Assembly: GCA_025210175.1 (NCBI GenBank)
Contig: JAOASF010000205.1
Location: 1-37,637 of the forward strand
Length of the DNA: 37,637 nucleotides
Reading direction: 5' to 3'
Origin: Crocinitomicaceae bacterium
Lineage (GTDB): Bacteria > Bacteroidota > Bacteroidia > Flavobacteriales_D > Crocinitomicaceae
Positions within the stretch are counted from its first letter, which is position 1; the number at the start of each line of letters is the position of its first letter. Shown here one piece after another: positions 1 through 37,637 of this stretch. The notes below the pieces were generated by a model. It did no database searches. It worked only from the letters and a program-made list of their open reading frames with translations, and was not told the origin of the DNA. A program made the translations under genes and the position numbers.

Positions 1-40
1 GGAATGCCAGGCATGATGTAAGCAATACATTAAGGAGCAT

Positions 41-66
41 ATAGGGTCTACTACTGTAGGCCCTAT
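41..66 (+). terminator. Rho-independent terminator of a gene left of the window
   Basis: An 11 bp stem (arms 41-51 and 56-66, one T-G wobble) closes a four-base loop and is followed on the + strand by a T-rich run (TTTCCGTTTCTTTT). The minus-strand side has no T run, so it should end a rightward transcript whose gene lies before position 1. Confidence 0.75.
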
Positions 67-122
67 TTCCGTTTCTTTTCTCCTGTTTTTAAAGACAGAT
101 GAAAAGAACGCCAATATATAAG

Positions 123-149
123 GAAGCCTTTGATTTGATCAGAGGCTTC
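123..149. terminator. Terminator hairpin at the end of the glycosyltransferase gene
   Basis: A 12 bp stem (arms 123-134 and 138-149, one wobble) with a three-base loop lies directly beyond the stop codon of the leftward gene ending at 155. A T-rich run follows on the + side (TTCTTTTAT), while the minus side reads only CCTTATATATT. It can serve the leftward gene and act as a backup for the rightward transcript. Confidence 0.6.
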
Positions 150-154
150 TTCTT

Positions 155-1630
155 TTATCTCACATTTGTCTTCCAGACCTCAATATACTCATTTGAATTG
201 CGTGGATTTAAGCTGTGCAAAGCCCTATCCATCAAGCTGGGGATACACTTGCGGACCAACTCTTTATTGGGATAAATCGTGTCGTATTCTTGGATCCTCT
301 CCTCTATTCTTTCTTTGCCCACAAAGAAAATGTAGTCAAAACGAGCACTTTCATTTAGGTTGGGCAATTGTTCTTGAGTAGTTCTTTCATAAAAGCGTGC
401 GTACCAAGCCTTACCATAAAACTTTGGCAGCATTGAAATGGAAGCGTCACCTGAGGCTTCAACCAGAATCGCTTCATTTTCCAAATCATTTCCATACAAG
501 GCATACATCGACTCCACTCGAGAAACCTTCGAAGATGTAATGCTAAAGAACAGCAACAAAGGAATATTCAACACCCAAAAGGCCCTCCAAGAAAAACGGT
601 AGACCTTCGCCCATTTACCGTTCTCTTGCCAAACATTCATTACGGCAATGGCCAAAAGAATAACAAAGGGCAAAATGGTTGCGATAAAACGTTCCTGGCG
701 GTTCGGATAAAGGGTATGAAAAATGAGAAACAAAAAGGTCGGTAGGAACAAGAAGAAATACTTCTTCGCACTGGCAAAATAGGCTGGCAAAGCCAAAATC
801 CCCAATGGAAACAACAAAACGCCAAAACATACATAGAAGTACATGAAGTAATTCGAGTTGGCCATGTATTGCGTCCCCTCTTTCATGTTGTACGTTACGT
901 ATCCCCAAAACTCGGCAAAGGGATAGCCCCAGATTAAGAAGTCAACCAATCCTTGGGTAAGCACAAAGGTCAAAAGAACCCCAATGCAGAAGTGGATCAT
1001 TTTTTTCCATTCCCAGCGGATCAAGTAATACAAGGCTATTCCAATCAAAAAAACACCAACTTGGTAACGGAATGAAACGGACATCCCCATAATCAAACCA
1101 GCCAACAAAAAGTCCCATTTTCCTCGTTCGCGAATCAAGAACCAAGTCCCCATCATCAGAAAAGGAATGGCCGTAACTTCAACTAGGTTTCGAACAGAAA
1201 TGAAGGGGACAATCCAGAGCAAGGCGAGCACCCAGCCCACTTGTTTCGCTATGGTTTGATTCATCAACTTTTCCGCTATTCGAATACCGTATATTGGAAT
1301 CAGCATACTGAACAAGGCATGGACTATTCGATTGACGAGCATCATCCAATACGGATCCACCAAGCCGATTAATTTCAGCAGGTAAAAAAGAAGATAATTC
1401 AAGCCAACGTAGGTAAAACTGTGCCCTTCGGGATGACCTTGATTCCCTTCGGACCAGGGTAACCAATTGTTGTAATCGTATCCATCCACCCACGAGGTAG
1501 ATGCCTCAACAATCAAAAAATGATCATCGTGCATACCGTACCCTTCCGAAAAAATGGCGGCTACCAGACGAATAATCAAACCAAGAAAAAGAAGGGTTTT
1601 ATAGTTTTTCCAATCGAAAATTGAAGTCAT
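155..1630 (-). CDS. Polytopic membrane glycosyltransferase, ALG9/GT22-like
   Basis: A 491-residue integral membrane protein with about ten hydrophobic segments across its whole length and a short soluble C-terminal part. The first extracytoplasmic loop carries acidic and histidine residues right after TM1 (GYGMHDDHF), the place where GT-C enzymes using polyprenyl-phosphate sugars keep their catalytic acid. The later segment NRIVHALFSMLIPIYG resembles the ALG9/PIG-type mannosyltransferase family. It probably moves a sugar from a lipid-linked donor onto an extracytoplasmic acceptor; neither donor nor acceptor can be read from the sequence. The ATG start lies 2 nt after the stop of the upstream channel gene, so the two are probably co-transcribed. 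A hairpin follows the stop. The fold class is well supported; the family is a recollection without alignment. Confidence 0.7.
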   Translation of the reverse strand: MTSIFDWKNYKTLLFLGLIIRLVAAIFSEGYGMHDDHFLIVEASTSWVDGYDYNNWLPWSEGNQGHPEGHSFTYVGLNYLLFYLLKLIGLVDPYWMMLVNRIVHALFSMLIPIYGIRIAEKLMNQTIAKQVGWVLALLWIVPFISVRNLVEVTAIPFLMMGTWFLIRERGKWDFLLAGLIMGMSVSFRYQVGVFLIGIALYYLIRWEWKKMIHFCIGVLLTFVLTQGLVDFLIWGYPFAEFWGYVTYNMKEGTQYMANSNYFMYFYVCFGVLLFPLGILALPAYFASAKKYFFLFLPTFLFLIFHTLYPNRQERFIATILPFVILLAIAVMNVWQENGKWAKVYRFSWRAFWVLNIPLLLFFSITSSKVSRVESMYALYGNDLENEAILVEASGDASISMLPKFYGKAWYARFYERTTQEQLPNLNESARFDYIFFVGKERIEERIQEYDTIYPNKELVRKCIPSLMDRALHSLNPRNSNEYIEVWKTNVR

Positions 1631-1632
1631 TC

Positions 1633-2433
1633 TTAAGCATTTAACATTTCACCACCACATTGATTGCAGTAGTTCGAACCAAAGGGATTATCATGATCGC
1701 AGTTTGGACACAAATTATCCTTTCTCACATCCTTGAATCGCGACATTTCCATGGTTATCAACCCAGTGGGCAAGGCAATAATTGCGTAACCTAAAATCAT
1801 CATTAATGACGCCAAAAATTGACCAACGGCCGTACCCGGAGTAATGTCTCCGAAACCTACTGTGGTTATCGTAACGATGGCCCAATAAATACTCGATTGT
1901 ATGCTCTTAAAGCCATTTTCTCCGCCTTCTACCACATACATGAGTGTTCCCGAAATGATAGTCACCAACACCACAAAAATCATGAAAACCATGATTCGAT
2001 AATAAGAGGCCTTTAACGCGTGAAACAAAGCTTGAGATTCGGCGGTAAAACGATGCAATTTCAATATTCTAAAAATTCGCAAAAGTCGAAGAGCCCGAAC
2101 AATGCGGATGCTTTGATATCCCAGGTTGAAAAAAGTGAGGTAAGTTGGAAGGATGGACAACAAATCAATGAGGCCCCAGAAACTAAAAATATATCGCAAG
2201 GGTTTGGGAGAAACCCAAACTCGCAAGATATACTCAAGGGTGAAAATTCCAGTAAACAACCACTCCGCCTGGATCATCAAGTTGGGATAGGCTCCTCTCC
2301 ATTCCTGCACCGACTCTGCCATGATCAACAAAACAGAAATGGAAATCAGTACCAATAAAATCATATCAAAGTTTCGACCAGCCTTGGTATCAGTGCCAAA
2401 AATGATTGTATTGAGTCTATCGCGAACTTGCAT
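1633..2433 (-). CDS. Voltage-gated-type potassium channel with C-terminal zinc ribbon
   Basis: A 266-residue six-TM ion channel. Residues 1-20 form the pre-S1 segment typical of bacterial Kv-like channels (FGTDTKAGR). S4 near 109-129 has basic residues every third position (R110, R113, R116, R119, R122, K125, R128), so voltage sensing is plausible. The selectivity filter TVGFGD is at 191-196, between pore helix and S6. The tail carries CX2C-X10-CX2C (C242, C245, C256, C259), a zinc ribbon not needed for conduction and possibly a regulatory or assembly element. A longer reading frame begins at a TTG at 2484; the ATG at 2433 is preferred because a TATCTTTG promoter element sits only 7 nt upstream of it and would fall inside the longer version. 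It heads a two-gene unit with the glycosyltransferase. Confidence 0.88.
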   Translation of the reverse strand: MQVRDRLNTIIFGTDTKAGRNFDMILLVLISISVLLIMAESVQEWRGAYPNLMIQAEWLFTGIFTLEYILRVWVSPKPLRYIFSFWGLIDLLSILPTYLTFFNLGYQSIRIVRALRLLRIFRILKLHRFTAESQALFHALKASYYRIMVFMIFVVLVTIISGTLMYVVEGGENGFKSIQSSIYWAIVTITTVGFGDITPGTAVGQFLASLMMILGYAIIALPTGLITMEMSRFKDVRKDNLCPNCDHDNPFGSNYCNQCGGEMLNA

Positions 2434-2440
2434 CAGAGAA

Positions 2441-2448
2441 CAAAGATA
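2441..2448 (-). promoter_or_regulatory. -7 promoter element TATCTTTG
   Basis: A perfect match to the Bacteroidota -7 consensus TAnnTTTG, 7 nt before the channel ATG. No well-spaced TTTG -33 box is visible. It implies a very short or absent leader. Confidence 0.5.
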
Positions 2449-2515
2449 ATTTTTCGAGTCAACTTTCCGATTTAACCCTTCCAACTAAGCCTTCGTTATT
2501 TACATTATTATCCTC

Positions 2516-2523
2516 TATATTTG
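2516..2523 (+). promoter_or_regulatory. -7 promoter element TATATTTG
   Basis: A match to TAnnTTTG, 22 nt before the ATG of the exported protein at 2546, in the divergent gap with the channel gene. No clear -33 box. Confidence 0.45.
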
Positions 2524-2545
2524 TTAGAGTTGACGTTACAAACAT

Positions 2546-3628
2546 ATGCGCCTTTCTTTTACGAAATTTCTTGTTCCAGGCTTTCTACTTTGCTTTTCAA
2601 TTTTGGTGAACCCAACGGCTAAGGCCCAAGAAGAATTGCCTTATTATTCCTTGTTGTACGAAAAATCGATGATTCCTCAGCCGGATTCTGTTCGCGTATT
2701 TTCGAGTTACTTGGTTCCCTACGACGGAATGACCATGAATCTCTTCAGTTATCAAAACTTCGCCTTGGGGGCTAGCTATGCCAACTGGTTTCCGAAGCAT
2801 ACCTTCGGGTTGGAATTTTCCATTCCGTACACAGGAAAAAGGTACAGCGATTACGAAAGCAGAACTGAACTCTTTCAGCAAGATTTGAAATACGTCTCCA
2901 AGGGTTATGTAAAGAAGCGTTACCCTACCTTTAAGGCCCAAGCCTATTGGAAATACATTCTGATGTACAAGGAGGAACCCTACGTGTTTTATGCCTACAA
3001 AAACGCACCTACACCCAACGACAGCGTTCCGGTTATTGAGGGCGTAAAGCAAAAAAGATATTATTTGCGAGGTGGAATGCAGTACTTGGTATCGCCCAAC
3101 TTATACAGACTCGAATTTACCACTTCCAAAGACAGTCCTTTCACAGAAGAAGAATCAGGATTCTTGCTGCACAAAAACAGAGCGCTTACCATTTTTGCCG
3201 GATTTGAAATGCAGAAGGAGCTTTTTAGTTACACGAGTATTGATCGAGTAAAGTTTAGAGCCTACCGCAAGGTTCGCACTTTTTATGGAGATATTTCATT
3301 CCAACCTTTTGCAGGTTTGGGTAAGCTAGAAGTGGTAGATTCTTTGAGCCTTGCCACGAACATCGAAGGCGTTATTGCTTTGACCAACCCCATGAGTAAA
3401 GAGGATAAAACCTTTATTCGCGATAGTTCAGTAACGGTCAATCGATTCGCCATCCGCATAGGTTACACCTACGAACATTTGTTCAATTCTCCTTTTGGTT
3501 TTGGATTTGAAAGTGGAATCCTTACAGGGGTATCTACTCAGGGAACGCGACTCGGCTCGTATTATACCAAAGTTCGCTTGCTTATGGACATTCGTTTGAC
3601 CAAACCTTTGAGAGACATCCCCTTCTGA
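2546..3628 (+). CDS. Exported protein of unknown function, possible outer-membrane beta-barrel
   Basis: I do not recognise this 360-residue protein. It opens with a signal peptide: basic start, hydrophobic core, and a likely signal peptidase I site after KAQ near residue 28. The rest is rich in aromatic residues and alternating polar/hydrophobic stretches (for example FGLEFSIPYTG and FAIRIGYTYEH), as in small Bacteroidota outer-membrane barrels. No catalytic motif, lipobox or T9SS sorting domain is seen. It is transcribed alone; the convergent ClC gene stops 2 nt beyond its own stop with no terminator hairpin between them. Export is well supported; the barrel is inference from composition. 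Confidence 0.7.
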   Translation: MRLSFTKFLVPGFLLCFSILVNPTAKAQEELPYYSLLYEKSMIPQPDSVRVFSSYLVPYDGMTMNLFSYQNFALGASYANWFPKHTFGLEFSIPYTGKRYSDYESRTELFQQDLKYVSKGYVKKRYPTFKAQAYWKYILMYKEEPYVFYAYKNAPTPNDSVPVIEGVKQKRYYLRGGMQYLVSPNLYRLEFTTSKDSPFTEEESGFLLHKNRALTIFAGFEMQKELFSYTSIDRVKFRAYRKVRTFYGDISFQPFAGLGKLEVVDSLSLATNIEGVIALTNPMSKEDKTFIRDSSVTVNRFAIRIGYTYEHLFNSPFGFGFESGILTGVSTQGTRLGSYYTKVRLLMDIRLTKPLRDIPF

Positions 3629-3630
3629 TT

Positions 3631-5478
3631 TTAGGCATCCGAAAGTTGCTTTAAAAGCTTTCTATAATATTCCAAGATGCGAATACGGGAAACAAACCCA
3701 ACGAATTCCTTGTCTTCGTTTACAACTGGTAATTGCCATACGTCGGCCTCATCAAACTTACGGCTGATCGTGTAGACCTGTTCGTCGGGAGAAATGATGA
3801 AAATCGGGTCGATGATACAGTCCAATAAAATGGGTGGCCTTGCCGATTGTTGGTTCTGAACCTTGCGCAATTGTTCTCGACTAATTATTCCAACCAAATG
3901 GTTGTTTTCGTCCACCACGGCCATGATATTCTCTTCGCTCAATTTCATTTTCTCTATGGCTCCTTCGAGGGTTTCCGTGATCAAAACTGTTAGTGGAGTT
4001 GGATTCATACAAGCTTCCAAAGAAAGTTGGGAAAGAATGTTCAAATCTTGGCGGGTTGTAAAAATCTCCCCTTTTTCGGAGAGCTTTTTATTACTTGGGT
4101 GAATGGGAGAAAAGAATCGATTGACTGAATAAGCGATGACAGAAACAGTCATCAATGGAATGAACAAATCATAGCCCGATGAACTTTCCGCAATCAAGAA
4201 AATGGCCGTCAATGGCGCGTACATGGCACCAGAAACCACACCGGCCATACCGACCAGCATGAGGTTGGTCAAGGGTACATTTTCAAAGCCAAGAGCAATG
4301 AGTACGAAGCCAAACAAATAGCCAATCATCCCTCCACTCATCAAAGAAGGAGCAAAATTTCCACCATTTCCACCTGAAGCAATGGTAACAGCAGTGGCAA
4401 TCGCCTTGAGAAAAATGGTCGCCCCAATAAAGAGGACAATCATGACGGTAGACGGTTCAAAGTAACGCATCAAACATCCTTGTATCAGGTCATCTATTTG
4501 ACCCGTATGAAGCTGCCTCACATTGAAGTATCCTTCACCAAAAAGAGGAGGAAAGGCTACACAGAGTATGGACAAAATGACGCCTCCAATCACTGCTCTC
4601 GTTATCGTCTTGTTGTGCAAACTTTCAAAACGCTTGTGAACCCATTGCCCCGTAAGAATGAAGAAACGACCGTAAAGTCCTGTTAAAATTCCCAGCGTTA
4701 CATAGAGTAAAATATTCACACTCTGAAAAACCTCCCTCGATTCGAAGATGAACATCGCCTCTTCGTTGAGAATGGCATTGGATACAAGGGAACCAGAAAT
4801 GGCTGCAATAACCAATGGAATGAAGTCCGTAAAGACCATTCCTGCTAACAAAATTTCGAAGGCAAACATGATACCGGCGATGGGTGCATCGAAGGCAGAC
4901 CCAATACCAGCTGCAGCACCGGCTGCCAACAAAAGAATTCTTTCCTTGTAACCCAAGCGATAGCGTTGAGCAAAATTACTTCCGATGGCGGAACCCGTTA
5001 GTGCAATAGGCGACTCCAAACCGGCCGACCCACCAAACCCAACAGTTACTGCACTCTGAATGATACTCGAGTACATCTTTGACGACTTGAGTTTACCATC
5101 ATTTTTAGCTATTTGCCGTAAAACGAAGGACATTTCCTTCTCCTCATCTCCCTTAAAAAAATACTTGATGATGAGCGCCGTTCCAACAATTCCGATAAAA
5201 GGAAGGATGGCATAAAAGAAAATTCGCTCTTCAAATTGAAGTCCATGGCTCAAAAACTTTTGTATCCAGTGAACAAGCGTTTTCAATAGCACCCCTGCAA
5301 TTCCGGCAGTCAAACCCACCATGATTCCCGACAATACTAGAAACTGGGAGCGGCTCAAATGACCTTTGGTCCAAAAAAGCGCAATCTCTGCCACATTGAA
5401 CTTTTCAAAAGAGTAATTGCGAAAGGCTCTTTTAAACAGAAGAAAATTGACATAGAGACTTCTCAGTCGGACTTTCAT
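3631..5478 (-). CDS. ClC-family chloride channel/transporter with two CBS domains
   Basis: A 615-residue ClC protein with a membrane core at about 40-470 and a tandem CBS pair at about 490-610. The gating-glutamate motif appears as GSAGLESP, with E155 in the place of the external glutamate. The GxFxP motif is present as GGNFAPS near residue 370. The first anion motif GSGIPE is not seen. After the helix segment FDAPIAGIMFAFEIL, the position matching the internal proton glutamate of the E. coli exchanger appears to be isoleucine (I209). The CBS pair suggests control by an adenine nucleotide. The ATG lies 13 nt past a TAGCTTTG element that overlaps a perfect inverted repeat. It is a single gene facing the exported-protein gene. 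Confidence 0.88.
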   Translation of the reverse strand: MKVRLRSLYVNFLLFKRAFRNYSFEKFNVAEIALFWTKGHLSRSQFLVLSGIMVGLTAGIAGVLLKTLVHWIQKFLSHGLQFEERIFFYAILPFIGIVGTALIIKYFFKGDEEKEMSFVLRQIAKNDGKLKSSKMYSSIIQSAVTVGFGGSAGLESPIALTGSAIGSNFAQRYRLGYKERILLLAAGAAAGIGSAFDAPIAGIMFAFEILLAGMVFTDFIPLVIAAISGSLVSNAILNEEAMFIFESREVFQSVNILLYVTLGILTGLYGRFFILTGQWVHKRFESLHNKTITRAVIGGVILSILCVAFPPLFGEGYFNVRQLHTGQIDDLIQGCLMRYFEPSTVMIVLFIGATIFLKAIATAVTIASGGNGGNFAPSLMSGGMIGYLFGFVLIALGFENVPLTNLMLVGMAGVVSGAMYAPLTAIFLIAESSSGYDLFIPLMTVSVIAYSVNRFFSPIHPSNKKLSEKGEIFTTRQDLNILSQLSLEACMNPTPLTVLITETLEGAIEKMKLSEENIMAVVDENNHLVGIISREQLRKVQNQQSARPPILLDCIIDPIFIISPDEQVYTISRKFDEADVWQLPVVNEDKEFVGFVSRIRILEYYRKLLKQLSDA

Positions 5479-5491
5479 GAATTTTTTTTGA

Positions 5492-5499
5492 CAAAGCTA
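5492..5499 (-). promoter_or_regulatory. -7 promoter element TAGCTTTG
   Basis: A match to TAnnTTTG, 13 nt before the ClC ATG at 5478. It overlaps one arm of the inverted repeat at 5496-5512. Confidence 0.45.
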
Positions 5500-5512
5500 A
5501 CGAACCGTTAGC
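5496..5512. repeat. Perfect 7 bp inverted repeat, candidate operator
   Basis: GCTAACG and CGTTAGC are separated by three bases. The repeat overlaps the predicted -7 element of the ClC gene and lies 18 nt before its ATG, the usual place for a dimeric repressor site. No T run follows, so it is not a terminator. Confidence 0.4.
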
Positions 5513-5604
5513 AAATTTGAAGAATGAAATCTTTGGTTCTTTCCGCAACTCGATCTTTTCACCAGAGGGGACGAAAATTTTAAAATTTTAAGCAGTGATA
5601 GGTC

Positions 5605-5637
5605 GTAAAAAGAAAATCGCCCCCGGTTGGAGGCGAT
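5605..5637 (-). terminator. Rho-independent terminator of ahcY
   Basis: The stem ATCGCC/GGCGAT (arms 5616-5621 and 5632-5637, with two further C-G pairs after a mismatch) lies about 20 nt past the ahcY stop. On the minus strand it is followed by TTTTCTTTTTAC. Confidence 0.8.
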
Positions 5638-5657
5638 CTCTTTGTATTTTGTTCAGA

Positions 5658-6971
5658 TTAATATCTGTAGTGCTCTGGTTTGAATGGACCTTCAACAGTA
5701 ACACCAATGTACTTCGCTTGAGCTGGAGTTAACTCAGTTAATTCAACCCCAATTTTCGCCAAGTGCAAAGCTGCAACCTTCTCATCCAAATGCTTCGGCA
5801 ACATGTAAACTTCATTTTTGTAAGCCTCTGCGTTTGTCCACAATTCAATTTGAGCCAAGGTTTGGTTCGTGAATGAATTCGACATTACAAAAGATGGGTG
5901 ACCTGTCGCACATCCAAGGTTTACCAAACGACCTTCAGCCAATACGATGATGTCGTTTCCTTTGATGTTGTACATGTCCACTTGTGGCTTGATCTCAACT
6001 TTCGTTGAACCGTAGTTTGAGTTCAACCACTTCATATCGATCTCGTTGTCGAAGTGTCCGATGTTACAAACAATGGTCTTGTCTTTCATCGCTTCGAAGT
6101 GTTCTCCACGGATGATGTCGAAGTTACCTGTTGTAGTTACAACGATATCAACTTTACCAACTACTGACTCCAAACGCTTCACTTCGAAACCGTCCATCGC
6201 AGCTTGAAGCGCACAGATTGGATCGATTTCAGTAACGATTACACGAGCTCCAGCACCTCGCAAAGAAGCAGCCGAACCTTTTCCAACGTCACCGTATCCA
6301 CAAACAACAGCTACTTTACCAGCCATCATTGTATCTGTAGCACGACGAATCGCATCTACCAATGACTCTTTACATCCGTATTTGTTGTCGAATTTAGACT
6401 TGGTAACTGAATCGTTTACGTTGATTGCTGGCATCACCAATGTTCCGTTTTTCATACGCTCGTACAAACGGTGAACACCAGTTGTTGTTTCTTCCGACAA
6501 TCCTTTAATATCTTTTGTCAATTCAGGAAAACGATCGAATACCATGTTCGTCAAATCCCCACCATCATCCAAAATCATGTTCAAAGGCTTACCTCCTTCG
6601 AATGCAAATAATGTTTGTTCAATACACCAGTCGAATTCCTCTTCTGTCAACCCTTTCCAAGCGTAAACTGGAATTCCCGCTGCTGCGATAGCCGCTGCTG
6701 CGTGGTCTTGCGTAGAGAAAATGTTACAAGAAGACCAAGTTACTTCAGCACCCAATTCAACCAACGTTTCGATCAAAACGGCAGTTTGAATCGTCATGTG
6801 CAAACATCCTGCGATACGTGCACCTTTCAAGGGCTTGGAAGCACCGTACTCCTCACGAAGCGCCATCAATCCTGGCATCTCAGCTTCAGCCAAACGAATC
6901 TCTTTGCGACCGTATTCTGCTAGTGAAATGTCTTTTACTTTGTAAGCTAATCTTTCAGCTGTATTATTCAT
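5658..6971 (-). CDS. ahcY: Adenosylhomocysteinase (S-adenosylhomocysteine hydrolase)
   Basis: Hydrolyses S-adenosylhomocysteine to adenosine and homocysteine in the cytosol, relieving product inhibition of methyltransferases and feeding the methionine cycle. At 437 residues it is the normal bacterial length. The NAD-binding glycine-rich segment [15 protein letters not shown] is in the middle of the protein, the substrate segment [16 protein letters not shown] precedes it, and the C-terminus ends in KPEHYRY, the conserved tail that contributes to the neighbouring subunit's cofactor site. It is monocistronic: a TACCTTTG promoter element lies 31 nt upstream of the ATG and a strong terminator follows. 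The leader is too short to hold a known SAH or SAM riboswitch. Confidence 0.98.
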
Positions 6972-7002
6972 ATTTATCTTTGTTTCAATAATTTCTGGTT
7001 TG

Positions 7003-7010
7003 CAAAGGTA
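7003..7010 (-). promoter_or_regulatory. -7 promoter element TACCTTTG of ahcY
   Basis: A match to TAnnTTTG on the minus strand, 31 nt before the ahcY ATG at 6971. No convincing -33 box at the usual spacing. Confidence 0.55.
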
Positions 7011-7043
7011 CTAAGTCCTTTTCTCAATAAAAAATTCCTTTTT

Positions 7044-8063
7044 CTAGATTCTTTTTCGAATCAAATCTTCCAAACAATCTACGAAACGAACGTGGTCATT
7101 GGATGAAGGAACCAACTCTACTTTTTCGCCCCCATGCTCTTCAAAGATTTCTTGGTATTCGTCACCTATTTCGATGAGTGTCTCCAAACAATCGGCTACA
7201 AAAGCTGGAGAAAATACCAGAAGCTTTTTCGCTCCTTTTTTGGCTTGCTCCTCCACTACCTTATCCGAAAACGGAGTTAACCATTTCTTGTCCAATCGCG
7301 ATTGGAAACAAACGGTGTAGTCTTTTTCCTCTATTCCTAAACGTTTGGCGATCAATCTTGTTGTAGCATAACTCGTTGCCTTGTAACAAAACTTGTTGTC
7401 TTCAGTAAGCTCTGCTTCACACGAGTGATTTTGACACAAATCATTATCGTATACTTTATCCACCTGACGCTCAGGTAAACCGTGGTAAGAGAACAAAATA
7501 TGATCGTATTCTTTCAGGTTAAATGCCTTTGCGCGATCCACGATGGAGTCGATATACCCTTCGTGATCGTAGAATTGACTTATGGCTATCACTTCTGGAA
7601 TAACCCACCACTTATTGATAATGCGCAAAGCTTTTTCGACGGCTGACCCTGTCGAAGCACTTGCGTACTGTGGAAAAAGTGGCAATATCACGATGCGGTC
7701 GTAATTGGCTTTCTTCATTCTTGCCAAAACGCTATCCATGCTTGGGTTTTGATACCTCATCGCCATTTCCACCGTAATTTCGTCTGCTTTGAATCTTTCC
7801 TGAAGCAATCTTTGGACATTTTCGGTATGGGTCATTAATGGGGACTTGCCACCTCCAAGTTCCCTAAGTTCCTTGTACACTTTGGCAGATTTCGGTGCTC
7901 GAAATGGTACAATTACCCCATTCACCAATAGTTTTCTGCTCAGCCAAGGCAAATCGATAACTCTCGGATCGTTTAAGAATTCACTTAAATATCGTCTTAC
8001 ATCTCCTGTCGCGGGACTGTCTGGTGTGCCGAGTTGCACAAGCAATACTCCAGTTTTTTTCAT
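7044..8063 (-). CDS. hemH: Ferrochelatase, possibly iron-sulfur type
   Basis: Inserts Fe2+ into protoporphyrin IX, the last step of protoheme synthesis. The 339-residue protein has the N-terminal family signature LVQLGTPDSP, the catalytic histidine in SYHGLPE (H194) and the conserved acidic segment ADCLETLIEIGDEY (E294). Between H194 and the next helix lies a cysteine-rich stretch: C210, C215 and C226, with C252 a little later. This matches the layout described for bacterial ferrochelatases that bind a [2Fe-2S] cluster through an internal segment. The ATG is preceded by TAAGGAGAA, an unusually clear Shine-Dalgarno for this phylum. The stop is TAG. It is the last of three leftward genes, 36 nt after the binding-protein gene. 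Confidence 0.96.
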   Translation of the reverse strand: MKKTGVLLVQLGTPDSPATGDVRRYLSEFLNDPRVIDLPWLSRKLLVNGVIVPFRAPKSAKVYKELRELGGGKSPLMTHTENVQRLLQERFKADEITVEMAMRYQNPSMDSVLARMKKANYDRIVILPLFPQYASASTGSAVEKALRIINKWWVIPEVIAISQFYDHEGYIDSIVDRAKAFNLKEYDHILFSYHGLPERQVDKVYDNDLCQNHSCEAELTEDNKFCYKATSYATTRLIAKRLGIEEKDYTVCFQSRLDKKWLTPFSDKVVEEQAKKGAKKLLVFSPAFVADCLETLIEIGDEYQEIFEEHGGEKVELVPSSNDHVRFVDCLEDLIRKRI

Positions 8064-8099
8064 TTCTCCTTATTTAACAAAGAAACCTCAAAAGGGTTT

Positions 8100-8963
8100 T
8101 TATTTCGTTGGGAATAATTTATCTCTCCAATTTTCTTGTTCTTCTTCAGAGATTAAGTTGAGCATTTTTAAGTAGGTCACGGTTTTATCGAAAGCCAAAG
8201 GATATTCCACACCATTGTAGTTCCAATCGGTTTCAATCAGCCAGTTTTCTACCTGACCCGCGCGCAAGTTGTAGCGCCAAGAAATGATCTCCACTATGTT
8301 CGGATCCTCCTTCATTTCTTTGGCTCTTTTATTTACCGTTAAACACATCTGATCCACCAAATCTTTGTGATTTTTATACACATCATTGCGAACGGCAATA
8401 ACAAAACAAGGCCATGGGGTTACCACTTCATCGATGTAGCGACATTTCTTTTGTTCAGTGTAAGGAAAAGTGGTGTATTTCTCCCAAAGAAAAGCTTGCG
8501 CCTCGTCGTGCTCCAAAGCCCAAAGTCCACCATATACGTCACCGATTACATTGAACTTCAACTCATCCAAGCTCCACCCCTCTTGATGCGCTTTTACGTA
8601 AGACATTAGATGCGAGCCAGACCCTTCTCGAGAAATGGCAAAAGTTTTGCCTTCCAACTGATCTACTTTTTGAATATCGGAATGATAGGGAACGTGGATA
8701 CCCCAGTGCAATGGGCTCGTTACATACACTTGAACAATAGTAGCGTCTAGTCCTTGAAGGATGGCTTTAGTGATACCTTCTGTTAAAAGAACTGCAATAT
8801 CGAGAGATCCCGTTTCGAGCCCCCGAATCATTTGTCCAGTTCCTCCTCCCATGTCGGCCCAATGAAGATTCAAGCCAAATTCTCTGAATTTACCATCCTC
8901 AATAGCCAAACGCCAAGGCAAATTAAAGTGTTCAGGAACTCCTCCTATTTTCAATCCTACCAT
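8100..8963 (-). CDS. Periplasmic-binding-protein fold without signal peptide (NMT1/Ca3427-like)
   Basis: A 287-residue type 2 binding-protein fold. The N-terminal part LKIGGVPEHFNLPWRLA, followed by GGGTGQMIRGLETGSLDIA, is typical of the NMT1/THI5/SsuA-like group that binds small aromatic or sulfonate ligands. The whole sequence resembles the Ca3427-like subgroup, which also occurs in fungi. There is no signal peptide or lipobox: the fold starts at residue 3, so it should stay in the cytosol and not deliver to a classical importer. The start lies 5 nt beyond the stop of the ABC exporter gene, and hemH follows after 36 nt, pointing to one transcript. The ligand is unknown; a sensor, carrier or enzyme role is possible. 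Confidence 0.75.
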   Translation of the reverse strand: MVGLKIGGVPEHFNLPWRLAIEDGKFREFGLNLHWADMGGGTGQMIRGLETGSLDIAVLLTEGITKAILQGLDATIVQVYVTSPLHWGIHVPYHSDIQKVDQLEGKTFAISREGSGSHLMSYVKAHQEGWSLDELKFNVIGDVYGGLWALEHDEAQAFLWEKYTTFPYTEQKKCRYIDEVVTPWPCFVIAVRNDVYKNHKDLVDQMCLTVNKRAKEMKEDPNIVEIISWRYNLRAGQVENWLIETDWNYNGVEYPLAFDKTVTYLKMLNLISEEEQENWRDKLFPTK

Positions 8964-8968
8964 AATTT

Positions 8969-10729
8969 TTATTCTGTGAATTGCATGTCGTACAGTTTTC
9001 GATAGAATCCATCTTGAGATAGTAGTTCGTTGTGCGTACCTTGCTCCACAATTTCACCCTTTTCTAATACCACAATCATATCGGCACTTTGAATGGTCGA
9101 TAAACGGTGAGCAATCACAATGGACGTACGGTCCTTGGTCATTTTCTCGGTTGCCATTTGAATCAAAATCTCGCTTTGATCGTCCACGCTCGAAGTTGCC
9201 TCGTCAAGAATCAATATTTTGGGTTGGAACACGTAGGCTCTGATAAAGGCAATAAGTTGTCGCTGACCGACTGACAACACACCTCCTCTTTCTCCGCCGT
9301 GATAGTCATACCCCCCAGGGAGTCTCGAAATAAAGGCAGCTGCATTTACTGCCTTGGCAGCTTCAATGACTTGTTCTCTGGTAATGGATTCATCCCCGAG
9401 TGTAATATTGTTGTGAATGGTGTCGGAAAACAAGAACACATCCTGCAATACGATGGCAATATTTTCTCTTAGCACCTTGAGTTCTATATCTCGAACATTC
9501 AATTCCCCTAAGTGTATGTCGCCTTTTTGATGTTCGTAAAAACGACCAATTAAATTCACGATAGAAGATTTTCCAGCCCCTGTTGCTCCCACAAATGCGA
9601 CGGTGGATCCTGCCTTAATTTGCAAGGAAATATTTTTTAGTACGGGGGTTTCGGGCTTGTAGCCGAACCAAACACCATCGAAAACGATATCCGAATTAAA
9701 ATCCACCTCTGTAATTTCTCCCTCGTCTTGAATGTGGTCTTTAAGGTCCATGATTTCGAATACTCTTTCGGCACGTACCGTTCCTCTTTGTAAGATATTG
9801 AACTTATCAGCCAACTGTCTGATTGGTCTAAACAGCATATTGATCCAGAGCGTAAAGGCGAAAATTTGACCAAACAACTCTTCTACACTCAACGATTCTG
9901 CACCCCCTAGCTGAAACGCACCCCACACGAGCAAAAAGGCAATGGAGAGGGAAGACAGAATTTCGACGACCGGAAAGAATATGGAATAGGCCCAAACGGC
10001 GTTGATATGTGCTTGTCGGTGACCTTTGTTGATTTCTTTGAACTGTTCAAATTCAATTTTTTCTCGATTGAACATTTGAATAATGGCCATACCGGTGACC
10101 CTTTCCTGAACGAAAGTATTGAGCTTGTTGACTTGTGTGCGTTCCAATTGAAACGACTTGCGCATGGCACGGGCAAAAATGCGGGTGGCAATTAACAAAA
10201 GAGGAATGGGAATGAGGGATAATACAGCCAATTTGAAATTGATGATCATCATTCCAACAACCACCGCGGCCAACATGATCAAATCGCCAAACACATCAAT
10301 TAATCCAGAAGAAAAAACTTCACTTACAGCTTCTAAGTCCGACACCACTCTGGTCACCAAAGCACCGATGGGCGTTTTGTCGAAATACCTCATTCGAAAA
10401 GAAACGATGCTTGCAAACAAACGTTTCCGCATATCGCGAATGATGTTTTGGGCCAGAAGGTTGGAAAAGTAATTTCGGACAAATTGCAATAATCCTTCTC
10501 CTACTAACATGGCCACTACCACCATGGTCCAGAAAAACAAAGCATGAATATCCTTGTCATTTACGATGTGATCTCTCACCATCGCCCCGATGAGATACGG
10601 ACGAATAACGGACAGAAATGCAATACCCAAAGAGCTGATGAAAGCCACCGATAACACCACTTTGTACTGTTTCGCAAAAGCGATTAATCGGAAGAAAATT
10701 TTCGTGTTCAGTTTTGCTTTTTCGGCCAT
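8969..10729 (-). CDS. ABC exporter, fused permease and ATPase (MsbA-like half-transporter)
   Basis: A 586-residue half-transporter expected to work as a homodimer in the inner membrane. Residues 1-320 form a six-TM exporter domain. The ATPase domain follows, with Walker A GATGAGKSS at about 381-389, signature LSVGQ near 485-489, Walker B ILILDEATSSVD just after 500 and H-loop IVIAHRLST near 545. The signature has V for the usual first G (LSGGQ), a conservative variant. A longer frame could begin at a TTG at 10738, but a TAACTTTG promoter element (10743-10736) overlaps that codon, so the ATG at 10729 is preferred. The substrate cannot be read; lipid or drug export is typical. It is first of a unit with the binding-protein fold and hemH. 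Confidence 0.92.
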   Translation of the reverse strand: MAEKAKLNTKIFFRLIAFAKQYKVVLSVAFISSLGIAFLSVIRPYLIGAMVRDHIVNDKDIHALFFWTMVVVAMLVGEGLLQFVRNYFSNLLAQNIIRDMRKRLFASIVSFRMRYFDKTPIGALVTRVVSDLEAVSEVFSSGLIDVFGDLIMLAAVVVGMMIINFKLAVLSLIPIPLLLIATRIFARAMRKSFQLERTQVNKLNTFVQERVTGMAIIQMFNREKIEFEQFKEINKGHRQAHINAVWAYSIFFPVVEILSSLSIAFLLVWGAFQLGGAESLSVEELFGQIFAFTLWINMLFRPIRQLADKFNILQRGTVRAERVFEIMDLKDHIQDEGEITEVDFNSDIVFDGVWFGYKPETPVLKNISLQIKAGSTVAFVGATGAGKSSIVNLIGRFYEHQKGDIHLGELNVRDIELKVLRENIAIVLQDVFLFSDTIHNNITLGDESITREQVIEAAKAVNAAAFISRLPGGYDYHGGERGGVLSVGQRQLIAFIRAYVFQPKILILDEATSSVDDQSEILIQMATEKMTKDRTSIVIAHRLSTIQSADMIVVLEKGEIVEQGTHNELLSQDGFYRKLYDMQFTE

Positions 10730-10735
10730 GCACCG

Positions 10736-10743
10736 CAAAGTTA
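10736..10743 (-). promoter_or_regulatory. -7 promoter element TAACTTTG
   Basis: A match to TAnnTTTG, 6 nt before the ABC exporter ATG at 10729. It overlaps the alternative TTG start, which argues against that start and predicts a nearly leaderless mRNA. Confidence 0.5.
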
Positions 10744-10833
10744 CCTTTTTTATGTCTTTGACATTTGTTTCGAAGGAGTTTCCTTTTTAAGATTTATTCT
10801 TTTTTGGGATGTCTCCTAGTTTGAAAAGCGTCG

Positions 10834-10841
10834 TATCTTTG
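10834..10841 (+). promoter_or_regulatory. -7 promoter element TATCTTTG
   Basis: A match to TAnnTTTG, 22 nt before the ATG at 10864. The -33 region is not convincing. Confidence 0.5.
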
Positions 10842-10863
10842 CTTTTGGCGATTCGGAGCGAAA

Positions 10864-11364
10864 ATGGTACGAAAACAATTCCGAATTAAAGCTGTAAACA
10901 ACATGAACTGGACCGCGATTACCTCCATTTTTTTCTTATCTACCTTTAAATTCATGTTTGCTCCTTTTGCAGGCGCCGGATTGTCTTTGTCGTTTGTAGA
11001 AACTGCTCTTACCTGCTTCATAGGTGCCTCTATCAGTTCGGCTTTTTTTTACTTCTCGAGTAGTTTTTTGATGAAGCGACATCACGAAAAGATGGTTGCC
11101 AAAGGCACTACCATTGCACGCACTCCTGCTGAGTTAAAGAAAGCCATTCGCAAAAGAAAGTTCAACCGCTACATCGTCAAACTTAAATGGACCTTTGGTC
11201 AGTACGGCATCTGTTTTATTGGTCCTTTGTTTCTATCGGTACCAATCGGCTCTATCATTTGCGCGAAATTTTACAACCACAAAAGCAACAATTTTTTCAT
11301 CGTCCTTTTTTGTTTAGCCTGCAATAGTTTGTTACTTACCACCCTGGCAATATTCATTTTTTAA
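10864..11364 (+). CDS. Small integral membrane protein of unknown function
   Basis: I do not recognise this 166-residue protein. It has four hydrophobic segments, roughly at residues 17-37, 42-65, 112-135 and 142-165. They are arranged as two pairs around a strongly basic central loop at about 67-108 (KRHHEKM, KKAIRKRKFNR), which by the positive-inside rule should face the cytosol. There is no signal peptide cleavage site and no recognisable motif. The HAD phosphatase gene starts 1 nt after its stop, so the two are co-transcribed from the promoter element at 10834, with likely coupled translation. Confidence 0.7.
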   Translation: MVRKQFRIKAVNNMNWTAITSIFFLSTFKFMFAPFAGAGLSLSFVETALTCFIGASISSAFFYFSSSFLMKRHHEKMVAKGTTIARTPAELKKAIRKRKFNRYIVKLKWTFGQYGICFIGPLFLSVPIGSIICAKFYNHKSNNFFIVLFCLACNSLLLTTLAIFIF

Positions 11365-11365
11365 A

Positions 11366-12070
11366 TTGAAGGGAAAGCACTTATTTTTTGACTTGGACAG
11401 AACACTTTGGGATTTTGAAAAGAACTCCAAAGCGGCTCTCAAATTGATGTTTGCGCAGTTTGACTTAGCTCAGTATATGGATGATTTTTCCAGTTTCCAT
11501 CGCATCTACAAAGAGCAAAACGACTTGATGTGGAGGGCTTATGGCGCAGGCAAATTAACAAAAGAAGAGTTGCGAATCTTGCGATTTGAAAAGGTTCTGA
11601 ACTACCACAAGGCACCACTTTCTTTGGCAGAAAAACTTTCCGAATTCTACATTGAAACATCTCCCTATCAAACCCATTTGATCAAGGGAAGTAAAGAAAC
11701 CCTCGACAGTTTAAAGAAAGAAGGATATGCCTTGCACATTATAACGAATGGTTTCAAGGAGGTCCAATTTATCAAACTCGAAAACTGTGAGTTAATCGAC
11801 TACTTTGATGTGATACTTTGCTCCGAAGAAGTGGGTGAAACCAAACCTCACCCATCTGTTTTTCAATATGCCATGAAACGTGCAAATGCAAAGACTTCAG
11901 ACGCTTGCATGATTGGCGACGATTATCAAGTGGACTATTTAGGTGCCCTCCGATCAGGGATGAAGGCCATTTTTTACAACCATCAAGGACAGAAGAAGTA
12001 CCGAAAAGACGATGAAGTTGTAGAGTCTTTATTCGAAATTCCTGGCCGTTTACCGTGGTTATTTCGCTGA
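11366..12070 (+). CDS. HAD-family phosphatase, YjjG-type nucleotidase
   Basis: A 234-residue haloacid-dehalogenase-superfamily hydrolase of the YjjG type, a group including pyrimidine nucleotidases that clean up noncanonical nucleotides. Motif I is FFDLDRTLWDF with D9 (nucleophile) and D11. Motif II is IITNG in the middle, the motif III lysine is in GETKPHPSVF, and motif IV is MIGDDYQVDYLGA. A helical cap lies between motifs I and II, the class I layout. The start is a TTG 1 nt after the stop of the upstream membrane-protein gene; no ATG in frame would preserve motif I, so the TTG is likely real. Its end overlaps the convergent glycosyltransferase gene by 12 nt. The exact substrate is inferred from family resemblance only. 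Confidence 0.88.
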   Translation: MKGKHLFFDLDRTLWDFEKNSKAALKLMFAQFDLAQYMDDFSSFHRIYKEQNDLMWRAYGAGKLTKEELRILRFEKVLNYHKAPLSLAEKLSEFYIETSPYQTHLIKGSKETLDSLKKEGYALHIITNGFKEVQFIKLENCELIDYFDVILCSEEVGETKPHPSVFQYAMKRANAKTSDACMIGDDYQVDYLGALRSGMKAIFYNHQGQKKYRKDDEVVESLFEIPGRLPWLFR

Positions 12071-13876
12071 GTACAGTTCAATCAAATTGAGTGACATTTC
12101 TTTCACCTGAACCAGAACCTTGTTCTGATTCCAAACATAAATCTTCAATTCATCGCCTGGTAATGCAGCGGCAGGTATTTGAAACGCATTCACCAACTTA
12201 TTCTCGTCAGTTGGCACAACGGCCTTGTTGTAAGCGGTATACAAAACAGGCTGTTCATTGTTTTTTAACAACTCTCCATCTCGATTTAAGGTAACCACCA
12301 AGTATACGCCCTCATCCACCATATCGTTCAACTGAAGATCCACCACAAAATAATTGGTCTCAGAACTCATTTTTAAAAGTTCCGCATCTGGCACCTTTTG
12401 CTCGTAGAGAAATTCTGTGTTGCCATTCACATTTTTTGCAAAGTTTGAAGAAACTTTCTGGCAATTGAAGAGACTTCCTTCTTTTTCAGAAAAGGCCACC
12501 ACGCCACTATTGAAGTAGTTTTTGGCGAACATCCGATGGGGATATTTTTGTCTAAAAATTTCCCAAAATATTGGTAAGTTGATATTGTTCGTCCATGCAT
12601 ACAAAGCACGCTTCTCATTGGACTTGCGAATTTCTTCAGCTAGAATAGCAGGAGTATTTTGGTCGGCCCAGTCATCCACATTAGAAGCCCTAGTAACACC
12701 TGAATAGAAGCTCAAATATTTTGGGTTAATGGCGTTTTCAATAATCAATCCGCCTCCCTTTCTTTCAAAATTTCTCTCTTGTTGCACCAAGCCTTCAAAC
12801 TCGCCATAGTGCTGCCTTTCCAATAATGGATACCCCATCAAAGACAAGATAAACATCAACGGTATAAAAGAAAGGTAGGCACGTTCTTGTGGCTTTTTTC
12901 TTTCCAAAAAAGAGAAAACAAACAAAGCAATGAAAGGCCAAATAAACTGGAAAACCAACTCTCTAATGATCGGAGTAAAGCCAATACTCACTCCCCATGA
13001 GACCAGAATAATTACCGCTAAAGTCCAACCGAGAAAGGTCTGCTTTTTATCCAAAGCCCCAGGCTTCCATACCAACATAAAGGCAAGCAGAATGAACAAC
13101 AATCCCCACCAAGAATTCCCTTGCAATAAAAGGGTTAAAAAGTCGAACAACCACGTCCAAGTTGGCGAATCGAGCCATCCCAATCCACCTTGATTCAGCT
13201 GATACCAAGTAATCGAAAAATGGGGGAGAAATAAACAAAAACTAAGTAAAACAACCCCTATCCACTTCCTAGTGTTCGACTTACTTAAATAGAAAAAAAG
13301 AACAAGTCCAATAAGTGCCGCCACCAGTCCTGCAAAGTAGTGGCTCAATACCGCACCGGCAATGGAAGTGCTCAGTAGGACAAGTTCAAAAGCGGACAAT
13401 TTTTCTTGTCGTATCCATTTCAGACTAAACCAAAGGGTTGCCAAAATGAAAAACAGCGCCGAATTATACGGTCTCGAAGTGGACTGATTAACAATTAAAA
13501 AGCCTGAAAAAGCAAAAAAAACAGTGGTCCAAATGGCAGTAGAAATTCCAAAATAATCCTTGGCAATCCTAAACAGCAAGGTAAAATTGAGCACATAAAA
13601 AACCAAGGATAAGGAGCGTACTCCCCAATCGCTGGCACCAAAGACCCCTAACCAAATTTTGAATATAAACTGGTAAAGAAAAGGATGCATATCTCCCACC
13701 TTCACCTGTACTTCGAAAAAGCTGCTCCATGGAAGTTCAGCTCGCGCCCAGGCACTCAGTTCGTCGTTACTCAGACCTTGATTTTCTATGAAAAGTATTC
13801 GGGCGAATAATCCACCCAATAAAATGGCAAAAAAGAAAAAGGGTTCCTTGTATTTTTGCCAAGTTCGTTTAAGCAT
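12059..13876 (-). CDS. Polytopic glycosyltransferase, GT39/ArnT-like
   Basis: A 605-residue protein with about ten to eleven TM segments in the first 350 residues and a soluble C-terminal part of about 240 residues. The first periplasmic loop has NDELSAW soon after TM1, matching the acidic pair that GT39-family enzymes use to act on polyprenyl-phosphate sugar donors. The C-terminal part is beta-rich and unrecognised. The frame is open for 16 more codons upstream, but those lie inside rlmB; the ATG at 13876 overlaps the end of rlmB by 8 nt, a normal coupled arrangement. It is third in the osmC-like/rlmB/glycosyltransferase unit. Acceptor and sugar are unknown. Confidence 0.75.
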   Translation of the reverse strand: MLKRTWQKYKEPFFFFAILLGGLFARILFIENQGLSNDELSAWARAELPWSSFFEVQVKVGDMHPFLYQFIFKIWLGVFGASDWGVRSLSLVFYVLNFTLLFRIAKDYFGISTAIWTTVFFAFSGFLIVNQSTSRPYNSALFFILATLWFSLKWIRQEKLSAFELVLLSTSIAGAVLSHYFAGLVAALIGLVLFFYLSKSNTRKWIGVVLLSFCLFLPHFSITWYQLNQGGLGWLDSPTWTWLFDFLTLLLQGNSWWGLLFILLAFMLVWKPGALDKKQTFLGWTLAVIILVSWGVSIGFTPIIRELVFQFIWPFIALFVFSFLERKKPQERAYLSFIPLMFILSLMGYPLLERQHYGEFEGLVQQERNFERKGGGLIIENAINPKYLSFYSGVTRASNVDDWADQNTPAILAEEIRKSNEKRALYAWTNNINLPIFWEIFRQKYPHRMFAKNYFNSGVVAFSEKEGSLFNCQKVSSNFAKNVNGNTEFLYEQKVPDAELLKMSSETNYFVVDLQLNDMVDEGVYLVVTLNRDGELLKNNEQPVLYTAYNKAVVPTDENKLVNAFQIPAAALPGDELKIYVWNQNKVLVQVKEMSLNLIELYSAK

Positions 13877-14627
13877 ACTTTTCCTGACGAACCATTTCGT
13901 ACAATAGCATTCCAACCGCCACACCTACGTTCAAGGAAGCGATTTCTCCCTTCATCGGAATGAAGGTTTTTATGTCAACCATGTTCAATAAATCACTCGT
14001 AATTCCATCCTCTTCAGAACCAAAGATAATGGCTGTTGACCCTCTGAAATTGGTTTCATACAAGGGTACATTTCCTTTTTCGGTACAAGCCACCAATCGA
14101 AATTCGCTTTGCTGCAAGTAGAAAAGAGAGTTCTTCAAGCTCTCGGTCGTACAAACAGGAATACGGTTCAAGGCACCTGCACTCGTCTTCACCGCATCGG
14201 CTGTTACCATAGCTGACCCTTTGGTAGGAATCAAAATGGTATCCACACCCATACATTCTGCAGAACGAGCTATGGCTCCAAAGTTTCGAACATCCGTAAT
14301 ACGATCAAGGACCAAAACCTTCGTAGCTATCCCCTTTTCAATGCGGGCATCTACAAACGCTTCTATATTCAGGTACTCAACTGGCGAAACAAAGGCCAAA
14401 ACTCCTTGGTGATTATCTGTTGTCACCTTATTTATTTTCTCAATAGGCACAAACTGAAGGGTATAGTCCTTACCCGAAAGCGCTTGTTTTAATTCTTGAA
14501 AAAGATCTTTATTCAATCCTTTTTGAATCAAAATTTTATTGATCTCACGGCCAGAATTGATGGCCTCAATCACCGCGCGTATTCCGAAAATTACGTCTGA
14601 CGGTGCTTTTTTAATTCTTCTTTCCAT
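13869..14627 (-). CDS. rlmB: TrmH-family 23S rRNA guanosine-2'-O-methyltransferase, RlmB-like
   Basis: Methylates a ribose 2'-OH of an RNA guanosine, in RlmB the conserved G2251 of 23S rRNA. At 252 residues it has the RlmB layout: an N-terminal substrate-binding domain starting DVIFGIRAVIEAI, then a SPOUT knot domain. Knot motif 1 is LDRITDVRNFGAIARSAE with the key Asn and Arg, motif 2 is IIFGSEEDGI, and motif 3 is IPMKGEIASLNVGVAVGML with the S-L-N core. It begins 1 nt after the OsmC-like gene's stop and its end overlaps the glycosyltransferase start. TrmH-family targets vary, so the exact nucleotide is inferred. Confidence 0.93.
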   Translation of the reverse strand: MERRIKKAPSDVIFGIRAVIEAINSGREINKILIQKGLNKDLFQELKQALSGKDYTLQFVPIEKINKVTTDNHQGVLAFVSPVEYLNIEAFVDARIEKGIATKVLVLDRITDVRNFGAIARSAECMGVDTILIPTKGSAMVTADAVKTSAGALNRIPVCTTESLKNSLFYLQQSEFRLVACTEKGNVPLYETNFRGSTAIIFGSEEDGITSDLLNMVDIKTFIPMKGEIASLNVGVAVGMLLYEMVRQEKYA

Positions 14628-14628
14628 C

Positions 14629-15033
14629 TTAAAATTTGAAGGTAATGTCTAACTCCATATCGGCACTTACAGATTTAGCGACAGGACAAGCCAATGCAGC
14701 GGCCTTTACTCTTTTTTGAACATCCTCTGTCCATTCATTCACCGAGAAGTCGAGTACCATCACCAGTTTACCCACACGACGCGGATCGGCCAACATGATC
14801 TTTTCAACTCCCACCTCGGCACCTTTCATCTCCACCCCATGCTTGTCGCAATAAATTCCTGCAATCGTAAGCATGCAAGAACCGTATGCCGTAGCCAACA
14901 AGTCAGTTGGAGAAAAAGCTTCACCTCTACCGTTATTGTCCACCGGAGCATCGGTCACTAGTGTCTGTCCGCTTTTTACATGCGTACATTCAGTTCTCAA
15001 TCCACCTTTGTAAGATATTCTAACTGTTTCCAT
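14629..15033 (-). CDS. OsmC/Ohr-family protein
   Basis: A 134-residue protein of the OsmC fold, whose members reduce organic or fatty-acid hydroperoxides with a cysteine pair as homodimers. The segment AFSPTDLLATAYGSCMLTIAG holds the first family cysteine and ALACPVAKSV the second, both in canonical surroundings. The frame runs 48 codons further upstream without family resemblance and across the divergent gene's start; the ATG at 15033 (METVRISYKGG) gives the normal family length. It is first in a unit with rlmB and the GT39-like gene. The divergent gene starts 40 nt away, so the regulatory space is very small. Confidence 0.9.
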   Translation of the reverse strand: METVRISYKGGLRTECTHVKSGQTLVTDAPVDNNGRGEAFSPTDLLATAYGSCMLTIAGIYCDKHGVEMKGAEVGVEKIMLADPRRVGKLVMVLDFSVNEWTEDVQKRVKAAALACPVAKSVSADMELDITFKF

Positions 15034-15047
15034 TCCTTCTTTATTCT

Positions 15048-15055
15048 TAATTTTG
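15048..15055 (+). promoter_or_regulatory. -7 promoter element TAATTTTG
   Basis: A match to TAnnTTTG with a TTTC 17 nt upstream as possible -33 box, located inside the 5' end of the divergent OsmC-like gene. It lies 17 nt before the TTG at 15073 and supports that codon as the start. Confidence 0.5.
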
Positions 15056-15072
15056 CAATTCCAATTGAAACA

Positions 15073-15816
15073 TTGAAACACGCGGCAAAAATACTCTTTT
15101 TTACCCTCATCTTTTCGGGAGTAAACGCACAAGAAGGACGAATCAACAATTTGGTCCAAGACGTGCGCAGACAGCACCTGAATTTTGGTGGACGATTACT
15201 GACTTCTGGTATCAACCTGGAAGCCAACTATACCTACTCTCTCCGGGAAAAAACTAGACTTGGAGTTCAAATTCAATGTGGCAACCTAAAAAGTAAGCGA
15301 GAGCACAAGGTGGACAATGCGCTGTACCAGGACTCAAAGCCCTATGTGTTCGGCAAGCTAAATAACCTGTATACCCTTCACTTGGGGCTACAATACCAGC
15401 GCATTTTGTTTGAAATAAGAAGGAAAAACGGAGTGCAAATTTCTTTCCTCGCTTCCAGCGGAGGTCTATTGGGGAAATTAACCCCCAATTATGTCTATCT
15501 AAGGGATCCTTATTTGACAGACAATTCCATCAAACCCACCCTCGAAAAATACGACCCTGAGAATCAGTTTCCACAATATGTCTACGGCAGAGCCTCCTAC
15601 TTTGAAGGATGGGATGAAAGTTCGAGACTTTGTGGTTACTACGGCGATATGAGTTTTTTCTTCGACATTGCCAGAAGGGAAAAGTTCACCTTTGGCTTAA
15701 AACTAGGCGGACGAATCGATCATTTTAGCAATTCGTTTGTTTTATTTTTTAGAGGCGCAGATTACCAAACATTTACATCACTTTACACCAGTATTATTAT
15801 TGGTTTGAACAAATAA
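15073..15816 (+). CDS. Exported protein of unknown function upstream of lipA
   Basis: A 247-residue protein not recognised. From the TTG at 15073 it starts with a textbook signal peptide (KHAAKILFFTLIFSGVNAQ) and a likely cut after NAQ. The frame is open back to 14980, but that extension lies inside the OsmC-like gene and spans the TAATTTTG promoter element. The mature part alternates aromatic and polar residues (LTSGINLEANYTYS, FTFGLKLGGRIDHF) and may form a small outer-membrane barrel. lipA begins 3 nt after the stop, so lipA probably depends on this gene's promoter. No T9SS domain or lipobox. Confidence 0.65.
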   Translation: MKHAAKILFFTLIFSGVNAQEGRINNLVQDVRRQHLNFGGRLLTSGINLEANYTYSLREKTRLGVQIQCGNLKSKREHKVDNALYQDSKPYVFGKLNNLYTLHLGLQYQRILFEIRRKNGVQISFLASSGGLLGKLTPNYVYLRDPYLTDNSIKPTLEKYDPENQFPQYVYGRASYFEGWDESSRLCGYYGDMSFFFDIARREKFTFGLKLGGRIDHFSNSFVLFFRGADYQTFTSLYTSIIIGLNK

Positions 15817-15819
15817 AAA

Positions 15820-16710
15820 ATGGAGCAAAAAGGACAACCAACAACAATTGTTACCCCAGAAGGAAAGGTGAAAATCAACAAGCCAAAATGGCTGAGAGTA
15901 AAGCTTCCTACTGGAGAAAATTACAAGAAGGTCAGAAATTTGGTTGAAGAACATAAACTTCACACCATTTGTGAATCAGGTTCTTGTCCGAATATGGGCG
16001 AATGTTGGGGAGAAGGAACAGCTACCTTCATGATTTTGGGGAATATTTGTACCCGCTCATGTGGGTTTTGTGCAGTTCAAACCGGTCGACCAGATGCGGT
16101 GGATATATACGAACCAGGAAAAGTTGCCCATTCTGTAAAGACGATGGGAGTGAAACACGCGGTAATTACTTCGGTGGATCGAGACGATTTAAAAGATGGA
16201 GGGTCGGAAATTTGGGTTCAGACCGTGAAGGCCATCCGTCACCAAAGTCCTGAAACGACATTGGAAACACTAATTCCAGACTTTGCAGGTAAGTGGGAGA
16301 ATTTGCAAAACATCATAGACGTGGCGCCTGAGATCGTTTCGCACAACCTAGAAACGGTTCGACGATTGACCAAGCAAGTTCGTATCCAAGCCAAATACGA
16401 TCGCTCACTTGAGGTCTTGTTCCGCTTAAAAAAAGGAGGAATGAGAACCAAATCCGGTGTGATGTTAGGCTTGGGAGAAACCGAGCAAGAAGTCATTGAA
16501 ACCATGGAAGATTTGAGAAGCGTGCAGGTAGACATACTTACCTTGGGACAGTACCTTCAACCCACACCTAAGCATCTTCCCATTGCGGAATTTATCACAC
16601 CTGAAAAATTTGCTGAATACAAAGAAATCGGATTAGAAATGGGCTTCCGTTATGTGGAAAGCGGACCGCTTGTTAGGTCCTCCTATCATGCTGAAAAACA
16701 TCTATTTTAA
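15820..16710 (+). CDS. lipA: Lipoyl synthase
   Basis: A radical-SAM enzyme that inserts two sulfurs into protein-bound octanoyl groups to make the lipoyl cofactor of 2-oxoacid dehydrogenases and the glycine cleavage system. At 296 residues it is a normal length. The auxiliary cluster motif CX4CX5C is at C51, C56 and C62, the radical-SAM motif CX3CX2C at C77, C81 and C84, and the C-terminal RSSYHAEK supplies the conserved serine ligand. It follows the exported-protein gene by 3 nt. The downstream lpdA encodes the enzyme that reoxidises the lipoyl group, although a large T9SS gene lies between them. Confidence 0.98.
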
Positions 16711-16810
16711 CCGTTAGACCTGTATATAAAACCGAAAATTTGGAAAAGCAGTTTTGGTAAAAAAAAGGACCTCGTCGTAATTTGTATCGGCATTGAGAAC
16801 AATATGAATC

Positions 16811-16842
16811 AATTAATGTTTTATCGTTAATAAAACTTAATT
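16811..16842. repeat. AT-rich imperfect inverted repeat between lipA and the T9SS protein gene
   Basis: Arms 16811-16824 and 16830-16842 pair over 13 bp with one bulged T and a five-base loop; TTTATT follows. It is either a weak terminator for lipA or a protein-binding site before the 16905 gene. The surrounding 194 bp gap holds no ORF and two copies of CGTAATTTG (near 16769 and 16849) that resemble a -7 element with one base missing. Confidence 0.35.
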
Positions 16843-16904
16843 TTTATTCGTAATTTGGCGCTCGCTAAAACGTAAAAAGCATAACAAGGCAATTATAAAA
16901 TAGT

Positions 16905-19900
16905 ATGAAAAGAAACAAACTCATTTTATTCGGATCGATTGGGGTTGTTGCTGCAGCAGCTGTTTTGATAGCTCAGCCCTTTTCTGTGAATGAAAAAGGA
17001 AGCTACAAAAAAACGAATCTATCCTTCTTAAAAGATCAATCATCTGAGGATGCCCGCATCTGGTTAGATGCACGTTACATCGACCCTGAGACAGGTCAAA
17101 AAATGAGTGACGAAAAACTTCGTCAAATCGAAAAGGCAATTGCAAACGCAAACGTTGACAAAGCAGTCAACCTAACGTGGAGAGAAGAGGGACCAGACAA
17201 TATCGGTGGTCGTACTCGTGCCATTTTGATCGATAGAAATAACATCAATCGCATCTGGGCTGGTTCAGTTTCAGGTGGTTTATTCGTTTCTACTAACCGA
17301 GCAAACGGCTGGTCGAAAGTAGAAGAATATCCAGGTTCGAAATTCATTTCGTCTATGACGCAAACGGCTAACGGAACTATTTTCGTGGCAACTGGGTCAA
17401 ACAACGAAGGTTGGAGTGGTGATGGAGTTCACTATTCTACAGACTTAGGTGTAACATGGGATGTAGTTCCAGGTACTTCTGGTTTATCTCGCGTTACTGA
17501 GGTTGCCAATGCCCCGAATTCAAATACGGTTTACATGGCTACTTCAAGTGGTTTGAAAAAATACACCGTTGGTGATGCATCTTTAACAGACGTTGCTACA
17601 ACTTCAGGAATTGCAAGTGCAGTTCAAGTATCTGTAGACGGACAAGTGATCGTTGCTGCTGTTGGATCTCAAAGAACCTTTGTTTCTACAGATGGTGGAG
17701 CCAACTTTACAGATCGTTCAGGACAAGCTTCCGACAATAAAATTCCATTGGGATCTCCACGTATCGAGTACGCTATTTCACCTACGAAAAACTCGAGCAA
17801 CAAATACAGCATTTACGCTTCTCGTACCAATTCAAACTTGATGAGCATGCACGTTTCTCATGACAACGGTGAAACTTGGTCTCAATTCATTGGAGCATCT
17901 GGTAACAATTCAAACTTGAACATTTACCGTGATCAAGGTACTTACAACTCAATTCTTTCTGTTCGTCCAGATGACCCAACATCAATCATGATTGGTGGTA
18001 TCGATATCTGGAAGTGGAAGCAACAAGTGAGCAATCCTGTATCAGGTGGTTTCGAACAAATTTCTCAGTGGTTCTTGAACCCAACAAATTCGAAATATGT
18101 TCACGCTGATAACCACGAAATGAAGTGGGATAGCCAAAATCGTTTGTACGTTGGTAACGACGGAGGTATTAACCTGACACACGATTACGGTATTACTTGG
18201 AATACAGCGAACAGAGGATACAACGTAACTCAGTTCTACGGAATTGCTCACGATAGAGACGGAGCAGTAATGGGTGGTACTCAGGATAACGGTACACTTT
18301 ACAACAACCACACAGGAACAACTTACCAAGAGTTTGCTACTGTAGGAGGTGGTGATGGATTTGAATGTGAGATTTCATTCTTCAACCCAAATGTGAAATT
18401 CCAGTCGGTATACTACAACAGCATTGCTCGTACAATTGTAGGTGGTGGTGGTGAGCCATTCAACCCACCGTACCCAGCATCATACGGTACTACCGGTGAA
18501 GGTGGAGGTGTTTTCCCTTTCCATACGGAGTTGTACTTGGCTGAATACTACGACTTGGATTCAAAAGATTCTGTTTTATTCGTGCCAACAAAAGATTACG
18601 CGGCGAATACTAGCTTGCGCGTTTCTTCAAGATCTACAGGTGACTCTATGTCAATCGTTACTCCAATTGCCTTGTATTACGATGACACAGTGAACTACGA
18701 CCCAGCATTAACAGAAGATCGCATTTTTGTATTTGATCAACCAACAGGAGCAAAAATCTTGTTAGGTAATTACAATTACACACCATTCCCAACTGCATCC
18801 GGACAAACTCCTCCTCAAGTTGGTGATTCCTTGTTAGTTGACTTCCCTTCTGGGCAGGATACAATTGTTGTAGCTTCCACCGGAACATACACTTGGTACC
18901 AAGCTACCAACCCGAACAGTGGTAAGGTGATTGACCTTGGATTGGATAGCGTTAAATACGCGGTATCTTGGGACTCTTTGACAGTTCAAGACCCATACCA
19001 ATCTTGGTACGTAGTTTACACTGGAGCCAATGGAGGTGAGATTTGGGGTACACGCGATGCTTTGCGTTTCTCAGAATTGAATCCGAAATGGGTATTGCTT
19101 GTAAAAGGAATTGGAACAAATGGAGGATTCGACGTTGAATTCACAAAAGACTTGAGCACCATGTTTGTTGCAAGTGGTAACAAAATAACACGCTTATCTG
19201 GTTTGGATGTTTACACTTCAGAACCAAACTTTAGCTCACGAGTAGGTTACCAAGGCGTTCTATACGATGTAGCACCTACAGGAACTAGTGCACAGACGAT
19301 CTACAACGGAAGCGTTGAAGGTATCGCTATCAATCCAAACAACCCGAACGACCTTTTGGTTATGCCTGGATTTGCAGCCTTGAAAAGATCCAACAACGCA
19401 ATGAGTGTAACACCTACGTTCACTACTTTGTCTCCAATGGTTTCAGGATCTAACCCTGGATCTATGGACGGGATTATCGATCGCGATGATTCAGACATCC
19501 TTGTAGTTGGAACAATGTCAGGTGTATTCACATCAGATGATGGTGGTGCTTCTTGGTCATACAACTCAGAAGGATTCGAAGGAACACCTGTATTTGAAGT
19601 TCGTCAAAACTGGAGAACGTTTGCAGAAGGTAACAACCGTCCGGGTGAGATTTACATCGGTACTTTCGGACGTGGAATCTGGGCTTCATCTACTCTTCTT
19701 GGATTGGATGAAAACAATGGAGGAACAAGCGAAAAAGTATTCAAATCTAAATTGAAAATGTACCCTAACCCGGTTTCATCTTCAACAACTCTTGAGTACA
19801 ACTTGACTTCATCTTCAAATGTTGTTGTTAACGTATACAGCATCACTGGTGCTTTGGTTAAAACAATCAACTTGAAAAACGTTAGCAAAGGTGCTCACAC

Positions 19901-19997
19901 GTTGAACATCGACGCTACCAACTTCACAACAGGAACGTACATCGTTAAGATGACTGCTGGCAACCAATCAGAGTCAGTGAAGTTTATCAAAATGTAA
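16905..19997 (+). CDS. Secreted beta-propeller protein with T9SS type A sorting domain
   Basis: A 1030-residue secreted protein. Residues 1-24 are a hydrophobic signal sequence. The body resembles VPS10/sortilin- and BNR-type propellers, with repeated Asp-box-like turns: STDLGVTWD, STDGGANFTD, SHDNGETWS, THDYGITWN and SDDGGASWS. A glycine- and tyrosine-rich insert lies mid-protein. The last 80 residues form a type A sorting domain starting KMYPNPVSSSTTLEY and ending ESVKFIKM, which directs passage through the type IX system and attachment to the cell surface or release. No glycosidase or protease catalytic set is visible, so binding or adhesion is as likely as catalysis. It is transcribed alone, with a strong terminator after it. 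Confidence 0.9.
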   Translation: MKRNKLILFGSIGVVAAAAVLIAQPFSVNEKGSYKKTNLSFLKDQSSEDARIWLDARYIDPETGQKMSDEKLRQIEKAIANANVDKAVNLTWREEGPDNIGGRTRAILIDRNNINRIWAGSVSGGLFVSTNRANGWSKVEEYPGSKFISSMTQTANGTIFVATGSNNEGWSGDGVHYSTDLGVTWDVVPGTSGLSRVTEVANAPNSNTVYMATSSGLKKYTVGDASLTDVATTSGIASAVQVSVDGQVIVAAVGSQRTFVSTDGGANFTDRSGQASDNKIPLGSPRIEYAISPTKNSSNKYSIYASRTNSNLMSMHVSHDNGETWSQFIGASGNNSNLNIYRDQGTYNSILSVRPDDPTSIMIGGIDIWKWKQQVSNPVSGGFEQISQWFLNPTNSKYVHADNHEMKWDSQNRLYVGNDGGINLTHDYGITWNTANRGYNVTQFYGIAHDRDGAVMGGTQDNGTLYNNHTGTTYQEFATVGGGDGFECEISFFNPNVKFQSVYYNSIARTIVGGGGEPFNPPYPASYGTTGEGGGVFPFHTELYLAEYYDLDSKDSVLFVPTKDYAANTSLRVSSRSTGDSMSIVTPIALYYDDTVNYDPALTEDRIFVFDQPTGAKILLGNYNYTPFPTASGQTPPQVGDSLLVDFPSGQDTIVVASTGTYTWYQATNPNSGKVIDLGLDSVKYAVSWDSLTVQDPYQSWYVVYTGANGGEIWGTRDALRFSELNPKWVLLVKGIGTNGGFDVEFTKDLSTMFVASGNKITRLSGLDVYTSEPNFSSRVGYQGVLYDVAPTGTSAQTIYNGSVEGIAINPNNPNDLLVMPGFAALKRSNNAMSVTPTFTTLSPMVSGSNPGSMDGIIDRDDSDILVVGTMSGVFTSDDGGASWSYNSEGFEGTPVFEVRQNWRTFAEGNNRPGEIYIGTFGRGIWASSTLLGLDENNGGTSEKVFKSKLKMYPNPVSSSTTLEYNLTSSSNVVVNVYSITGALVKTINLKNVSKGAHTLNIDATNFTTGTYIVKMTAGNQSESVKFIKM

Positions 19998-20019
19998 TCG
20001 CTAAGAATACACGATAATG

Positions 20020-20047
20020 AAAAGACTGTCCGAATGGGCAGTCTTTT
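20020..20047 (+). terminator. Rho-independent terminator of the T9SS protein gene
   Basis: A 12 bp stem (arms 20020-20031 and 20036-20047) with a GAAT loop, whose 3' arm runs into TTTTTT. Confidence 0.9.
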
Positions 20048-20073
20048 TTCGTTTACCACCCACTATTTCTTTC

Positions 20074-20081
20074 TAAATTTG
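20074..20081 (+). promoter_or_regulatory. -7 promoter element TAAATTTG of lpdA
   Basis: A match to TAnnTTTG with TTTA 18 nt upstream as a near -33 box, 21 nt before the lpdA ATG at 20103. It lies between the preceding terminator and the gene, as a fresh promoter should. Confidence 0.6.
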
Positions 20082-20102
20082 TACCCAAAATTTTAAAATC
20101 AC

Positions 20103-21506
20103 ATGGAATCATTTGATATCACGATAATCGGATCTGGACCTGGAGGTTATGTTGCAGCAATTCGCGCGGCACAACTAGGATTGAAAACAGCCATCATTGA
20201 AAAGTACAGCACTTTGGGTGGTACTTGTTTGAACGTTGGTTGTATTCCTTCGAAGGCCCTTTTGGATTCATCGGAGCACTACCACAACGCAGTTCACAAT
20301 TTCTCTACACATGGTATTGAAGTGAAAGATGTGAAGCCGAATATCGAGCAAATGATCAATCGAAAAAATGATGTCGTTTCGCAAACATGCAACGGGATTA
20401 AGTTTTTGATGGACAAGAATAAGATTACTGTATTTGAGGGAGTTGGTTCATTTGTCAACGCAACGACACTTAAAATCACAGATAAGGATGGTAAAAGCCA
20501 AGAGATTTCTTCGGCTAAAACCATCATCGCAACGGGTTCTAAACCGAACTACTTCCCTGGTATGGAACCAGACAAGAAAAGAATCATTACTTCTACTGAA
20601 GCATTGAGCTTGAAAGAAATTCCAGGTAAAATGATCGTTATCGGTGGAGGAGTTATTGGTCTGGAATTGGGTAGTGTATACGGCCGTTTAGGAACCAAGA
20701 TTGAGGTAGTTGAGTTCGCTCCTTCTATCATCCCTACGATGGATGAAACAATGGGGAAAGAATTGACTCGCGTCTTGAAAAAAGAAGGATTCAAATTCCA
20801 CATGGAGCACCGCGTTCAAAAGGTTGAAAACAAAGGTGACAAAGTAGTTCTTACAGCCTTGAATAAAAAAGGTGAAGAAGTTACCATGGAAGCTGACTAC
20901 TGTTTGGTAGCGGTTGGAAGAAAACCCTATACAGCCGGATTAAATGCTGAAGCTGCTGGAGTAAAATTGAACGATCGTGGACAAGTAGAAGTAAATGATC
21001 ACTTGCAAACAACTGCGTCCAACATTTACGCCATTGGCGATGTAGTTCGAGGAGCAATGTTGGCCCACAAAGCGGAAGAAGAAGGTGTGTTTGTGGTGGA
21101 GCACATTGCTGGACAAAAACCACACATGAATTACGATTTGATCCCTGGTGTAGTCTACACATGGCCAGAGGTTGCATCTGTTGGTAAAACAGAAAAGGAA
21201 TTGAAGGTTGCTGGACGTGAAATCAAGGTAGGATCTTTCCCGATTAAAGCTTTGGGCCGTGCAAGAGCAAGTATGGATATCGCTGGTTTGATTAAGGTAA
21301 TTGCCGACAAAGAAACGGACGAAGTGTTAGGAGTTCACATGATTGGTCCTCGCGTTGCTGACTTGATTATGGAAGCTGTGGTAGCCATGGAGTACAGAGC
21401 CTCTGCCGAGGATATCGCTCGTATCTGTCACCCACACCCAACTTACTCGGAAGCAATGAAGGAAGCAGCATTGGATGCCTTCGAAAAGAGACCATTGCAC
21501 ATTTGA
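20103..21506 (+). CDS. lpdA: Dihydrolipoyl dehydrogenase (E3)
   Basis: A flavoprotein that reoxidises dihydrolipoyl groups of 2-oxoacid dehydrogenases and the glycine cleavage system, passing electrons to NAD+. At 467 residues it is full length. The FAD-binding motif GSGPGGYVAAIRAAQ is at the N-terminus, the redox disulfide C42/C47 in GGTCLNVGCIPSKALL, the NAD-binding motif VIGGGVIGLELGSVYGRLG near 180, the second FAD motif IYAIGDV near 305, and the catalytic His-Glu region HPHPTYSEA near the C-terminus. It is monocistronic, with its own promoter element and a shared terminator. Confidence 0.98.
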   Translation: MESFDITIIGSGPGGYVAAIRAAQLGLKTAIIEKYSTLGGTCLNVGCIPSKALLDSSEHYHNAVHNFSTHGIEVKDVKPNIEQMINRKNDVVSQTCNGIKFLMDKNKITVFEGVGSFVNATTLKITDKDGKSQEISSAKTIIATGSKPNYFPGMEPDKKRIITSTEALSLKEIPGKMIVIGGGVIGLELGSVYGRLGTKIEVVEFAPSIIPTMDETMGKELTRVLKKEGFKFHMEHRVQKVENKGDKVVLTALNKKGEEVTMEADYCLVAVGRKPYTAGLNAEAAGVKLNDRGQVEVNDHLQTTASNIYAIGDVVRGAMLAHKAEEEGVFVVEHIAGQKPHMNYDLIPGVVYTWPEVASVGKTEKELKVAGREIKVGSFPIKALGRARASMDIAGLIKVIADKETDEVLGVHMIGPRVADLIMEAVVAMEYRASAEDIARICHPHPTYSEAMKEAALDAFEKRPLHI

Positions 21507-21525
21507 TTAACAAATGAAATGACAT

Positions 21526-21557
21526 AAAAAAAGCGGAGTTTTTACTCCGCTTTTTTT
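21526..21557. terminator. Bidirectional terminator between lpdA and the VWD gene
   Basis: A perfect 14 bp stem (arms 21526-21539 and 21544-21557) with a TTTT loop, flanked by A7 and T7. It works in both directions for the two convergent genes. Confidence 0.92.
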
Positions 21558-21559
21558 GT

Positions 21560-23353
21560 TTAACCACCTCGCTTTCTACTTGGAGATGGTTTGGCAGGTT
21601 TAGTCGCCGGAACACTAGGTTTGGAAGGCGCAGGCGCTGTCCTTACGGGAGCAGGCTTGGGCTTTGGTGTAGGCCTTGTCGTGGGACGAGGCGGTGGTGT
21701 TGGTTTAACCGTTGGTCTGGGTTTTGGAGCTGGGCGAGGCGTCGGCCTTGGTGTAGGCGTTGGCTTCACGACAGGTCGTGGTTTAGAAACAGGTCGCGGC
21801 GTGGGCGTTGTTCTATCCGGACTAGGTGTTTCCACCTTTGGTCTCGAAACGGGTTCCGTTCTTTCAGGCTCTGTTCGCGGAGCTGGTTTGGGCTTGTTTC
21901 CCCCTCCCCAAATGGTTTGTCCTCCGGAACCAGAACCACTGGGTCTTGTAACTTTTCCTTCATCCTTTCCAGAGACTGGTCTAATGATACGACCATCCTT
22001 CTCTTCGCCAACCTTGGTATCACCTGTAGCACCAGGAGCCGAAGGAGACGTTCTATCTGGATCCACTCTTTCGCCAATTGTCGTTACCTTTTCTTTGGTT
22101 TCTCTTGGGTTCACATTGGGAACTGGCTTGTCTACCCTCCCCAAAACAACTCCCTTACTTGGATCCTTGATTACAGGACGAGGTGTAGGAGGAATGTCGA
22201 GAAAACCTTGATCAAAAATACATGCATTCAACTCGCGGCCAGTCAACCCTTGCTCTCTACATCTTCTTCTTGCTTCTTCTCTTCTATCACGCGGCAAGTC
22301 GTTAATCGTGCGGTGAACTCTTGGAAATGAGCGGTCTGTATAAGTTGCTGTACTTTGTCCAAAACCATATTCAAATAAGCTGGTTCTATCTGTAATTCTC
22401 CAAGTCTCTGCAAAATCTCGAGCCAAGAATACGGCTCTTTCCTTTTCCATTCGATCCGACCACTCACCGTCACCTATTCCAATGTATGGTACATTCGTAT
22501 TGGTTCCCGTATAATAATCATCTCTTGGATTTCCGTTGGCATTCCCGAGTAACCCAATGTAACGGGTGTTGGAACATGGATAGATCTCAACGGCCACGTT
22601 ATAAAATGTTCTCCCTCCTCTACCTCTTCGGTCGATGCTTACTCTCTCTCCAGTTGGACTTGTCACCAAGTAGTTTGACCCACTTCTGCGAATGGTTCCA
22701 CCTCGAGGCAAAAAATAGGTTCCACTCGAAAGGTTGATGGTTCTTCCATTTACTCGAAAATCACCTAGACTACCATCGGGCATTCTGTCTCCATAAAAAC
22801 CGACTCTATCACCACCAGCATTGATTGCTATGGCTGAGTTAAGTGAGAAGTCCTCTCCCTCTGCACGTTGTCTGTTTTGAACCTCAAATTGCTCGTTTTG
22901 CGCCTTGCACATCACAAACTCTCCAACCGTTTGGAAAGAATAACTCTCACCATCAAAAGAACGCATGTGAGGATCTCCATAGCTTCTGCCCATGATAGGC
23001 TTACAACCATTGCGATTCGTCATGGCTTCAATTTGCTCCCATCTCGATCTATTTCTAAGATCTCTTGTGTTGTTTTGATTCGCAACAGCTGTTGCTCGAA
23101 TGCGCGCCAAACGATCTTGAGGTACGTGCGACATCATTTCGGAGGGCGAAAAATCCTCAGGGAAATTCCGATCAGGAATTGCCTCATTGGCCGTCATTGA
23201 TTTCATGGAGGCACTCAGCCACTTCCCTCTTACGGGGTCCCAATCGGTTAGCTCCTTTTCAACGGCACGAAAATTTTCGTCAAAGGATTGAAGCGCATCT
23301 TGTCCGAAGACAGAGATGCTTAAAAGAATAAACAAAGGTAATACTGCTTTCAT
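21560..23353 (-). CDS. Secreted VWD-domain protein with basic proline-rich tail
   Basis: A 597-residue protein. Residues 1-18 are a signal peptide with a likely cut after VFG-Q; an in-frame extension of 7 codons exists, but the ATG at 23353 gives the cleaner signal. Residues about 120-325 form a von Willebrand factor type D domain: GDPHMRSFDGESYSFQTVGEF at 126-146, GLLGNANGNPRDDY at 267-280, then AETWRITDRTSLFEY. Cysteines C117, C149 and C260 flank it. Residues about 350-390 are Arg/Cys-rich. From about 390 to the end the chain is low complexity, with many PRP, TPRP and PKP units and a final RKRGG, strongly basic. No T9SS domain or anchor is visible. Adhesion, matrix binding or peptidoglycan association is possible; no function is established here. 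Confidence 0.85.
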   Translation of the reverse strand: MKAVLPLFILLSISVFGQDALQSFDENFRAVEKELTDWDPVRGKWLSASMKSMTANEAIPDRNFPEDFSPSEMMSHVPQDRLARIRATAVANQNNTRDLRNRSRWEQIEAMTNRNGCKPIMGRSYGDPHMRSFDGESYSFQTVGEFVMCKAQNEQFEVQNRQRAEGEDFSLNSAIAINAGGDRVGFYGDRMPDGSLGDFRVNGRTINLSSGTYFLPRGGTIRRSGSNYLVTSPTGERVSIDRRGRGGRTFYNVAVEIYPCSNTRYIGLLGNANGNPRDDYYTGTNTNVPYIGIGDGEWSDRMEKERAVFLARDFAETWRITDRTSLFEYGFGQSTATYTDRSFPRVHRTINDLPRDRREEARRRCREQGLTGRELNACIFDQGFLDIPPTPRPVIKDPSKGVVLGRVDKPVPNVNPRETKEKVTTIGERVDPDRTSPSAPGATGDTKVGEEKDGRIIRPVSGKDEGKVTRPSGSGSGGQTIWGGGNKPKPAPRTEPERTEPVSRPKVETPSPDRTTPTPRPVSKPRPVVKPTPTPRPTPRPAPKPRPTVKPTPPPRPTTRPTPKPKPAPVRTAPAPSKPSVPATKPAKPSPSRKRGG

Positions 23354-23403
23354 AGGGCGAATCTTTTGGTTCACCCTAACACTCCAATTGTTGTGCCAAA
23401 AAA

Positions 23404-23427
23404 AAAGCCCCGATTTCTCGAGGCTTT
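23404..23427 (-). terminator. Rho-independent terminator of the S46 peptidase gene
   Basis: The stem AAAGCC.CGA/TCG.GGCTTT (one mismatch) with a four-base loop lies 5 nt beyond the stop at 23432. On the minus strand it is followed by more than six T residues. Confidence 0.8.
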
Positions 23428-23431
23428 ATTT

Positions 23432-25561
23432 TTAAGGATTTACTAGCTGCATTTCTTCAACTAAATGGCCAGCTCCAGAGTAGGTATCCATAACCCAGAG
23501 AACATAACGAATGTCCACCACGATGTTTCTACATCTCGAAGGGTCAAACATGTAATCGCTCATGGTACTTTCCCAAGAACGGTCAAAATTCAATCCCATT
23601 AATCTTCCTTCTGCATCGATGACTGGAGAACCTGAGTTTCCACCAGTGGTATGATTTGATCCTGTAAAGCAAACCCATAAATCATCGCCTTGGGCATAGG
23701 GACCGTATTCTCTCTTCTCCAATTTTTCTTTTAGCTCCGGAAGCAATTCAAAATCTGGATTACCCGTTCTATTTTTTGCCAAAATTCCATCGGCAGTGGT
23801 ATGTTCCGTATACATCATACCGTCAGTTGGTGCACTTCCTTCAAGCGCTCCATAGGTAATGCGCATGGTACCGTTCGCATCTGCCCAATGTTTGTCGTTC
23901 GGGAACATTTCATACTTTCCAGCTACATAGTCCTTCAGAAGATTGTTCAAAGAACCCATGTAAACCCTGTAAGCTGGTAGTATATTGTCAACCACCTCAT
24001 TGTATACTTCAAAATACAAAGCCATACCTGGATCTTTCATCAATTTTTTAAACGATTTTTCGTTCAACTTTGAAACAAAGGATAGGGCCTTTTCTTTGTT
24101 CGCCAAAAAGCTCTTTGCATAAATAATTTCTGCTGCTTTTTGAACGCCATTTTTTTGAATGAACCCAGCAACATTTTTCCCATCAAGGAGTTCCAAATAC
24201 GTTTCTGAGGTTTTGATAAAAATATCCTTGTCTACGCCTGCATCATAATCCTTAAAGAAAGCTTCAATCGTAGAAGTCAATGAAGCCTTTTTCTCCTCTA
24301 AATCTTCTTTCGTGATCTTCTCCAGTTCCATTTCCAAACGGGTAAAGCTGCGCGCCAAACGAAAGATTTCAGCTCCAATCCCCAAGTATTCTGTATTTAC
24401 AGCATAACGAAAATCGTAATCTTTGTTCTCTTCAACCAGGGTTTTCATTTGCTCAACAATTCGCCCGTACTTTTTCCACTCTGGTTTTGAGTTGGCCATG
24501 GAAACATATTTTTTTTCGTACGCTTCTTTCACATCAACCGCACCCAATGAAATTAACCCATCAACTTGTCCGATCCATTTTTTGTAAGCATTCGCAATGC
24601 GCGCTTGCTTAGCTGCATATTTAATTCTCAACTCGTCAGAACTACGCATTCCTGCATCGATAACAGAAAGCGAGCTTTCTCTCATCGCGATTCTGGCCGG
24701 ACGTTCATTTTCAATAATGTGTTTGATTTGAGCCGAAACCAAATGTTGCTCAGTGGTACCTGGAAAACCATATACCATGGTGAATTCACCTTTTTTACGC
24801 GGCAACATAGAAACAGGTAAAAAGTGCAAAGGTTTGTAGGGTTGATTGTTTTCATTGTATTCAGCCGGTTTGTTGTCTTTCCCAGCATAAACTCTAAAAA
24901 CGGAGAAATCACCCGTATGTCTTGGCCACACCCAGTTATCTGTATCGCCCCCAAATTTGCCAACAGCTGATGGAGGAGCACCTACAAGTCGAACGTCATT
25001 GAATACCTCCTTAACAATCAAGTAAAAGTCGTTCCCGTAATTAAAAGGTTTGATTTCAGCCTTGAAATTGGTCCCGCGCTCGGCATCTTCAATCAGTTTT
25101 TCTGAATTTTTTTTGATTTGAGCCATCTGTTCAGCTACGGTCATCCCATCGTTGACTCCAAAGTTCATGTCCTTGGTCACATCCTCAATGCGTACCATTC
25201 TCGCCACATACAAACCTGGGTTGGGCAACTCATCGGCATACGTTTTAGCCCAAAATCCGTTTTTCAAATAATCTTTTTCGAGGCTACTATGCGATTGAAT
25301 CTGACCAAAACCACAGTGGTGATTCGTCAATAACAAACCGCGATCTGACACCAATTCAGCCGTACAACCACCACCAAAGTGCAAAATTGCATCCTTTAAA
25401 CTGGCGTTGTTGACATCGTAAATATCTTGAGCTGATAATTTCATTCCTCTCGCCTTCATGTCCGACTCAAAAGCCTGAATAACGGAGGGGATTAACATTC
25501 CTTCTTCGGCCCAAGTAAAACCGAGAGAAAAGACAAAAACGATTAGTGCTAATTTTTTCAT
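23432..25561 (-). CDS. S46-family dipeptidyl-peptidase, DPP11-like
   Basis: A 709-residue exopeptidase releasing N-terminal dipeptides in the periplasm or at the surface, feeding amino-acid catabolism. Residues 1-18 are a signal peptide; the frame is open 16 codons further upstream, but the ATG at 25561 gives the standard start. The chymotrypsin-like triad is visible: His in TNHHCGFGQ (81-82), Asp in NWVWPRHTGDFSVFR and Ser in TGGNSGSPVID. The substrate-pocket segment reads GLNFDRSWESTMSDY, with Arg where DPP11 enzymes, specific for Asp/Glu at P1, have Arg673; DPP7 enzymes have Gly there. Acidic specificity is therefore predicted. It is monocistronic with a terminator. Confidence 0.93.
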   Translation of the reverse strand: MKKLALIVFVFSLGFTWAEEGMLIPSVIQAFESDMKARGMKLSAQDIYDVNNASLKDAILHFGGGCTAELVSDRGLLLTNHHCGFGQIQSHSSLEKDYLKNGFWAKTYADELPNPGLYVARMVRIEDVTKDMNFGVNDGMTVAEQMAQIKKNSEKLIEDAERGTNFKAEIKPFNYGNDFYLIVKEVFNDVRLVGAPPSAVGKFGGDTDNWVWPRHTGDFSVFRVYAGKDNKPAEYNENNQPYKPLHFLPVSMLPRKKGEFTMVYGFPGTTEQHLVSAQIKHIIENERPARIAMRESSLSVIDAGMRSSDELRIKYAAKQARIANAYKKWIGQVDGLISLGAVDVKEAYEKKYVSMANSKPEWKKYGRIVEQMKTLVEENKDYDFRYAVNTEYLGIGAEIFRLARSFTRLEMELEKITKEDLEEKKASLTSTIEAFFKDYDAGVDKDIFIKTSETYLELLDGKNVAGFIQKNGVQKAAEIIYAKSFLANKEKALSFVSKLNEKSFKKLMKDPGMALYFEVYNEVVDNILPAYRVYMGSLNNLLKDYVAGKYEMFPNDKHWADANGTMRITYGALEGSAPTDGMMYTEHTTADGILAKNRTGNPDFELLPELKEKLEKREYGPYAQGDDLWVCFTGSNHTTGGNSGSPVIDAEGRLMGLNFDRSWESTMSDYMFDPSRCRNIVVDIRYVLWVMDTYSGAGHLVEEMQLVNP

Positions 25562-25656
25562 GTATTTCTTTTGATTGCTGGTAAAGATATTGATTCTAGC
25601 AGGAAACACTTGGCTGGAAAGTGCTCGTTTTTTCTAATTTTTTAGAACTTTAACGC

Positions 25657-26301
25657 GTGAATTTATTGAATACCATTTTTATCATAGGTGTTATCCTAGC
25701 CATTTTTGGTTTTATATGGGGACTGATTCGAATTGGACTAATCCTCTTGTTTCCTCAATTTAACAAAGAAGTTACCTCTCAATATTTTTTGCGAGGAGTT
25801 CAATATTTGTTTCTGATCCAAACCACCTTTATATTCCTCACGGAGGATGAGTCGAGGCTATCACTTGAAGCCAGTTCATTGGTTATCACCGGTCTACTCC
25901 TGATCTTTTTCTTCCTATCCAAACTGCAGCGCAGACAGCAGCAGCAAATGATGTTTCAGTTTATACAAAATGGTCAGAATTTCATGCAAAATGCTTTCAA
26001 CCCCAAGGCGGAAAGAATTTTGATCCTATTTGGTTGTGCCGTTTTTACCGCTTTGGTTTTCTATCCAGAACTAGCATATTCTCCCATTACAAGATGGCTA
26101 CACGAATCGATTATTGGAATTGAGGACACGCCCATTATCGGCTTTATTTTTCGAGTAATCGGATTCTTTTTCTTGATGAGTGTAATTGGCAAAACGATCC
26201 AATCCATTCGACAGATAATAAGTGGCAAACAAAAGGGTCCTGCACTTGAAGAACCTACCAAGGGCGAGGATGAATTCGACGATTACGAGGAAATTAAATA
26301 A
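25657..26301 (+). CDS. Integral membrane protein of unknown function
   Basis: I do not recognise this 214-residue protein. It has about five hydrophobic segments (roughly 5-30, 45-62, 70-90, 120-140 and 165-183), a glutamine- and phenylalanine-rich amphipathic stretch after the third (RRQQQQMMFQFIQNGQNFMQN), and an acidic C-terminal tail (KGEDEFDDYEE). The start is a GTG with no in-frame ATG nearby that keeps the first TM segment. It overlaps the convergent coaE gene by 8 nt. No motif suggests a function. Confidence 0.68.
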   Translation: MNLLNTIFIIGVILAIFGFIWGLIRIGLILLFPQFNKEVTSQYFLRGVQYLFLIQTTFIFLTEDESRLSLEASSLVITGLLLIFFFLSKLQRRQQQQMMFQFIQNGQNFMQNAFNPKAERILILFGCAVFTALVFYPELAYSPITRWLHESIIGIEDTPIIGFIFRVIGFFFLMSVIGKTIQSIRQIISGKQKGPALEEPTKGEDEFDDYEEIK

Positions 26302-26860
26302 GCTGAGTCAGTAAGCGGTTAACTTGTGGAATAAGGGCTTGGACTTCGTCATTGTAAACAACGAAGGAGGCAAATTTTTCTTTTTTTTCATCACTCCACT
26401 GATTGTTCATGCGCAATTCCACTTCTTCCCTACTGATGGAATCTCGTTTCATTGTTCTTTGCAAGCGCATTTCTAGGGGAGAAACAACGAGAATAGTGTA
26501 ATCCATTTGTTGGTAGAGGCCGGTTTCGAAGAGGATAGCTGCTTCGTTGAACACCTTTCCCGAATTTGCTTCGAGCCGATGAAATGCTTGGCGCACGCGA
26601 GGATGCACAATAGCATTAAGCCCATCCTTTAAGCTCGGATTGGTAAAAACCTGGTTCGCGACGAAGGGTACATTGTACACCCCGTCCACAAAGGCGTTTT
26701 CTCCTAGGAGATGAACTATTTCTTCCCGAACCTCAGAATCTGTTTGGATTATTTTTTTGGCTTCAAGGTCAGAGTAAAACACTCGATATCCCATTGACTC
26801 CAGTATTCTAGAAACAGTTGATTTACCTGAACCAACTCCTCCTGTAATACCAATTTTCAT
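26294..26860 (-). CDS. coaE: Dephospho-CoA kinase
   Basis: Phosphorylates the ribose 3'-OH of dephospho-CoA, the final step of coenzyme A synthesis, in the cytosol. At 188 residues it is slightly short but complete. The P-loop GGVGSGKST is at the N-terminus, DLEAKKIIQ is the conserved segment after it, HPRVRQAF holds the family His-Pro, and the lid region QRTMKRD carries the catalytic and binding Arg residues. It is last in a unit with the SiaC-like and SiaB-like genes, starting 5 nt after the former's stop. Its end overlaps the convergent membrane-protein gene. Confidence 0.96.
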   Translation of the reverse strand: MKIGITGGVGSGKSTVSRILESMGYRVFYSDLEAKKIIQTDSEVREEIVHLLGENAFVDGVYNVPFVANQVFTNPSLKDGLNAIVHPRVRQAFHRLEANSGKVFNEAAILFETGLYQQMDYTILVVSPLEMRLQRTMKRDSISREEVELRMNNQWSDEKKEKFASFVVYNDEVQALIPQVNRLLTQLI

Positions 26861-26865
26861 AAGTT

Positions 26866-27249
26866 TTAAATCTCCTCTACCTCAATCATATTGAAAGGCA
26901 GGCCGATGATAGCTTGGTAATCCTCTCCTGCTTCTTCCATGTCTTCGTCGTCTTCCTCAAAATACCAGTTCACTTTTACGCTAGTACCCGATCCGTTCAT
27001 GGACTCTAGTTTCTTGAACAAGTCCAGGATACACTTGGAAGAGGAAGTATTGAAGTACTCCAATTTGATTTCCACCACCGTTTCTCCTTTTGGATTTTGT
27101 GCATAGGAATCTATCCACTCATTGAGTGGTTGGTAAAACTCTACTGAGTTCTCGGGGATTGATCTACCTTTTAACTCTATTAATCCCGCTTCAGAGTTAA
27201 AATTTACTGTAGGGGTTTTGGCTGAACCTTCAATTAGCAAATTTTCCAT
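26866..27249 (-). CDS. SiaC-family regulatory phosphoprotein (DUF1987)
   Basis: A 127-residue partner-switch protein. The family member SiaC of Pseudomonas aeruginosa is phosphorylated on T68 by SiaB, dephosphorylated by SiaA, and in the unphosphorylated state binds and activates the diguanylate cyclase SiaD. Here the conserved motif LEYFNTSSSKCILDLF places a threonine exactly at T68. The following acidic insertion (FEEDDEDMEEAGEDY) is common in the family. The SiaB-like gene lies 12 nt upstream and coaE 5 nt downstream. No SiaD-like GGDEF or SiaA-like PP2C gene is in the window, so the target is unknown. Confidence 0.88.
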   Translation of the reverse strand: MENLLIEGSAKTPTVNFNSEAGLIELKGRSIPENSVEFYQPLNEWIDSYAQNPKGETVVEIKLEYFNTSSSKCILDLFKKLESMNGSGTSVKVNWYFEEDDEDMEEAGEDYQAIIGLPFNMIEVEEI

Positions 27250-27261
27250 TTCTTCTACTCT

Positions 27262-27822
27262 TTAATCTATCTTAACATTCAAACAAAAAAATCGGATATC
27301 CTCATTCACTTCCACAAATTCGTATTCCAATTTATTACCCGATTTTCTCGCTATATCTATCATTCCTAACCCTGCTGTTCCTTTTGCAGAGATGCTACCA
27401 TCGCTCAACACTTCCTGATAATAGCTTTTCAACTCGTCTTTTGACATTCCATTGATGGAGTCCAATCGTTTCTGTAGATTCTCGGCATCCGCTTTATCGA
27501 GATAATTGCCTGTTTTGATAAAAAAACTTTCTTCTCTTCTAGCAATCATGAATAGGGCCGACTTGGCTTCTATTAGTCCACTGTTTCGCGTAGCCTCTGT
27601 ATCATCAATGTCAATGTGATGATATAGGTTTTGCAGACATTCAACCAAAACATTGAACACCTTTTTCTTCGTTCTTGGAGCTTCATCCATATAAGTCAAT
27701 TTTGATTCCATGATTTGAAGCACCGAAGACAGCAAGTCGGACGTCACAACACCTTTGAAAGAAAGAATAATATTCTCCGTTTCCAGTGTTTTGAATAAAT
27801 TATATATGTTGGACAGCGGCAT
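27262..27822 (-). CDS. SiaB-family protein kinase
   Basis: A 186-residue protein resembling SiaB, a GHKL-fold kinase that phosphorylates SiaC. The ATP-binding N-box-like segment is VLVECLQNLYHH, with E61 and N65, and the G-box-like segment is KGTAGLGMIDIARKSG at about 147-162. There is no sensor or membrane segment, so the signal must come through a partner. It is first in the siaB-like/siaC-like/coaE unit, 20 nt after a TAATTTTG promoter element, and divergent from the methyltransferase gene. Pairing with a SiaC-like gene strengthens the call. Confidence 0.85.
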   Translation of the reverse strand: MPLSNIYNLFKTLETENIILSFKGVVTSDLLSSVLQIMESKLTYMDEAPRTKKKVFNVLVECLQNLYHHIDIDDTEATRNSGLIEAKSALFMIARREESFFIKTGNYLDKADAENLQKRLDSINGMSKDELKSYYQEVLSDGSISAKGTAGLGMIDIARKSGNKLEYEFVEVNEDIRFFCLNVKID

Positions 27823-27841
27823 GCTAGGTTAAAGATAACCA

Positions 27842-27849
27842 CAAAATTA
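27842..27849 (-). promoter_or_regulatory. -7 promoter element TAATTTTG of the siaB-like operon
   Basis: A match to TAnnTTTG with a TTG 17 nt upstream as a plausible -33 box, 20 nt before the ATG at 27822. A second near match (TATCTTTA) lies between it and the start. Confidence 0.55.
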
Positions 27850-27915
27850 GGTTCTCAAACGAAAAGCAATATTTTTTTGAACCCCTCTTTTGGATTTTAT
27901 TTTCAGTAAAACACG

Positions 27916-27923
27916 TAATTTTG
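27916..27923 (+). promoter_or_regulatory. -7 promoter element TAATTTTG
   Basis: A match to TAnnTTTG, 6 nt before the methyltransferase ATG at 27930, predicting a near-leaderless mRNA. A TTTG lies 23 nt upstream, slightly far for a -33 box. Confidence 0.5.
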
Positions 27924-27929
27924 CGAGCT

Positions 27930-28673
27930 ATGAATTCCAATGAATGGTTTGCTTCGTGGTTCGATACAGAGTACTATCATTTGCTCTACAAAGATCGAGA
28001 CTTTGAAGAAGCAAGGCATTTTATCGACAACCTTGTTCACCATCTCGCTATTAAGCCGCAGGCGCGGGTTTTGGATTTGGCGTGTGGCAAAGGTCGACAT
28101 GCACAAACCTTGAGCGAGCACAACCTACAGGTCTTAGGTGTTGATTTATCCGAACAAAGCATTCTAGAGGCAAAAAAGATGGAGTCGAAAAACCTAAGTT
28201 TCAAGGTTCACGATATGCGCTATTCCATCGAAGGAGAAAAATTCGACTACATTTTTAATTTGTTTACCTCTTTTGGCTATTTCGATGAAGAAGAAACCAA
28301 CCTTGAGGTGCTCAAAAATGTAAATGGGATGCTCCGCTTTAACGGCACCTTCATTTTCGACTTTTTGAATTCCAACTTTTGCATCCAATCGATTGTTCCC
28401 CAAGAGGTAAAGGAAGTAGAAGGAATTCATTTCGATATTCGCCGAAAGTTTGACGGAAAGTATATTCGCAAAGAAATTGACGTTATCGACCACGGAAAAA
28501 CTTACCATTTTGAAGAAAAAGTAAGAGCCTACTGTTTCCAGCAATTGCATGAATTATTGGAAAAAAGTGGATTCACAGTTGTGTCTCTATTCGGATCTTT
28601 TGACCTTGATGAGTTTGAGGAAGCATCTTCTGAAAGAGCAATTTTCATTTGCAAACGTACCTCAGATCTATGA
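27930..28673 (+). CDS. Class I SAM-dependent methyltransferase
   Basis: A 247-residue Rossmann-fold methyltransferase. Motif I is VLDLACGKGRHAQTL at about 47-61, the acidic residue of motif II is in VLGVDLSEQS, and the motif IV region FDYIFNLFTSFGYF is where small-molecule enzymes place the substrate pocket. The substrate is not evident. A TTG three codons upstream is a possible start but overlaps the promoter element, so the ATG is used. Its TGA overlaps the ATG of the ZIP gene (ATGA), so the two are translationally coupled. Confidence 0.88.
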   Translation: MNSNEWFASWFDTEYYHLLYKDRDFEEARHFIDNLVHHLAIKPQARVLDLACGKGRHAQTLSEHNLQVLGVDLSEQSILEAKKMESKNLSFKVHDMRYSIEGEKFDYIFNLFTSFGYFDEEETNLEVLKNVNGMLRFNGTFIFDFLNSNFCIQSIVPQEVKEVEGIHFDIRRKFDGKYIRKEIDVIDHGKTYHFEEKVRAYCFQQLHELLEKSGFTVVSLFGSFDLDEFEEASSERAIFICKRTSDL

Positions 28674-29386
28674 TGTGGACTTCTATTTTTTGGCTATTGC
28701 TTTCGGTTGTTCTCGGAGGTTTATTTGTAACGATCCTACAGAAAAACAAAGCTTCTTTTATCAAGTTAATGTTGGCCTTTAGTGGAGGTTTTTTGCTGTC
28801 CATGGCCTTCATTCACTTTGTTCCCGAGCTGTACGAGGAGAACCAGGAAAAAATTGGGATTTTCATCTTGGTTGGATTTTTGGTTCAATTGGTTCTCGAG
28901 TTCTTTTCAGGGGGGATTGAACATGGACACATTCATCACCACGGACCCAAAAAATTGCCCATCGCCATGTTGCTATCCTTGTCTGTACATTCCTTTATTG
29001 AAGGTATTCCTCTCGGTTCGGCAGATTTGGCTCACGAGGTACACGGACATTTGTCTGGTAGTAATTCCTTGCTGATGGGAATTCTTTTTCATCAATTTCC
29101 TGTTGCAATCGCCCTAATGACCTAGTAGAAGGAAACGAATCTGAGTAAGACCAAGGCTTGGTTTTGGCTAATGTTGTTTGGAATTATGACACCACTCGGG
29201 ATGTTGTTTGGTGCGGGACAAAATAGCATTCAATTTGATTTCTCTATTGTGATGGCGATCGTTGTGGGTATGTTCTTACATATTTCCACCACCATTATTT
29301 TTGAAACGAACGAAAATCACAAATTCAACTTGGCCAAGTTGTTAGCCATCCTTTGTGGATCGGCCATTGCCATCGTTTTACACTAA
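28670..29386 (+). pseudogene. ZIP-family metal transporter interrupted by two in-frame TAG codons
   Basis: The intact frame would encode about 238 residues with eight TM segments. Before the interruption are TM1-3, a histidine-rich loop (EHGHIHHHG), TM4 with the metal site HSFIEGIP and TM5 with HQFPVAIALMT. Then TAG TAG occurs at 29123-29128. The same frame continues without any shift as KETNLSKTKAWFWLM and on through TM6-8 to a TAA at 29384. Both stops sit where leucines would fit (each is one base from TTG). TAG is a genuine stop elsewhere here (hemH and the SGNH gene), so truncation after TM5 is expected. A recent pseudogene, a sequencing or assembly error, or readthrough are the options. 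The start overlaps the methyltransferase stop. Confidence 0.82.
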
Positions 29387-30168
29387 TTGGATTCCAAACC
29401 AATCAAGCCGTATTTGTTGCGTTGATAAAGCACATTTCTGCTTCCTACTGATTGGAGGTAGTAACATATTTTGGGACCCAGTTTTCCGTAATAAGTAGCA
29501 CCAACTGCACTTTCATTAAAAATGGCTGCGTAGAAACAGCATGCTGCCAAGTAAGACCCCTTGAGGGATGGGTGTGCGCCGTCTTTCACATACATGTTTT
29601 CATCTGGACGTCTACTTCTACTATCTCTAAAAGCCATTCCTACTGGAACCACGCCAAAATTGTACTGTTTTCCGATTTTGAGGTATTGATCGCGAATTTT
29701 GAGGGTCATTTTATCGTAGGTATCCGTTTCTGGAAAGGGAACATATCCATTTCTGTAGCCCCAGGTCATGTAGAGTAAAATCTTTGTGTCGGCCTTGTTT
29801 CTTCGGATAGCTCTCACCATCTTTTCCATGGCTGGAAGGGTGGTATCTCGAATGTAAAGATTGGGTTGCAGAAAATCTCGACTCGAACCTTGAATGATGA
29901 CGTAATCCCAATCTTCATGGTTGATGGCATTGTACACCTCATCTCGTTCGGATTGAACCAAAAGAGTCGCCTTGCCCTTGGTTTCTGATTGAACATACAC
30001 CTGTTTTCCTTTGGAAATGGCGATGTGTTCAAAAATATCCGGCATTTCGTTTCGATAGGTATAGCTGTTCCCGATGAACAAGATCTTTGTTTGATCTTTT
30101 TTGGAATAGAGTTGATACCCCACAATCAATAGGAAAGCTATATCGATTAAAAGGAGGAACTTTCTCAT
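29383..30168 (-). CDS. SGNH/GDSL-family hydrolase, membrane-anchored
   Basis: A 261-residue protein with an N-terminal hydrophobic segment (residues 3-20) that is a membrane anchor or uncleaved signal. The catalytic set is visible: nucleophile S35 in FIGNSYTY, the oxyanion-hole region IIQGSSRDF, and D196/H199 in DGAHPSLKGSY. Such enzymes remove or transfer acyl groups. As the last gene of the polysaccharide locus it may trim or O-acetylate the glycan outside the inner membrane (inference). The ATG at 30168 overlaps the sugar-transferase stop (ATGA); a longer frame from 30228 lies inside that gene and is rejected. The stop is TAG and overlaps the ZIP gene end. Confidence 0.85.
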   Translation of the reverse strand: MRKFLLLIDIAFLLIVGYQLYSKKDQTKILFIGNSYTYRNEMPDIFEHIAISKGKQVYVQSETKGKATLLVQSERDEVYNAINHEDWDYVIIQGSSRDFLQPNLYIRDTTLPAMEKMVRAIRRNKADTKILLYMTWGYRNGYVPFPETDTYDKMTLKIRDQYLKIGKQYNFGVVPVGMAFRDSRSRRPDENMYVKDGAHPSLKGSYLAACCFYAAIFNESAVGATYYGKLGPKICYYLQSVGSRNVLYQRNKYGLIGLESN

Positions 30169-30764
30169 TTTTCTTTGTGGCGGAAGATTTTCATGAAGGT
30201 TTGTCCGATTATCTTGATATCCGTCCAAAGTGAAATTTGATCAATGTATTTTAAATTGAGTTTCAATTTGGCTGGCATTACTTCCTCAATATAGGTTTTT
30301 TCGGGGTGCTCACTGGCCCCTAAAATTTCGTTTTCCAGAAAGTACTCCAAACTGGCAAAGTCTGTAATACCGGGCTTGGCTAATAAAACACGCTTTTGTT
30401 CCTCGTTGTACAAATTCACATATTCTCTTACCTCTGGTCGTGGACCTACAATGGACATATCCCCCACCAAGACGTTCCAAAACTGGGGAAACTCGTCCAA
30501 TTTATACTTTCTCAAGAAAAAGCCTACCTGAGTAATTCTTGGGTCGCGCATACCTACAGTTAACTTCCCAGAAGCATCGGAGTCGGGACGCATCGTTCTG
30601 AATTTCAATAAATTAAAATCCTTTCCATTTTTCCCTACTCTTACCTGTCGATAGAAGGCTCCTCCTTTGGAACCGAATACAATCAACAAAGAAATCAGGA
30701 TTCCAAAAGGTAGAAAGCAGAGTAAAACGCAAGCAGAAAACAATATGTCGAACACTCGCTTCAT
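30165..30764 (-). CDS. Initiating sugar phosphotransferase, PglC-type
   Basis: A 199-residue monotopic phosphoglycosyltransferase that moves a sugar-1-phosphate from a UDP-sugar to undecaprenyl phosphate, the first step of repeat-unit assembly. The membrane-embedded helix is at residues 6-30, followed by FYRQVRVGKNGKDFNLLKFRTM, trimmed here to its core KFRTMRPDSD, the catalytic Asp-Glu pair D90-E91 in KYKLDEFPQFWNVL, and the closing motif VGPRPEV. The short PglC-like form lacks the extra TM domain of WbaP. Its start overlaps the aminotransferase stop by 4 nt. With that enzyme upstream, a 4-amino-6-deoxy sugar such as an N-acetylated bacillosamine is a reasonable first sugar (inference). Confidence 0.93.
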   Translation of the reverse strand: MKRVFDILFSACVLLCFLPFGILISLLIVFGSKGGAFYRQVRVGKNGKDFNLLKFRTMRPDSDASGKLTVGMRDPRITQVGFFLRKYKLDEFPQFWNVLVGDMSIVGPRPEVREYVNLYNEEQKRVLLAKPGITDFASLEYFLENEILGASEHPEKTYIEEVMPAKLKLNLKYIDQISLWTDIKIIGQTFMKIFRHKEK

Positions 30765-31975
30765 CGACCGGCAACTTTTTGATATGCCTTTTTTACCACC
30801 GCAATCACGGTTTGTACATCCTCATCGCTCAAATTAAAATATACGGGAAGGGTAATTTCGTTCTGGTATTTACTCCATACGGTTGGGTAATCTTCCATTT
30901 TGTACCCCAAATTTTTATATGCCGTGAGAATGGGCAAAGGTTGGAAATGAACATTCACAGAGACATCTTGATCGAATATTTCCTGCATCATTTGATCTCT
31001 TTGGTCTTCAGTAAAGTCATTGATGCGCAAAAGGTACAAATGGTAAGAAGACTCTCTATCCGCTGAAATGCTCACCGGACAATCGGCCCAAGTCTCTTGC
31101 TGAAAGGCTTCGTCGTATTGACGAAATATCTCTTTTCGCCTGTCCAAATTTTCTTGATATCTCTCCAATTCTATCAAACCAATGGCTGCTTGAAGGTCGG
31201 TCATATTGCATTTGAACCCAGGCTCGGTAACGTCGTAGCGCCAATTGCCTTTTTGTGTTTTTGCCAAGGCATCTTTGGACTGACCGTGTAAAATTTTCAC
31301 ACAAAGTTCACGGTAAATTTCATCGTGATCAAAGCTATCTGGCAGGTTAATATGCATGGAACCACCCTCGGCTGTTGTAAGGTTTTTTACAGCGTGAAAG
31401 GAAAAACACGAAACATCAGCCAGAGCTCCAGAGCGTTTTCCTTTGTACTTGGCTCCAAAACTATGCGCAGCATCGGAGGCAATGAGGATACGACCTAATT
31501 TTTGTTGGAAATCGGAGTTGGGCTTAAAAAGTTGCTTGATTTCTGGTGAATTGACCAAGGCGTACAAGCCATCGTAATCGCAGGGATAACCTCCTATATC
31601 CACCGGAATGATTGCCTTGGTTCTCTCCGTTATAGCTGCTTGAACGGCTTTTAGAGAAATATTAAAGTCTTCAGGGTTGATGTCTACCATTACCGGTTTT
31701 GCCCCTGTATGAATAATTACATTGGCACTGGCACAATAGGTGTAAGCAGGCAAAATCACCTCATCGCCTTCTCCTATTCCCCACCAGCGCAGCAACAACT
31801 CCATACCTGCTGTCCATGAACTTACCGCTACTGTGGTTTTGTTCCCACAATAGGCACTGAGTTCTTTTTCAAAACGCTTGGTTTTTGGTCCCGTTGTAAT
31901 CCATCCACTTTTCAGTGCATCTGTTACTTCTTGAATCACTTTATCGTCAATTCTCGGCGGAGAAAATGGAATCAT
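30761..31975 (-). CDS. DegT/DnrJ/EryC1/StrS-family sugar aminotransferase
   Basis: A PLP-dependent enzyme that adds an amino group to a nucleotide-linked keto-sugar. At 404 residues it is full length. SGWITTGPKTKRFE is the N-terminal family signature, LPAYTYCASANV the substrate segment, ASDAAHSFGAKYKG holds the PLP-binding Asp and the aromatic-ring His region, and FHAVKNLTTAEGG holds the Schiff-base lysine K197. It probably acts at C4 of a UDP-4-keto-6-deoxy-HexNAc, the usual role next to a PglC-type transferase. The matching dehydratase and acetyltransferase are not in the window and may lie beyond 37637. Confidence 0.92.
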   Translation of the reverse strand: MIPFSPPRIDDKVIQEVTDALKSGWITTGPKTKRFEKELSAYCGNKTTVAVSSWTAGMELLLRWWGIGEGDEVILPAYTYCASANVIIHTGAKPVMVDINPEDFNISLKAVQAAITERTKAIIPVDIGGYPCDYDGLYALVNSPEIKQLFKPNSDFQQKLGRILIASDAAHSFGAKYKGKRSGALADVSCFSFHAVKNLTTAEGGSMHINLPDSFDHDEIYRELCVKILHGQSKDALAKTQKGNWRYDVTEPGFKCNMTDLQAAIGLIELERYQENLDRRKEIFRQYDEAFQQETWADCPVSISADRESSYHLYLLRINDFTEDQRDQMMQEIFDQDVSVNVHFQPLPILTAYKNLGYKMEDYPTVWSKYQNEITLPVYFNLSDEDVQTVIAVVKKAYQKVAGR

Positions 31976-32007
31976 ACCTTAAAAAATTTAAGCACGAAAT
32001 TACGTAT

Positions 32008-33033
32008 TTATCGGGACAGACGCTTTTGCTTTTGAGACGGCTTTTTACCAAGAATAAGAAACTCTTGTATGCCTTTCAAATAACCCAGTCCGTAGCTAAA
32101 ATGGAGGATGAGAAATGTTTGACAATACTGAAAAAAGGATTCTTTGTGTTGATTCGACAATTTCCATGCGTTTTGCCCCATCAAAAGCACATAGGCCAAG
32201 CAGCCCAAAAAATAAATATCGAAAAGCAATGAAGGCAACACCAAAGCCATGGGGAGTAAAGAAAGCATGTAAGCCACAAAAGCAGGTGGAACCATTTGGC
32301 GTATGGTGGTTACTGCCTTGTGTTTTTTGTTGACATAAACCTTCCAGTATCCGTACTGAAAAAATTGTCGCCAAAGTCCGTTGAAAGTCCCTCGTACATA
32401 ATAGCGCAGCGAAATTCTATTTTCGAAAAAGATTCTTCCTCCTGCCTTGGATACCCGAAAATTGAAATCGTCGTCTTGATTTCGGATCAATTCTTCGTCA
32501 AAGAAGCCGATCTTTTCAAAAACCCAATAGGGATACATTGGACTGGTAACCGTATCGGTATACCCCGACTCGTTCAGAGTTCTAAAATTCCCCAGTCCCA
32601 TTCCAAATGAAGTAGACATGGCGTGGGCAATGATTCTTCCCTCATCGTTGATGTATTCATTTTCTATCCTTCCACCCACACACCACGTTGAGGCATCTGA
32701 TTCTAACTTTTCAATGCAGAGTTGGAGATAATTCGGACTTACCATGTGACGAGCCCCAATTATTTGCACGAAATCGACTTTTCCTCCGGCGTGTATTCCG
32801 AGGTTGAAAGCAAAGGGCGTCAGCTGTTTTTCATTGTCTACCAGTTGAAGCCCCTTGTACGCGGGCAACAAACTTTGAATTTTTTCTCTCGTACCATCGT
32901 CCGACATTCCATCCACGATGTAAACGCCAACCTCCCATTGATTGAAATTTTCAGAAGCATATATATGTTCAATACACTCTTGGATGTACTGGACTTCATT
33001 GCGACAGGGGATGACGATTGAGATCTTGAGCAT
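32008..33033 (-). CDS. Family 2 glycosyltransferase with C-terminal membrane segment
   Basis: A 341-residue GT-A enzyme. The N-terminal nucleotide-binding start is ISIVIPCRNEVQYIQECI, the second strand IVDGMSDDGT, and the catalytic base region RNQDDDFNFRVSKAGG near 190. The place where related ExoA-like enzymes have the metal-binding Asp (consensus VDGHA-like) reads IIGARHMVSP, so the usual DXD is not obvious. Hydrophobic segments near 245-285 anchor it to the membrane. It should add a sugar to the lipid-linked oligosaccharide on the cytosolic side. Its first 38 nt overlap the end of the preceding O-antigen polymerase-like gene. Confidence 0.88.
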   Translation of the reverse strand: MLKISIVIPCRNEVQYIQECIEHIYASENFNQWEVGVYIVDGMSDDGTREKIQSLLPAYKGLQLVDNEKQLTPFAFNLGIHAGGKVDFVQIIGARHMVSPNYLQLCIEKLESDASTWCVGGRIENEYINDEGRIIAHAMSTSFGMGLGNFRTLNESGYTDTVTSPMYPYWVFEKIGFFDEELIRNQDDDFNFRVSKAGGRIFFENRISLRYYVRGTFNGLWRQFFQYGYWKVYVNKKHKAVTTIRQMVPPAFVAYMLSLLPMALVLPSLLFDIYFLGCLAYVLLMGQNAWKLSNQHKESFFQYCQTFLILHFSYGLGYLKGIQEFLILGKKPSQKQKRLSR

Positions 33034-34228
33034 TGGTAACCTGTTTTACGTTAAGGAGAGACAAAAGTAAAAGTTGAAAAATAAACCCCGCCTCCGATTC
33101 AAAACTAGATTCGGTGAGGTTGAAAAAAATCAGGGTAATCACGACATATAGTGCCATCCTATTTTCCTTCCAATTGTTGCGCAGGGTAGTGAACCAAATC
33201 ATGACAAAAGGAAACAAGCCCAAAAGCCCAAGTGCTACGGAAAAGTTTAAAAATTGATTGTGTGCATTTAAATTGAGTGCTGCCAAATCTTTGTATCCCT
33301 TTTCTTCATTCACTCGGCGCATTTCATCCTTCACGTCCCCGGTTCCCACGCCTACCAAGCAATGATTCTTTGTGATCGAAAGGGCTGTTTGCCACATTAA
33401 TATTCGGGCGCCATTGCTATTGGTTTCCCCAGCGCTCTCTTGGTTAGACACACTTTCAATCATTTGCATCATTCGCGCGCGAGGTTTGAGTGTAATGGTA
33501 TCGATCATCCATGCAAACAACAAAGCACCAACTATCACCATCACACCTACCTTCCAATTGGATCGGAATACCCTCAACAAGTTTCCCATTCCTATGAGAA
33601 TTCCAGATATAATGGCCGCCTTTGAAAAGGTTAGAAATGCTGCGCAAACTAGAACAAGCAAAACAGTGAACCTCATTTTTGGCTTCGGAACAACCCCAGG
33701 CACAAAAGCTAAGAGTGCACCGATCAACCAAAACACACCTTGGTAGCTTCTGTGCAAAAAGAGTGAAAATTCATCCTCCATCAACAGAACATTGTGTTGG
33801 TAAAAGAGGATTTGAATCAAAGCATTGGCCAAACAAATGGTACTCGAAAGTACTGCTGCGCCCACAACAAATCGCTGGAGTACAACCTTATTCTTGGATG
33901 TAACCCCCAAAGCCAGCACAGGGATAAAAACCAAACCTACTTTAAAGCCTAAATCAAAGGAGGTGAAAGACGAGTTAGCGGAATACAAAGCACCGATTAG
34001 GTGACTGAAATACAACACAATCATCCAAACCCATGGCTTCTTCCAATCCAGCATTTTTTTCCAATCCTTCTCCTGTCGCGATACTAGCAAAAATACGATA
34101 CACAGGGCCATCAAAAGTGGTTGTAATTTGGGAAAAACAAAGCCACACAAAAAGAGGAGCCCAGCGATGCAGGTTACAATACTTTGGAGATTCCTCTTCT
34201 TTATTTCTTCCCAAGAAAGTAAAGCCAT
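32996..34228 (-). CDS. O-antigen polymerase/ligase-like membrane protein (Wzy/WaaL type)
   Basis: A 410-residue protein with about ten to twelve TM segments and a larger periplasmic loop in its second half, where MWQTALSITKNHCLVGVGTGDV and then LNAHNQFLNFSVALGLLG give the His/Asn signature of the Wzy_C domain. Such proteins polymerise undecaprenyl-linked repeat units or ligate glycan to lipid A core; sequence alone rarely separates these. It overlaps the flippase gene by 28 nt at its start and the GT2 gene by 38 nt at its end. A second member of the family is at 36790. Confidence 0.87.
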   Translation of the reverse strand: MALLSWEEIKKRNLQSIVTCIAGLLFLCGFVFPKLQPLLMALCIVFLLVSRQEKDWKKMLDWKKPWVWMIVLYFSHLIGALYSANSSFTSFDLGFKVGLVFIPVLALGVTSKNKVVLQRFVVGAAVLSSTICLANALIQILFYQHNVLLMEDEFSLFLHRSYQGVFWLIGALLAFVPGVVPKPKMRFTVLLVLVCAAFLTFSKAAIISGILIGMGNLLRVFRSNWKVGVMVIVGALLFAWMIDTITLKPRARMMQMIESVSNQESAGETNSNGARILMWQTALSITKNHCLVGVGTGDVKDEMRRVNEEKGYKDLAALNLNAHNQFLNFSVALGLLGLFPFVMIWFTTLRNNWKENRMALYVVITLIFFNLTESSFESEAGFIFQLLLLSLLNVKQVTNAQDLNRHPLSQ

Positions 34229-35451
34229 GGCATTGAAGAACTATGATTCGAAAAAATGGTTACCAACAAAAATTGAAGTACAAAGGTAATGGTCGTTGCA
34301 ATCGCAGCACCTTCAATTCCGCGGATGGGAATCAAAAAATAATTCAATACTACATTCGCAATCAAGGTAAGAACGGTAACCAAACTAATGGTCATGGTTT
34401 TTTCTTGGTAAAAAAGATAATTCACCATCATCTTGTACATACCGTTAAAAAGGAATCCTGCCGAAAGCCAAATGATCAATTCTTGTCCACCCGCAAAACT
34501 CTTTCCCAATAGCTGGAAGATAAGAGGAGACACCACCACAAGAAGTAGGCACATCACCGCAGAGGCCAAGTAATAGAGATAAGTGATTTTCACAATCTTC
34601 AATTTGGTAGGAGGTTCCGGATTTTCTAGAGCCTGGTAAAACCATGGTACCCAGGCTTGGTTGAAGGAATTTTGTACCAAACCTAAGATCAAACCAACTT
34701 GAAAAGCAACACTGTAAACCCCATTTGCTTCAATGCCAATTAGATTGGTTATCATGAGTTTATCTGAATAAACCAACATCGATGCACTTACGGTATGAGG
34801 AATGAGGGGCAAGCCAAAGCGCATGTAGTGCTGAAAATGTTCCTTGCTCCATTGCAGGCCGATGTAGTTCAACTTCTTTAAGTATACCAAGGAAGGAAGC
34901 AATGCGATGAGACCTGCTAAAATGATAGCATAAATGCGTCCTCCCACTCCAAATTGAAAAGGAATAATAAACAGGAGTGTTAGAATAATTTCGAACAAAG
35001 TTCTCCCTATTCTAAAAACAGCGAAGTGATACGATTTCTGAATATTTCTCCAGTAGGCCAAAAGAATTTCAGAAACATTAAAACTCACCAAGTACAATAC
35101 GACCAAGTGCAAATATTCTGCTGGAACTTGGGTAAGAACCACTATTTGCTTTTCGAATAATAGAATAAGGAACTGTAGGATTACCCCGAGCAGAAATTGA
35201 AAGCTAATTCCCGTTTGCGAATAGGTTTCAATGTCGATATCCTTTTTAAAATATTGCCTGGAATAAGCCGAGACAAAATTGATACCTACCACCGGTAGCA
35301 ACAAGTTGATCAACCCATTGAAGTTTGATAAAACACCATATTCGCCTTGGGTTAAATACTGAGTTAAAAAGGGCAATAAAATAAACGGAAGCGCCACGCT
35401 GAGGAGGTTCGTTCCCGTATATACAATAAAGCCTTTTCTTAACGCACTCAT
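34201..35451 (-). CDS. Wzx-type polysaccharide flippase
   Basis: A 416-residue MATE/MOP-superfamily protein with about twelve TM segments and no soluble domain. The start LRKGFIVYTGTNLLSVALPF and the segment YLTQGEYGVLSNFNGLINLL are typical of Wzx-like flippases, which move undecaprenyl-diphosphate-linked repeat units across the inner membrane. Charged residues in the membrane core (GFLFNGMYKMM region and YSDKLMI) fit a substrate path. It begins with a 4 nt overlap on the upstream gene and ends overlapping the polymerase-like gene, in a genuine translationally coupled series. Confidence 0.9.
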   Translation of the reverse strand: MSALRKGFIVYTGTNLLSVALPFILLPFLTQYLTQGEYGVLSNFNGLINLLLPVVGINFVSAYSRQYFKKDIDIETYSQTGISFQFLLGVILQFLILLFEKQIVVLTQVPAEYLHLVVLYLVSFNVSEILLAYWRNIQKSYHFAVFRIGRTLFEIILTLLFIIPFQFGVGGRIYAIILAGLIALLPSLVYLKKLNYIGLQWSKEHFQHYMRFGLPLIPHTVSASMLVYSDKLMITNLIGIEANGVYSVAFQVGLILGLVQNSFNQAWVPWFYQALENPEPPTKLKIVKITYLYYLASAVMCLLLVVVSPLIFQLLGKSFAGGQELIIWLSAGFLFNGMYKMMVNYLFYQEKTMTISLVTVLTLIANVVLNYFLIPIRGIEGAAIATTITFVLQFLLVTIFSNHSSSMPWLYFLGKK

Positions 35452-36812
35452 ACAATATCGCTTAGAAAGTTCGCCAAGTTCCTTTGATAATCCTTTGAAA
35501 AGTTTCGGGTATTCTCCTCTTTGGTGCGTTCGGAATTGAGCGCTGGAAAATTGTTGAGCTTTTCATTCAACTCCTCCAAGTCATCTGCATATTGGTTATA
35601 GGGCCCCGATTTTATTTTCGCTGAATAATAATCCTTTGCCTTGTTGTTCAAATTGTACAACAAATTTCCAACTCCCAAAGTATTGGCTTCCAATGCACAG
35701 GAGCTATAGGCAGTGAGATGAACATCGGCTTGAGAAATGAGTTCATAAATGTTTAACTCCTCTTCAAAAAATGCATTATTCGGAAGGGGTGGGAATTGCT
35801 CGTAGTATTCCCTTGGCAATCTCCGTCTTTTGAACACAAATTTCCATTCCCCATTTAATTCTGCTAAGCGAAGAAAGGTTTGATAGGCCACAATTCCCGT
35901 TTCACAGTCTTGTAGACTTATCGCCACCGTTTTGATTGAATCCTCTTTTCTATGAGCCGAACTTTCAAAATAAGTAAGGATGTAACTCCCCAATAAATAG
36001 GGTTTTAAGTAACTCGAAATGACCTGCTTTTCAAAAAAATCAAGGTCTGATTCTCCATAGACCAAAATGGAGTCAGGGAAAAAATTAACAGCAGGTTGGC
36101 GCGAAAAATAATAGCCGTAATGCTGTTCATTGATTACACCATGTTGGTGCTCTATGACTTTTATTCCCCGTTGACGTGCAGCCATGATCAAGCCCACATT
36201 CGTGTAATAAACCGTCAAAAAAATTTGCGAAACATTCTTTTTAAGTCTCAAAAACCAGAGAAAAACCAAGTATTGCGCCAGTCCTTTTCTGATCAAATGT
36301 TTGGCTTCAAAATTGAGTTTATTCGTCTCCATGAATTCGTTCATTTTCAGGACAAATTCCTCTGGATATTTCGGTCGAATCAGCTTAGTAAGAATCACTT
36401 CAAGTAGAAAAAACACAGAACGAGAGCACACTCTTTTATTCACATACTGTGCTTTGGAGAAGTGATTGCCGGGAATTTTTGTCTCGATCACGACGGCTCT
36501 TTTTCCCAGCTTTTGTTCGATCGGATGAAATGTTTTATCGATCACCCCTTCCTTTACCATCCTCCTTTCTAAGGAGTTGGAAAAAATTAGGGTATCGCAC
36601 TTACTGAACAAGAGTGCTATGCCCGAGAAGAGCTGTTTCAATTGAAAACGGATGCTTTTGGAACCCGATTCCGGTTTTGCGCCAAGTTGTATCCCTGAAA
36701 AAATATAGGGTTTTATAAAGCTATATGCGTCAAATGTTTGGCCATTGAATTCAAAACAGCCTTCCTGAGCTTCGAAACTCTGTTCTAAATCAACGATTCT
36801 CTTTTTTAGCAT
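35448..36812 (-). CDS. Unrecognised glycosyltransferase-like protein of the polysaccharide locus
   Basis: A 454-residue soluble protein that I cannot place in a named family. The middle contains VIEHQHGVINEQHYGY followed by a probable Rossmann start (SILVYGES), and the C-terminal half has ISQADVHLTAYSSCALEANTLGVG, a layout shared with GT-B enzymes such as polysialyl- or CDP-glycerol transferases, where an S/T-S-C-x-E loop binds the nucleotide or acceptor phosphate. No TM segment or signal peptide, so it acts in the cytosol. Its place between the partial polymerase-like gene (23 nt overlap) and the flippase (4 nt overlap) supports a role in glycan assembly. The transferase call is inference. 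Confidence 0.65.
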   Translation of the reverse strand: MLKKRIVDLEQSFEAQEGCFEFNGQTFDAYSFIKPYIFSGIQLGAKPESGSKSIRFQLKQLFSGIALLFSKCDTLIFSNSLERRMVKEGVIDKTFHPIEQKLGKRAVVIETKIPGNHFSKAQYVNKRVCSRSVFFLLEVILTKLIRPKYPEEFVLKMNEFMETNKLNFEAKHLIRKGLAQYLVFLWFLRLKKNVSQIFLTVYYTNVGLIMAARQRGIKVIEHQHGVINEQHYGYYFSRQPAVNFFPDSILVYGESDLDFFEKQVISSYLKPYLLGSYILTYFESSAHRKEDSIKTVAISLQDCETGIVAYQTFLRLAELNGEWKFVFKRRRLPREYYEQFPPLPNNAFFEEELNIYELISQADVHLTAYSSCALEANTLGVGNLLYNLNNKAKDYYSAKIKSGPYNQYADDLEELNEKLNNFPALNSERTKEENTRNFSKDYQRNLANFLSDIV

Positions 36813-37637
36813 AAAATTTCCAAGAATAACTTTCCCTAAAAAATAATAAGGAGAAGAAAATGATGTCTAAAAAGGAGATGTTCCAAAAAATACCAAATTG
36901 TCCAAAGGAGTAAAGACTGATAAGGCCAAGAATTACCATGCTTTTGAAACTCAAACCTAGTAGGATGACCAATAGCATCATGCCAAAAAGAATCAATCCA
37001 TGCGTGGCCGCAAATTCCAAAAAGGAATTATGGACATGAACTCTGTCTTCGTAGAGGTAACGTTTGGAGTGATTTCCTGTCAATTTGTGTTCGGTTATAA
37101 AAGTATAAGCACCAGCCCAGTATTCCCTTCTACCTGACATATCCAAATTTCCAACGCCCAGTGAATTCAAAAAACCCTGTTCCTCTTCTGTTAAATCAGT
37201 CGCGCGAGGGATTAAATCATGCCTCGTAAACTGCTCCCTCCAAAATGGAAAGAAGACCAAAAAGGAGAGTACAACGATTAAGGATCCTCTGAGGAGAGGG
37301 TATTTTAATTTGCTCCACCCTTTGTGAGACAAGTATCGATACGCAACCTGTGCCAAATAGATGACAATGGCCAGCAAAAAAACTATGGTTGAAGTCCTTC
37401 CAAAGGTGATTACCACACCCAAAACCATGATGGGAAAGAGGATCCACAATTGCTTCTTTTTGAAGCCCATTTTGATAAAAAGAAGAAGGAGAACCCCAAT
37501 AAGTGATTTTTGCGCTAAATAGCTTGAGTTGTCACTTATCCCAAAAACTCTTGTGTGATACAGCGAATCGTAATTGATAAAATGGTAAAAATACTTGGAC
37601 GAGGTATCGAAGGTGTTGAGCCCGATACAGTATTGAA
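36790..37637 (-). CDS. O-antigen polymerase/ligase-like membrane protein, 5' end outside window
   Basis: At least 282 codons; an in-frame ATG lies at 37470, but the frame stays open with no stop to the window edge (upstream residues include FGISDNSSYLAQKSLIGVLL), so the gene starts beyond 37637. The visible part has six or more TM segments, ITFGRTSTIVFLLAIVIYL, a periplasmic loop with DMSGRREYWAGAYTFI, and RVHVHNSFLEFAATHGLILFG, the Wzy_C/O-antigen ligase signature. It is the second such protein of the locus. It ends overlapping the next gene by 23 nt. Confidence 0.85.
   Translation of the reverse strand, partial: QYCIGLNTFDTSSKYFYHFINYDSLYHTRVFGISDNSSYLAQKSLIGVLLLLFIKMGFKKKQLWILFPIMVLGVVITFGRTSTIVFLLAIVIYLAQVAYRYLSHKGWSKLKYPLLRGSLIVVLSFLVFFPFWREQFTRHDLIPRATDLTEEEQGFLNSLGVGNLDMSGRREYWAGAYTFITEHKLTGNHSKRYLYEDRVHVHNSFLEFAATHGLILFGMMLLVILLGLSFKSMVILGLISLYSFGQFGIFWNISFLDIIFFSLLFFRESYSWKFYAKKENR

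Follow-up and report, generated by a model that had tools for sequence, protein, structure and literature searches.

A SiaB-SiaC gene pair of Crocinitomicaceae encoded without a c-di-GMP enzyme, with an ABC-2 exporter as candidate target

A siaB-siaC gene pair lies on a contig of a Crocinitomicaceae bacterium (Bacteroidota), analysed here over a stretch of 37,637 nucleotides that we call the window. We lean towards reading this pair as the central part of a partner switch of the SiaABC type, one that would work without c-di-GMP, with its phosphatases supplied in trans and an ABC exporter as candidate target. The wider proposal, that across one order of Bacteroidia the SiaABC switch has swapped its diguanylate cyclase for an exporter with TerB, FHA-like and ABC-2 parts that would be gated directly by SiaC, is put forward more tentatively. 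In Pseudomonas aeruginosa it is the unphosphorylated form of SiaC that binds SiaD (PMC7278518). The papers found treat SiaC (DUF1987) as activating a single diguanylate cyclase, and the authors of its structure propose that further members of DUF1987 act on neighbouring proteins (PMC8457831). A first-pass annotation, made from the letters of the window, had supposed that the switch may have a different output in Bacteroidota and had placed it on a transcript with the neighbouring coaE gene. The different output and the linkage to coaE are supported; the absence of SiaA and the two outputs then suggested, CoA supply and surface polysaccharide, are not.

The siaB-siaC-coaE locus and its proteins

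Three minus-strand ORFs, siaB (27262-27822, 186 aa), siaC (26866-27249, 127 aa) and coaE (26294-26860, 188 aa), follow one another head to tail from 27822 to 26294, separated by 12 and 5 nt, which confirms the pairing of the first two genes and the place of coaE in line with them. SiaB matches the models of its family (NF038262, “SiaB family protein kinase”, 7e-47, 159.2 bits against a cut-off of 85; PF19788, 1e-41), SiaC belongs to its own family both by PF09345 (5e-45, 152.3 bits, cut-off 24.5) and by the fold of 6kko, and coaE encodes a dephospho-CoA kinase (TIGR00152, 8e-30, 104 bits, cut-off 65.6; PF01121, 2e-37). About 20 nt upstream of siaB stands a promoter-like site, TTG-N17-TAATTTTG (27842-27869, minus strand), of the Bacteroidota type; the pattern is met six times across the window and simple shuffles average 4.0, which is no clear excess, and it is the position of the site before siaB, rather than the frequency of the pattern, that is suggestive. 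A class I methyltransferase gene (27921-28673, plus strand; PF13649, 8e-14) diverges from siaB. In the 80 named loci, taken as the best 80 among 165 relatives, siaB is upstream of siaC in 76 and the divergent methyltransferase gene adjoins siaB in 72; as far as known, the latter is a conserved neighbour that stands outside the switch.

Both proteins score below the thresholds set for the equivalog models of P. aeruginosa (84 against 225 bits for SiaB, 99.8 against 150 bits for SiaC), and with no SiaD-type GGDEF protein in the genome the system departs from a canonical SiaABCD. Likeness to the solved P. aeruginosa proteins is nevertheless clear at family level, SiaB matching 6kko_A with E 4e-14 and SiaC residues 1-120 aligning gaplessly with P. 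aeruginosa SiaC at E 8e-17. The AlphaFold model of SiaC (pLDDT 88.8) has 6kko, 6k4f, 6kkp and 7e6g as its nearest structures (TM 0.84-0.87 by query length), the best being 6kko with TM 0.87, and the match to RsbV (6m36) is far weaker at TM 0.5. The name SiaC is also borne in the literature by a sialidase.

The presumed phospho-acceptor T68 (codon ACT, 27046-27048, minus strand), placed by this alignment and the DNA, was already expected at that residue by the annotation, and N67-T68-S69 indeed fall in register with P. aeruginosa SiaC. It is the first residue of the helix 68-84 in the model and is present in 48/48 coaE-linked and 28/28 other SiaC rows of the window's locus type. On the kinase side, SiaB residues E61, Q64, N65, G105, N106 and G153 are invariant in all 29 aligned rows, a selection that includes P. 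aeruginosa. By homology, we infer that SiaB would phosphorylate SiaC on T68.

The partner surface can be approached through the 14 SiaC residues that touch SiaD in P. aeruginosa, as listed in passages of PMC8457831. Contact residues D79, R103 and D114 have become K, D and I in the window SiaC, and Y65, N67, T68 and S69 are kept. These changes are no proof of a new partner, because SiaC proteins of this phylum encoded beside or near SiaD genes differ there too: in family f27, positions 79 and 103 deviate from P. aeruginosa in three SiaC, two of which are encoded next to a GGDEF gene. The deep branches of the SiaC tree are weak.

GGDEF enzymes and the candidate exporter across Bacteroidota

A Pfam scan of nine proteins at 23.4-30.8 kb returned no GGDEF or PP2C protein, in agreement with the earlier remark that diguanylate cyclase and PP2C phosphatase are absent nearby. 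The window genome (3.25 Mb, 217 contigs, completeness 93%) encodes one SiaB and one SiaC, and a search for GGDEF across this assembly gave no match at E<=0.01. Of the 199 genomes of the window's order, 172 encode SiaC whereas GGDEF is found in only seven at E<=0.001 and in four above the family cut-off; therefore SiaD is not the usual output here, and the supposition of a different output is supported. In a sample of 198 genomes from the phylum, SiaC occurs in 13, eight with GGDEF and five without, and five of the eight have a single weak GGDEF match (E ~1e-13 to 2e-11). The canonical arrangement, with a GGDEF gene directly 3′ of siaC, appears in two of the three SiaC-bearing genomes of family f27.

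The best candidate for the output, judged by gene distribution and neighbourhood, is an ABC exporter. Its gene encodes ~1,020-1,050 aa that combine ABC_tran and ABC2_membrane in a single chain (L048, L166, L184, L215 and L213, the last being the window genome's own copy). The best NCBIfam similarity, far under cut-off, is to a “pigment precursor permease”, presumably a model of ABCG type. Residues 1-250 are predicted (pLDDT 80.8) to form a TerB-like helical domain followed by a beta domain. The TerB model PF05099 scores 26.8 bits in L215 (cut-off 24.4) and a sub-threshold 22.0 in L048, and is unlisted for L166 and L184; the structural neighbours of the beta domain are mostly FHA chains (Z 6-7.5, Foldseek E >=0.006), which is suggestive of an FHA-like fold in the model. 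A sequence profile of the exporter N-terminal part, A1, matched no PDB chain. By eye, a TerB helix of the exporter seems to bear a likeness to the SiaC-binding stalk residues of SiaD given in PMC8457831; when the stalk from a SiaD relative was searched against the PDB, no SiaD chain came up.

With A1 at E<=1e-5, the exporter was found in all five genomes of the phylum sample that have SiaC without GGDEF, in none of the eight that have both and in none of the 185 that lack SiaC. The five are the window genome (G000, a partial copy at a contig edge), G045, G049, G146 and G186; three of them belong to family f8, and G076 of that same family lacks both SiaC and the exporter. In the order, at the same threshold, A1 is present in 142/172 genomes with SiaC and in 1/27 without, the sole one being G275, in which SiaC was not detected.

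Gene order points the same way. Among the named loci (best 80 of 165 relatives), the exporter gene lies downstream of siaC and convergent with it in 21 of the 33 that lack coaE, and not in any of the 47 that have it; the other 12 show no exporter adjoining siaC, although in two of them, L094 and L099, what follows siaC is too short to reveal either coaE or exporter. Across the order the exporter stands beside siaC in at least 36 convergent cases (families f2, f42, f46, f40 and f43) and at least four co-directional ones (f1, f44 and f41), counted on a list of at least 42 same-contig pairs picked by eye, of which 40 are adjacent and two lie 3-4 kb apart. The complete series SpoIIE-siaB-siaC-exporter runs on one strand in L215 and L216, which belong to f8 in another order of the same class, and in G352, G202, G321 and G295; the set in G295 holds two siaB genes. 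Co-directional SiaC proteins read N-T-A in place of N-T-S in all seven rows. The exporter thus adjoins two SiaC types that differ at position 69 (S against A), and therefore its binding need not be identical in both. A lipoprotein-like protein of ~300 aa accompanies it in 5/5 loci from five families, all homologous, and a small secreted-type protein is found by it in the five loci examined, homologous in four. In some members the switch sits beside a CheA/CheR/CheB-type chemosensory cluster.

The window's own family departs from this picture in part. The exporter copy of the window genome sits on another contig than the switch and is cut by the contig edge so that the TerB part is missing, the remainder being 46-49% identical to the L048 and L184 copies. 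Within the family, the exporter is beside siaC only in G352 and at one G295 paralogue, among the matches listed. The A1 profile left the exporter undetected in six of the 39 family genomes with canonical SiaC, and therefore a second output or losses must exist; G366, for example, has siaB-siaC-coaE and no exporter.

The strongest rival explanation builds on such cases. SiaC freed from c-di-GMP might act on one or more other partners, for example proteins with stalk helices or a transcription regulator, the exporter being only a long-standing neighbour in synteny that disappears along with the switch. The exporter is undetected in 30/172 SiaC-bearing genomes of the order, most of the paralogous SiaC regions fetched have none adjoining, and in other classes the genes after siaC encode either small unannotated proteins or very long ones (L209-L212). 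Yet an exporter without SiaC is met in 0/185 genomes of the phylum sample and 1/27 of the order, and the pairing with siaC recurs in both orientations, with either type of SiaC and across two orders, so that we consider this explanation rather unlikely, if a serious competitor.

CoaE, polysaccharide genes and SiaD as alternative outputs

The first-pass annotation had asked whether the link to coaE is kept in relatives, and it is, within the family. In the same best 80 of 165 relatives, 47 have coaE downstream of siaC in the same orientation, at a median distance of ~10 nt; Crocinitomix catalasitica (L024) is one relative that carries siaB-siaC-coaE. In the 29 best-scoring loci of the order it is beside siaC in 19/19 from the window's family and in 0/10 from other families. 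Such tight linkage could mean that the switch controls CoaE and that CoA synthesis follows the phospho-state of SiaC. But the arrangement stops at the family boundary, and the SiaC contact surface is nearly unchanged by it: 13 of the 14 contact positions are identical in 48 coaE-linked proteins (window included) and 28 unlinked ones, only position 10 varying, in a comparison that used 73 of the 80 named loci and omitted the seven without a SiaC ORF in the ORF table. Because these positions are alike with or without coaE, the partner of SiaC is probably the same in both groups, which argues against CoaE. The window CoaE, at 188 aa with Pfam CoaE over 2-172 and TIGR00152 over 3-175, leaves little space for an extra binding domain, and in G352, of the same family, the sole siaC gene adjoins the exporter and no coaE was seen at that place. 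Control of CoaE is hence improbable, and CoA supply was set aside as the output on the near-constant contact surface and the confinement of the linkage to one family. By these comparisons coaE is probably a passenger on the switch transcript and not a regulated target.

Still less probable is control of the polysaccharide genes at 29.4-37.5 kb, which the annotation had offered as the other output. Closeness to the switch is all that speaks for it, but the eight genes of the locus recur in only 0-18 of 80 related flanks (flanks of at most 10 kb, many shorter), compared with siaB upstream of siaC in 76/80, and with the linkage not conserved we dropped the locus as an output. Weakest of all is a canonical SiaABCD with SiaD hidden in the missing 7% of the assembly: an incomplete genome in 217 contigs would allow it, but the near-absence of GGDEF across the order (above cut-off in just 4/199 genomes) and its absence from the four other same-class SiaC-bearing genomes of the phylum sample make this highly improbable.

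Phosphatases in trans and the proposed switch

No SiaA had been visible near the pair, but its absence is not supported by the rest of the genome. In total, seven SpoIIE/PP2C matches were found in the window genome, all on contigs other than that of the window. One is a protein of 410 aa with SpoIIE as its sole Pfam domain, in size and score like the best match in most genomes among those listed; two of ~650 aa have no further Pfam domain, one carries Y_Y_Y and another REC-PAS-PAS. The last two are half-length SpoIIE matches, each cut off where its contig (C41 or C184) ends; one includes a GAF domain, and together they probably represent one gene.

These phosphatases track SiaC across genomes. 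In the 66 genomes of the window's family, at least two SpoIIE proteins are present in 39/39 with SiaC at E<=1e-32, a cut chosen after inspecting the table, and exactly one in each of the 27 others, 11 of which have a divergent SiaC (E >1e-32) and 16 none; when any SiaC is counted, the figure becomes 39/50. Over the order, at least two occur in 160/172 genomes with SiaC against 2/27 without, in a search that scored at most ~15 candidates per genome, so that a count of 15 reads as at least 15. Kinship inflates these counts, as genomes are not independent and most SiaC-lacking family members fall in one genus. Comparisons inside genera g107, g108, g110 and g156 are in line with the SpoIIE-SiaC link, and in 9 of the 17 regions fetched around the paralogous siaB/siaC modules of four genomes a SpoIIE gene adjoins the module. 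Exceptions are G275 of genus g154, where four SpoIIE and the exporter occur and SiaC was not detected, G227, with two SpoIIE and likewise no SiaC match, and G318, which has SiaC and no SpoIIE. The simplest reading of these gene counts is that the extra SpoIIE proteins would serve SiaC, and together with the profiles they suggest that the SiaA function is probably supplied in trans. A full-length HATPase_c_2 protein (PF13581) separate from SiaB is encoded in the window genome and in seven other genomes tested, and the lone remaining SpoIIE may serve it.

The switch that we favour would run as follows. SiaB would phosphorylate SiaC on T68, as homology suggests, and phosphatases of the SpoIIE/PP2C kind from other contigs, several of which carry a sensor module (Y_Y_Y, REC-PAS-PAS or GAF), would strip the phosphate, so that several inputs may converge on a single SiaB/SiaC pair, to judge from how the genes are counted and distributed. 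According to its phosphorylation state SiaC would bind a target, most probably the TerB and FHA-like N-terminal part of the exporter, as co-occurrence and adjacency suggest. Either form of SiaC may be the one that binds: the P. aeruginosa protein engages SiaD in the unphosphorylated state, whereas an FHA-like domain could read phosphothreonine. From the exclusive co-occurrence and repeated adjacency of the two, this binding would set the export of a cell-surface component. In the window's family coaE would share the switch transcript without being regulated by it.

Partner switches of the RsbW/RsbV/RsbU kind consist of a kinase, a STAS-like phosphoprotein and a SpoIIE phosphatase. The window switch follows this scheme, and its SiaC model resembles RsbV (6m36) at the level given above, but it uses the SiaC and SiaB families in place of STAS and HATPase_c_2. 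To SiaABCD of P. aeruginosa (PMC7278518, PMC7647112, PMC8457831) it is akin in the SiaB-SiaC gene pair, the T68 register, the fold and the SpoIIE-type phosphatases; unlike that system, the window genome has no GGDEF, its phosphatases are several and unlinked, the equivalog cut-offs are missed and coaE follows. HsbA/HsbD and BgrV/BgrR appear in passages of PMC8457831 as partner switches with STAS-type output proteins and diguanylate cyclase targets, and such targets are absent from the window genome. For the exporter, we propose a parallel in PknF-Rv1747 of Mycobacterium tuberculosis, where a Ser/Thr kinase is genetically tied to a putative ABC exporter with FHA-type domains (PMC3908365, PMC5549992). 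Kinase and exporter with FHA-type domains are linked in both, but here SiaC would intervene, TerB precedes the FHA-like domain and the kinase belongs to the SiaB family. Literature searched on SiaB/SiaC, partner switching and TerB exporters in Bacteroidota gave no account of such a system among the matches listed.

If this reading is true, SiaB/SiaC-type partner switches would extend to the direct control of export, and annotators should not infer c-di-GMP signalling from the presence of SiaC. An order in which SiaC is encoded by 172/199 genomes and GGDEF above cut-off by 4/199 would then have a named and testable replacement target.

Gene order and a possibly broken transporter gene

The order siaB-siaC-coaE seen in Crocinitomix and Fluviicola records also occurs in a locus of CP034120.1 (L050), a record titled Glaciecola amylolytica. 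That title looks wrong for the locus and the record looks mislabelled, as do several metagenome-assembled genomes titled Chryseobacterium, Actinomyces and Kuenenia. In another relative (L052), a NusB gene comes next after siaB-siaC, in the same orientation; other genes follow it, and coaE lies about 3 kb further on, an order that is possibly an earlier stage of the siaC-coaE arrangement. The window also holds a ZIP transporter gene (28670-29383, + strand) whose frame, apart from its stops, is 69% identical to its counterpart in L032, the locus of a further relative. Two consecutive in-frame stops near 29123-29128 make it either a broken gene or an assembly error.

Copy number and paralogues of SiaC

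Three genomes (G295, G362 and G364) hold 12 to 14 SiaC matches each, and the family is much expanded within this one genus. Within the window's family, 11 genomes, mostly of genus g2, retain a divergent SiaC despite a single remaining SpoIIE match. Two SiaC paralogues (L171:6202-6621 and L178:6369-6770, from two genomes) carry isoleucine at the T68 position (YFNISSSK) and are therefore not phosphorylatable there. Near these paralogues stand a gene of about 755 aa, which in L171 is an aconitase, and another of about 285 aa.

Phosphatase and possible chemosensory partners

At L209:7162-9039, ahead of siaC, a single gene encodes a natural phosphatase-kinase fusion: its product of 625 aa combines a receiver domain, a SpoIIE domain and a SiaB-type (DUF6272) domain. 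Elsewhere the co-directional SpoIIE-siaB-siaC-exporter set is adjoined by CheA, CheR and CheB genes (L166, in G295), by a CheB gene (L215, in G049) or by a receiver-domain gene (L214, in G352). The SiaC switch may be fed by a chemosensory-type cluster in these three loci.
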